Source of the DNA: Lobosporangium transversale
Lineage: Eukaryota; Mortierellomycota; Mortierellomycetes; Mortierellales; Mortierellaceae
DNA: 64,000 nt
Direction of reading: 5' to 3'
Assembly: GCF_002105155.1 (NCBI RefSeq)
Contig: NW_019029021.1
Location: forward strand, 62,001 to 126,000
Part shown: positions 1 to 64,000 of the stretch, in pieces
How the letters are laid out: each line of letters starts with the position of its first letter
Numbering within the stretch: the stretch's first letter is position 1
Translations under genes and position numbers: made by a program
Notes under the pieces: generated by a model
The model's database searches: none
Told to the model about the DNA's origin: nothing
What the model saw: the letters and a program-made list of their open reading frames with translations, nothing else

Positions 1-240
1 AAAATCACTCATTCACTAGTTGAATCCTGCTTAAATGAATTAATTAACCTAGCATTACCAGCCATCCTCCTGAGTACTTCATTACTCACACCAGCATTCG
101 AAAAGAATGGTCGCTGCAGAAGAAGCTTTGCCTCAAGAGAAAGAGGAAAAGATTACACTAGTAAGACGAGGCGGAGCTATGTATGCCCACCGTGAATAAA
201 GCCCATGCCTTTTTTTTAATTGATCCAGCACTCAATTTGG

Positions 241-438
241 TCAGTAAAGAATAAAATAAAAATATGTAAAGGTGATAGACGCGACATTGATGATATCGAG
301 CATAACGGTCATAGAAACAAGGAAAAAAAGCACACCCTTCGCCTTGCGCAACCGCGTATACCAAGGGCCCTCCTCGGCGGTGATGGGTGTAGCAAACATT
401 GTAGTCGCTGTAGCTGTGTCTGAATCTGTGCCTGGCAT
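241..438 (-). pseudogene. N-terminal fragment of an MFS transporter
   Basis: The frame starts at ATG 438-436 and gives about 55 residues that align with the N-terminus of the intact MFS transporter at 6161. Both have a hydrophilic leader, a P-W-Y-x-R motif, a KG turn, and a first membrane segment ending MLDIINVAS. Similarity stops abruptly after the equivalent of ASVT. The frame then runs into unrelated A/T-rich sequence and stops at 241. The second exon, motif A and the remaining membrane segments are absent from the 240 bases to the left. It is best read as a truncated duplicate of the nearby gene on the same strand. The unlikely alternative is a first exon whose continuation lies beyond the left edge of the window. 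Confidence 0.6.
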
Positions 439-781
439 TTTATGAGGTTTGTCTTATTAATTAACCGAGTTGATGGATCTGCAAGCCTTGTTTGGTTAAG
501 GTTTTTAGGAAACCAAATTACTGGGTTATGATCTCAGAAGCAAAATAAAGGAATCAAAAAAAAAATAAAATAAAATAAAAATAAAAATAAAAATAAAAGT
601 AAAAATAAAAGTTAAAAAAAAAAAAGAAAGGACAAGGTGATTGAGAAAAAAAAGAAGCCAAGGTTAACTTGAGTACTAAATAAAAAGAAGAGGTATTGTA
701 TAGTTGCTGTTAGAAGAGTACGAACGGGAACCCGCCTTAAATACATTTTTTGGTGCGCAAGCTCAGTTGCTTATCGCCAAT

Positions 782-951
782 TTTATTTGGTCACGATACC
801 TTATATTTTTAATCTAAAAACGATGATTGAATTGTTCTGGTGGCATCTCACTACGTGACGGACTTGCAACAATACTCGTAACAAGCGAGATAATTGGCTG
901 CCAATACACTCGAAAGTATTCAAAAAATATAAGGTATCGCGACCAAATGAA
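782..951. repeat. Imperfect inverted repeat, possible miniature element
   Basis: The 29-nt arm 782-810 is the reverse complement of 923-951 with 27 of 29 positions matching; the shared core is AAGGTATCG. The arms enclose about 112 nt of non-repetitive sequence. This could be the ends of a non-autonomous DNA transposon or a long hairpin. I did not find an obvious target-site duplication outside the arms. Confidence 0.5.
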
Positions 952-970
952 ACGGGCTATATATATAAAT

Positions 971-1034
971 ATGCCTCTTTGTCCAACGTTGAACTTTGCT
1001 TGTTTACAATATGCCTCTTGTCCAACGTTCAACT
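971..1034 (+). repeat. Short direct repeat, two copies 40 nt apart
   Basis: ATGCCTCTTTGTCCAACGTT (971-990) recurs as a one-base-shorter version at 1011-1029, and both are followed by a GAAC/CAAC segment. Two near-identical copies 40 nt apart may be duplicated protein-binding sites or a small tandem duplication. Confidence 0.5.
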
Positions 1035-2433
1035 GCTCAGACTCCCCTACTTGAGGTTTTTTTAATGGAGCATTGTGCCATTTCACAGCCCCAATAACAC
1101 AAAGAAAATTGGCAAACCAAAAAGAAGAAAGAGCTCCCATTCCGCCGCATGCTCTCTTTTAGATGGCACTTCAAGTATTAAAAGGCAATTCTTTAGAAGA
1201 TCAGATTTCAGCTTTCTATGTATTGCAAATCTTTATTTTAGTTTGCGCAACGTCACAGCGTAAAAGAATGCGGGAATAAAAAATGACAAGAGCATTTCTA
1301 GGCTCTATTGCCTCTTATCGTGCTCCTACCCTACCGTACAGATATTGTACGATTGCCCTGTGTAAAAGAGAAATTACATTAGTCTTCAACGAGATACTCA
1401 TCTTTGCTTTTTGATAACTTTATTAGCTCGAAAAAAAAAAAGAATAAAATAGAATAAGCGCTATTTGGTTTGAGGGAAAGGCTCGTAAAGGCACCTAACA
1501 GTACTTCTTAGGGATGTTCTCCTCTAGTAGGGGGATTGAGAACTAAGCAATGAGTCTTTTGGCAAGTATGGTAGCTAAGATCATTAAGTTATGGGATACA
1601 GAGAACCGCACTAAACCATGTAAAAAAAGGAGGGTGTTCGGGCCGTTTGTGCCAAGGGACAGGGCCTATACTAGCTGGTTAAAATATTAGAGGGCACCAT
1701 TTTCTTCGTGATCATTAATGAAATTGATAACTCACAACGATTCGCTCCTTTGTAAGGACCTTATTTTGGTTGCAAATGCTTCACACCCGCTATACTGACA
1801 GGCTCTTTGATAGACATTCGTCCCTTTTCACCGGCCTCACAGGCTGCTGGGTCTAAATGTTGCTGTGCATGTCCCCAATACCAATCAGCAAGCGACAGTG
1901 GATTTTAATTTCCATTGAGGTTGTCACAAGGCAACCCAATTTTGACGGCGGGGTATTCCTTCTTGGGTTTCTGCGCTGATTCATTGAAATTTCAAGCTCC
2001 ATGGATACTCTCCATGGCCATCTCTAGTTTCTATGGAAGGACGAATGATTGTACTTTGGGCAGTGTATTTCGGTTGAGGCTTATTGTTAACCGGCTATAG
2101 GCGAAAAGACAAAAGAACGGCGGTTAAAGACAATCCTAAACGGGAAAGCAGAGCTATAATGAGAGAACGCTTAGTATACACAATGATTACCTCTTTTTGG
2201 GGATGTTAAGGAAAAGATACAACAGAAGAGGTAATCTTGGCATTCATCCCTTTAGCGATGAGGTTGCTTTTATTTGACTGCAACTGACTAGAAATGAGGA
2301 GGATAAGAAAAATACCCAGTTGGGAATACAGTGCCTAATGTTGAAATGGAGTCGATAGTTTTTCGATTATTTTTTTTAAATGGTCGAACCAGTCTGTCCC
2401 TCATCAAGTAAACCAAGTACCGGAGCTTCTTAA

Positions 2434-3345
2434 TTATCGAGCGAGGCCCTCCTCATTTAGGGCCGCGTTGGGCTTGAACGCTTCTGAGAGTGCTAATGTG
2501 CTCTCTTTCCGAATCGAGTTGCTTCTCAAGCGCAAGGTGGTCAAATTCGTCTTGGTCTTGAGCGCCTCTGACATTGCCAGAGCCCCTTCATTCCCAATTA
2601 AGTTGTTTTTCAAGCGCAAAGTAGTCAAGGCTGTGTTGGCCCTGAGTGTTTCTGAGAGCGCCAAGGCTCCTTTCCTTCCAATTGAGTTGTCCTTCCTTCC
2701 CAATAAAGTTATGCTGTAAATTCAAAGCGGTCAAAGCCGTGTTGTGCCTCTGATAGTGCCAGAGCTCCTTCATTCTCAACCGAATTGAACGCTAAATTCA
2801 ATGCTGTCAAGGCCATGTTCACCTTGAGTGCCTCTGACAGCGCCAGAACTCCCTCATTTCCAATCAAATTGGGCTCCAAGTCTAAAGAGACTAAGGTTGT
2901 GTTGGTCTTGAGCGAGTTTACAAGTATTTGAAAATCACTAGCTCCTATACATCGAGGCTTCATCTCAAAGGATATATGAAAATATGGCTTCCTAGGTTCT
3001 AAGCTACAGAGCTTTATGAAATCCTTGGATAGAACAATATGAATCGTCTTCATACTGGCAAGTCCAATGATACGGACAAGGATTTCATATCGGGTGGATG
3101 ATAAAAGTAGCCTCCTGCTGATGCTTTCTTGATGCCGTCCGAGGTCAAGCCGAAGAATCGATACACTTGACACCTTTTAGGCACTCTCGAACGTTTCAAG
3201 GTCAGTACTGGTACAATCCCAGTCGAATGTGACATCCAAGTCGTAAACACATCTTGCATTGGTTAGGGCGCTGAAGAATTCTTCTGCTCTGGTTCTGGAT
3301 CTCAATAAAATGGTTGCTTTACCGAGTTATGAGTCATAATTGTCG
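2434..3345 (-). pseudogene. Decayed ribonuclease-inhibitor-type LRR protein
   Basis: Read on the minus strand from about 3345, three frames together give one recognisable protein. A capping region (AEEFFSALTNARCVYDLDVTF) meets an in-frame stop near 3180. A globular segment follows, then at least five leucine-rich repeats of the pattern NxIGNEGALALSEALKxNTxLTTLxL. That pattern is the RNH-inhibitor/NLRC3 type and is abundant in Mortierella-like fungi. The reading frame shifts near 2750 and again near 2700. The lesions and the lack of a clean start indicate a pseudogene. Such LRR proteins are thought to bind other proteins; no specific role can be assigned here. Confidence 0.7.
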
Positions 3346-4206
3346 TCATTTATCTCGACCGCATTAATGAACGCTTTCTGTCCTTTTTCTTTGTATGTCA
3401 AACGATAATGTTCGAAACAAACCCATTTGCATTCCCGAGTTTTTTAAAGCAGGTAAATGGATAACGGTGTTGCTGCTACTGCTGCAGCAGTTGCTGTTGC
3501 TGAATTGCGGTGCTTCTGTAACGGCGTCCAAGACCCTTTCAGGATAGAATGCGATGCGTAGAGGCTCAATCCTAATAGAACAAAGCAAAGGCAAGTTAAA
3601 TTGAGTTTCCCATTTTCAGGAGCTGACAAAGTACCATGAACTGTTATATATACCTGCTGCCATTAGAGTCTACAAGGAATGGGATGGGAAGCTCATCTAA
3701 CTTGAATCGTAGTGCATTCGGAAACACGTCTCAAATGTCATGTAAACACACAAAATATGGCGAACTGCCATTACTTGCGGAGATGTTTGCATTCCTGACG
3801 CAAACTTTTTCAATGAATAGACGAATCCAGAGGCGGCTTTTGCTTATACAATAAAAAAGGCATATCACCTCACTTGATTGCCTTTTATCTTTCCATTCTT
3901 GCAACGTCAGAGAAAACTGTGAGTGAGCGAGACAAATTGCAAAGACGCCTTTTGTCCCCCAACTTTAAAAAAAATGGGTACGGGCACACAACCATTTCCT
4001 TTTCGACTACATTCAAACTTATTTGTTTATAGTATCGAAGCAACAAAAAAAAAAAAAAAAAAAAAAAAAGGCTGAAGACTCATTGATAATGAAGACATTG
4101 TGCATAAGGCTTCGCCATTGAATGAGAACACGTTTATTATTGCTCCTCGTGTCTTAACGTGCACCGTATTTGTATGACTTGAACTTTTCTATTTCATTTT
4201 TCTTCT
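3346..4206. other. Intergenic with a doubtful small reading frame
   Basis: A minus-strand frame at 3444-3629 has a hydrophobic leader (CLCFVLLGLSLYA), a CAG-type triplet run near 3471-3500 and a TATATA box at 3643-3650. It has no clear ATG or homologue. An A26 tract lies at about 4044-4069. I do not call a gene here. Confidence 0.4.
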
Positions 4207-6161
4207 TCAATTCCTCGTCTCCTGCTTCTGCCCCTCATCACTCCCTGCCTTGCCATTTCCTTCCAAAATTGAGATGCTACTGCTTTCAACTGTAGCGGGC
4301 TCCCCTTTCTCTTGATCTCCCTCAACAGTTTCTGGATCAATGTCCAAGAATTCAATAGGATCCTGATTTGAGGCAAAAATCGCTGTCAGGATCATGCCAG
4401 TGCCCCCAAAGACCGCAAACGCATAGAATGCGGCTCTATATCCGCTCATCAGAGCCTCAGGTGTTCCACCTATGCCTTCGAATGTTTGAGACATAATAGT
4501 TCCAATTGCAAGGCCAATAGGACCACCCAGCTGTATGGCAACGTTGAAGACTGCTCCAACCACGCCTTGGTCCTCATCCTCAGCGTCAGCGACTACATTG
4601 ACTTGACAACACATCCACGTCGGTGAGAGGCCCAAGCAGTTCACGATGAAGGCAGGGAACGCAAAGTGCCAATAGGTTGTACCAGGTACAATTTGAGCAA
4701 AGATAATGGCTGATGTGATGATCAAAGTCCATCCGATCAACATAATGAACTTAGTACGGATATACTTGAATAGTCGGGTGACTGTATAGAGCCCAATGAC
4801 AAGGCCAACGCCGTGGACGATGTAACAGCAGGCTGTGATTAGAGGAGAGTATTTGAGCACATTCTGGAAAGTCAATGAGGTGAAGAAGATCATGGTGTTG
4901 TAGCATGCGGTCACACATATTATCACTAGGACGCTTGCTGAAAATCGACGGGAACTCCAGATACGGAAAGGCATGATTGGGTACTCGATCCGACGTTCCC
5001 AAAAGATGAAGCCGGCCAAAAGAACCAAACCCACAATAAAGGGCGTCAACGTTTGTGCAGATCCCCAGCCGACAGTCGTGGATTCAGAAAGATAGTAGAT
5101 TACCATGACAACACCGGCCATGAAAAGAGCGACGCCCAAATAGTCAACACGGCGATCTGTATTGCCAGGGTTATCATTGACATTGGAGATGATAAAGAAG
5201 CCAGCAACAGCCATTGTGATCGAAATAATGGCAGTGACAAAAAAGATCCAATACCAACCAATAGTAGCATCGAAAATACCACCCAGAAGGACGCCAGTCG
5301 TCTGGCCAATACAACCTGCACCACCGAACATGGAAAGAGCAAATGTCCGTTCAGGCCCTAATGGATAGGTTGTGGTGAGCAACGCAAGGGCTGAAGGGAT
5401 TGTGAGCCCAGCACCAGCTCCCTGTAGAGCTCGTGCGATAGACATGAAGATTGGATCCCTAGCGAAGCCGCAGACCAGCGACCAGATTCCAAACCAAGTG
5501 GTGCCAGTCAGGAACACCCTACGATGACCAAATAGATCTCCCTATAAGGATATCAGCGAATCAAGTACGGAAATACCTGTCAGTACGTCCACTACGATCT
5601 TTATAGTGCAGCAAGCTTTGAAGGCTCTATTATGGTTCAATAACTGGTGTAGGAGCAACTGTTTCTGCAGAATGAAGAAAGAATAAAAAAGCCTTACCAT
5701 CCTACCGCCAACTAAGAGGAATGCAGCATATGTAAGAGCATAGCTACTCACAATCCTACAAACGAGCAGGCAAAGCAATATGAGGGATACAAGTAAAAAT
5801 ATAAAGATAAAAAATAGGCGGGTTAGTAGGCAGCTTGGAGCACGACTTTCCTGGTACAGATACACAGAGGAGGAAAAGAGGGCGATATCAGGTAGGCATA
5901 TAAAACGATACACGCGCCTATTTCTTACCATTGGAGCTGATTTGGCTCATAATGAACATCACGCAGAATGGACGGGAGGGCGATGGTGACAGAAGCGACA
6001 TTGATAATATCAAGCATATTCGCCATAGAAATCAGGACGAGCAATAAGCCCTTTTTCTGATCTAGCGTCCTATACCAAGGAAGCTTTGCTTTTGCTGGTT
6101 GTGGATCCAAAGTATATACATGATTACTTGAGGTGATTGTGGATGCGTCTATATCAGCCAT
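4207..6161 (-). CDS. MFS multidrug-type transporter, three exons
   Basis: The model is complement(4207..5541, 5698..5755, 5929..6161), giving 541 residues. All introns are GT-AG and the frame stays open across every junction. Residues 1-40 are cytosolic. Membrane segment 1 contains MLDIINVASVTIALPSI. Motif A, GDLFGHRR, starts at residue 98, at the exon 3 boundary. The GAGAGLTIPSALALL stretch matches motif C of drug:proton antiporters. About 14 hydrophobic segments fit the DHA2 (QacA-like) group, which exports drugs, toxins or metabolites across the plasma membrane. The C-terminus is hydrophilic, with an acidic PETVEGDQEKGEP stretch. A truncated relative sits at 241-438 on the same strand. The substrate cannot be inferred. 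Confidence 0.88.
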
Positions 6162-8452
6162 TAGTTCTCTTCTTGGGCTATAGACTCAAATACAGCGAAT
6201 GGGGTTCTAAAGTCTAGCAGGTAACTTTGAAAACAGTAGAATAAAAAAATAAAATGAAATAAAAGGTGGTGATAAATGCAAGAAGGAGGATAAAAGAGAG
6301 CGGAAATGAGAGATGGGATAGAATGACCTGTTAAAAAATAAATAAGGATGACTATTCTTATAAGATTATTATGCTGAATTGCAACTGAAGAAATGGAAAA
6401 ATAAGTGCAGATCGGATCTAACAGAGAAATTGCATTCTTTTTATACTTTTGCTGGCCTCCATCCCCGGGCAGAGCATTTTGCTGTCTATATTTTAGTAAT
6501 TATGGCTTTCAAATTGAAATTGCGTCGCAATCAAGGTTACGCGTAGGCTTTTGATTATATTCCCGTTATAATATGTTACTCCAATGTTTGGAATCAATGA
6601 CGACTTAATCAAAACATTAAGCAAATAAGCATTCGAGGAAATGGCTGGATAAGATTATGCTTGATTTCTAAGCATCCTCTTGACCAAAACCTAAATTCAA
6701 AGTACACACACCTTATTGGTTTAGGAATATTCCGCGCTAGTGTGCAATGGTTTTCTATTATTCATTCGGATTTTTTGTCATTTTGTTACATGCCTTTCAA
6801 TGCGGAAACAATTACAATTTGTTGTACACAAGTCCAGGGTGATAATAAAGGCTCCTGGTTAATAGCTTTACGATAGATTGCCTGCACCTCCCGCCTTGGA
6901 AGGAAACTGCGCATGAATATCACTTGCCGAAGAATATATAAGTAAGAATAAAAACTGTTCATTGATAAGAATAATGGTGCGTGTAGTGAGCACTGCTCTT
7001 ATACGCTGAGTAATGATGCTCATTAGTCAAAAGATCTGCGCTTGGCAATAGCTTTAGCCTTATATCGGAACAGACTTCATAGTGCATCTTTTCAAAAGTG
7101 CATGCATATCCGTTGCCGCAGTATATTTTGTGAAAGCTTATTCTGTTCTTAAACCTTGATCCCACTGCGCTTTTTTTTTTGCTCCTTAAACTTTAAGGTA
7201 GCTGTTAAGGAAGTAAAGATTTATTCGCTCCACCTATTAACATCTATACTTATTAACACACCAATATGGCACAATTGATGTGGTAGCGAGATACCCAAAA
7301 AGTGAGACAAAAAGTGGGACAATTTTTCCAAGTAGAAGCCAATATAAAAAAGAATTAGCCGTACCAGCATTCGACTCAGAATTGTATCAAGAGTGGATTA
7401 CCTTGAACAATAATAGTACCCCATGATTGGCTGCCCTCCTCAAATCATATATCGGCTGATTTGGGGCGGAAAGACTTAGAATCAAATAAAAGTTTTTTTT
7501 AAGAGCATCCAACGGGATCGCTCCTATCCCATAAACCGTAATAACCGCAAATTTCTCTAAAACTTTTCCTCAAAAAATTAATCCACTTCACAAAGCCAGA
7601 TTGAAAGAGCGCAAAAACTACATCGACTGGGTTTTTCTTCCATTCTTATTACCACCTCATTACAAGCAAACTGATTGACTTCAATACATGGACATTCAAG
7701 ATTACTCAAAAATATACGGTTTAAGCGATAGTCTATTCGCCTGATAGCCAGTTCATTGCTTCAGATAGCAATGACTATTGAATCCAATATCAGGCCAGTG
7801 CTCAATTGCCCTTCCTTCCGGAGATCGATATTGATATCCTTACGAGATCACTCGATGAACTGAAGATCATGCTCGTCGAATTGGCCCTACAATCTGTTAA
7901 TATTTGGTTGGAGGCCACCAAGGTGCCCAAACAAGGGAAAAGGTTCAAGCTCCTTAAATCAAATTAAAGCCAGAAATAGCAAGACAATTAGGTTGTGAGA
8001 ACTAAAGTCAAATAATTACATCAATACAACCACACCTCCGAATAAATCTGGAATTTTGCTAGGTAGACATCCGTTACACTGGAGGCAAATGGTTGTGAGT
8101 GGCAGGGTCTGGAACCGTGGTGATAAATCAAATCATTGAAAGGCAAAAGGGAGCTTCGTAAATCCGCTTGCTCCCCATATGCATACGCGAAGAGGATATG
8201 ACTCCCCAAATCTTTGCATTAGGGAATACAATACTGCCACAGCTACCCTGGTCATACATCATACATCATATTGGTCAAGTACACTGGTAAAAGAAAATGC
8301 GGAGGAGAGGGCTCGAAATTTTGAAACTGAAGGCATATCTTTAATATTAACAATAACAGGGGTTTATTAATTTTGGTATTTTGGTATTGTCCACAAGGCT
8401 CAATTTTGAAGATTGTTGCGCCGGTATACTTGACTTTTTTTAACATAATAAC
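6162..8452. other. Intergenic, possible short terminal exon
   Basis: There is no confident gene in 2.3 kb. A plus-strand frame at about 7785-7968 reads (QLPFLPEIDIDILTRSL ... KQGKRFKLLKSN, stop) like the last exon of an unidentified gene. A possible ATG exon lies at 7688, but no convincing splice pair joins them. Confidence 0.35.
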
Positions 8453-8830
8453 TCAATGAAAACTCTTTTCATATCTCTTTGGTGTGTTTCTCACCATTTC
8501 CCCTTTCAAAGCCTTGAGTCGCATGTCCAGAAGCGCATACTGCTCTTTATAAAGCTTAACGAGATTTTGCTTAGCTAGGATGACTTGCTTAATCATCTTC
8601 ATTACCCGGTCTACATATGTGCTTCCAGCACCAAACTCGCCCGTAGGCAGGATTAGGCCCATGTTGATCCTCTCGGTCATGAGTTCTTGATAATCAATCG
8701 AGCTAAAGCGACCGGACTCTACCTTTTTACTCAGTTTGATGTGATAGCTGAGATCATCTTCACATCTGGCAATACAATCCACGACGGTAATCATCATCTC
8801 TATAACTTGATGGATGCTGGGGGTGCTCAT
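8453..8830 (-). CDS. Small coiled-coil protein, family member 1
   Basis: Single-exon protein of 125 residues starting at ATG 8830-8828 in the context CAAGATGAGC. It is almost wholly predicted helix. Residues 5-45 and 75-115 have heptad-like leucine, isoleucine and valine spacing, separated by a loop containing ERINMGLILPTGEFG. It aligns along its length with the protein at 9536-9865, sharing MST, an I-A-x-C pair, YHxxL, ERxNxGL, VDRVxxM and a final LxxxLKxL. This makes it a tandem paralogue. I recognise no catalytic motif, signal peptide or membrane segment. The helical hairpin suggests a protein-protein interaction role. Confidence 0.65.
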   Translation of the reverse strand: MSTPSIHQVIEMMITVVDCIARCEDDLSYHIKLSKKVESGRFSSIDYQELMTERINMGLILPTGEFGAGSTYVDRVMKMIKQVILAKQNLVKLYKEQYALLDMRLKALKGEMVRNTPKRYEKSFH

Positions 8831-9535
8831 CTTGAAGGAAGAGGGCTAAAAAATAAGAGCCAGAGTTATAAAAATGTAACCGTTAATTATTTAGGGGCAA
8901 TTCAGGGAGAACTTTAGGCGCAGGATATGGAATGAGAAGAAATAAAGAGAAAGAAACAGTAAAAAGCAAATGATATGGAAACTGACGTGTCATCTTGTCT
9001 GTATCCCCTTCCACTCTCGACGTTGTTCTATCGACAAGAGCATATTGATAAGAAATCCCATTTAATGGAAGTAAAAGGATCGATGAAACCATAATATGAT
9101 CCATAAGGAGCTGTGAGGCTAGCCAGTGATCTGAGAGGCCCTATATTGTGGGAATTCAATGAAGTGCGTTGAAGCTTAAAATAAAACAAGCCCTTAAGGC
9201 AATAAGGCAACAAGGCTGAAAAAGCGTCAGCATAATTTTCAAAGCTTCGCGACGCGTAAGTGTAAACATTAATTATCACGAATTTTACATACACAAAGCC
9301 CGGTTTTGTAATACAGCAATGAAATAGAGTTTGTCTTTCATTTTACATCCCTATGTCGCTTATGAGAGCCTAGTTGAAGATGCTTCAACTGGTCCTCATA
9401 TGAATTTATCTTTTTCATGAACTACAGAGTGATGAGCCAAGCTTAGCTTTTAATTCTTTAAATGCTATGTGCCACCACCCCCTTTAAAGGAGGGGAGTTT
9501 AAGGCTCTCCAATGATTGTCTGGCAGACTCTTGGT
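8831..9535. other. Intergenic
   Basis: Upstream of the coiled-coil gene at 8453 and downstream of the one at 9536. No supported gene or repeat was seen. Confidence 0.4.
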
Positions 9536-9865
9536 TTACTGTAGCTCCTTAAGTATCTTTTCAAGTCCCTCAAGTTGTTGCTTATAACGCGCAATGGCGG
9601 TCTTGTTTACTTCAATAACCTCCTCGACCATTGATACTAATCGGTCCACCAGTTCGTAATCTCCGTCGGAATCGTGCTTACCAGCACCAAGGTTGATGTT
9701 GGCTCTCTCGAACTTGAGCTTGTTGCGTTCGATTATATCACAATTGTTAAGTTTAGCTCTGGCGAGTAAGGCAGTGTGGTATTCGATATCACTGTTGCAT
9801 TTGGCGATGGACTTATTGGTCGATTCAATACCCTTTCGGACGTCTTCAATATTTGATGTGCTCAT
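9536..9865 (-). CDS. Small coiled-coil protein, family member 2
   Basis: Single-exon protein of 109 residues from ATG 9865-9863, with the same CAAGATGAGCAC start context as its neighbour. There are two charged amphipathic helices: residues 1-50, containing SIAKCNSDIEYHTALL, and 70-108, containing VDRLVSMVEEVIEVNK and ending LEKILKEL. They flank a short Gly/Asp loop (GAGKHDSDGDYE). It is paralogous to the protein at 8453-8830 and more distantly to those at 10711, 12921 and 14133. The function is unknown. The lack of introns and the clustering suggest local duplication followed by fast divergence. Confidence 0.65.
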   Translation of the reverse strand: MSTSNIEDVRKGIESTNKSIAKCNSDIEYHTALLARAKLNNCDIIERNKLKFERANINLGAGKHDSDGDYELVDRLVSMVEEVIEVNKTAIARYKQQLEGLEKILKELQ

Positions 9866-10710
9866 CTTGGTATTGGAAAATACAGGGGACCTAGGGTATG
9901 AGTAATCTTCGATCGAAAATAAGAGTTATTATATCACTTGAAGCTCGTGCGGGGCTTAAGAGCGCAATGGAGAGATGGGTAGAAGGAAAAGTGTTGAAGT
10001 AGAGGGCTGTTGAGCAGTGCTATAAGATTCCAGGTATTTATACGCGTTATTCTTTTTATACTCCCTCACATCATCTTGCTTTTGACAGTACAAGGGGACT
10101 AGAAGTATCATTTTAAAAAAATAAAAAAATAAAAATAAAAAAAGGCTGGAAGAAATGACTTTGAAGCCTGGCAAATCGCCGTATACATCATAGTATAAGA
10201 TGATAGGAAACATAATGGTGCACCTGACTCTAATGAATGATCAACACAGATATTAGCCTATACAAAAGCTGATCCACAATGGGGGGGAGGCCTCTTGTTG
10301 GAGGTTATAGGTACTACTTTGATAAAATGAATAATTCAGCAAACAAACGTTGCTCAGTCATTAAGGATAAAAGGCTAGTTACGCGCGAAGTGCTGTCGCT
10401 CATGATACTTTGTTGGCATGTAATAGAAAATAGCCATGAAAAAAAGGATCCATTATAGAAGCGAGAGATACGAAAAGGATTTAAACGAATAAGCGAGATA
10501 TCTCTACCGCAAAAACGGTGGTGTTCGGCTTTTTGCCACTAATTTATGCTTTAAATATGCTTTACAGCTGGTTTTCTCGTTCATATATTCTCCCTCAACT
10601 CCTTTTCACCATCTTACGCACCGGACGCGTTAGCACATATTTTTCTTGCTCCATTGTATCCATTACTCTTCATCATAAGCAACCAGAGCGCAAAGCAAAG
10701 AATAAAAAAC
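9866..10710. other. Divergent intergenic region
   Basis: This 845-nt stretch separates the minus-strand gene at 9536 from the plus-strand gene at 10711 and probably holds both promoters. It contains an A/T tract at 10113-10143. No gene was seen. Confidence 0.4.
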
Positions 10711-11418
10711 ATGGCCGATTTTGAACACATCGATATCTCGGAGAGGTTGACTCGCGTCGCGAACGAGATTAACGCCTGTGATGAGCGAATCAACTCACTC
10801 CAAGATATGATCAACTTCTGGGAAAACTCCTTAGCGGGAGACCAAAGAGGACCTGCACCTGCAGAACCCAATACAGGCTACCCTATGACTGTGTCCCCTG
10901 AAGCTTTGGATATGTCCCAGGGACAGGCACAAACAATTGAAATATCCGAACAACAAGGCCTATTTGAGCAACATGGGTTGCCGGAGAGACATGGGCTATT
11001 TGAGCAATACAAACCATCAGATCAATATGAATTGCTAGAACAGTGCGGACCAGTAGAGCATGGTGGATCGTCAGAACAGCTAGGACCATTCGAGTGGCAC
11101 GGAGTAGCTGACCAATACCGGCCATCAGAACAACAGGATCCTTCAGAACAACATGTGCCGTTAGAACAATATGAAACGTTAAAACAAGAAGAACTATTAG
11201 AGCAACAGGAAGCATTAGAGCCTACGACTTCCGATGGAATGGAGCATTTGTACGATTATTCGTTACAGGAGCAAACTGAGAGGACCCTGGATGAGCTGAA
11301 TTCCTTCTTACGGGAAGCAATAAGAACAAAAGACGAGCTGGAAGGTGCCATGGTTATTCTCATGACTGAATTTATGCTGAAGGAGGGTCCCGATAATAGC
11401 AAAGATAAGAGTAGCTAA
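10711..11418 (+). CDS. Coiled-coil protein with hexapeptide repeats, member 3
   Basis: Single-exon, 235 residues, starting at ATG 10711 in the context AAAAACATGG. Residues 1-45 form a helix (ISERLTRVANEINACDERI). Residues 80-169 consist of 15 imperfect six-residue units of the type EQxGLx, encoded by an 18-nt minisatellite at 10948-11217. Residues 175-225 are a second helix containing TLDELNSFLREAIRTKDEL. The two terminal helices match the plan of the neighbouring coiled-coil genes, so the repeat looks inserted in the loop between them. The Glu/Gln-rich repeat is probably unstructured or extended. There is no recognised domain. Confidence 0.68.
   Translation: MADFEHIDISERLTRVANEINACDERINSLQDMINFWENSLAGDQRGPAPAEPNTGYPMTVSPEALDMSQGQAQTIEISEQQGLFEQHGLPERHGLFEQYKPSDQYELLEQCGPVEHGGSSEQLGPFEWHGVADQYRPSEQQDPSEQHVPLEQYETLKQEELLEQQEALEPTTSDGMEHLYDYSLQEQTERTLDELNSFLREAIRTKDELEGAMVILMTEFMLKEGPDNSKDKSS
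10948..11217 (+). repeat. Coding minisatellite, 15 x 18 nt
   Basis: Fifteen diverged 18-nt units encode EQQGLF, EQHGLP, ERHGLF, EQYKPS and similar hexapeptides. Divergence between units implies the array is old. Confidence 0.75.
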
Positions 11419-12888
11419 CCGAGCAAATGACATAACTGCATAATGGAAACAAATAGAATAAAGATTTGGAAACAGTTGTTGCTGTCGATACGAGGGCAAA
11501 GGTTTGTCCTGCTGGCAGTGTGTGGATAACTTTGCTTTTTTTAATCTTCATTGCTCCGAACCACAATGTCGCATAAAAGCGAAACGTCTTCCTCGTTACG
11601 TATCAAGAGCTTAGTTTCCTCAGCTCCCTTCTTTGATACGGCCTTGCTTCTTGGTGGTATCCACATGCCCTCAATTCGGTCACAGAGGCGGTTATTGTTA
11701 TTGTGTTATTGTGGCATGTTTTTCAGGATGGTTGGTAGGTTTGCCATAGTGCCAGAATATTAGGTGCTTTTTAATCGTTTAAAAAGAGAAGGATAAGAAC
11801 CTATATAAGGCGTAGGGATTTCCTACTTCATCCCTGTCTGTCCCGCTTTTACTTTGTACTCGCAATGATCCAAGGAAATCTACTATAATAACCCGCTTTA
11901 CTTCAAGGTGACCAGACTCAACCAAGCAGGATCAACAGTACCGGGTATTTACAAAGCTCGTAGATAACTCATATAATGCTAGCTGACTCCCCAAACCCTT
12001 GGGCCTAGAACTGAAGGTTCCTCCTCCATGATAGATGACCAGGAAGCACCCCAAACCCCATCTCATGCTCAAGGATGCCCTCCATGCCACCAATCTTCCC
12101 ACTGTTGGATTTCCTGTTATTGCTGGGAAGCAGTATCTCAGGTTCTAAAAGCGCAAAAATTAATCAAATCCCGTCTAGATCTCTAAGAGTTTTGGCGAGA
12201 TAACCAAGTAAGCTTGTAACGGAAATACCTGAATGGGGTAATTTTACCAGTTAAGATTTGTTCAAATCCCCATGTATCCTAACAACCCTGGTGTAGTTAC
12301 TGAAGAAGCCCAAAAGACCAAGGGAAGAGCTATTAACCCTTGGTTAACTATGTTTTCGTTTTTAAAGGATTATGCTCTTAACCCCTATATCCAGGAGAAC
12401 ACGCATTAGGATTGTAAGTCTTCTCTGAATAGGAACACAGTGGACAACATATACAAAGCCGAATGTGTATGTTCGTTTTTTCCTTAAGTACTTTTCTTTT
12501 AAAGATATAACTGAATTTACTAGAGTTACCATGAATTCTGTTCCACGAGCGCATGTTTTAAAATAAGTGTTGGACAATCTTGGACACAACGGCATTTTAC
12601 ATTAACTGATAAAATTGAGAGCTGCTACTTACTGATGGTTACAAAATAAAAAATAAAAAAGCTGGCTTGCATTCCTGATAGAAGTGAGGACATACAACAA
12701 ACCGGTCGAGCAGCATATTGCTTTCTGAGCATTTTTTATTCTCGTTTCTTTGCTGTTTCTGCTTTTCTTTTTACTTTTCAACCATTGCAAGCTTTAAGCT
12801 CTATCCTTTCTCACCTGAAGAGAGAAAAAAAGCCATTTCCTTTACACCAGTTTTTCCACTTCCTTTGTCACCTTTTATAGCCTTATTT

Positions 12889-12920
<32 letters not shown>
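11419..12920. other. Intergenic with unidentified coding-like remnants
   Basis: Two short plus-strand stretches look protein-coding but belong to no complete gene. One is 11872-11967 (YYNNPLYFKVTRLNQAGS ..., stop). The other is 12035-12148 (HPKPHLMLKDALHATNLPTV ..., stop). Together they may be a decayed secreted-protein gene. A 65-codon frame at 11566-11763 has no support beyond its ATG. An A25 tract at 12894-12919 directly precedes the next start codon. Confidence 0.35.
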
Positions 12921-12921
<1 letters not shown>

Positions 12922-13421
12922 TGGCCTACAACTACAACACTGAGCGCGAAATAGTTGTTGGTAGGCGAATGGCGCTTCACCAACGGATTTTGGACTATCG
13001 TTCCATGATCGAGCTCGTAAAACAGATGTTGGATGACCAAGAGCGGATCGTGCACGACGTCGATCTTTACCTTATGTTCGAGAACGTGCTTCTGGGAGCG
13101 ACCAGACTTTTGGAAATCCCCAGACTACCTACTTTTGCCGTTGGACGAGCTCAGGCTTCCCATCTCCAAGCGAGTACTCAAGTTAGTGCTCAAAACCAAG
13201 CTCAAACTGCGGCCTGGGTTCGGACTACCCTCAAGGTCCCTTTGATCGGACGACCTTTTAATGCTGGATGTGGAGCGCAACCGCTCATTGACGAAGTATT
13301 GGTGAGACGACAGCGAATTGTGGACGCCAGGGCTTTGCTGAGGGAATTGGAACGTATAATGGAGAAGGACAAGAGGACTTATGAGACTCTTGGCGAAGCC
13401 TTGCTTAGCATTGACGGTTAA
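12921..13421 (+). CDS. Coiled-coil protein, family member 4
   Basis: Single-exon, 166 residues, with its ATG immediately after an A25 run (AAAAGATGGCC). Helical residues 5-55 contain MALHQRILDYRSMIELVKQMLDDQERIV. The central segment is Ala/Gln-rich (residues 72-105). Helical residues 115-163 contain VLVRRQRIVDARALLRELERIM. Its helix-loop-helix plan and the MLDDQER motif correspond to MMKDWER in the gene at 14133. No known domain, signal peptide or catalytic motif is visible. It is probably another fast-evolving member of the local cluster. Confidence 0.62.
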
Positions 13422-14132
13422 AATAAGGCTGCCTCCGCGAGGGCATCCTTCCTTTTGAAACAAGCTTGCGCTTTAAATTTATTTTCCTGCTTGTCGAGTC
13501 GTCTCAAAAATGGTCTTCAAGTAGAAAACAGAAATGAAGGCGAAAATAAAATGCAATTAAGCATATAAAAAGGATCTACAATAGCTGCAGAGCGTCCTTT
13601 GATGCATTTGGATTTATTAAATCTCTCCCCTGTCTTTTTTTATCGTGTGGAATATGTTAGAAATGAGGCCTGCATGACTGAAAGGTTTTATTTTAGTTAT
13701 TCAGGTAGCAGGGTCTAGTTTTTTTCTTTTTTTTTTCTTGCGCGGATCCTGATAATCTCGAGTCCGTTCATGAGGACAAAAAATAAGATAATTTTATCTG
13801 AGCTTCATGTAAAAAAGATAAAATAAATAATATATGCGTTTAAGAAACAGCTTCAAGTATACAATAAAAACATATCATCTGCAAGAACCTCTTTTACTCT
13901 TATTTTTTATTTTTTACTTTTTTTCTTAAGTCTTTGTGTGTTTCGAAGAGTCATTTCCACATTTCCACCGATTAGCAAAAAAAAGAATAACTGTCCCTTT
14001 TTGCAATTTATACCTCCCCTACTTTTGCCCTTGGTAAATTACCTCATTTATCTTCTCGCTTCGTGGGCCTTTAATACCCACTGCCATCCACATCCACACC
14101 CTAAAGCTGCTCTGAGGCAAACTAGCAGGGAT
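13422..14132. other. Intergenic, pyrimidine-rich leader
   Basis: This contains the 3' region of the 12921 gene and a T/C-rich probable promoter and leader (13720-14090) for the 14133 gene. Open frame continues upstream of ATG 14133, but only through a non-ATG start, so that part is not counted as coding. Confidence 0.4.
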
Positions 14133-14567
14133 ATGTCCGAAGTTCATCTGACCAGAGACAGAAAGTGGTATTTAGATGCCAGGCATGCAATTCTTGAACA
14201 GCAACAAGCAATAGCTAGACGTGAAGTGCAGGCAGATGAAAGTGTCGAAATACTTCAAGAGATGATGAAGGACTGGGAGCGAAAAATCCGAAACTTTCTG
14301 CATTACGAGAGTCGTTTACAGTCGATCCAAGAGGCTATCGATGTCTTTGATAGCTCTCAAATGCCCCCTACCGTGGTGGAAATCCAAGGAGCCTTGCGAA
14401 TCGCCAAGGCCCGAGGTGCAAGTGGAACGATTGCATCCCGAAGAGAAATGCTGCAGTACTGCACGATCCTTGTGTGGGATCTGATCTTTCTGAGAGCAGA
14501 ATGTCGCAGGAAGGTAGAGTGCTTGCAGAAAGATTTGCAAACCCTAGAAGCCACCCAACGTCGCTGA
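14133..14567 (+). CDS. Coiled-coil protein, family member 5
   Basis: Single-exon, 144 residues, from the only ATG of the frame (14133). It has a long charged helix at residues 8-70 (ARHAILEQQQAIARREVQADESVEIL), a loop around SSQMPPTVV, and a C-terminal helical region with CTILVWDLIFLRAECRRKVECLQ. It is related in plan and in the MMKDWERK motif to the gene at 12921. The IFLRAECRRKVE region is the most hydrophobic but too short and charged for a membrane anchor. No function can be assigned. Confidence 0.6.
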   Translation: MSEVHLTRDRKWYLDARHAILEQQQAIARREVQADESVEILQEMMKDWERKIRNFLHYESRLQSIQEAIDVFDSSQMPPTVVEIQGALRIAKARGASGTIASRREMLQYCTILVWDLIFLRAECRRKVECLQKDLQTLEATQRR

Positions 14568-15025
14568 GGATCCTTTTGGGCTCTAAAAAAATGAAAATGG
14601 CTTTCGCATTTAAATAAAGCTTTCTATACTTCGAAGTTGATGGAGCAGACGTCAGTAAAATAGACTTTCTCACTGAATCTTTGTTGCATCCTTACCCTGT
14701 GAGATTAAAAAAGATTAAAAAAAAAAAAAAAAAAAAAAAAAGCCCTTAGGGCAACTGTGGCTCAAATTCTAACGGACCATGTTAATAAGTACGCGCACGA
14801 GCACGTTGTGGTTGAATTTAAGGTTTCGGGTCTAATTCTGAGAACGAACCCAATCGAGACACAGCCTTGAATCGTATTTGCTGTTGTGCACAGATTGCAT
14901 AAATACCAAAGGGCTCCTAATATTTTTAATTCTTTTTATCACGAAGTGGATCATCTTTTTTCTTTTTTGTGCTCTCGCCCACATTTTCTCCTATATCGAG
15001 CAAATAACCCGAATAGCCACCTAGC
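14568..15025. other. Intergenic
   Basis: An A24 tract lies at about 14718-14741, with no gene. It separates the coiled-coil cluster from the Ser/Pro-rich gene. Confidence 0.4.
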
Positions 15026-16372
15026 ATGGTCCCTTTTCCCCTAGCGAGGATGTCTCCACAGAGAGTAAGCCATTCGTCCATCACTTCTGTTGCCAAAACT
15101 GTGCCGCTACTGACAACGTCATCAATAACAGTAACAGCCACAGCAACATCAGCGGCAGCAGCAGCAGAAACAGCTTTATCATCTTTATCATCAGCATTAT
15201 CAACAACATCAACCTCCTCGCAGAGAACAACAGCAGCAACAAAGCAGCCTTACTCATATTCCACGATGATTCCAGTCGTTTCCAACCATTTCCCTTGTTC
15301 ACACCAAGGCGCAGAAGCCCAACAAGACTATCGTTTTGAGGATACCCAGCTTACATACCATTCAAATCGTCAACGCATACACATACTCAAGACTCACGTG
15401 GATTCATTATGCTTCTGGCCAGAGGGGGCTTCCATGATGGGTATCCAAATCCTAAAGACGATTGATGGGACAGCAAAAGAAGATGTGTCTATTTTCACTA
15501 CTGGGAGCTATGGAGATAGTAATGGCGGAGATACAAAACATCATCCTCACAAAGGCTTTAGTCCACAATGCTCTATTCAGCACGAAAAAGCATTCCCTCA
15601 TGAGAAGCATCCCCACCAATACCCTACATTCAGCCCTCCTGCCCAGAGCAGCCTCCTCAAGCGCTCTTTTGGAAAACTTTTTAGGAAAGTAGTGAGCCCA
15701 CTACCCCTTCTACAATTTACCACAACTTCACCGCCATCACTGCCACCACCGCCATCACCACAACCTCGACAACTACGACCGGTACAAATACCACCGCGCC
15801 CTCCTAGGCCCACAAGTCTAGATGTAAACTTATATACAACGGCCATACCAACAAAGGTATTCCGTGATGGCACTGTCTCACTTGTCGATCGACGAATGTA
15901 TCGTCGAGCAAAAGCTGTCCATGGCATCCGAAACCGAGCAGCTGACACCAGAGTTGAAACTGGGTTCGATGGGGGAACTATAAGGGGCGACGGCATAAAA
16001 AAGTCATCAATACTGAGGTCCATGGCCCAGGCCATCTCTCAGGCAACAGCGAGGGCGAGTAGAGTGCTAACGTTGAAACGACAGCAGTCCTCATACTCTC
16101 TTCGTCAAGTATTTCCCTTTTCCACTACTTCTTTCTCTGTCTCATCTTCATCACCTATGTCACCTTCATCCCCTTCCGCTCCTTTGTTACCTGAAAGTAC
16201 CATCAGCCTTGAGAATGATATTCAGGATTTGGAAAAAGGCGCTGTCGCCGAAGATACTGATCTAGATGAAAGTTATGATATGGAAATGTGTTGTCCGGTT
16301 TCAGTCAAAAATAAGAGCATATTACGTATAGGCACTAAAACGATCCTGAAGAACGTAAGGCAATCTCCATGA
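15026..16372 (+). CDS. Ser/Thr/Pro-rich hypothetical protein
   Basis: A 448-codon single-exon frame from ATG 15026; a second ATG at 15050 is an alternative start. Residues 25-75 are Ser/Thr/Ala-rich. Residues 215-270 carry a basic patch (LLKRSFGKLFRKVV) and a proline run. Residues 265-330 look the most folded (LYTTAIPTKVFRDGTVSLVDRRMYRR). The tail holds two similar short motifs, KKSSILRSM and KNKSILRIGTKTILKN. Low complexity and basic patches suggest a cytoplasmic or nuclear scaffold or regulatory protein. I do not recognise a family. The frame's length and absence of stops support a real gene. Confidence 0.65.
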   Translation: MVPFPLARMSPQRVSHSSITSVAKTVPLLTTSSITVTATATSAAAAAETALSSLSSALSTTSTSSQRTTAATKQPYSYSTMIPVVSNHFPCSHQGAEAQQDYRFEDTQLTYHSNRQRIHILKTHVDSLCFWPEGASMMGIQILKTIDGTAKEDVSIFTTGSYGDSNGGDTKHHPHKGFSPQCSIQHEKAFPHEKHPHQYPTFSPPAQSSLLKRSFGKLFRKVVSPLPLLQFTTTSPPSLPPPPSPQPRQLRPVQIPPRPPRPTSLDVNLYTTAIPTKVFRDGTVSLVDRRMYRRAKAVHGIRNRAADTRVETGFDGGTIRGDGIKKSSILRSMAQAISQATARASRVLTLKRQQSSYSLRQVFPFSTTSFSVSSSSPMSPSSPSAPLLPESTISLENDIQDLEKGAVAEDTDLDESYDMEMCCPVSVKNKSILRIGTKTILKNVRQSP

Positions 16373-16674
16373 TTGAGAGTAGAATTGGATATAAATACAA
16401 GGGAAACCCAGGTAGCTCCCAGACAAGATCGCCCTAGTTATATTATCGACGAGTACTGTAATCACGAGACCTAGGGACCTCAGAGTCTTCAGAAGGTTTC
16501 TCTTTGACTCGGTAGATCATTGCCACACATGAGTACTGTAGTCGAAGCAGATGTAAATAGCTATAATAAAATATCCATTTTTCTGGAGATACCTGAACAT
16601 ATACGAGTCATTTTAATATTCAACTATGTATATAATAATAATATCTATGCTCTACGTCTTTTTAAGATAATACA
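16373..16674. other. Convergent intergenic region
   Basis: This 302-nt region lies between the ends of the genes at 15026 (+) and 16675 (-). A/T-rich and presumably 3' UTR. Confidence 0.4.
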
Positions 16675-17540
16675 TTATTGATCAAGGTTTAACAACGCAC
16701 CCCCTATTTGCTTTTCCAGTAATTGCTCTTGCTCCTTCTTTTTTTGATTCATCAGCTCCTCTTCTTCAGGAGTTTTCTTTGTGTTTTGTTTGAATGAGAA
16801 GCCTGTCTCGGAGACCAGTGCGAATACACCGCCTTTTTCCTTCACCATTTTCATCTCTTCATCCCTCTTTGTCAAAACTAAGCCAGCAAATCCAAGTGAA
16901 TTTATATTGATGGAGATGCCAGAGATAGCGTCCGGGTATGGGTTTGTAGCCTCCTGACGCCTTGGAACGATCATCATGAATTTAGAAGTCAAAAGCCAAT
17001 TGTAAGAAACTTTAGACGTAACTTGGCGCTGCTCGTCCTCTGAGAGACCTTCCTGCTCTGCATATTCACGCAATGACGTGTGCATGGCATCCATGAGTGA
17101 TATATAAGCGTCAAGAAGCACATCCTCTTGGCTTTTATTTGTGGCAGCAGGGTCCTGGAGAAGAGTGATATGATTGATGCAATTGAATGGAGCTGAAAAC
17201 ATGTCGCCTGCAAAATCGTGAGGAACAGATGATTAGCATCCAGGTTTTATACTTAGATGTCAGTAACAATATTAAAAAGCTAGTTCTTACACTGCATGCT
17301 TACCTGGACGCTTTTCCTTCCTGCCAGGTTGAGCTTTAGCAAGATTACGGACAAGGGCCGCAATGGGTGCAGGACGATCAAGTGGAATGACTTGCATATG
17401 CTTGTGCGGCTGACTGGCACCAGAACGCGCCCCACAGTTGTAGAAAGCGACAGCGTCACCAGGACACTTGACAGCATTCAATGCTCCCCAGACCGCAAGT
17501 AGGTCGTTGGGCGAGAGAGGATCCGTTTGTTTCTGAAAGT

Positions 17541-17576
<36 letters not shown>

Positions 17577-18181
17577 ATAAAATAAAATAAAATAAACAGG
17601 AAGTTAACGCGTTAAGACATTGCTCCATGCTAAGTTTTGCTTCGATTAATGTATATTTATACCTTTTGTCACGACAAGGAAGTGCCTGGGGACAACACAA
17701 AATTTGTTCAGGAGGGCCATATGCTCTTCCCCAATATCCATGACAAAGAGTGTAGGGTCATGAGGTAGGAATGGGTTGGACTTTTTTTCGACCTTGGGGG
17801 TAGCCGGCCGCGATTCTGCTTCAGGGACTACGCCTTGAGGCTTCAATGCCAACGCAGGTGCATAAGCAATCTCACACTTGATTGAGCAAGTTTCAATAAT
17901 AAAAAGTAAACAATTTAGTTAATTAGCCGAAAAAAGCCATTCATAAAGATATTCAGATCCGATGAGGTTCTGTTAAAGATGCGGAACAAATTGGACCTTC
18001 TATTCCTCTTTCAAAACAAAGCGTTATTAATTAGGCGAGTCATGTTGTAACTTACAAGGATATCATATTCAGTTTCCTGGGACATATGGGTATCCGTGGT
18101 AGTGAAAATAAGGCTGCCGGACTCCTTTGCAGAGTTGTAGACAGAGGTCAGCCGTGAGTCAAAGTCTTCAGGAAATAACAT
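16675..18181 (-). CDS. APA2: ATP adenylyltransferase (Ap4A phosphorylase)
   Basis: The model is complement(16675..17207, 17304..17540, 17663..17876, 18056..18181), 369 residues. The enzyme splits diadenosine tetraphosphate with phosphate to ATP and ADP, controlling alarmone levels in the cytosol and nucleus. Exon 2 carries KSNPFLPHDPTLFV and the HFLVVTK strand. Exon 3 holds FYNCGARSGASQPHKHMQ, where H161 in HKHMQ matches the catalytic histidine of this HIT-related family. Exon 4 has the C-terminal half, with YNWLLTSKFMMIVPRR and the SINSLGFAG segment. Length fits the family (about 320-370). The third exon's acceptor AG directly follows an uninterrupted A27 tract instead of a pyrimidine tract, which is odd, but the join restores the family sequence VVTKDFQKQTDPLS. 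Confidence 0.9.
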
Positions 18182-18886
18182 GATTTTGAGGAATGTTGAA
18201 ATGAAGAGTGGAGAGTGAGGGGAGAAGAGAGTGGAGAAGAGAGTGAGGGAGCAAGTGCGAATGAGGAATAAGAAATGAGGGATGAATGTCATGTTCGTTG
18301 TTGTACTATTTTCCCGCGCTATGCTCTTGGAAGTCACGTCATGATTTTACATGGGCAACAACAATACTTCACCAACATGGCTTTCCAGTACACATGTACC
18401 ATGAAGTATTGGCCGCTAAAGCCGACATGTAGGTGTAACGTCTTTCTATTTTAGCAGCTTGATTGGGGGAGATATTAATGGATCTTTTAATGGCTGCTTT
18501 CATGTTCTCGACTTTTGAGTTCTGAAGTAGGTCAGATTAGAGATTTCCCATTACTCTACCTTGTTAAGTGGTCCGCACCATTCATCGATATTCAACGCCA
18601 TGATATTATTGTGATTGATTGCACAAGACGGGTGAACATGTCTGTTCTCAGATCTGTGCCACAAAAAATAATGTCACAGTCCATTGAACCCTGTTCGTTT
18701 TGTTTCTAATTTTATATCTTTAGTCTTTACTGCTCAATTTATTGAATGCCTTTTATTTCACCCCTTTCATTCCATTCATCATCGCTTCATCATCTCATCT
18801 TGCATACATCAATCGATCGTATAGCAGTATTTGTGTCATCACTGCCACCAGTGCTCTTATCCACATTATCATAGATAAACACCACC
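18182..18886. other. Divergent promoter region
   Basis: This 705-nt region lies between the Ap4A phosphorylase (-) and the YIPF gene (+). Pyrimidine-rich sequence at 18700-18800 precedes the YIPF start. No gene was seen. Confidence 0.45.
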
Positions 18887-20692
18887 ATGGCCCATCATAG
18901 CACATACAGCGCCGTTGAGATCGATGATGACGAGGTATTGCCCTGTTCTCACTCCTGTTCTTCGTCTTTTTCTCTTCATTAAACAGTCAATAAGTGTTAA
19001 AGGGTTAGATTGCTATATACGAGTAGAATTGGAAGGTTAATCCTTTTTTTGCAATATTGCTTTTTTTTTCCCTCTGATCGCGAATCCATAGCTGAACAAT
19101 GCTACTGAGCTTCAATTCCAAAGTACGCTTTCTTTTATTGATGCCTCTACCAAGATCAAAAGCTTTCTACGAAATAGCATCTCATTCGCGGTGTACATAT
19201 CAAAGATCGCGACAAGGAACATGAATGCCTTCAAACGCGATGCACAAACATATCAATGGAAGGGATTTAAACTACTAATCTATAGATCGATATACGTGGT
19301 AGTGTCTAGAACGATTAACATTGATCAGGACGGCATCCTTCAGCACAACAGTGATCATATTTATCGCAGCACGCCGAATGGCCATATCAAATTGATAAAT
19401 TGCTCAAAGAAGACAGGAGCCTTCTGATTCCTCAGACCTTCCAGCATGTCGCTAATTCCTTTTCTCTCTTTCTCTCTCTTGCTCTCTTCCCATTGCGTTG
19501 TATGAATATAGACTTTTCTTCAGATTCTCGCACCACTGCTCCAACAGGGAATATCTCTTCACCACCCACAAATGCATCACAGCCACGCTCAGCTGGTAAG
19601 TTGGAGACCACTCGAATGAATTCATTAAGTGTTTGTTTTCAAGAGATAGAAAGTCAAACTACATCAATGAATTGACATCTATTATATCTGTCAAACCTAT
19701 AGGTTTTGGATCGTCAGGGATCTTTAATCCCAGTCAAGCTGATACACGGGAACAGGATACAGGCAGATCGATCTGGTCTGCCGCATATTACCAAAGATTC
19801 TTTGACGTCGACACTTCTCAGGTACGTCGTTTCAATATTTCAACCATAAGCGGCAATCAACTTTCAACAATATACCTTATATCAACTCTATGTATGCTGA
19901 TAAAAAATATCATTTTCGTTTCAACATGTTGTACAGGTCATGGAACGCCTCTTTGCAAGTGTTGTACCAAAGGACAATTTTTTGGAAGTGATGGGTGGTA
20001 GTCCCGATCTCTATGGTAAGAGTCTACAAAATGCAAAGTGACAGTGAATTTTTTTTTTTTTTGTAGAGACGCAGTACTGATCATTTCTATATTGGCTTAT
20101 GACATATTATTTCTTTTTCTTAGGACCTTTCTGGGTCGCAACGACAGTCATTTTTGTGTTATTTGTCACCGGGTCAATCGTGGATTCAATTAATGCTTAC
20201 CTTAGCGGAGCTACTTACTCCTACGATATTTTTCAGATGACTTTTGCATTCGGCACTATCTATACTTACGCATTCTTAGTTCCACTTATGGTCTGGGGAG
20301 CAACGAAGTACTTTGGCTGTCAACCAGATCTCTTGGAAATGCTGGCGCTATATGGATATGCGCTCACAATTTGGATCCCTGTTTCAATCCTGTCAGTAAT
20401 CCCAATTGAGCTGGCTCGATGGATCTTGTTAGGCATTGGAGCAGGTCTATCGGGAGTGTTCTTGATCAGGAACATGTACCCAGTACTGTCCAGAGCCGAG
20501 GCACAGATCGCCAAAATCATCTTGATTCTGGTCATTATCTTTCACGGTGTTCTAGCTTTGCTCTTGAAATATAGATTCTTTGCATACAATGTTAGCATTG
20601 CACCACCTGGTACTCCTGCACCCGAGCCTTCACCTTCACCTTTACCTTCACCTTTACCTTCACCTTCACCGACGCCCTCACCTTCAGCTTAA
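18887..20692 (+). CDS. YIPF1/YIPF2-type Golgi membrane protein
   Basis: The model is join(18887..18934, 19092..19122, 19512..19595, 19703..19821, 19937..20015, 20124..20692), 309 residues, all GT-AG. The acidic N-terminus (AVEIDDDE) and LQFQNF segment lead to SIWSAAYYQRFFDVDTSQV. PDLYGPFWVATTVIF then begins the Yip1 domain. Five hydrophobic segments follow, including YTYAFLVPLMVWG and YGYALTIWIPVSIL, and the C-terminus is a PSPSPLPSP repeat. PDLYGPFW and the FFDVDT motif identify the YIPF1/2 subgroup. These proteins act with Rab GTPases in Golgi vesicle traffic. Intron 2 (19123-19511, 389 nt) is much longer than the rest and stays open in frame to 19427, so retention would give a protein lacking the membrane domain. 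Confidence 0.9.
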
Positions 20693-20840
20693 TTAAAATA
20701 TGGCTAATGTGATCAAAATTCATATTACAAAAGCGCAAATAAAATACACCCCGTGACTGATCAGTAAAAAAAAAGTTCGTCAATGTTGTCTTTTAGTAAT
20801 TCATCATTGTACAAATAAGACTAACATTTCCTTTTCATCC

Positions 20841-22598
20841 ATGAGCAACTCTGGCCAAAATGAAATACCACAGCCAATTCACCCATTGCTGCTGCCAGAG
20901 ATTCTCGTCCTTATTGGCCCTCATCTCAGCCAAGCAACTGTTTTGCAGTGCGTCCTTGTCTGTAGTATATGGAATGTCTACCTGACGCCCTTTCTCTTTC
21001 AGCGTGTCAATTTGCCCAAGCGAAAGCAGCTTTCTCTGAGCGGCAGTGGCAAGCGAGCTTCACGTCCCATGATATCAGCTTTACAACGTAATGGCTCCAA
21101 CATACAAACCTTAATCTGCGCTGATAATAATACTATCCTACGCCAGATCATACCCTACTGCAACGCAATCGAGACTCTGGTGCTGGCCAAGATTACGACT
21201 GAGGTGGTCTCTATCTTGAGGCACTGCAAAGAGACGCTTACACAACTGGAGTTTACACCTGCTGCACGGCCCTCAGCTTCACTCCCTCTCCCAACATCGT
21301 CCTCCTCTCCAGCCTCGCTTTCTCCATTATCATCAGCACCATTACATTTCAGGACATCTTCATTTAGCAGCACTATTCCGCGACTGTTATGGACAGAGTC
21401 TAATGAGATATTAGAAGCTATTCTCCAGCTTTCAAAGCTTAAGCACCTTGTTTTAAGTTTCCTAGGGCTCAGAACTGCCGAACAGCTGACACCATTTTTC
21501 CAGTTTTGTCAACAGCATCTCGAATCATTAGAACTTCACAATACTGCTGTATTCGGGTGCTCGCCTAAGCCCATGGAATTCAACAAACTGCGATCGTTAT
21601 GCTTAGTAGAAAGCACCATGAGTTATCAAGCCCAAGCATTATTAGTGGTACAGTGTCCTTATCTTAAGCATATTACTTGGATTAGTAGCCAGTTTGTTAT
21701 ACCAATGAGCATAATAGGAGGGATCCGGAGGGGCGACAATCAAGAGGATCAATATAGTCAGAGTGGTCACGATGATAGGCGGGCGAATTTAAAGAGCCTA
21801 GAGATCTCGAACGGGATTGCTCTGGATGAAGACATAGCCTGTGCGCTAGAACGACTACCATCCTTGGAAACGATTTTGGTCCGAGAAAGTCTATTTGGGT
21901 CGCTTTGTTTACAAATTGTGTTAAAGTATCTACAGAATCAAATCCAAGTAATTGATGTTGCAGATTGTAAGGCCGTGACGCCTGAGATGGTGTGTATGAT
22001 GATGCTATCATGCCCAGCGTTAAAAAGCCTAACAGCGGATCGGATACGGGCCATGGATGTGATTGAGTTGTCGCCTACATCATCGCCGGCGCCAGCTGTA
22101 TGGCTCTCATCACCGTTGCCAACGTCACCTTCGCTTCAACAAAGGCGGCAAGAGTGGGTGTGTCATGGACTGGAAGAATTACGTGTCGTTTTTGTGGGAC
22201 CATCTTTATTGACACCGTACGAGACACAACATGCAATCTACAATCAAATCGCTAAATTGAGAAACCTGCGGCTCTTGAGTCTCGGACGCAATGCATCTAC
22301 ATCGTCCTACTCGGTCAAATCAGTATTAGATTTAACCCTGACAAATGGACTGACACAACTAGCACCATTGAGAGAGCTGCAGGAGTTTGACTTTTGCCAA
22401 ATGTACCATAAGATGGGAATGGATGAATACAAATTTATGTTGAAGAATTGGCCTAAGCTAGAGGTAATGCATGGGTACCTTCACACAGATAGTGACCGAG
22501 CAGCATTTGTAGAGAGTTTTCTGCAGAATGAGCGCCCAGGGATTAGACTGAAGCATAACCTTAAATATAAACGCACTCTGACACGAACAGTTTGCTAA
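20841..22598 (+). CDS. F-box/LRR-like protein
   Basis: Single-exon, 585 residues, from ATG 20841. Residues 16-58 (LLLPEILVLIGPHLSQATVL ... LTPFLFQRV) fit a fungal F-box, which would bind Skp1 in SCF ubiquitin ligases. The rest alternates beta-strand/leucine segments such as LKHLVLSFLGL, LESLELHNTAVF, LRSLCLVEST and LRLLSLGRN, typical of irregular leucine-rich repeats that bind substrates. A Ser/Pro-rich insert lies at residues 140-175. It is a different subfamily from the four F-box copies at 39-43 kb and 60-63.5 kb. The substrate is unknown. Confidence 0.75.
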   Translation: MSNSGQNEIPQPIHPLLLPEILVLIGPHLSQATVLQCVLVCSIWNVYLTPFLFQRVNLPKRKQLSLSGSGKRASRPMISALQRNGSNIQTLICADNNTILRQIIPYCNAIETLVLAKITTEVVSILRHCKETLTQLEFTPAARPSASLPLPTSSSSPASLSPLSSAPLHFRTSSFSSTIPRLLWTESNEILEAILQLSKLKHLVLSFLGLRTAEQLTPFFQFCQQHLESLELHNTAVFGCSPKPMEFNKLRSLCLVESTMSYQAQALLVVQCPYLKHITWISSQFVIPMSIIGGIRRGDNQEDQYSQSGHDDRRANLKSLEISNGIALDEDIACALERLPSLETILVRESLFGSLCLQIVLKYLQNQIQVIDVADCKAVTPEMVCMMMLSCPALKSLTADRIRAMDVIELSPTSSPAPAVWLSSPLPTSPSLQQRRQEWVCHGLEELRVVFVGPSLLTPYETQHAIYNQIAKLRNLRLLSLGRNASTSSYSVKSVLDLTLTNGLTQLAPLRELQEFDFCQMYHKMGMDEYKFMLKNWPKLEVMHGYLHTDSDRAAFVESFLQNERPGIRLKHNLKYKRTLTRTVC

Positions 22599-22800
22599 AC
22601 AAAAAAGGAAAGCGCCACAAATTTTCTTGGAAAAAAGCCTCTGTAACGTGCATAAAAAAAAACTTTTCTCTGTTGAACTGTTAGTCAGCTTGCTTCTATT
22701 CACTATCTACCTAGAGCTCGGCTTCATCTGCGCTTATTGGCATTCATTTGGATGCTACATCTCTCTTCTAAAACTGTACGACTGCATGCATTATCACATT

Positions 22801-25564
22801 ATGGAGAATACTGAAGATTCACAAGATTTATCCACTTGTCACACTTTCAGTCCTGATAACACCATTTCGTCACCTTTACTACCTATTACATCATCTTCAC
22901 CTGAATCTTTAAGCTCGAGTGGCGCAGATCACATACATGCAGATGTCTCAGATGTGCAATATCAGCATTCAACTCCAGGGCGAAATCCAAGTTTAGATCC
23001 ACCTTTTCATGGTGTACTAGCGAACCCAACCCATCCTAGCGTGGTCAAAAACGGAGTTGAAGGAAGCGAGCTGAAAAGGGGAGAAGAAGACAAAAGGGAA
23101 AACGGAGAAGGAAGCGAAGAGGAAGACGAAGAGGAAAGTGAAGAGGGAAGTGAGGAGGAAAGTGAGGAGGAAAGTGAGGAGGAAAGTGAGGAGGAAAGTG
23201 AGGAGGAAAGTGAGGAGGAAAGTGAGGAGGAAAGTGCAAAAGAGAGCGAAGAGAGCCAGGAAAGCGCAGAAGAAAGTGAAGACGATTATAGGCACTTCTC
23301 GTTACTAGACTGGATCCTGCCGTATAGGTTCTTTAAGAAAAGTGAACCAAAGAAGCAATATCGTTTCCCAGTCGCATTTAACAGGATTCATAATATCTCT
23401 TCATTGTTCTCAGAGGCTCGTGGGCTGACGCGTGATATGCACCCAACCCTGGGTTCGCTACCAAAGCAGCAGTCAACACAACGCCATGATGACTTAGAAT
23501 CGATGGATGCGGAGGGTGCTTCTGGCATGTTGTGGCAAGCAGAAGGAGACAGCGATGAAGAGAGCGATGGAGACTGTTCTAGCGAAAATGATGAAGAGAG
23601 CGAAAGCGATGATGGAAGCAACAACAGCAACAGTGATGAAGTATATAATGAATCAGTACACCAGAGCCTCAAGGAAGTTAACGACAAGTATGATGAAATG
23701 TACGGCAAAGCTCTTTCCACATATCCAGCTTCAACAAGACCAGGGGAAGAATACACAGATGAAGAAGAGGGAGCAGTTGTTGATGATGTTGAGTTTGATG
23801 ACGTTGAGCTTGATGATGTTGAGCCTGGTGACACGAAGGCTGCAATGCAATCCGAGGAGACAGTTAAAGCCAAGGATGAATCCGGCACATCTTCCTCCCC
23901 GGAGCAGCGGCGAATCCATTTTTTTGGTGGCCAAGATGAGGTTTGGGATATTCCTGATGTGAAGCAATATGAGCAAGAGAGTATGCCGATAGTATACCGC
24001 ATGATGAGCCCTTCTAAGATCAGGGTGTATGTGCTGGATAATCGAATGGGGGAACACGAATATGCGAGTTTGTACAGCGGCGTGAAGGGGCTTGGTGGCA
24101 AATGGCTAAGCCCTTTACCCTATAATAAGATCCGCTCCAAAAAGGCAGCTCGCAGAAACAGATGCAATCCGTGGCTTATCACGCACATTGTAACTGACCT
24201 GAACACGTATAGGGAAGTTATGACGTTTGTGCCGATTAGCCGTCTTAGGGTAAGGAAACCTTTTTTTATTAATTATCATTTTGTTTGTAGCTGTACTCAT
24301 CCATATCGTACGTCAAAGCAATGTGAATGATGGTTTTTAAAAGAAATGCGCTTAAACATTTTTTTTAAAATAAAAAACCAAGGTCAACATCATGATTGTT
24401 AGTACGACATGGCTTGAACGCACCATACGCGAAAAGAAGGCGATCGACCCACGACCCTACGCCATACTGAATCCCCGACCGCAAAAGGCGCTCAATGCTT
24501 CAAGCACGCCTAGGCCAAACCAGAGTGGAGCCAGCACTCCATTTTCCAATCCTTCTACCGACAATGATCGCAAGGAGCCACAGACCGCACACGGATGTGC
24601 TGATAAAGACACTACACAAAACGAGAGCTGCTTTACTCTTGAAGCTCAATATTCAGGTCATAATGCACCTGCAAGTCCAGCCGATTCCAAGCATAGCGCT
24701 ATATATACAGGCCTGGATACTCCAACGGACATGATAAAGCCCAGTTCCTCCAAAATCATCGATCTTACTGATTGTTACGGCGTCTCTGGCCCTATTGGCA
24801 AGGATGGCTGTAGCGATCATAACGGTGTGTTGTTTAATTTCGTTTCTCAAATAACCGCGGACCGATCCTCTCTCTCTCATGTACCGCCAATAGCTGAGGA
24901 CGATCGGCCCAAAAAGAAAACACGTCTTTCTAACCATGCACACACTTCACTAGCAACTTATGCATATTCAGCTGTCTCGACACCTACAACTGAAACCTCT
25001 ACAGCCATTTCCAAGGCTACTGTAGATGAGAAACCTGTGACAGCTCCAGCAATGCCATTGCCATCTGATCGATCTAAAGTGTCTGATTGCCCTAGTGCTC
25101 CAAGTAGGCCAGCCCAAAATGATCAAGATCGGTCTCAGTTATCTGTGGGCAGCGCCTCTAAAACCGATGAATCCTACAGGGACGGCAAGCATCCTTTGGA
25201 ATGGCTCCTTAGTCAATCGTTCCCATCTTTAATACTTGAAGATATCTTTGAACAGGCCTCTGAATTTGTTCGTGCAGGGATTGATGCGCTAATGTCGAAG
25301 AGACAGAGTTCTGTGAATCTTTTAAATATGACAGCTACAGATATCCACACGTGGAGCAATGATGAACAACCAGAGGGCTACTCATCCCGGAAAGCGGAGA
25401 GCGAAAGCATTTATAGCTCGGATGTGTCGGGATATGGGGCCAAGAGATGCAGAACAATCTCTGGACATAATAGTGACGACAATGAGCAAGAGCTGAACCA
25501 GGCACGCAAGGTCCACATTTCGGAATCGCTGCTGAGTAGGATGAGGAGCTCAGAATCTGTTTAA
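22801..25564 (+). CDS. BRCT-domain protein with acidic Ser/Glu repeats
   Basis: The model is join(22801..24249, 24383..25564), about 876 residues. An in-frame ATG at 22786 would add five residues. Residues 95-165 are extremely acidic, with SEEE units encoded by a 12-nt repeat. More acidic patches follow to about 345. Residues 400-505 form a BRCT-like domain: VKGLGGKW (Gly-Gly turn), ITHIVTD, then across the intron IVSTTWLERTIREKKAIDPRPY with the conserved Trp. The C-terminal 370 residues are Ser/Thr/Pro-rich with basic KKKTRLS and KRCR patches that may be nuclear localisation signals. BRCT domains bind phosphopeptides or DNA ends in DNA repair and checkpoint proteins. The specific orthologue is not recognised. 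Confidence 0.75.
23149..23232 (+). repeat. Coding 12-nt minisatellite, 7 units
   Basis: Seven perfect copies of AGTGAGGAGGAA encode Ser-Glu-Glu-Glu repeats within the BRCT-domain gene. The identity of the units implies recent slippage, so copy number is likely to vary between strains. Confidence 0.85.
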
Positions 25565-27984
25565 AACCATTATGTCTGATGTAAGCTGTACGGAAATATT
25601 GATAAGAGGCACGCAAGTAGAGACCAAATAACAGAATAATAACAACTAGCGAAAAAAAAAAAAAAAAGACACCGAATCCAGGGAACCAATACGACATAAG
25701 CGCACTGTGCAATGAGACCGCATGAGTACCATGGTACTAAAATCTGGGAGCTTGCCAAGAGTTTAATTAAGCCTTGAATGCATTGTTGTGATACTATCCC
25801 TTAAACCGTCAACCTGGCAAATTTGCCATTATAAATGGACTTAAAATCCAGCAATTCATGGGCATTGCCTTGAAATTTTATTTCGATGTCGAAATAAATG
25901 ACCGAAAACTAAACTGTCATGGAGCTATCCTGGCTTCTTTATCTGTGCCAATAAAAAACTCCTGAAGGCTTTCGCATGACACTAGCATCCTCTTGGGGGC
26001 CCATTGTGTTGTTTATTTATTGACTGGTGTAATAGCAGTGATAATATTCGCCATAGTATCGACTTGAAAGGAGGGCAATCTGAGTTGATTCATTCTACCG
26101 CACCTTAGAGCTTGCTCGGCAAGACTTGATTTGTCACATCATTTGCTTCCTCGTCTTCTTGATATATCTGGGTTGGTAAACACTGCTAATAGAGTTTGTT
26201 AGGCCTGTTGAAACCAGAGGGAACCACAGCAACATATCATACCCAAGATGATACAAATATCTCTGTTGGAGTGAGTGGTGAACTGTGTGTGGTTCAGATG
26301 TAGTGGACATAAACGGCGAAAGAATGCATCGAAAAGATGTGAGCGATTATGAGAGCAAGGAAGAAGGGGTTGGTATGCCTGTTCAAGTCCTTGGCAAGAG
26401 AGCATGAGTAGCAGTTGTGATCAAAAGTTGATTTCGGTGAGTCCGCATAACAATGGTATAGTTTCTAGACTCTATCTTCCACGTACAGCATTGCACTATT
26501 GGTGTTTTCAGACCTGGCACCAATCATGCGAGCGAGGTATTTCTTTTCCTGAGGATTCCTTGTGTTAAACGGCCAGACAGAAAGCTTAGAAGAGTTACAG
26601 ACACAACGGTGAAAAAAATATATGTGAGCAAACAGTTGCTGTGTTTATTTGTTGTCTGCACATGCCTTCTTTCATCGCGGGCTTTTTTTTTTTTTAATTG
26701 TTTCGCAAATCTTGTTTCCTTTTTTGTTCGTCAATCACTGTGTGCACGAATAAGCAGCTGAAGCATCTCTTTGGTTTCTGTACATGTGTAGACACATTTT
26801 ACATCGCGGCGTCTTATTTATTTTCTGCACCAAAACACAAAACACAAGCGTTTTCCATTGGTGCCTCCAGAAGAAATAAACAAACTTTATTTTGGCGGCC
26901 ACTCCACAATCATGCCATGGTTATAACAATCCCTAGGAAAGGATGAAACGCGTCGGTATTAATCTCGCTTCTGTAATTCTAAATGCATATATTTTGGTGA
27001 TTGGTATCAACTATCAAGTTCGCACATACACACACCAAACGACCGCCAAAAACCACCACTCTCGCTTCTGCTCTCCCTCCATCCACAAGGCGCTGCGTAA
27101 TATCACCATTAACAAGGCACCGTCCAGTAAGAAAGGGTGCTTAGCTAGCTTTTACTCCAAGCAATAAGCACATCACCTATCTCCGCCATTGATGCCGGAA
27201 CCTGAGAGCCAACGAATATCTCTGCTTTAACGCAATAGTATTGGGGCTGTTGGAGCAAAGAACGACATCTGAACCCATTCTCTGATAAAAAAGACTTTTT
27301 TTTTCTTTAGTTGTTACCTTTGAAAGGATATAATCACCAAGTCATATCTGTTAATGCATTTATTACCCCTGTTCAAAATTATAAATCTTCTTTTATTCAT
27401 TAAATTCCTCACAAAGCACAAAACGAGAGCCAGTGCAAACAAAAGAAACTGAAAAAAAAAAAAAAAAAAATTGTGTAAAAAGGATCGACATCGACACTGT
27501 ATGCTGTATATGGAGATGATTTTTTCGAATGCTCACTTTGGTATCTCAATGTTATTATTTCCAATCTGCCGTTCATGCGAGAGCTTGTATTTATTTGTCA
27601 ATCTCTGCTATTGACTGGGACAAAACCCCAATCCAAACAAAGGAACTGAATAAAGATTGATGTGGCCTGTGAAGCAAAGGATCGATATCAAAACTATATG
27701 AGACAATGATAAAACTCATCATCAATCCAGGATATAAAAAGGGATCATTGTCTTCCTCCTTCAAAGTCCCATCCCTTTTACCACTGCCACTTGTTCCTGT
27801 ATCTTTCCCTCAATATTCTTTATCTATTCGCTTTGAATCTTTACACCATAAAAAAGCTCATCCTTTTATACCTTTGTCGCTCTTTTTTTTTTTTTTTTTT
27901 TTTTTTCTTTTTCATTTCTTTTTCATTTCTTTTCATCACCACCATTTTTCCTTTTTTCTTTCTCTTTTCGCTTAGATATTGACC
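25565..27984. other. 2.4-kb intergenic region upstream of the Fanzor-like gene
   Basis: No supported gene. It contains an A/T-rich tail of the BRCT gene, a diverged tandem duplication (27416-27710) and a T/C-rich stretch (27880-27970) ending just before the Fanzor-like start codon. A 74-codon frame at 26943-27167 shows no recognisable features. Confidence 0.45.
27416..27710 (+). repeat. Diverged tandem duplication upstream of Fanzor-like gene
   Basis: Segment 27416-27520 resembles 27618-27710. Both run ACAAAACx...CCAxxxCAAACAAAxGAACTGAA, then an A-rich or variable part, then AAGGATCGAYATC and a terminal CAATGAT/AGATGAT. Identity is moderate with small gaps. The copies begin about 200 nt apart and lie 275-570 nt upstream of the start codon. 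Confidence 0.5.
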
Positions 27985-30900
27985 ATGGGGCTGAAGTCCT
28001 TCTTCAAACTGGTTGCGGATCGCGGGGTTTTACCTTCGGAAACTGACGTGGGCACTTTCTTGGCGGCAAATCCTGACCATTCTGTTCATTTAGATCTCCT
28101 CGGTACGTTCTATTACGACATCCTCCGCAGAGTCGTCCATGCAAAGATGAAAAACGAAACCATCATTGATGTAGGAAGGTCCCTGGCACTCGAGATAAAG
28201 GATCTTTTCACAACGGACAACCTGACTATACATATTGATGGGGAACCTTGTACTGAGAAAGAAAAAGCAAGGACAGAACGGCAAGCCATAAGACAAAAAA
28301 ATATGGACGCTTTGGAGAACAATATGAGCACCTTCGAGAGAAATTCTCGGAGTGGGGTATGGACTCGTCCTCAAGTCATGAGGCGCATCCAGAAGGGTCT
28401 TCGAGAAGTCCACACCCTGAGCGTCCAGGACAAGGATCAGCTGGCAACAGGCCTTAGTTCTGTCTTCGATGTCTGTCTGTGTGCATATGAAGCGGACCCA
28501 TGCATAGGGTGCCATGATGAGGAGAATGATAGGATCGTGATATCCCAAGACTCTAATTTTTTTGCGTACGAACGAGTCTGCTTCCTAGTGCGACCCCTTC
28601 CGCACCGTAGACGGAAGTTTGGGGTTTACGACGTAGACAACGTTATCCAAGCACTAAGACTGCCAACACACGCGCATCTGGTGTTATTCTGTGCCATCGC
28701 AGGCAATGACTACTCAAGGAACCTCGAGACGTTAGGCCCGGTTAATAATCTTCGATTAGTTCGAAAGATTGCGTGGAACAAGAACTACAATAAAATGCCT
28801 CAAGATTACCTCGGGGAAGCTAATAAGGTGTTGGGAAGGAACGTAGCTTCTGAGGAAGGCCGTTTCAGTGTAGCTCTCCGCATTTTTACTTCCGGCCATC
28901 AAACGTCGGCCCAAGCGTTACCATCGAACAATGAGTTCGATAACTTCAAGCAGCGTCTACTCAATGAAAAGGATCTTCGCCATAGAATGGCTCAGCAAAG
29001 GCGAGCGCAGCGCCGCAGAACGTAAGAAAGCTCAAGCTATAGTTTTTGGCCTTGAAACCAGACGTCCCCAATACTAATCGTTAGTCCCTTTCTTGAATAA
29101 TGTAGAGGCGTACCATCATTCTATATAGCGGAAGGGTCACATAGAAACCAGTTCCGGCCCATCTTTTCTGACAAGCCGAGCATATTGAATGGGCGCACAG
29201 TTGATATCAGTAACTGTCGTCAGCACGATAGGCCGGGCCTTAAGCATCCACCACGTCGGAAAAAGGCAAAAAAGAAGCAACAGAAAAAACAAAAGCGGAA
29301 GCACAAAGGCAAGAAGCCCCACAGGGCTAAAAAAGAAGGTGCACCAATTAGGAACTTGAAGGATGCTACGAAGGTTGATCACAGCTACAGCAGTAAGCAC
29401 CCTATCAAGGCCTTAACAATTGGGTCCCTTAAGGCCTCCATGGCAAGGAAAGGCGGACTGGACGCAGATGAAAGGGATAGTATTGCAAGCCAGATCCGAG
29501 GGGCAGTTGTTGTCCTCAACCGACTACGCCGCTATGCATACTGGGCGATTGCCTTGGACATTGAGAGGATCATGCGGTTACCAGGGGCAGCAAAGTCGAG
29601 GAAAAAGGCACTGGACGAGGTCTTGGATAGCAATGATTATTCCTTCCGTCTCGCCACCCTTCTTTTGAGTGGTCAAGGTGGCCCCAATTCAGCTTACGCG
29701 AGGGCAAAAAAACAAGGAAAGGCGGTAGAAACGCCCCATTATCTCCTCGCTTATGAACATTTCAAGGCCACCACTGAACTTTCCCCAATAAAGGAAATAG
29801 ACATCACATTGGGGGACGTCCAAGGCTTTGATCCCAAAAAGATCACATTTCCAAGAGCGTCAGACTTACTAATGGGCCAAGTACAGACATCATTAAGGCA
29901 GCACTACAGGAACGCAATGGTATAGCTTGTGTAGGGGTATTTTCATGCATATTCTGCAATCGAATGCTCTTTATTCAGACTCTTTTTTTATTTTTTTTCT
30001 AGTTTGATGTCGAGAAAACAAACGAAGATATGAGCGACATTGAGTTTTTTTTGCGGGAGAACAAAAAAGTGAAAAAATACTCAGACTTTCCTACGTCTCC
30101 CTGGCCACCCGGGTATGTGTATCTGTCTGAACACGCCTTAGTTGACATCCTCTGGGCGAACGAAGATACCAAGCAGCTGCTGGAGCATATTCTGCCTCTC
30201 AATAATCCTTCCAAGACTGCAATGTATGAGTGTGTACAGGGAACAAAAGGGGTTTTGATACAGGCTCTCTTTTGTGACATTGGAGGTGATCGCATGGTTC
30301 GTGGATATCAAGACAAAGTATCCCTGCAGTCACAGGACAAAGATCTAACTCGGTTCAAACTCAAAGGAACGATTTCTACCAACGGTCTAGTTCTGAATCT
30401 ACTTGCCTATGACACAACCCAGACGAAGAGACAGCAGCAGTCTGACGTAGATGAAGAAGACCCCAGCCAAGGACTGGAGCTTTCTCAGGGATTTCTCAAC
30501 ACGACGTGTTCAAAGGCGGCCGGTGAAGACCTAACAGATGAAGACTATGCAAACATAAACTGGAAGAGGAGCTCCAAGCTGCTTGAAAACGTTGAGCTCA
30601 CATTCAACAAACCAGGGCGATGCCCATCCGCAAACACCACAACTATCGTCGGATGTGATCCTGGTATTGTTAACGCCCTTACGTTTTCCTCGCTGGACCC
30701 TCACAACCCTAACTTGCGGCAAACGGTAAAGGTGAGAAGCAGGTTCTTGTACCTCCCTGTCCTCCGCTTCAATCACCTGTTGAACAAAAGGAAGCGTGAA
30801 AAAGGAATGATTGAGGTTGAGAGCGCCATCCCTGTGTTTGGAAGGGATACGTATAATGAGTACTTTCAATGGATGAACGAGGAGTCTCAGACACAGACAG

Positions 30901-31479
30901 GATCAACGAATTTGGATGTGCTTCAAGAGTTCTACGAGTCCAGATGGCACCTGAAAAAAAAATGGGACCTACGAAAGGCTCAACGAGCTACGTTCGACTA
31001 CGCGGTACAGCGAGTGTTGAAGATGCTTGGGGATAAAGGAGTACTTGTCGTCGGCCTAGGGTCCTTTGAAAGTAGTAAAGGAGTTCCCAGCAAGCCACTG
31101 CTATAACGAGACATCTTGTCACACAGGTATGGCTGTTTTTAAAAAATTAAGCAAAGCTGGAAAGCCATAAAACCCTTGCTAATAAACGACTGCCATTTGA
31201 AACGCTTAGGTCAAAGCACGCGGACACTTCGCTGTAGGAGCGCACGAATTTTACACCAGCGCCCGCTGTCCCCGACCCCTCTGCGATAGCTTTTTAGAGA
31301 CGGTGTACCCTCGCTCTAAATATTGCCGGACATGTAAGGTATTCTTCGACTGTGACGCAGTAGGGGCGGAAAACATCGCAAGAATCGGTCTTGCTCAAAT
31401 TGAGAGGCAAGAGAGGCCTGCAAAGTACAAGCCCACGGAAGAGTCGCCTGCTCCGGCTGCAAAGCGCGCACGACGCTAG
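27985..31479 (+). pseudogene. FEN1/XPG-like nuclease fused to Fanzor (TnpB-like) nuclease
   Basis: Exons 27985..29021, 29106..29919, 30003..31126 and 31210..31479; introns 83-84 nt, GT-AG, the first and third with CTAAT branch sites. If one missing base near 31096 is allowed, the product is 1081 residues. Residues 1-270 are an XPG/FEN1 PIN nuclease: MGLKSFFKL start, D37, D85 (HIDGEPCTEK), E169 and D171 (YEADP), D189 (SQDSNFF), D242 (GNDY), spaced almost as in FEN1. The second SQDSN ligand is Asn191. Residues about 389-420 are a Lys/Arg-rich linker. Residues 450-1081 are TnpB/Fanzor: D836 in VGCDPGI (RuvC-I), GLGSF at 968-972, E1005 in HEFYTS, Cys 1012, 1017, 1031 and 1034 (zinc finger), and D1041 in CDAVGAENI (RuvC-III). 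The tail ends KRARR, a likely nuclear signal. Fanzors are eukaryotic RNA-guided DNA nucleases of transposon origin; the flap-nuclease fusion is unusual. Two abutting genes are possible but unlikely. Confidence 0.82.
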
Positions 31480-32451
31480 ACACAAGTATTTGGGTGCCGG
31501 CACACCCACAAAAAATTTGTAAGTTCTGTTTATTTTCGTCTCCTGTATCCATCCTCTCTAATCTTTTGCCCCTGAATTTCTGGACTAACTTTAAAAACCG
31601 TACAGATCAACAGATAAGGTAATTTGGCCTTTTACCATTCTAGGGTCCTTAAGTATCTTCTAAAACCAGCTGGACCCTCTTGTTTGCTTTCAAGAAGATC
31701 TGTCGCAACCTGCTTGCCTGAACTCCTGCCAGAGCAATTATACCTCAAATTACTACGTATTTCCTGTCCCAAATAAGCAAACTTTATTACCGCCTTTAAA
31801 AAAACATTGATTGAATTGATGATTTGTTACGACACAAAATGGTGACCAACTTCTCCTCGGGCCTATCTGATCCGCTTCAAATGGATCTCGTAGCTTTCAA
31901 GAGAGCTGGGACAAAATGAATTCGCTTTCAAGCTTAAGGGGACATTTCGAGAGTCAAACAAAGCTGTCGCTGCTCTCTCTATAGTTAATATATTGCCTTT
32001 GAAAAAACAAGATAAAGAACAGGTAGCCTCAACTTTAGCACAGCCTGGTCTACTTAAAGCCAATTAAATTGCCTAAGGTTAGGCTTGAATGGCGGCCGAT
32101 GTGCTCATGACAGGCAGAGGCCCTTTTTTTAATTGTTTTGTATTGGTTATTTGGTGGTGATGGAATGATGCTTGTTTATAAAAAAAAATTGAAAATACGT
32201 TACCATTATATCATAAGCAGAAACAAAAACGGTGGTCATGGATACATACAACTGATTCTCTGAAACGCCATGAGGATGCTCTTTTTTCTCTTCGTCTCTT
32301 TAATTGTGTTGCCCTCCGTCTTTTGAATATCCAACCAAAGCGCATAACTGTTTGTTTACAATGCAATCACATCCAATGGCAGTCACCTTATTTCAAATAT
32401 AATGCTAGACTTGTTAGATAAATACAAAACCGGCCATTGTCTATTAGTTAT
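31480..32451. other. 3' flank of the Fanzor-like gene
   Basis: No coding sequence recognised. TnpB and Fanzor guide RNAs commonly derive from the 3' end of the gene and its flank, so this region is the place to look for one. It contains a GC-rich palindrome at 31491-31508 in otherwise A/T-rich DNA. No terminal inverted repeats were evident by eye. Confidence 0.4.
31491..31508. repeat. GC-rich palindrome after Fanzor-like stop codon
   Basis: TGGGTGCCGGCACACCCA has 6-nt perfect arms (TGGGTG/CACCCA) and contains the perfect palindrome GTGCCGGCAC. It starts 12 nt after the stop codon. It could be a structured part of a guide RNA, a 3'-end element, or chance. Confidence 0.5.
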
Positions 32452-34340
32452 TTATGATCTAAAAGTTGTCTTATTAAAACATCTATACTTGCACTCGAGC
32501 TTTTTGACCCTTGTTCTGGCTCTGTTCGGTCCAACTGATGTATCAATGCGTTCACCTCCGAAGCGCTACTCATGTATAGCTTTTCGCTCTGCTTCATCAT
32601 TGGACTATCCTTCTGACTCTCTTCCTCTATAGCCTCTTTTTGCTTCTCCTGCTCTTCTTTTCCCTGGCTCGTTCATCTGCTTCCTGCTTCTCCTGGGCAA
32701 GCGTCTCATCCATGCCTGAAGATATCACCTTCAAAAACATCATCATTGTAGCCTTGGTCTGGACGCTCAATTGGTTGACACTCCAGAATGGGTTGGGACT
32801 GTGGTAGTACTAGTGGTAGTGAAGATGCTGGTATGAAGTCTGATGCTGATGTGGATCTGACACCTTGCGATGGTATAACCTCCGCTGTTGATGTAGTCAG
32901 TGACAAAAGATGTGAAGGGTCTGAGATATCGGGTGAATTGACGAAACCCTTACATCAAACATAAAGCCGCAGTTTTGAGTGATCCTCTTCTTTCACCATA
33001 TCCTGATTATGCTTTGTTTCTGCGGCTGTGGATCAGTAGTGGTAATAGCTGAGGTCTTGAAAGCTCCTCTATCCGCTCATTTTGAGGGACTCGCAGCCGT
33101 TGTCGACACTTGCGCTGATTGGAGATAACCGGAATGGATTGGTTGTTGCGGTGGAGTATGGTACTGAAGAGGGTTGTAATATATGGCTCCATATTCCGGG
33201 GAATCTGTTTCAGCTCCGGAAGGCCATAATGCTGCTCCTTTATGAAATGATGAACCTACTCTGGTCTGGAGTGGAGTACTGCTTTATGGAGTTGTAAGTT
33301 GTAGGCGCAATCGACTCATCCCAGACTTGATCCCATGCTACTGCTTCTTCCTGCTATCTTTATGAAGAAAAGCACCATATCAAGATCTATCATGACTTGT
33401 TCCTGCTGTGATGATGCCCTCTTCATCTCAACCCATGATCCTGAATGTTGCTATTCGCTTGCGATTGCCATTGCGATTGCGATGTAATAATTGAAAAGCT
33501 CTCGTGCCCGTGTCCCTGCTTCTGCAGATGACTGTGAGGTCTGTTTGTGATATAACAAAGTAGTAGCTACGATTGTGATGCCTCTGTTCTAAATGATCTT
33601 CCAATCGACTTTATTCAGATCACCACGATCTGTGTTCAATTGGAATGACTCTGAGAAATCCCGATGGGTCTAGTCCATCATGTCTATCTTGATTCGAACG
33701 AGGCCTCGCGAGCGTAATATTCTTGACGCTGCATCAAGTATTCGGAAATATCAACTCCATGGGTACCAGAATAGGAGTAGAGAAGGATGTTGTGTTGAGC
33801 GTGCCACTGTTAAAGATCGTGAACTCATCTTGGGCTTGAGAGATAGAAGGGATACTGTTACCCTTGAGGCAAAATGACTACTGTTTTTGGCAAGCGAAGA
33901 AGAAGAAGATGATGATGATGATGATGATGATGGGAAAAGATGACTATTATAGTTCCCGAGAGGTTGATTGGCAAAAGAAGGATGGTATTTTCTGATGGTA
34001 TTGTGTCTGATACTGAGGCTGTTGAGTTGTGCGTCTATTTGCTGCCCCATAAACTCTTGTTCGTAAAGTGGTCAATGCCTGGAAAGGATTTGGCAGAAGA
34101 GACGAGAAGAGGAAGAGCCACTGGACCTTACCACTTGATTCGAAGAGTAGGCTTGTCATTTCGGAGAAAAAAAAAGAAGTTTGTGTAATGGTAATGCTGC
34201 AGAAGGAAGGCAACAAGAAGTCTAAAAGACCGACGGAATGACGGAGGGGGAACTTGTTATAAAAGAAAGAAAAGGAAAAAGGGAAAAAGGGAGTGATGAG
34301 TAGAGAAAGGAGGAAAAAGAGATGAAAAGACATTTGCATG
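32452..34340 (-). pseudogene. Decayed low-complexity gene, unidentified
   Basis: Across almost 1.9 kb, minus-strand frames show coding-like segments interrupted by frameshifts and stops. They are a Gln/Asn-rich and poly-Ser part (about 33700-34050), a Ser/Thr/Pro part (TTSTAEVIPSQGVRSTS, 32706-32906), and a charged C-terminal part (EEESQKDSPMMKQSEKLY, to about 32452). This composition resembles a fungal regulatory or scaffold protein, but no domain is recognisable. At least four frame changes are needed to connect the pieces. Introns could explain some of these, not all, so I call it a probable pseudogene. Confidence 0.4.
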
Positions 34341-34630
34341 AGAACCAGTGTTGAATTGTGGGGTGTGTGTTTTTGTGGATGAGTAATTCGATTCAGGTCG
34401 GACTCACACCCGTTGAGGTAGGGTGTCTATTTGTCAAATTTTAATTTCAGTTACCGGAGCACGGCGAAGTGAATTCCGATCAAATCCACACATGTGAGAA
34501 CAATTTTTGTTCTTTATTTTATTAATTTTATTAGAGTCTGAATGAAAGGGATAAGGGTCTATGCTGAAAAAAAAAAAAAAAAAAAAAATTGATTAAAATG
34601 TTTATGTTTATTAACTATTAATACATTTAT

Positions 34631-35455
34631 TTACTTGGAAACAATCTTGTGGATGCAAGCATTCTTGCCCTTGAAGACGCCATCCTCTGCATGGATATCA
34701 CGGTGTCTGTAACCTAGGGTGATTGTGGGGCTTGAAATTCTCAGGGTCAAACAGAGCGGGGTTTCCTCCTTTCTTCACATACAGCTTGAAACATCCTCAC
34801 GGAAACGGGTCAAGTCACGGTAGTTCTTGAGAATGATCTGGAGAGACTGTTGGAAGACACCATCCGCCTTCGTCACCATCTGGACACGACCCAAGCACTC
34901 GGTTCGAACCTGGAGCGCTGAAGACGGTTCTTGTGTGAGGCAAGGGCGTTGATCTCTTCAATGGTCACACCAGCAGGGTGAAGGATCTGATCATACTCCG
35001 TGGGCAAGATTACAGTGATATGTGACTCTCCACGGGAGATCAAGGTTCCGTTACCAAAGTCCTTAGTAGTGTTGACAAGATCAAAGACAGGTTTGACATA
35101 CTTGAAATCTACATTCAATCCAACCCAATTGGCGAACAAGCCAGTGCCCTGTTGAAACCATATTCAAATTGAAAGTTGTGCATTGAAGAAAGCAGTATAT
35201 CAAGTGATGGTGTTAGTGTTGAGTAGAGTGAAACACCGTTATGTATTTTTATTTTCTCCTCCGAGCATTCAAGGCCTCCAGTATTGAACGTACACTATGA
35301 GGGATGAAAGGGACCTTCGAGGTTTGGAAGACTTTCTTGTTGATGACAATGGGCTTGCTGTGGTACTTCTTATTGCCATCAACAGTCTTGGGACCTGCCA
35401 TGACAGTCGAGGCAACTAGAGCCAAAGTGGCGAACAAAAAAGTGGCAACACGCAT
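34631..35455 (-). pseudogene. Secreted 2H-phosphoesterase-like protein, frameshifted
   Basis: Exon 1, 35455-35294, encodes a clear signal peptide (MRVATFLFATLALVASTVMA) and about 34 more residues. A GTACGT donor and CAG acceptor lead to exon 2 from 35148 (GTGLFANWVGLNVDFKYV). SHITVI and, later, PHITLGY are two HxT-type motifs like those of the 2H phosphoesterase fold. Three single-base frame changes interrupt exon 2: near 34910 (after FEP), near 34800 (after REDV), and near 34722 (within the second HIT motif). The conserved protein continues in other frames to the stop at 34631. An intact copy would probably be a secreted RNA- or nucleotide-processing phosphoesterase. Family assignment rests only on these motifs. 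Confidence 0.6.
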
Positions 35456-38369
35456 TGGTTATGAAAAAATGAGGAGAGGATATGTGTCTGTTGGATGGAA
35501 AAAAGGTGAAGGAAGTGAGGTAGATGGATAATCGAGGAAACAGAATCCACTTTTTGGGCGCGGGAGAATTCCTTTTAAATGTTTTCCTTCGATCGAAAGA
35601 GTATTTTTTTTGCTTCTAAAATAAAATGTGCTTTCCTTTCCAGTAAGCACAGAGGACAGATTGCCAAAGGGACAAGAGCAACAATCCATTGGCCATTGAG
35701 AGCATCAATAGTCTGTGTTGTAGTAGGTTTCTGGGAACGTGGACTATGGATTGGATGGACAGGGGCCCAAGAGATAATAAATGAAGGGAACACAAACAGC
35801 AACAGAGCCAATAAAATTTAATACACTGGTTAGATGTCATAAACGTCATTTATGGTTCGCTCAACGATAAAAAACTGAAGAACTATCAAAAATCTGGATT
35901 GAATATGTAATTAATGCTCTATCACAGCGCTTTACAGTCGCCCAGTAGTCAACCCATATTCTCCCTCAAGCGCCACACGATTAGTGCTATAACTCATTAT
36001 TGTGTCTCATGTTGAAGGCACATTGTTACAGGAAAGGAATTGCTCATACCCTCCTTCCATAACTGTCAACCGCTCTGTCCGCGGTGAGTGGGACAAACAA
36101 AGGTCTGTAACCAGCGCGCGCTGTACAAGATAAAGGATTCCATTCGTTGACCAGACTAATGGTGTTATGCCTCGGTAGTGATCATTGAAGTTCTATATCA
36201 GATCAAGAGTATGATTGAGCTTGCCTGCGTACAAAATAGCATATGCGCCGCTAATGGTTAAGAGTCCTTGAAAACACATGTCTCGATCCAAGTGGATCCA
36301 TGTCATATGCACTTCTTTCTGGTCTTTGCTGTGTTCCCAGCAACGGTTATCTAGCATTTATAACATTGAGCATTGGTGGCGTCATCTCTCTGTAGCGCTC
36401 CTTGAGAACTGCAGAAAGAACGCACACCTTCTCTCTGGCAACCAACCACATTTAAAGCTTCCATCCATGACCCTGTAAAAAAAGCGTTATGAGCATTCGG
36501 ATTCATCACTCCATATACGAATGAATACTAGTGGCGTTGGATTATGGCTATGGTGGACTTTCGAATCCAAGCAGTGATACAAACCCCAATAAATCGAGTA
36601 GCGCCGGTTAACCGAGCAGTATCCGAGGATTTTCGAGCAGCAACGAGAATAGTCCATTAGGAGTATGAGGTGATCTGTTGGACCATCTGAATCTCAATCC
36701 GTAAATACACTATATATTAATACGAAGCTAAACTTTATGTCCAATACTGCTGCGGCTGGTCAACTCACGATGCAGATAAATAGCCACATCTCACATCTTT
36801 CGGTCAGAATGCCGTGAATTTGACACAAACGCTACAGATCTATCAAAGCACGCTGCTCTGCCCATGTCAAGCCAGCATCACATTCACCTTTGCCAGACCA
36901 TTTCTTTTTAAAAAGTGGATTAACTTCTGAAGAGATTTGTTTGGCCGATTGAATTGACCTAAGGCTCGGAAGTCCACCTAGGGGTGTATAGTCTTTTTGA
37001 ATTAAAACAATCAAAATATGCGTTTTGAGTTCCAATGGTATTCAATAGTACGAGTTTGTTTAAAGTTTCTGGGCGACTCCCATGTAGCCTCGCGTTTATT
37101 AAAGCCCCCCCATTGCACATGATATTCTATTTCATTCTTCCCCTGGTGTTATCCCAAACAAGCTTCTTTAAAGTTCTGGCCCCGCAACTCCAAAAAGTTA
37201 TGTTTCCATATGTTGGAATTTCTACACGCGCATGGAGATATGGCTTTAAAAAGTGCTTCTAGCTGATATCCATGTTCCTTCCAGGCCATATCCTTTTGTT
37301 ATGTCCCAGGGTTTGGAGGTTCCTCAAAAGAAACTTTCATTTTAATCCGTAATATCAGATTAATTAGTGACGGCTATGGCAGGGCCTAATAAAAGGTTCC
37401 ACATAGCAACCATAATAAACAACTCTCGATCTCCTTGGCATACCAGCCTTCAGAAAATATCCCAGCTTGTGGTCGTATCCTCGGTGTTACTATCAACGGC
37501 TATATATATATATGTTTCTTTTTTTTTTTGTTCTGAGGATATGGCGAAGATGAAATAGCACATGATATCTTTTCAGCCCCATCCGAACGAGTCGATACAA
37601 AGGAATGAAGGGATGAGACGGAGGTGTATTTCCATAGAAGAATAACACTTGCTGTCCTTGGTGGTTATTTTGCGCTATTCTGTAAATTTAGCCTGAATAC
37701 AGCATCTGACACGCCGGCATACAAAAAATGTCTGGGTCAAAAAATTCGGGTGTTTTTTCAGCACACAAAAGTTCCCTCCGTTCCGCACAGCAGTATAATA
37801 GGTAAAATAGTGAGATCTGCTCTGGCTGGGCACGTATGGGGCCAGCATTGCGTTATGACTTCAAACCTGTCCTGGGCCCTCTCTACTAGATACATGTGCT
37901 TGCAAGGTATTCTATGCTTGTCGTGATCGGGACTCTACCAACAGCGATCTCCCTACCTTCAGTCGATAGACAAGGCTAGAGGGCATTCTTGGACGAAAGG
38001 CAACCACAATTCAGGCGCATCTTATATATTATTATCGGCCTTTTATTTTTTTTTTTTTTTTTTTTGAGGATTTGGCCAGAATGGAATAGTCTTGTAGATG
38101 TTTCCTTTTCAGCCAATGAAGAACTGGCTCAGATAAGGAGCATGTTCTACCAGTCGAACAAAAGACAGCAAGCTTTCGGTTGGCCCCCGAGAAGACACCA
38201 CTAATAAAACAATAGAGATATATCTATTTCTGCACATGCTGTCTTGCAGTTCTGGTATCGCGGTCTCTTTGGTTTTTTTCCGGACACCAATAAAGTAACT
38301 GTGTTCTGGTAGAGCGCCATGCCTGAAACAATGGCCACATGCCATGCATAAAAGATAAAGCCCTTAAAT
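35456..38369. other. Intergenic, no supported gene
   Basis: About 2.9 kb without a convincing gene. Short frames at 35575-35849, 36832-37035 and 37624-37926 lack recognisable features. A diverged 45-nt repeat occurs at 37535-37578 and 38066-38114. Confidence 0.4.
37535..38114 (+). repeat. Diverged direct repeat, two copies about 530 nt apart
   Basis: GAGGATATGGCGAAGATGAA ... TTTTCAGCC (37535-37578) resembles GAGGATTTGGCCAGAATGGA ... TTTTCAGCC (38066-38114). Both are preceded by TATATAT and a long T tract. They may be two copies of an ancestral upstream region. Confidence 0.45.
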
Positions 38370-38650
38370 TCAGAGCCCTTTTAATACTTTTCACACATGG
38401 TGGCAAATACCATCAATTTGTGCTTGACGATTCGCCACCATCTCCATTTGATTGGCTAGGTTTTGTCTTTCCCTGTGGCTGATTAAATACTGTCATTCTG
38501 AACATGTTGTTCATTGCCAATAGCGCTTTGTGGTTCGGTCATCCACAGCTCATCAACGCAATAGCTAATAGCTGACGCGAACTTTTATTTGCAACAGCAG
38601 CATATTACTCTTTGTCCAATATTCGCCTGTTTTATCTTCAAAGAATTAGT
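38370..38650 (-). repeat. Inverted copy of the F-box spacer at 61740-61990
   Basis: Reverse-complemented, this segment closely matches the DNA upstream of the F-box gene at 62053. Both include AACCTAGCCAATCAAATGGA and the TATTTGCCACCATGTGTGAA stretch. The match ends where the coding region would begin. It marks the edge of a duplicated unit whose next gene is missing on this side. Confidence 0.7.
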
Positions 38651-39363
38651 TGCTATACTTTCTTTTTCAAGTACTATTTTCTCTTTTCAATTCTTTTTCC
38701 TCCTCTCTACCAGCAATCGATAGCTGTCGAGCCGACGAGCACTATAGTTCAGCTCAACTATCATCAGCTCCGCCACCCCCAGCTTTCTGCCATATTGAGC
38801 AGACAGATATGAATATGGCTCACATAACCTCTTCGAGCTAGACAGTCGTCTAGCATCCTGTCAAACACTCAGCAATGTTAACCACATACCGTTCAAAGAT
38901 TTAGAGCGTGGATAGGAAAGGGATATGACTGATGAATGTTTGACACCGGGACGTATAGTTGTGAAAGTAAAAGTTTAACACCAAGCCAGGCGAGGGAACC
39001 CTGGCAACAGCACAATGGCGGATGCAGTATTCCGAGAACCATTGTATACTCCCTCTATATCAACGCTGTGAAAAGGAACGTATAATAGAAAGGAGTAATA
39101 GTGAGGAAAAGAACAAATAGGAATCAAACAAAGGCGAGATTCACCAACCTCTTCAACTAATCCAGCTCCCCTAAAGTAAACCAAGTTGCTGCACAACTCA
39201 TAAGGCAGCTATAAAAAATAAAAAGAAAGTTCCTATTTTGAGACAAACGCATGTTGCATAGATATTCAATTTGGGAAGCTACTCTCTGTTGGATAGTTCC
39301 TGCGATGCAATGCTTTGTACATATTTTTATTACTGTGGTGGCTCTTATTACCTTCATTATTAT

Positions 39364-40857
39364 CTAGATTATGTTATGTGATTCAAAGAACTCTTCCAGC
39401 AAAGCAGCTGCATCTTCCTCGCCGTTCAGAACACCATGCACGCCTCTAAATCTTGGCCAATTGTTCACCATCCATGTCGCATCCTCAAGCTGCATTCGCT
39501 GCTGATAATCTGTAACCCTTAGCGTATCTAGTCTCTTCAGATTGGCTAGTTCATCCAGACCTGCTCTTAGTCTTATGTCCAGTGTCCGACTGTAGAGCTG
39601 TGTTAGGTCAAGATGTTCTAGCCGAGTCAGCTTGCCAAGCTGCTTAAACGCAATACGTGCCTTTGCCATCCCTTCTTCAGTCTCTTGATCAATATCTGCC
39701 TCAAGAGTGATACTCAAGTGAGTCAATCCACTACATACCCATTCTGCTCCATTGACAATCTCTGATACTGTAGTTTTAGATCCTTCCAGTCTCTTCAGTC
39801 GTGGACAATTTGATAAAATAGCCTGAGCAACACTGCTATCTCCAGCGAGCACTAACGTCTCAACTGTCTCACAGAGTCTCCGAAGCCTTGTCTTCTGTAC
39901 TAGCTGTCCATTATCCATCACTTCTTGCTTGTCAGCTAGCAACTCTTGCAAAGAGAGCTGATCGAATATAGCATAAGGGAGGTCTAACTGCCTTAATCCT
40001 GTCATCCGTCTGAGAATTGCCGCCATATCCTTGTCTTCTATTATCTCACAGGAACATAGATCTGACAAGTTATTCAGAGCCCAAGGGTGCTGAAGGAATA
40101 CCCTGTAGAAGTCTGACTGATCTTCTTCGTCCCAGCTCTCAATGTCCAATGAACGCAATGCTCGACAATTCCTTACTAACATCCCGAGGCAATACCAGCT
40201 GCTGTACGGATGCGGAGGGTTGGTTACCCTGACATTCGAAATACACAGTGTGCGTATGTTTGGGAAAATATACTCGCTGTCCTCATTACTAAAGAAGTTG
40301 ATAGGTAGCTGGATGGACACTTCTTCCAATTTCAAGTGATGAAGTCTCTTGCATACTTGAAGGAATAGATCGGCTCCAACATCAATAACTTTGCCATAAA
40401 CCTCCAAGTGCCTGAGATTGATGCATTCCAATAAAGCCTCCCAGAGCTCTGACGAACACGAAAACTTAATATTTTCGTTCAAGCAAAGGCTAGTGATGAT
40501 GGAGCCATAAGCCTTGATATGGTTGAAAAGGTGGATTGGTTTGGACCATTTACATTCATCTCCAAATACGATAGACTTGAGTCCCTGCAGTGATCCATAC
40601 TTCTTTGGGAAAGAAGCCTTAAAGGTGTAAGACTCAAATGTTATCTCTTCAATGTATTCCTTGTGCTTCTGTACTGCTTTACTATTAGGATCTCCTTGCG
40701 GTCCGACAGTGATTTTCCTCCATATGAGGCTGATAAGAGTTTTATGAAAAGCCTTGGAGACGCGGATACAGTTCAGAAGGTCGCTTCGCTCGAGCAGCTC
40801 AGCAATGAGTAAGAGGATTTCTGGAATCTGTAAGGGATTCAGCTTAAGGTTGTCCAT
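39364..40857 (-). CDS. F-box/LRR protein, array copy A
   Basis: Single-exon, 497 residues, from ATG 40857-40855 (MDNLKLNPLQIP). In-frame sequence further upstream has only a TTG-type start. Residues 8-50 are an F-box (IPEILLLIAELLERSDLL ... SKAFHKTLISLIWRKI), the Skp1-binding part of SCF ubiquitin ligases. The remainder is irregular leucine-rich repeats (LRHLEVYG, LRRLCETVETLVL, LTHLSITLEAD, LEHLDLTQL) ending near VHGVLNGEEDAAALLEEF. ELLADKQEVMDNGQLV is shared by all four copies in the window. The conserved F-box and variable repeats suggest the substrate-binding half is what diverges. Confidence 0.82.
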   Translation of the reverse strand: MDNLKLNPLQIPEILLLIAELLERSDLLNCIRVSKAFHKTLISLIWRKITVGPQGDPNSKAVQKHKEYIEEITFESYTFKASFPKKYGSLQGLKSIVFGDECKWSKPIHLFNHIKAYGSIITSLCLNENIKFSCSSELWEALLECINLRHLEVYGKVIDVGADLFLQVCKRLHHLKLEEVSIQLPINFFSNEDSEYIFPNIRTLCISNVRVTNPPHPYSSWYCLGMLVRNCRALRSLDIESWDEEDQSDFYRVFLQHPWALNNLSDLCSCEIIEDKDMAAILRRMTGLRQLDLPYAIFDQLSLQELLADKQEVMDNGQLVQKTRLRRLCETVETLVLAGDSSVAQAILSNCPRLKRLEGSKTTVSEIVNGAEWVCSGLTHLSITLEADIDQETEEGMAKARIAFKQLGKLTRLEHLDLTQLYSRTLDIRLRAGLDELANLKRLDTLRVTDYQQRMQLEDATWMVNNWPRFRGVHGVLNGEEDAAALLEEFFESHNII

Positions 40858-41589
40858 GTTGCGAAGAAACAAAGTCGATGGAGTGAGAAAAACAAATGTG
40901 GCTGGATTTTACAGTCCACGCTTGATTTCAAGACAAATCTATCCTATCCAAAAAGCGCGAAATAAATCGTCACTAAAATAATTAGCAACCTCCCTAAAAG
41001 TGAAGGGACAAATCTTTCACATTTATGACATTTCCCTTAAGGAGGCTGCCAAATAAATGTGCGGCTATTATTTTTTCAAATTGGATAGAATACTGTATTC
41101 ATTTCTACGCTTGATTTTAAGTCAGGTTTATACGTCAAAAGCGAGATTGAATTCCACTAACCATTGCATCTACTTTATCTCAACGTTGTGAAAAGAATCG
41201 TTTAAGAGAAAGGAGCAATAGCAAGAAAAAGAAGAAGGACGAATCAAACAAAGACGAGATTCAGTTATCCCTTCATCTAAACCTACAGTAGATCAAGTTG
41301 CTGCACTACTCGTTGGGCAGCAAAATAAAGGCCCTATTTTGAGACAAACCCATGCTGCGCATAGGCTATCCAAGTTGGGGAGATGTTCTCCACTTTTGGA
41401 TAGTTTCTGCAATGGCAATGCTTTGCGCATATGTTCATTACTGTGGCGACTCTTATCACCTTCATTATCATTTAGGTCGAATAACAGCTATCAGGAAGTA
41501 GATGTGCACTAAAAGATCCATGTGTAAGATCTCTGTCTCTATATCAGGGTATGACCTGGTAATACTTTCCTCTATATTCTATCTTCTAT
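40858..41589. other. Spacer between F-box copies A and B
   Basis: Parts of this spacer resemble the 3' flank of copy A (39050-39363) and the spacer at 61392-62052. Shared pieces include TTGAGACAAACSCATG and the ACTGTGGYGRCTCTTAT segment. The duplicated unit is therefore gene plus flank. Confidence 0.55.
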
Positions 41590-43098
41590 TGGATATGTTA
41601 TGTGATTTAAGGAGCCCTTTCAGCAAAGCAGCTGTCTCTTCCTCACCGTTCAGAACACCACCCACACCTCTGATCTTTGGCCTGTTGTTCATCATCCATG
41701 TCGCATCCTCAAGCTATATTCGCTGGCAGCGATCAAATCTGAAGCTTAGGCAATTTAGTCTCTTCAGATTGGCTAGTTCATCCAGACCTGCTCTTAATCT
41801 CATGTCCAGTCTCCGTCTATCTAGACTCCTTGGGTCCCATCCTGTTAGGTCAAGACTTTCAAGCCGAGTCAGTTTACCTAGTTGTCTAAACGCAATACGT
41901 GCCTTTGCCATCCCTCCCTCAGTCTCCTGATCAATATCTGCCCTAAGATAGATATTCAAGCGAGTTAACCTAGTACAAACCCATTCTGTTCCATCGACAA
42001 TCTCTGATACTGTAATTACAAATCCATCCAGTATTTTCAGTCGTGGGCATTTTGATAAAATAGTCTGGCCACCAATACCGTTATTTATCACGAATACCAG
42101 CGTCTCAACTGTCTCACAAAGCCTCCAAAACCTTGTCTTTCGTACTAGTTGTCCATTATCCATCACTTCTTGCTTGTCAGCTAGCAACTCCTGCAAAGAG
42201 AGCTGACCGAATTTACACGCAGGGAGGCATAGCCATTTTATTTCACTCATCCGTCTAAGAAGCGTTGCTATATCCTCGCCCTCGATTGTGATATAGGCAC
42301 GTAGGTCTGACAGATTATTCAGAGTCCAAGGATGCTGAAGGAGCGCTACCTTGTAGAAGTCTCCTTCATCTCGGCTGTGACCCTTAATGTCCAGTGAACA
42401 CAATGCTGGGCAGCTCCTTGCTTGCATCCCGAGGCAATACCAGTCGCTGTACGAATGCAGAAGGTCGGCTATCCTGACATGGTCAATACGGAGTGTGTGT
42501 TTATTTGAGAAAATATATTCACTGTGCTCTGTACTAAGAATATTGACAGGGAGCTGGTGAATGGTTACATGGTCCAATTCCAAGTGCCGAAGCTCCTAGT
42601 AGACTTGTAGGAATAAGTCAACTCCAACATCGACATCTTTGCGATTAATCTTCAAGTGGTTGAGGTTGGTGCATTCTAACAAAACCTTCCAGAGCTCTGG
42701 CGGATACTCAATACATTCGGTTGCATGAAAGCTAGTGATGATGGAGCTGTGGGCCTTGATCTGATTGATGGCGTGGATCGGTTCGGGCTATGAGCACCAC
42801 CATGTGTATGTGATGGACTGAAGCCTATGTAACGGCTCATGCCTCTCTGGAAATGAGTTATTAAACTTGTAGCTTTCAAATGTAATTTCTTCAATGTATT
42901 CGTTATGCTTCTGCACTGCTTTGCTGTCAGGTTCTCCTCCCTGTCCGATTGTGATTATCCTCCAAGTGAGTCCGATAAGAGTTATATGAAAAGCCCTGGA
43001 GACGTGGATACAGTTTAGAAGTCTCTTTGCTCGAGCAGCTCGGCAATGTGTAAGAAGATTTCCGGGATCTCGAAGGGATTCAGCTTAAGGTTGTCCAT
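41590..43098 (-). pseudogene. F-box/LRR protein, array copy B, broken
   Basis: This has the same architecture as its neighbours but several lesions. The start MDNLKLNPFEIPEIF is present near 43098. One base is lost in the F-box (CAAAGAGACTTCTAA, where intact copies read CAAAGGGACCTTCTAAAC). There are in-frame stops near 42790 and 42597 and another near 41715 (CGAATATAG). A 289-codon stretch (41714-42583) remains open in between. It is closest to copy C at 59922 in the middle region (FVINNGIGGQTILSKCPRLK). The amount of remaining sequence suggests recent loss. Confidence 0.8.
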
Positions 43099-44961
43099 GC
43101 TGCGAGAGATGGAGCGATAAAAAAAAAAAAAAAAAAAAAAAAAAAAGACGACGATGTGGCCGGAATTTGTGTCGACAGAGAAATTGAGTTTCAGAAACTA
43201 CTGCGCACTCTTTCCAACTCTAAACGTGCATGTAACTGCGTCTCTCAGGGTGTCAATCATAATTGAAAATACATCTTCCTCAAAAGGATAAGAAATTATG
43301 TTTTTGAGTAAAAAGGAAAAAGATGGAGAAATATTATAAAGTGTAGTATGGAAACTGTCTGGCTTTTAGACAATAATACTGAAGGGAACTACTAGAATTT
43401 CCCCAAAACCTCTTTGAACTCTCAAGCATAAGCATTGGATCAATGTACATTGGTTCTGAAGTCGAAGTGCAAGTGGCTGAAGATGTCGAAGTTGTCAAGG
43501 ATGGCAGGGATAGTCGTCAGCAAAGACAGAGATACCGATTCATACCACATCATCAATGTGACATGGACTGATGTCTTTTGATAGTGCATAAAAGATATCT
43601 CCAAGAACCCAAATCCTGGTAACAGCAAATTCATATGAGCCCCCACTGACATTTGATTGCCTCCAAAGTTGCAATGATCTCCTTCCTATGTGAGCCAATC
43701 TGGTAGTTGGGAGGCGTCGAATCCCTCTTTTTCTGCTGTCCTCAATGCCGTAGCTAGGACCTCTGGCCGCTTTGTGAGTCATCCTTTGAACTAGAAGCAC
43801 AGGTCAAATAGTTGGTGAATATAAGCTAGCTTGCAATATGTCCTTTAGATATATTTTGCCACTTGGAAGCTTGTAAACTCTTACATCTGGGAAATGTTAC
43901 AAAAAAAAAACTAGGCGTGGATTATGCTGCAGAGAAGAGAGTTTTGACTTGATTCCTATCGACCGACAGAGGAAGCAAGAAATCTAGGCTGGATCTTTCC
44001 ATTCGTTTGTCTTGATGCACTCTTTGAAGAAACATGAGTACATACGTTGGAGTGAGAGAGTAACGGGGTCATTCCTAGGTAATGTGATATATTCTGTAGC
44101 TATTTTCTGAGTGTGTATGTCCTAGACAATGATGCAGGCCCTTGTTGGCCAATAAAAAAAAATAAAAAAAAAAAAAAAAGAAAAGAAAAAAACCTCTCTT
44201 ATCTTTTCATGTCAACCTGCTACCTCCGAGATTCAAAGATAGAAGGTCAAATGTCAAGTTGACGGACAAGTTTGTGGGAGATGGATGTGGGGGGAAGAAA
44301 TAATTAGCCACCAAATCAAAATCAAAAAAAAAGAGCTCCTATGACGCTTTCGGTTTCTAGTCATGTTAGTCTACTATGTCACATCCCAGAAACTCATCCT
44401 ATTGTCAATTAAGAGGTTGTCTCCAGAGCTGTTCCTTGTCATTAAAGGATATTAGAGAAACTTTACAAATTAGGTTTTCTTTTTCATAAAAAAAGTGTCT
44501 CGTTTTTTTTTTTATTCAACGTTACAAGACGTCATCGCCAAATGTTAATCGACAATGTTCCTGTAACTTTAAACAAAGTTACGCGCGAGAAACCCCACTG
44601 TCCAATGACAATGTAAATAATAAAAAAAAAAACGTGGCAATTTTGTCTCCTTTGGAGATTAAGTAAATGAATAAAGAACAACCACGAACTCACACAACTT
44701 TTTTTTTTTTTTAAGACTGCAATAGGACCTTAGTTGGTGATATACGATGCAGACATAGTCTATGGTGAAATGGATGAAAGAAGTAAGATTTATATATATA
44801 AATAAGACAATTAGGCACTCCTTTCTAAAAAGTATGGATCCATATGCACTAATGAGTCCCTGATTCCAGATGACGTGAGGAAACGAGATATTACAAATAT
44901 ATAACGTATATACTATTGAGAGCCATCATTCCTAGGACGTAGGGAACCAGCCAAGCGATTC

Positions 44962-45003
<42 letters not shown>
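44962..45003. repeat. (TAA)14 microsatellite
   Basis: Uninterrupted 42-nt TAA run in gene-free DNA. Confidence 0.9.
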
Positions 45004-45006
<3 letters not shown>

Positions 45007-45163
45007 TTGCTTATGTGGGCTAGTTGGCTCCTGAATCGCAATTTAGGAACTTCTGAATTGAGGCAACTCCCTTTAATCTTCTTTATGTTATTGACAACCC
45101 CTTCTTTTCATTATTAATGCATTAATGGATCGGGAGATCCGTTGCTTAAAGGAATGTGAGAGC

Positions 45164-45199
<36 letters not shown>

Positions 45200-45376
45200 C
45201 AAAGTATACTGTTACGATGACAAAGGGTTATTCTTGGCTTGGTTATATAAAGTATATTATATCACTAGATATATATATAGTGTATATGATATATATATGT
45301 ATAATACTTTTGTTCAATTACACGTTTCGAAGCATAGCAAAAGCCTCGGCTCCCTCTTCCTGGTTTCCCCTCCTCT

Positions 45377-45412
<36 letters not shown>
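45377..45412. repeat. (CTTT)9 microsatellite
   Basis: About 36 nt of uninterrupted CTTT units. Confidence 0.85.
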
Positions 45413-45413
<1 letters not shown>

Positions 45414-47625
45414 TCTCAATGCCCCCGATCCAAATCGAGATTTAGACTGCTCTTACCGATCCTTATTATTTTTAACTACCACACTTTTTTTTTTTTTTTT
45501 CTGCTCCCAGTAGTAAAGTCGAAATACACTTTCTAGAATGAGCAAAAAAAAAAACAAAAAAAAAAACAAAAAAACAAAAACGACTAACAATCGCCGATTG
45601 CATAAATTGGAAGAGGGGAAAAGGGAGAAAGAGAGCCAAGGATATATCGGGGATTCCATCGGGGTTGCCATGTTTTTGGGCTGAATGCATAACGAAAAAA
45701 AAATAAAATAAAATAAAAAAAATAAAAAATAAAATAGAAAATATAAAGAAATCGCGATCCAATGTATATACGATTTATTTAGATCTGGGCTTTCTCAAGT
45801 AGCAAAGTAGCAAAATAGCAAAGCAATGGCTCCATTATGCATGCTTCTCTTTCTATACAAAATAAGCAGAATAAACAAAATCTTGGAGAAATCTTGGTTT
45901 GAGTAGATCGGGCTTTGAATAGCGCGCATACGCACATTTTAGAGCGCAGTCTTTTACTCTTTGTAAAGAAAATAAACATTTTTTTGCTTTTTATTTTTTA
46001 TTTTTATTTTCTCTTGACAACGTCCATCCATGATCCCGTTACGTTTTGTATATACTTTACCCGGTCCCTTCACCCCCCCCTGAATCGAGAAAAATCATGA
46101 TGTACCTCTTTATCTTCACTCTTTCTTTTTATTTTATTTTTTATTCTCTTCTACAACCCGATCTCCTTATTTTATAGATCTCGATGAAGAAAGGAAAAAA
46201 AAAAAAAGAGCGCTCAATAATAATAATAATAAATAAATAAAATAAAAAGAAATAAAAAGAAAAAATAAAGGTCTGAAAGCTCTTTTTCTACCCATAAAAA
46301 CGTGTATATATACATATATATATATATATAGTGAATATACTTCATGAGAGTGAGAGTGAGAGTGAGAGTAAGAGAGGAGCAGAGAGAAAAAAAAAAAGCC
46401 CATGTAAAGCAAGTTATGCAGTTATGCGGTTATTATGCGGGGAAGAGAGCAAAATAAGGGATTGAGGAAAGAGGGTGGTGAATAGAGAGAGAGAGAGCGA
46501 GAGAGAAGGAGAGGCTCATTTCTACATGAATCTAAACTAAATCAGCAAAGAGGAATATCGGGGAGTGAAGGGGTAGAGGAGGGGGGGAACTGGTGGCTGC
46601 CTGGCTGCCTGGCTGCCTGTCTGCTTACATGAAAAGCAAAAAGTTGAAACGTAAGGGGGTGAATTGATAACTTTAACAATTTTACATGTACTGTACATGA
46701 ACAGTAACATGCGTATCCATGTTTACTGGAGTGGTGTGGACCATTCATCTTTTGTGGATAAATTTTATATTCCAGTATTTTGGTTTATGGACATTAATAG
46801 ATGTGCATGGTATGGCAAACGCGGAGGTGTTGGCAGGGGGGGAGTGTTTGCTTAGATGTCCAATGCGTACATGAGATATTCAGAAAAGTCCTCCTAACTA
46901 TCGCCAAAAGGCAAAAACGCCAATCCCCAAGACCCATTTCATCTAGAAAGGAAAGAAAAAGAGTGCTTTCTGGTGAAAACAAAACATGAATGCACCCTCC
47001 TTTCTTTTTTCTTTTGATAGTCCAAGCCCAAACGTTGCTCTTCTCCTTCTTTTATCGTATCTCATATCATGTCATACATATCATAAGCCATATAACCAAC
47101 GATACCCGTGACATGAATGTATATATACATGTATGCTTTATTTTTTTCGGTTTTCTTTTTCTTTTTTTGAGGGCCCATTCTTGTCAAGATCTCCAAGATT
47201 CAAAACGGTTTTGCTGTTTCGCCTCTTGGTATGAGCCAACTTCAAACAGTTGAACAATGTGGAGACAGATGAGCAAACACAGCAAAAAAAAAAAAAAAAA
47301 GTATATATCCACTCTGTCCACTCAAAAGTAAGAACGAGAAAAAGAGCAAGAGCAAGAGCAAGAGAAGAAAGGGAGAAGAGAATAAGGAGAAGAGAGGGGG
47401 AGGAAGGGGAGGTTTGAAGATCGGGAGCATTGCAGATTGTTGATTGGTCTAAAACCGATTAGTTTTAGTCGAATTGGATTTGAGATCTCATATTCCAGCG
47501 ATGCTTAATCTTTTTGCATTTGACCTTTTTGCCCTTTCTTTGTTTTGCTATGCTTGACAGGCTTATGTGGAAAACGGATATGGTTTTTACCAATAAAGAC
47601 CTTTAGTTTTCAACTTGGTCTAGCC

Positions 47626-47656
<31 letters not shown>

Positions 47657-47996
47657 TTTCTTTCACTCTTGCTCAGATAGTGTATAAATGTATAAATACA
47701 ATATACATAAATATATATACCATGGTCAGCTGTAGTTATGGATCAGTTAAAGTGCTGCGATATTTCAATATGGTCGGACGCTCAGTCCATTTAAAATAAA
47801 AAAATGCAATACCATCCATGGGAACTGACATGCTTATTACACAAGGACATTAATTGGCCAGGATTCATGGTGATGGAACGTGATTTCCATTCGATCGGTT
47901 GTTAAACGATCAAAAATCAGAAGCATCGGAAGCGATGCAAATCACAACACATGGCGATTTATTTGCGATGCTGATACTGATGCTGATGCTCAAGTC

Positions 47997-48040
<44 letters not shown>

Positions 48041-48997
48041 TCATGCCAATTTGGTTGGACAAAAATAAAATTTGTATTACATGTTTTATATTCGGCCTGC
48101 CTTGCTTGGTAATGCCAGTTGCAAGCATGCTCTCTTTTTTTTATTTGTTTTGTCCATTCCACATGATTTGAATAGTTGAATTGATCTATTCATGTACGAT
48201 GATTACCACAGGGTGGGACAGACGGCACATGTCTATCCCACTCTGTCACACATTGATGTGACACTTTTTAAATTACATGTACGTTTTTATCCGTGGCTGT
48301 AAATCAAACGAGGGGGAAGGGAAGGAAACGGAGGGAAAGGGAAGGGAAGGAAAGTCAGGTGAACGTGTAATAAAAATCTCTTTTGTCCAAGTGACCATGT
48401 TAAACCCAAGAGATGACTAAATCATTTGCCATGGTAAAATATTTAAAAAAACACGTGTAGCTTTTCTTTCTTTCTTTCTTAGAGAGAATGTATATTATTA
48501 GTTTTTTCCCTACGGTCTTCGCCACCATGCGACGCATGAGATGCATATAATTATACGCTTCTGCTAGAGATTTTTTTTTCTTTTCCTACGGTAACCTAAA
48601 GATGTGCGGATCTTCGCCACCATCAGATGACGTTAGTCGGAATGAGTTTCGGCTTGTCCAAACACTTTAAACGTGGCAAGTGACAAGGACGAGCTGCTCA
48701 GTCATCATTGGTGATATCTCCTAACAAATAAATACTATATCTATAATAAATATGTATATATATATATATACATCTACCATCAATCCACCAAACATTACTT
48801 TATATAAAATAGATGTTTCCATTAAATATATTATATATATATATGTAATTATGTGGATTCGTTATGATATTTGGTTGGCCAGAAGAGTTGCCATGATGTG
48901 AGCATGAGGGGCACTTATTGACAATTTGGTTGTCGTCCTTTATTTCGTTTGACAAATAATTGGTGGAATAGTAAAGTAAATTATAATATAAACCTAG

Positions 48998-49027
48998 CAG
49001 TGGCAGTGGCAGTGGCAGTGGCAGTGG
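48998..49027. repeat. (CAGTGG)5 microsatellite
   Basis: Five perfect 6-nt units followed by AAGGATC and T/A homopolymers. Confidence 0.85.
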
Positions 49028-49625
49028 AAGGATCTTTTTTTTTTTTTTTGAGCAATAAAAAAAAAAAAAAAAAACAGTGATGATCCTCTTCCTATTAATC
49101 AAATAGACGGATACTCAAGATCCTTTGCTAACCTATTACAGATTACACCAGGAGAAAGAAGGGAAATAAAAAAAAAAAAAAACCCTTGGCGTTACTGATG
49201 GATCATGGGAGAGAGAGAGAATGAAAGGATCTTATTTTTGGCAGATGGACTGCTGTGAGTAGGCTGTAGAATTCACCCCGCTGTAATTCGAAAATAAGAG
49301 CCAAACGGCAAGCTAAACGCGGTAGCAGAGATAGGTTGAATGGAAAAGAGGGGAAGGGGAGAGGTTGGGGGTTGGGGGGACATGCATATGGAGATTTGGA
49401 GATGGGATTTTAGGAATCCAGGATATTGTCTCTCCACTCCACCGTTCATTCAAACAAAACGGGGTCTCTGTTTTCTGGATGCTGTTCAAAAATCAATGTG
49501 GTAAATCAACTCTAGTCCGGAGAGTGTTATGTGGGCACTAGGGTTACTCGGACAGCCAGAGCACGGGCTTTATTTCCGATACGGCCCTCCTCCTCCGGCC
49601 ATCTCAGCCTTTTGGGCAAAAGGTG

Positions 49626-49657
<32 letters not shown>

Positions 49658-50526
49658 CGCTCTGCCCTCATAGACCGCACACGCCCACTTTTTTTCTTTT
49701 TCTTTTTCTTTTTCTTACGTTTAGTAGACCTAAAGGGTCTCGCCTCAACTCCACTTGAATACTCCATATTATTTTTTAACCACCCATGGGTGTTCCGGTA
49801 TGATGGAAAATGTTGCGGCAACAAACACCACATTTATATTAAAAGGGTTCCCACATGTTAGGTCCAGTAATGGTCATTTCTTTTTTTTATTTTCAGGTGA
49901 AAGTGGCAAGGACCTGAGAAGGGTTCGGGGGGTCAAGGTCAAGGTCAAGGTCAAGGATATCGGTTGGATATGGCTGTTATTGACCATTACGCTTGTCTGT
50001 CTCACATTTGTATAGAGTATAGGATAGTCATGATATTCATTTGTATTGCATTGGATAGAATACAATAAAGATATCGGATAGAGAGACAATAAGGAGCTTC
50101 TTTTTTTTGAATACGTTTGAATTGAGAGAGGATAAAGTGTATATGTAAAATGTAACCAATCAAGTAGAATGTATCGTATCATATGGTAGACCACTGTAAT
50201 CAATATATATATATTTGTATAGAAAAAAGCATTTTAAAATAAACAATCGTCTCTCTCCATCAATTGACCACATTCGTATTCATTATAATATATAATATAA
50301 GACAGAATACAGTATAATAAAATATGTATATAATATATACTTCTTTCAATTGATTGTGGTTATTCATTCCCTGTTTTGTATAAAAGGCATTGCTACGCGC
50401 ATTTCGTTGTGGAACAAAAAAAATTTTTTATTTTTTTAATTCTCTCTCACTCCATTACTTTTGACCATTACTTTCATTACATTCTCCATCCTCCGACTTT
50501 CTTCTTCTTCTTCTTCTCTCTCTCTC

Positions 50527-50560
<34 letters not shown>

Positions 50561-50709
50561 CACTCCACTACCTTCAGTCCTTCTTCTTTCTCTCCAACTC
50601 TCTTTCACCTCTCTATCCCATTCTCACTTTTCCTTTCTTTCTTTTTTTTTTTTTTTTTTTTTTTTACTACACTCCACTCTCTTTGACAATCATACAATCA
50701 TATCCAATC

Positions 50710-51720
50710 ATGGGCACTTTAATCACCTTCATCAGCCAACACATCTCTCTCAGTCCAAGTGCAAGAGACCGTGAACGCGACGATTACTTTGGTCATCAAT
50801 TCCAAAACCAAAAGCGTCCGCAGCAACAACAACAGCAAAGCCAACTCTCTTCATGTTTCCACCAGCGTGAACGTGCCCTTCAGCAGTTCCCTTGTGAAGA
50901 AAAGCATTCGTTCAATCCTCATTATCAACACAATCTCTCCACATCTCCCTCCTACTCTATTCCTCCTTCCCTCAGCTCCTCTCCCTCAAACTCCTCCCCC
51001 TCATCTGCCTACACTAGCAGCTCACATTCCTCCCTCTCCAGAGCAACCGGCTTCCGATCTCTTCCCCAAGACTCTCATATGCACCAGTACAACTACAATA
51101 CCTACAGTGGTAACAACAAGCATGACTACAGCTACCATCGTCGCTACAACCGTCGTCAGGCCTTGAAATGTTATACCTCTCAACAACAAGAGTCCTATGT
51201 GGTGGATGATTGGATGTTCGGGATCGCAGAGGATGATGAGTATCACAATTCCATGAGCACAAACATGATGCGTGCCAGTCCTCAAGAGTCCCCCATCTCC
51301 CCCCCTCTCTCTACCTCGACCGTCTCCCTAAAGTCCTCATTCTCGCGCAAGAACCGTACTCAACGCGGCAGTGTCCTGAGCATGTTCTCCACTGCATCAA
51401 GGTCGACCGTTACCTTCTCACCCGCTGTTGTTGAACACATTGTGAGGACAACGGATCATCCCAAGACCTCCATCGGGTTATTGCCCACCATCTCAGAGTC
51501 GACCTTATCTTCAAGCTCTGCCTCTGTATCCTCTTCTCCCTCCTCCACTTCTCCTTCTTCTTCCAAGAAGTTGTCTGCCAAACAGTCGTTGATGCGTATT
51601 GCACACTGCTCCAAATCCGAGGATGGATGGTGTACCCAGAAGGCAGGACAGTATACCCAACGTTACGCTAGCACACCCCGCAGCATGTCGATCGATGGCC
51701 GCCGTAGCCGTCGAATGTAA
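50710..51720 (+). CDS. Ser/Gln/Tyr-rich hypothetical protein
   Basis: 336 residues from ATG 50710. The frame is open further upstream, but only through a pyrimidine-tract leader with no ATG. Residues 35-50 are Gln-rich, and 75-110 a Ser/Pro tract. Residues 120-160 are rich in Tyr/Asn/His (HMHQYNYNTYSGNNK), followed by YVVDDWMFGIAEDDEYHNS. A basic Ser patch (SLKSSFSRKNRTQRGSVLSM) leads to SRSTVTFSPAVVEHIVRT. A poly-Ser stretch and an Arg-rich end (DGRRSRRM) follow. The composition suggests a disordered, phosphorylated signalling or transcription-related protein. No family is recognised. It stands alone between gene-free regions of 7.6 and 4.1 kb, as is common for fungal regulators with large control regions. 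Confidence 0.65.
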   Translation: MGTLITFISQHISLSPSARDRERDDYFGHQFQNQKRPQQQQQQSQLSSCFHQRERALQQFPCEEKHSFNPHYQHNLSTSPSYSIPPSLSSSPSNSSPSSAYTSSSHSSLSRATGFRSLPQDSHMHQYNYNTYSGNNKHDYSYHRRYNRRQALKCYTSQQQESYVVDDWMFGIAEDDEYHNSMSTNMMRASPQESPISPPLSTSTVSLKSSFSRKNRTQRGSVLSMFSTASRSTVTFSPAVVEHIVRTTDHPKTSIGLLPTISESTLSSSSASVSSSPSSTSPSSSKKLSAKQSLMRIAHCSKSEDGWCTQKAGQYTQRYASTPRSMSIDGRRSRRM

Positions 51721-52016
51721 AAAAGAAAAAAAAAAAAAAAAGCCAAGCCAAGCCAAGCCAAGCCAAAACAAAAAAAAAAAAAAAAAAAGGGAGGGAATAT
51801 GGTGGAGGAAAGGGAGCTCCCCATTCCCTTTTCAACATGAGAATATGGCCTCTATCTTTCTGGACCTACAGCCCTTTTATTGCTTTTTTTTTTTTTTTTT
51901 ATTTTATTTTTTATGATTGCCTCTATTGCTTCATTATATTTATTTGCTTCGTTTACTTTGCTTCTTTTGCTTTGTTTTTATTGTTATCGTATTTTTAATC
52001 TCTCGTTCGCTTTTGC

Positions 52017-52056
<40 letters not shown>

Positions 52057-54668
52057 ACCTTTTTTATTGTATATTACGTCTGTAACAAATCCTTTTTCTT
52101 TTTCCTTTGTTCAATTTGGGGGATCTTCAAACGTTCCTTTCTTGTAATTGTATATATAGTCTTAATGTAACAATAATAAATCGTTTGAACAAAATATTCG
52201 TTCGTTCCCGACCTGATCAACAAAAAAAAAAAAAAAAAAAACCGTGCGTATCAAATCAATGTCAAACAAAAAAAAAAAAAAATCTAGATTATTTTAAATC
52301 TATTATAAAACAAGAAAAAAGACTATGATCATGTGTATCCCAATCCTAGGAATATGGTGGATGGGGATGGGAAGGATGGGATGGATGAATGAGCTGTGCC
52401 TGACCTTATTTTCTTTGCCTTTTGCCTTCTGCCTTGAAAGAAAAAAAAGGTTACCAAATTGTTGTCATGATGCATGAGATCCCTAGTTGTACCAGAGAGG
52501 TAGCGTGACACGCGTACAGAACAGTAGTAAAATAACAAATCTCGGGAAAGGAGAAAACGGACAAAATAATTTATATTTTTGTATCCACATCTTTACATGG
52601 CTTTCATTCATTGCATGGCACAAAGTAATGAAAAAAAAAAAAGTAGGAGGATAGACATCAAAAAAAAAAAAAAAATTGCAGTGGATTAGATTGGATTGGC
52701 TAGAAGAAGCTTTTTTTACGGTGTGTATATATATATATATATATACTGTATATTCATGTTCAGTGTGTGTGTGTGATAACGCGAGCAAATCACACGCCAC
52801 GCTTACGCTGGGAAGAAAAGGAATAGGGGAAAGGGATGAAGTTATCTGTTTCTTTACACGCAAAACACATGTAGCCCTGTAGCCTGTAACAAGTAAGTAA
52901 CAGTGTAACAGGTGGCAGTTATTGGTCTGGTTTACATGTCATGGCTATTGTATTGTCTATTGTCCATTGTCTATTGTCTATAGAAGAACAAAGAGTGATT
53001 CTTGTTGACATGACATGACATGACACATTACAGCCTCCGAGGAAGGAACTCTTCTTCCCTTACTTACTTTCACTCTTTCTACAGTTACATCTTTTTGTGT
53101 GTATATTGTGTATATACCACATTACGAATATGAGGTAGTACTACGAGTTTTAAACAAAACATCTCAATGTGTGTGGAGAGTCCACATGGCTCGTACAAAT
53201 ACAGGATACATGTTTCCATGTTCCATGTTACATGTGCAGCAATCGTTCCTTTAAACATCTTCTCATCCTTACAGCTTTACGAAGGCATGAAACGGCAGTT
53301 TGTACAACAAAAAGATGTAGAGGTTTTATACTGTAGAGATATATAAATACACATTACACGTCTTTACTTTTGCATTGGCTTTTTGCATTGCTTACGATAG
53401 ACAGATAGAGATATCTGCTTCAAGAGCAGTAGTTGTAGCCAGTCAGCTGAGCTGATCAGCCCTTTTTAAGAGTTCCCGATTCTTTCTTGCGCTTGAATTT
53501 TGAATTTTGGATTTGAATTTGAACTTTGCCCCTCTGATCAAATGATGAACCCATTATCTGTCTCTTCTTCTACGCACACACATACACATTCAAAAGCATT
53601 ACAAGTCAATGCGAAAGAAAGGAAAAAAAAAAAAAAAAAAAAAAAAGGCCAAAGATAGAAAGATAAAGAAAAAAAAAAAGAAGGAAAAGAAAAAAAAAAA
53701 AAGGCTCGTGCAAAAGAAAAAAAAAGACACGTAGAAAGAGACTAAAGGTGAGCATTAGAACCAATCAAAAGACAAAAGGGGGATTCAAGCAAGTTCCAAA
53801 AGGACCTTGACCATCATGAAAAAGCCCTTTTCTTCTTCTTCACTAATGATCATAATTTTCATTTATATTCTAGTCAACGTCAGTGAGGTGTAATGCAAGA
53901 AGAAGAAAAAAAGATCCTGTACGACCTTACAATGCATGCTCCATGAATTTCTTTCTACCACATGTCTTAGGAGCGTTAGGGTTCCTTGTTCTGTTTTTCA
54001 TTTCCTCAAATGAAAAAAAACAAAGGATTCACGTAAAGTCGCATGGTGGTGGTGTGTGCTTTCAAGAGCCCTCGTTTTTTTTTTTTTATCTTTTTATCTT
54101 TTTTGTTTGCATCATATACTCGTATTCGGATCCAAGGCCATCTCAACCACAACCTTCCTTTTTTTTTTTTTTAAAGTACTGCATCAAGATCTGTATCAAT
54201 CTGCATGGTGCAGATGTTCGTTCGTTCATTCCATAGTACCAATAACATCACCGTTTCCCCTGAGAGAATACAGTCTATTAAACAAAAACTAGGCCAATCC
54301 ATCTATCGCTCTCCACACACTCTTACACATATTCAAACCATAAAAATTATAGACATTAAAAAAAAAACACACATTCAACACATGCAAAATAGAAAATGCT
54401 CATATAAAAAAAAAAAACCACTTCATATGAATGAACCTATCCTGCCAATTTCCATTAATCTTTTTTTTTTTTTTTTTTTTTTTCTGATCTACCTTTTTCT
54501 GTGGCTATTATGGACTGACGATTATGGACTGACTATTTGATTTTTTTGTGCAGTAAGAAAAAAAATTAACACGGATTTTTGATTTCATTACTTTTCTTTT
54601 CTTTCCGTCTACCGCCTGGAAAATTCTTCCCAAAAACGTATTAATGTTCGAACGATTTTTTTTTACAA

Positions 54669-54716
54669 GGAAACACGGAAACACGGAAACATGGAAACAC
54701 GGAAACACGGAAACGC
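54669..54716. repeat. 8-nt tandem repeat (GGAAACAC), 6 units
   Basis: Six GGAAACAC-type units, two carrying one substitution. Confidence 0.85.
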
Positions 54717-54870
54717 ACAAGCATACAAATATATTTGTCTATACATACACATTTACACCAAAGGAAATTATGAGCACTTCTGGGAGAAAAAAAAGTCATA
54801 CCCGCGACCACACCACACACAAACTTGCACTTGTAAAAAAAAAAAAAAAAACCTCCCCCCCCGTCAAATG

Positions 54871-54952
54871 CGTTCAAAGTTGAACCCGCTTTTACCCGCC
54901 AGGTCGCGGGATCCTTATGAGTCCCTGATTCAGTGGTTCCCAACTTTGAACG
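54871..54952. repeat. Inverted repeat resembling hAT transposon ends
   Basis: CGTTCAAAGTTG (54871-54882) is the exact reverse complement of 54941-54952. The right arm reads CAGTGGTTCCCAACTTTGAA (54931-54950). Its CAGTGGTTCC start resembles the terminal inverted repeats of many hAT elements. The short spacing leaves no room for a transposase, so this is at most a miniature or solo remnant. Confidence 0.45.
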
Positions 54953-55861
54953 TAATTTTTTTTTTTTATTTATTTTTTATTTATTTTTTATTATTTTTTT
55001 ATTTTTTATTTTTTATTTTTTATTTTTTATTTTTTCCTATATTTGTTGTGATGCTAGGGAGGACAAAGGAAAGCGCGATTGAGCATTGTTTTTCTAAATA
55101 GTTTTTGATATCAAAACAAGTTTCTCCATCAAGCAAGCAAGCAAGCAAGCAAGCAGAAAAAAAAAAAAAAAAAAAGCATTGAACATTGGAGTCTGGTCTT
55201 CCAGTCCGTAAGTTAGAATGGCCATGTTTCAAGCGCTCTGAATTTTTTTTTTTTTTTTTTTTTTTTCTTTTTTCTTTCTTTCTTTCTGTCAAGATGACAT
55301 GTAAAAAAATAAAAATAAAAATAAAAATAAAAATAAAATAAAAGAATAAAAGAAAGTGTGGCAAAGAATGAAAAAAAAAAAAAAAAAAAAAAAAAAGAAA
55401 GGAGTTATAGTCTCAAAATGCATAAAGAACGATTCTCCAACGGTCTTTATTTTATTTTATTTTTTTTACCGTTGGTCAGTGTGAGAATATATTGAACAAG
55501 AACCTCCTTTGATGATACAACTAATAAACTATATTATATATAATGCAATAATGCAATGATGCAAGTCTTTAAAACGTTGTAAGAAGAAAGCTCGTTCCTG
55601 AGAAAACGCATCATCCATTACACGTAAAACAAATTAAATCATGTTATTTAGACCCTTTTAATTATATTATTATTATTATTATTATTATTGTTTTCTAATT
55701 GACGCAAACTAGTCGCGTCTTTCGCGTTTTTTTTTTTTTTTTTTTTTTTTTTTGGTGACTGTGCCAATAGAGAACCCAATTGCTCCACTTGACCAAAAGC
55801 CAAAAAGGGGGAAAATAAAAAGACATGCAATCCATACACACACACACATACATATTCCAAC

Positions 55862-58733
55862 ATGCATGTTCTCAACACTCTAGAGATCCTTCATGAGAAC
55901 CCTTACACAGGTGACAAGATCACAAAGGCAAGCATCGTCCAAATCGAGCCTTCTCTCTTGTCAAATGCACACAATCGGTCAAAGGAGCAGAAATGTAGTC
56001 AGGAATCTGGCAACCACAATCATAATAATGTGACTGAAACTACCACTACTGAATCAGAGGGTATCAGAGCCCTCAAAAGAGACAACAACATTAAAGCGGC
56101 TCCGGTAGAGGGAGGCTCTCAAGGGGCGCTAGCATCTTCCCCTTCACCTCCACCTCCACCTTCACCTTCACCTCCTTCTCTGCCCCAGCTTGTAGCTATC
56201 AAATTTTTGAGCGATTACAGGACCATTCATCCTAAGCGAGATAAAGATCGTGATGGGCTAGGAAGCAGTGCAAGCGAAGAATGGGATAGTGATGATGAGA
56301 GCAATTGCGAAGATCCCTTTGACGGAGATTACAGCCATTTACAAACCCCAAAGAGCTGTGAGTCAAGGCAACAGCAACAGAGACAGTGGCCTTTTGTTGG
56401 AGAGTCAACTCTTCCTCCGGGAATTAAGTTTGGCATCAAAGCAAAGCGCGAAATCCGGGCCCTTCGTGCTGCTCAAGGACACCCTAGTGTGATTCCATTC
56501 CTTGGCTTCACAGGCTTACCTATCCAAAACCCATTCAAGCCTTCAAAGACCTCAAAGAGTAAATACAATAACAACGACAACGACAACGATAATGACGCTT
56601 TCTCAGCTCAAGAATCATACCAAGGTGGCCCACTCTCAATTCCAGCGGCCCTTTCCCCTCCTTCTGTCGCACAGGAAATGTCTAGTATCACCAATAACAA
56701 ATATGACAACGTGGATCTTGTGAATAAAGGCCTCGGTGCATCGTTATTTGGACAAGCTCCATTGGGCAGGAGTTTGTTTCAGGAGCAAGGAAATGATCTC
56801 CTCTCCTCTCCGGGACAGGTTCAATCAATGACTCCGAGTGGGCTTTTCCCACCATTCCGAAATTCTGGTTTCAATAGCGATTATGATTCGGACATATACT
56901 CCTCGGATGATGATCATGACTATGACAACATTAAGACCGGGAACACCGACCCTAATACTCTTTCCAGAAATGATGGTGTTGCTGCTGCTCAAAAACGCTG
57001 GAATAGACTATTCACACGCCAACCTAGGATGGGTGGTCTTCTCTTACCATATCTGCCTATTACCATGGAGGACTTGATCCAAATCGGTTGGACAAAGTCA
57101 AGGCCTTTGCTCGTTGAGACATGCATGCGACAGATCCTGGAGGGTTTGGCTTGGGTCCATGATGAGGCAGGGTTAATTCATCGGGACATCTCAGCTTCTA
57201 ATATCATGGTGGCTATTCACCCGACAGACAACAACATCAACAAATATGAAGGAGAGCAGGCTCTACAGGGCTCTGAGGTCGGTATCATCCAATGCTTGAT
57301 TTCTGATTTTGGATGCGCCACATTTCAGAACCCTAAAGAGACCATGGGTAAAGACAGAGAAGAACCATTTGATAATCAACAAGAATGTCGTCGTCATCAA
57401 GAGAAGGAGAACATAGAATATGATCAACAAAGGTTGACCTTCGAAGTTGGGACTAGGTATGCACAAAATCTATTCATAATCAATCATATTATCAACCATG
57501 TTGGTTTTGGGTGTGGAAGCTCTGCTGCTTACATATATATATATATATATGTTTTGATAACTCAATATGTCCTTTTTTTTTAAACTCAAAAGAGCTTACC
57601 GCGCCCCAGAGCTCTTGTTCTCATCGGAAAATTACACCAACACGATCGACATTTGGTCCGCCGGTGTTTTATTTGCGGGAATGTTTCTTGGAAGGAGACT
57701 TTTTGAAGCAGAGTCCGATATTGGTCAAGTCTGCGCCATTGTAAAGGTGCTTGGGACTCCCACGGAAGAGAACTGGCCGGTAAGGGTTTTTATCGCTTCT
57801 TCCTTATTATTACTTTAACTCCTTTTCTTTCCTTTTCCTTTTCCTTTTTCCTTTTTCCTTTTTCCTAATCTGTCGGAAGAATGATTAGAAATGTTTCTAA
57901 AACGACAGACATACATCCTTGGGGGTTGTTTATAATGCTGTTTTACAATCTTATGTTGATAGGAATATCCCACCATGCCGGACTATGGGAAATTAATGTT
58001 CCAAGCCTTGGAGACAAACCCATTGTCGAGCATATTATTGCCCACCGGACCGACCTCGGAGGCCCCTCAACATAAAGACAGCAGTAGCTCTCACAACTAT
58101 CTTGATAAAGAAGGAGTCAGTGTAGCGAAATGTTCATCATCCCCTGCAACTATTTCTGATACAGCATTTAAATTGATAGAGAGTATGATCACCTACTCTG
58201 GCTCAGCACGTCCGTCTGCTCGACGAGCTCTTGCATTCAAGGATCATTATTTGGAGAGAACTAAACAACTGGAACCGGGTCATGAGCGTCAAAGTGCTCA
58301 TGGAGATCAAATGGAGCAAACAAAGATGCGTAAGGACTTTCTGGAACAGTGTATTATCCACGAGCAAACAATTTTGGAAGAGATGCAGAGATTACGAGCA
58401 CGTCAAGCAGAAGAAGAAGAAGAAGAGGGAGGGTATGATGGCTTCATGTTCGGTGGCCCAAGAAGGCCTCCTGAGCGACCCAGTGATGATGAAGCTGGGT
58501 CTGAAGGAGAAGGAGAAGAAGAAGGAGGAGGGGATGGATATCGTTCAGATGATTTGTCAGGTGAAGCGGTGGCTGGATTGAGGCAACAGGGTGAAATACG
58601 CCATTTAATGCCTGGGTTTGAGGTAGAAGGCGCATATGGATTCGAAGAATATAGCGGAGATTCAGCTGCACTGACTACAGCAGGCTCACCGAGGTCAATT
58701 AAGCGGCACCGTGCCTCAAGTGGAGAAGAATAG
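55862..58733 (+). CDS. CDK-like serine/threonine protein kinase
   Basis: The model is join(55862..57456, 57593..57779, 57963..58733), 850 residues. Residues 1-105 are low complexity (PSPPPPPSPSPPS near 97-110). The kinase domain starts about residue 110 with LVAIKFL. After an acidic insert, KAKREIRAL supplies helix C and HPSVIPFLGF the next strand. A second insert of about 140 residues (218-375) precedes LLLPYLPITMEDLI. The catalytic loop is HRDISASN (H440, D442), with DFG at 482-484. Intron 1 falls inside GTRAYRAPELL, the CMGC-type activation segment, followed by DIWSAGVLFAGMFLGRRLF and VLGTPTEENWP. These features place it near CDK20/Csk1/Cak1-type kinases, cyclin-independent activators of CDKs. 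The acidic tail (640-850) is Glu/Gly-rich. The orthologue assignment is tentative. Confidence 0.8.
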
Positions 58734-58965
58734 TCTCAACTTTTGTCTATACCTTTTTTTTTTTTTTTTTTTTTAAGATTTATAAGATCATATATTGTAT
58801 ATATACCTTTGATGCACTTTTTTTTTTTTTTTTTTTTTTCTAATGATAAATATATATAGTTTTTATCGGTGACTTTGGATTCCATCTCTATAATAAAATT
58901 TAAAAAGTCGCCCCCCATGGTTCGTGCGCGACATGCTGGTTTTTGAAATTATGTGCAATCGGTCT
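58734..58965. other. Convergent spacer with T tracts
   Basis: The 3' flank of the kinase gene, with two long T tracts, adjoining the end of a transposase relic. Confidence 0.4.
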
Positions 58966-59745
58966 CTAGAAGCTAATTTTAGCTCTCCAATAGCCTTGAA
59001 TACACTGTTTGTAGTTGGGATGTTGCAGAGTTGCCCATGCTACCTCAGAGATATCGAAGCCTTCCCATTGGACCAGAAACCCCATGCCATCATTTCCTCT
59101 GCGATGGTTTAAAATCCTAGCAACCTCGTATCCCTCCTGCGCTATCTCTGCCATAGCCTCATCTGCAGTGTTTAATACGTTAGACTGCAAACTAGCTACA
59201 GATAGGTATGCCTCTTGTAGCTTCAGCAGATTCCGACCATGATTTAGTTTGACTTTGATGCTGGAGAGCTTCCCATTAGCAACCTTGATAACCATTGCTG
59301 TCTGAAAAGTCAAACGCATCTTGTATCCAGAATGTGTGGTGCGTCTGAGTGGCGATATTATGGATTGACACGGCTCTCTTGATATTCATAAGCAGGCAAC
59401 AAAGCTTGAATCGAAGATCAAACATCTTTGCGTCTGAGAGACGGAAGGGAGCGTCATGTGTGAGCTTGAAGAACGTGGATTACATGTCTCCAAAGCACCC
59501 TTCAATGCTTGACCGAAATCCACCAAACGCTTTATTGTAATGTAACTCTTGGTCTGTCATGGCGATCCCTCTTGTCTTACGCACAGGATAAGAGAAGTTC
59601 TCGTAGCGACATTAGCAAACAGTGGGTGTATTGTCCTTGGCTTCCTTGGTGGCATAAATGTAGGGATATGGTGCGCCTATACTAGATACTAGAGTATACT
59701 GGTACACTAGTCGTAGAATCCATGTTGAGCGCCAGGAATGGGAAT
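58966..59745 (-). mobile_element. Harbinger-like transposase relic with chromodomain
   Basis: Minus-strand frames from about 59745 give GAPYPYIYATKEAKDN, a stop, CRYENFSYPVRKTRG, then HYNKAFGGFRSSIEGCFGDM, a stop, and STFFKLTHDAPFRLSDAKMF. The order D/G-A-x-P-Y, FN, R-xx-IE-xx-FG matches the C-terminal half of PIF/Harbinger DDE transposases (DDE_Tnp_4). After a frame change, 59319-58966 stays open and contains EVARILNHRRGNDGMGFLVQ followed by WEGFDISEVAWATLQHP. That is a chromodomain, a methyl-histone reader used by some transposases and integrases to target chromatin. Stops and the missing N-terminal half show it is dead. A chromovirus integrase tail is the alternative, but the upstream motifs fit Harbinger better. 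Confidence 0.65.
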
Positions 59746-59856
59746 GAGAAATGAGGGAAGGCTAATGGTTTATTTGATGATCAGGTGAATCTCTCATTTT
59801 ATTTTTGAACGCGCTTTCAGTTTCTGAAACTCAATTTCGCAGTCGGCACAAATTCC

Positions 59857-59896
<40 letters not shown>

Positions 59897-59921
59897 CATT
59901 CCATCGACATTTCTTTGCAAA

Positions 59922-61391
59922 ATGGTCAACCTTACATTAAATCCCTTCGAGATTCCAGAAATCTTCTTACATATTGCCGAGCTGCTCGACCAAAGGGACC
60001 TTCTAAACTGTATCCGCGTCTCCAAGGCTTTTCATAGGACTTTTATCAGTCTCATATGGAGGAAAATCACTGTCGGACCGCAAGGAGATCCTAACAGTAA
60101 AGCAGTACAGAAGCATAACGAATACATTGAAGAGATTACATTTGAAAGCTATAACTTTAACGATTCATTCCCAGAGAAGTATGAGTCGTTACAGAGGCTT
60201 CAGTCCATCGCATACACATTCTGGTGTTCATGGCCCATACCAACCCACCTTATCAAACAGATCAAGGCCCACAGCTCCATCATCACTAGCTTTCATGTGA
60301 CCGAATATACCGAGTATCCGCCAGATTTCTGGAAGATTTTACTAGAATGCACCAACCTCAACCACTTGCAGATTCACAAAGACATTGATGTTGGGGTCGA
60401 CTTATTCCTACAAGTCTGCAAGAGACTTCGGCACTTGGAACTGGACCATGTAACCATTCATCAGTTCCCTATCAACATTCTTAGTAGAGAGCACAGTGAA
60501 TATATTTTCCCAAACATACACACACTCCGTATTGACCATGTCAGGATAACCGACCCCCCGCATCCGTACAGCAGCTGGTATTGCCTCGGGATGTTAGTAA
60601 GGAGCTGTCCAGCATTGTGTTCATTGCGCTTTGAGGGCGAGAACGAAGATAGAGAAGACTTCTACAAGATAGCGGTCCTTCAGCATCCTTGGACTCTGAA
60701 TAATCTGTCAGATATACATACCGATATCACAATCGAGGACGAGCATTTGGCAGCGCTTCTCAGACGGATGACTAAATTAAAGCAGCTATGCCTCCCTGCG
60801 TGTAAATTCGGTCAGCTCTCTTTGCAGGAGTTGCTAGCTGACAAGCAAGAAGTGGTAGATAATGGACAACTAGTACGAAAGACAAGGCTTCTGAGGCTCT
60901 GTGAGACAGTTGAGACGCTGGTATTCGTGATAAATAACGGTATTGGTGGCCAGACTATTTTATCAAAATGTCCACGACTGAAAATACTGGATGGATCTGT
61001 AATTACAGTATCAGAGATTGTCAATGGAGCAGAATGGGTTTGTACTGGATTGACCCACTTGGATATTTATCTTGAGGCAGACATTGATCAAGAGACTGAA
61101 GAAGGAATGGCAAAGGCACGCATTGCGTTTAGACAGCTTGGCAAGTTATCCTGGCTTGAATATCTTGACCTAACACATGATAGAGGTAAACGGACACTGG
61201 ACTTTAGTCTAAGAGCAGGTCTGGATGAACTAGCTAATCTGAAGAGACTAGATACGCTATGGTTTGGATATGATCGCCAGCTAGTACCGCTTGAAGATGC
61301 GACATGGATGGTGAACAACTGGCCAAACATTAAATACGTGCAAGGTGCCCCGAAAGGGTTCTTTGAATCACATAGCGTATCCAATTTCTGA
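59922..61391 (+). CDS. F-box/LRR protein, array copy C
   Basis: Single-exon, 489 residues, from ATG 59922 (MVNLTLNPFEIPEIF). An open but ATG-less frame extends upstream through a 38-nt poly-T leader. The F-box is at residues 8-50 (IPEIFLHIAELLDQRDLL ... SKAFHRTFISLIWRKI). LRR-like segments follow (LNHLQIHKD, LRHLELDHVTIHQ, LKQLCLPACKF, LTHLDIYLEAD, LEYLDLTHD), ending NNWPNIKYVQG. It is closest to the broken copy B on the opposite strand at 41.6-43.1 kb. It probably serves as a substrate adaptor of an SCF ubiquitin ligase; the substrate is unknown. Confidence 0.82.
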   Translation: MVNLTLNPFEIPEIFLHIAELLDQRDLLNCIRVSKAFHRTFISLIWRKITVGPQGDPNSKAVQKHNEYIEEITFESYNFNDSFPEKYESLQRLQSIAYTFWCSWPIPTHLIKQIKAHSSIITSFHVTEYTEYPPDFWKILLECTNLNHLQIHKDIDVGVDLFLQVCKRLRHLELDHVTIHQFPINILSREHSEYIFPNIHTLRIDHVRITDPPHPYSSWYCLGMLVRSCPALCSLRFEGENEDREDFYKIAVLQHPWTLNNLSDIHTDITIEDEHLAALLRRMTKLKQLCLPACKFGQLSLQELLADKQEVVDNGQLVRKTRLLRLCETVETLVFVINNGIGGQTILSKCPRLKILDGSVITVSEIVNGAEWVCTGLTHLDIYLEADIDQETEEGMAKARIAFRQLGKLSWLEYLDLTHDRGKRTLDFSLRAGLDELANLKRLDTLWFGYDRQLVPLEDATWMVNNWPNIKYVQGAPKGFFESHSVSNF

Positions 61392-62052
61392 TAGATTATA
61401 AAGGAATAGGAGAGCATTGTCATTATCATATCTGATATAAAGACAGAGATCTTACACATGAACCTTTTAGTGCATATCTACTTCCTGATAGTTGCCATAC
61501 GATCTAAATGATAAGGATGATAAGAACCACCACAGTAATGAAAATATGTATAAAGCATTACCATTGCAGAAACTATCCAAAAATGGGGGAATAATTCCAA
61601 ACTTGTAAAAATGAGGTTTTTCTTTATTTTTATTTTTTAAAGCTGCTCAACAAGTTGTGCGGCAAATCAAGAGATGGTTTAGCTGGAGGGATAGCTGAAT
61701 CTCGCCTTCGTTTGATCCCTATTTGTTCTTTGCTTCACTGTTACTTGCAAAACAGGCGAATACTGGACAAAGAGTTAAATGCAGCTGTACAAATAAAAGT
61801 TCGCGTCAGCTATCAGCTATTACGTTGATGAGCTGTGGATGACCGAACCAAAGGAGCGCTATTGACAATGAATGACAGTATTTTACCAGTCACAGGAAAG
61901 GACAAAACCTAGCCAATCAAATGGAGATGGTGGCGAATCGTCAAGCACAAATTGATGGTATTTGCCACCATGTGTGAAAAGTATTAAAAGGGTTCTGAAT
62001 TTAAGTGTCTATCTTTATCCATGATCACACTCCATCGACATCTCTTTGCAAC
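61392..62052. other. Spacer between F-box copies C and D
   Basis: This spacer shares several blocks with the inverted copies at 38370-38650 and 39150-39363, so it belongs to the duplicated unit. It presumably carries the promoter of copy D. Confidence 0.55.
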
Positions 62053-63516
62053 ATGGACAACCTTAAGCTAAACCCCTTACAGATCCCAGAAATCCTCTTA
62101 CTCATTGCCGAGCTGCTCAACAAAAGGGACCTTCTGAACTGTATCCGCGTCTCCAAGGCTTTTCATAAAACTCTTATCAGCCTCATATGGAAGAAAATCA
62201 CTGTCGGACAGGTAGGAGAACCAGGCAGCAAAGCAATACAGAAGCATAACGAATACATCGAAGAAATTACATTTGACGGCTACGGGTTTAATGACTCATT
62301 CCCAGAGAAGTATGAGTCGCTACAGAGGCTTCAGTCCATCACATACAAAGGGTGGTGTTCATGGCCCAAACCGATCCACGCCATCAATCAGATCAAGGCC
62401 CACAGCTCCATCATCACTAGCCTTTGCTTGAACGAATGTATTAAGTTTTCGTGTTCGTCAGAGCTCTGGGAGGCTTTATTGGAATGCATCAATCTCAGGC
62501 ACTTGGAGGTTTATGACAAAGCTATTGATGTTGGAGCCGACCTATTCCTTCAAGTATGCAAGAGACTTGATCACTTGAAATTGTACGAAGTATCCATCCA
62601 GCTACCTATCAACTTCTTTAGTAATGAGGACAGCGAGTATATTTTCCCAAACATACGCACACTGCGTATTTCGCATGTCCGAATAACCAACCCTCCGCAT
62701 CCGTACAGCAAGTGGTATTGCCTCGGGATGTTAGTAAGGAATTGTCGAGCATTGCGTTCATTGCACATTGAGAGCTGGGACGAAAAAGATCAGTCAGACT
62801 ACAGGGCATTCCTTCAGCACCCTTGGGCTCTGAATAACTTGTCAGATCTATGGTTCCGTGGGATGATAATAGAAGACAAGGATATGGCGGCAATTCTCAG
62901 ACGGATGACAGGATTAAGGCAGTTAGGCCTCCCTTATGCTATATTCGATCAGCTCTCTTTGCAAGAGTTGCTAGCTGACAAGCAAGAAGTGATGGATAAT
63001 GGACAGCTAGTACGAAAGACAAGGCTTCTGAGGCTCTGTGAGACAGTTGAGACGTTAGTGTTCCATGCAGTGAGCGGAGAGAACAGCAGTATTATTCAGG
63101 CTATTTTATCAAATTGTCCACGATTGAAAACACTAGAAGGATCTAAAACTACAGTATCAGAGATTGTCGATGGAGCAGAATGGGTTTGTGCTGGATTGAC
63201 TCACTTGGATATTTATCTTGAGGCAGACATTGATCAAGAAACTGAAGAAGGCATGGCAAAGGCACGCATTGCGTTTAAGCAGCTTGGCAAGCTGACTCAG
63301 CTAGAATATCTTAGCCTAACACGGTGCTTTCTGAATCCTCCTAGTAGGACACTGGACATGAGATTAAGAGCAGGTCTGGATGAACTAGCCAATCTGAAGA
63401 GACTACATACACTAAGTTTCCTAAATGTTGACCAGCAGCGGATGCAACTTGAGGATACGACATGGATGGTGAACAACTGGCCAAATATTAAATACTTGGT
63501 TCTTGAAGTCGCATAA
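62053..63516 (+). CDS. F-box/LRR protein, array copy D, mosaic
   Basis: Single-exon, 487 residues, from ATG 62053 (MDNLKLNPLQIP). The F-box is at residues 8-50. The protein looks like a mosaic. NDSFPEKYESLQRLQSI and IKAHSSIITS match copy C. IKFSCSSELWEALLECINLR and VSIQLPINFFSNEDSEYIFP match copy A. The end (NNWPNIKY) returns to the copy C type. LRR-like segments fill the remainder. The last residues (LVLEVA) differ from the acidic tail of copy A. It is a likely SCF substrate adaptor. The patchwork suggests gene conversion or unequal recombination within the family. Confidence 0.82.
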   Translation: MDNLKLNPLQIPEILLLIAELLNKRDLLNCIRVSKAFHKTLISLIWKKITVGQVGEPGSKAIQKHNEYIEEITFDGYGFNDSFPEKYESLQRLQSITYKGWCSWPKPIHAINQIKAHSSIITSLCLNECIKFSCSSELWEALLECINLRHLEVYDKAIDVGADLFLQVCKRLDHLKLYEVSIQLPINFFSNEDSEYIFPNIRTLRISHVRITNPPHPYSKWYCLGMLVRNCRALRSLHIESWDEKDQSDYRAFLQHPWALNNLSDLWFRGMIIEDKDMAAILRRMTGLRQLGLPYAIFDQLSLQELLADKQEVMDNGQLVRKTRLLRLCETVETLVFHAVSGENSSIIQAILSNCPRLKTLEGSKTTVSEIVDGAEWVCAGLTHLDIYLEADIDQETEEGMAKARIAFKQLGKLTQLEYLSLTRCFLNPPSRTLDMRLRAGLDELANLKRLHTLSFLNVDQQRMQLEDTTWMVNNWPNIKYLVLEVA

Positions 63517-64000
63517 TATAGTTTTAAATAAATGAGAGCAATGACACATATAGCCTGGTATGGAGAACAAGCGCCATAGCCATAAGGCTTCGAAGGCCTA
63601 CCACTGATGATTAGGACACCTTCGTGATAATGGTGACAAAGTAAAAAAAAAAAAAAAACGTTACATTTTGGCTACAATAGTGCCTGCTTTTTGCATCCCA
63701 TGGAGCTTTTTACACAATGCATTTGTCAAGTCTATTTAAAAGCGCTCTTCTAAAAGAGTTTTTCAAGCATTGTTTATGAGTGGGCTAGGGTCTTGTTAGA
63801 GCTAATGAGCGTGTGGGGAAGATGGGCTGTTTTGTGGCCCATATGGGCATACTCGACTCCTGGATCTATAGAGAGTTTCCATACGAAAATTCTCAAATGG
63901 ACAACGCCGCATTGTGGTTTCTCCCTGATGGAATCCAACACTATAGAGCTTTCGTCATTATTAGAAGCTCTGTACAGCATGCGCGTCGGAAGTGCCTGGT
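63517..64000. other. Right edge, unassigned
   Basis: A minus-strand frame at 63774-63980 (HLRIFVWKLSIDPGVEYAHM in its middle) is open to the window edge and could be the 3' end of a gene beginning outside. I recognise no family. Confidence 0.3.

Follow-up and report, generated by a model that had tools for sequence, protein, structure and literature searches.

An XPG-Fanzor gene in the window

The window, the whole 64,000-nucleotide stretch of Lobosporangium transversale DNA analyzed here, contains one copy of a transposon of about 5.8 kb that carries an XPG-Fanzor gene and is present in about 40 copies in this genome (42.7 Mb, 127 contigs). The features of the copy are collected in Table 1. 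Pairwise comparison with other copies of the same element (family 1) places the start of similarity near 25795 and its end at 31616, with unrelated flanks on both sides, and genome searches returned at least 40 matches to the left end and at least 41 to the right end. The preliminary description of this locus recognized the fusion gene, which stands; the surrounding TA-type transposon, with its approximately 40 copies, was missing from it.

Table 1. Features of the family-1 element copy in the window
Feature	Position	Strand	Basis or content
Left-flank AC + TA, candidate target-adjacent motif	25793..25796	+	Type-A flank bias
Family-1 transposon copy	25795..31616	+	Inter-copy similarity ends there; ends TATCCC... 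/ ...CAACAGATA, flanking TA counted on each side
5' non-coding part	25795..27984	+	12-bp palindrome GGCAAATTTGCC near left tip
Exon 1, XPG/FEN1/EXO1-type nuclease domain, about 346 aa	27985..29021	+	Rad2 and FEN-1 matches; conserved acids
Intron 1, 84 nt, phase 2	29022..29105	+	GT-AG in window and 6 other checked copies
Exon 2	29106..29919	+	FYxAxGSxxNQFRPxF segment, then lysine-rich linker, then helical Fanzor N-terminal part
Intron 2, 83 nt, phase 0	29920..30002	+	GT-AG; phase matches family 2
Exon 3, Fanzor middle part, RuvC-I	30003..31126	+	GCDPGI, D codon 30657-30659
Intron 3, 83 nt, phase 0 in unbroken copies	31127..31209	+	GT-AG; phase matches family 2
Exon 4	31210..31479	+	HEFYTS (alternative glutamate), four-Cys zinc ribbon, FDCDAVGAENI (RuvC-III), stop TAG
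3' non-coding right end, candidate guide-RNA scaffold end	31480..31616	+	0.905-1.000 identity to five copies
Right flank, putative guide if like known Fanzors	31617..31640	+	By analogy with passages of PMC10432273; differs among copies

The motifs, the four coding blocks and the three GT-AG introns lie where the preliminary description put them. Its claim that the four exons form one frame does not hold: the frame of exon 3 is broken near 31.1 kb and runs into a TAA at 31104-31106, and exon 4 is in a different frame. Intron 3 as a means of restoring the frame is ruled out, since the TAA precedes it and exon 4 is in that other frame. Because exon 3 is interrupted by this stop, the window copy is a relic of a formerly coding gene. 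The break is absent from five other family-1 copies compared gene-wide, each of which has breaks of its own, and a sixth (C69) is broken in exon 2; none of the seven whole family-1 genes checked, window included, is fully in frame. Upstream of the gene, the 5' non-coding part is 0.87-0.94 identical between copies over the portion compared, which reaches about 1.5 kb at most ahead of exon 1, and ORFs at 26000-27984 are short (100 aa or less).

The two halves and their linkage

Exon 1 alone matched Rad2 in the PDB (E=1.5e-4), and a profile built from three sequences matched FEN-1 of M. jannaschii (E=1.6e-5). Neither XPG_N nor XPG_I of Pfam matched window exon 1, and the sole NCBIfam match was archaeal FEN-1, which at E=0.003 falls well short of its cut-off. 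In a second family of XPG-Fanzor elements in the same genome (family 2, described below) XPG_I was found at E=0.09, also under the cut-off, and a diverged relative at C13:672316-672525, 28% identical to exon 1, reaches 25.9 bits against an XPG_I cut-off of 24.9. The acidic positions in window numbering, which we take to be those of two-metal catalysis, are D37, D85, E169, D171, D189, 191 and D242; all are occupied by acids in the window except 191, where the window has N but P0001 and family 2 have D; in P0008 the residue corresponding to 189 is N. Titles of the matching structure entries name mutants of FEN1 at D86, D181 and D233 and of Exo1 at D173 and D225. A model of P0008, an annotated Mortierella protein of 998 aa, matches the FEN1 and Exo1 folds over residues 1-304 at 10-15% identity.

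The Fanzor half is recognized by several marks. Exon 4 resembles Pfam Cas12f1-like_TNB at E=4.7e-5, its score of 23.9 bits lying under the cut-off of 26.3. The DPG motif at RuvC-I, a Fanzor mark according to passages of PMC10711439, is GCDPGI in the window and RCDPG in P0015. Among 28 sequences searched, 14 contain the pattern, namely a family-2 piece and 13 of 27 proteins; many of the others do not extend to the RuvC-I site. An alternative glutamate lies six residues ahead of the first ribbon Cys, in HEFYTSARC of window exon 4 and in EYFTSARC, EYYTSAKC and similar segments of P0009, P0010, P0011, P0019, P0023 and family 2; P0015, with RFYTSARC, has no glutamate there. The Fanzor pattern D-X(125,275)-[TS][TS]XX-C4 ribbon-X(5,50)-RD, as given in an excerpt of PMC3627910, was found from D to ribbon to RD in six sequences with a spacing of 126-208; Y replaces one ribbon Cys in P0023, and FDCD of the window stands where relatives carry RD. 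Residues 466-987 of the P0008 model match solved Fanzors. Fold matches to SpuFz, GtFz and PpFz were obtained on both models, whose confidence is low to modest, and other RNase H-like folds score close to Fanzors in one of two model searches.

P0008 aligns over 99% of exons 1-3. The FEN1/EXO1 and Fanzor matches fall on separate halves of this annotated protein and most or all active-site residues are kept in both, in agreement with the two-domain reading first proposed for the window; that all homologues encode the halves as separate genes is not what was found, though 19 of 20 related proteins are predictions that lack XPG sequence. Across the genome exon 1 has 121 matches and exon 3 has 143, counting both families and fragments, and these numbers put the signal far above chance. 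An XPG match lies upstream on the same strand in 51 of 65 Fanzor exon-3 clusters, and a downstream Fanzor match is missing from 26 of 77 XPG clusters; this pairing used 69 of the 143 exon-3 matches and 103 of the 121 exon-1 matches, omitting about 25 antisense fragments inside family 2 and small fragments, by our reading mostly at loci already represented, and its misses include family-2 relatives without a scoring exon 3, such as C72:57375 (a 79%-identical family-2 stretch). Judged from these sequence comparisons, the XPG-Fanzor fusion is real and constitutes a mobile gene family.

A different reading is that one locus yields two products, retention of intron 1 releasing a free XPG-type nuclease and the Fanzor being made separately or as a minor fusion. 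A TAA overlapping the intron 1 donor closes exon 1 in both families (29022 in the window; L036:2522), so that retention would give a free XPG-type nuclease of 346 or 341 aa. Exon 1 is fully open in 10 family-1 copies, window included (346 aa, 90-100% identity), and in 14 family-2 copies (341 aa), with exons 2-3 often broken, and 19 of 20 related proteins are predicted without XPG sequence, the proteins without it being short predictions or coming from short contigs. However, the TAA arises automatically, because a phase-2 donor of sequence GTAA always creates it, and the conserved FYxAxGSxxNQFRPxF segment that opens exon 2 has no preceding start codon. Furthermore, P0001, P0002 and P0003, as annotated, all cross the same exon 1/exon 2 junction, and P0008 covers both halves. 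We regard two separate products as unlikely and treat the gene as encoding a single fusion protein. Chance adjacency of two genes was rejected, since both families, P0008 and 51 of 65 clusters show the same order.

Further diverged XPG-type loci, 28-35% identical to exon 1, were seen at G000:C13:672226-672924, C44:263630-264397, C51:1293045-1293482 and elsewhere, with no downstream Fanzor match in the cluster pairing. By sequence these are possibly more families or stand-alone relatives.

Ends and flanks of the two families

Direct comparison of the family-1 ends revealed no inverted repeats beyond TATC/GATA, and long terminal inverted repeats were rejected, none appearing either among the 25 of 69 inverted pairs listed. 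The insertion in C14 shares two junction bases with related empty sites in C82, C12 and C114, which fits duplication of TA (or AT), a reading that for family 1 depends on this one insertion set. Two subtypes of the left tip, A and B, are distinguished at about 25797-25830, with AAACCGTCAACCT and CGTCCGTAACAAG, respectively, ahead of the GGCAAATTTGCC palindrome, and with AC and T, respectively, as left-flank bases.

The left flanks are biased. Among type-A copies C occupies -1 in 11 of 13 distinct flanks and A occupies -2 in 12 of 13, and type-B copies have T at -1 in 11 of 11; these figures cover 26 of 30 loci (15 of type A, 13 of them distinct, and 11 of type B), leave out L046 (CAC before TATTCCC), L059, L062 and L066, and assume base frequencies of 0.29/0.21. 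No comparable bias was found in 20 distinct right flanks, where the lowest P was 0.013 at one of six positions. In family 2, all 8 left flanks compared have G at -1 and 7 of them have A at -2, ahead of TATA (TGTA in C13). Passages of PMC10432273 describe two conserved bases, CA, preceding the left repeat of SpuFz1 elements and a target-adjacent motif of CATA. By this analogy, the one-sided left bias fits the trace expected of a Fanzor cutting its own empty site; it may instead reflect transposase preference or bases encoded by the element. At C14, at least, the flank bases match the empty sites and are thus host DNA. At the right end, folding of the last 137 nt gave no structure above shuffles (z 0.39), and Rfam gave no match at the gathering threshold.

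The right flanks of the window copy (31579-35490) and of L087 (G000:C14:17331-21330) are common over at least 3.9 kb to the right of the element at 97% identity, their left flanks diverge at the left edge of the element, and both C14 flanks match empty sites elsewhere in the genome. With the right flank shared, the left flank different and the C14 empty sites known, the window copy looks recombined between elements.

Family 2 has the same domain order as family 1, at 31% identity in exon 1, and the same intron phases (2, 0, 0). It comprises L036 (G000:C13:738054-744553) and copies in C37, C73, C51, C24, C46, C84, C44, C59, C89, C61 and C58, and it looks younger, its best copies being 96-99% identical. 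Comparison of the ends of 8 copies (C79 was omitted, its left end looking cut) gave TAG(C/T)CCGT(T/C)CCATT inverted repeats, bordered left and right by TATA in seven copies and by TGTA/TACA in the eighth, C13; the right end read inward begins GTCC. In the C51 copy exons 1 and 3 are open and exon 2 has the correct phase; from its sequence, this copy apparently reads in frame through exons 1-3. Six other family-2 exon-2 pieces have breaks or no continuous reading. Relative to the longer C37 copy, a deletion of approximately 0.5 kb is present in at least three copies; C13, C73:944440 and C89 share it, and it removes the RuvC-II region and leaves exon 1 open. The minus strand of L036:488-1038 carries an antisense fragment of 0.55 kb, 85% identical to window 30195-30746 (Fanzor exon 3), and similar antisense exon-3 fragments occur at about 25 places in family-2 5' regions; from sequence, such a fragment might have been inserted long ago or might give rise to antisense RNA.

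Proposed role and relation to known systems

The family here resembles Fanzor1 proteins (SpuFz1 of Spizellomyces punctatus, PpFz of Parasitella parasitica and GtFz of Guillardia theta) in the DPG motif, alternative glutamate, C4 ribbon and RuvC-III, in structural matches along the models, and in residing on multicopy elements with a one-sided pattern of left-flank bases. Unlike Fanzor1, it has an N-terminal XPG-type nuclease of about 350 residues and a lysine-rich linker, the first ribbon half is CX4C, and the guide RNA is putative. With FEN1, EXO1 and XPG (Rad2) it shares the MG start, the conserved acids and the fold over residues 1-304, but it is fused to an RNA-guided nuclease, is borne by a transposon and, in the window, falls below Pfam detection.

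In homologous repair, enzymes of the EXO1 type resect 5' ends. From what was observed, namely a conserved fusion, active-site residues in both halves, a mobile setting and a flank bias on one side, we infer by analogy with TnpB and Fanzor a transposase, a guide RNA, RNA-guided cutting and flap or end trimming, arranged in a cycle. A Tc1/mariner-type transposase, acting in trans, would insert the element at TA targets. Transcription extending to the right end would then provide a guide RNA, the guide being the right-flanking host DNA, and the Fanzor half would cut the element-free site on a sister, homologue or excision product, recognized by the left-flank target-adjacent motif together with a match to the guide. 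The fused nuclease would trim 5' ends or flaps, favoring repair from the element-bearing copy, by which the element would be kept or spread, and the lysine-rich linker may aid binding of DNA or RNA. Taken as a whole, the reading of the locus as a degenerate DNA transposon with one gene, which joins an EXO1/FEN1-type 5' nuclease through a lysine-rich linker to a Fanzor, the two acting in this cycle, seems to us about evenly poised between right and wrong. More tentatively, a single transposon protein that breaks element-free alleles and trims the 5' ends could constitute a self-contained RNA-guided homing (gene-drive-like) effector in Mortierellaceae.

The source of the transposase bears on this cycle. 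Family 2 yielded no transposase, and none was tied to its ends; the genome has at least 154 DDE_3 matches, and among those listed no autonomous partner or DDE transposase of the element's own was tied to the element ends. The XPG half might itself be the mobilization enzyme or a transposase helper, processing ends or flaps, with the Fanzor serving separately in donor-site retention. The XPG-Fanzor gene is the only long ORF seen at 26000-31616, as that reading would have it; to our knowledge, however, XPG enzymes are not known as transposases, the DDE_3 matches could supply the activity in trans, and family 2 has Tc1/mariner-like ends. Accessory helicases and nucleases do occur in other transposons, AcademH and AcademX among them, according to passages of PMC10045372 and also PMC3627910, and mobilization by the XPG half is an account that we doubt. 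The literature yielded one AcademX/AcademH passage (PMC10045372), in which no support was found for an Academ-type origin of the XPG part. Least probable is a catalytically dead or structural XPG half, accidentally captured and kept as a passenger of the transposon: known XPG families are only weakly similar in sequence and one catalytic position is N in the window and in P0008, but the acids are retained at 6 of 7 positions in both and at 7 of 7 in family 2 despite overall identity of 30-40%, and the FEN1/Exo1 fold matches also speak for a working nuclease.

Excerpts of PMC8533490 report Sailor (DD82E) transposons of the Tc1/mariner group from L. transversale. Family 2 resembles them in its TATA flanks in 7 of 8 copies and its right end starting with GTCC; in contrast, the Sailor of L. 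transversale has 1362-bp inverted repeats. Family 1 has no inverted repeats and was not assigned to the Tc1/mariner group. The preliminary description knew of no earlier account of such a protein, and none came to light here: the open-licence literature yielded no paper on a Fanzor with XPG or Mortierella, and passages of four Fanzor papers make no mention of such a fusion. A Fanzor element with a fused XPG-type nuclease is new within the open-licence literature searched.

The closest designs are engineered fusions of Cas9 with exonucleases (Mre11, Exo1 and others) in Pichia pastoris, which, as described in PMC9450370, place a programmable nuclease and an exonuclease in one polypeptide; of five such exonuclease fusions, those of Cas9 to Exo1 or Mre11 gave seamless gene deletion at the highest rates. 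Those proteins are man-made and based on Cas9, whereas the natural fusion has its exonuclease-type domain first and a Fanzor as the guided nuclease; by analogy, it fits the same logic. If the proposed cycle is true, the protein would be the natural equivalent, eukaryotic throughout, of the Cas9-exonuclease fusions engineered to increase homologous repair. It would then also offer a starting point for editing tools that shift the choice of repair pathway. Fanzors are known as RNA-guided cutters of transposons. For the step from the cut to a gain for the element, a fused FEN1/EXO1-type nuclease predicts that resection follows cutting, a prediction that is testable one active site at a time.
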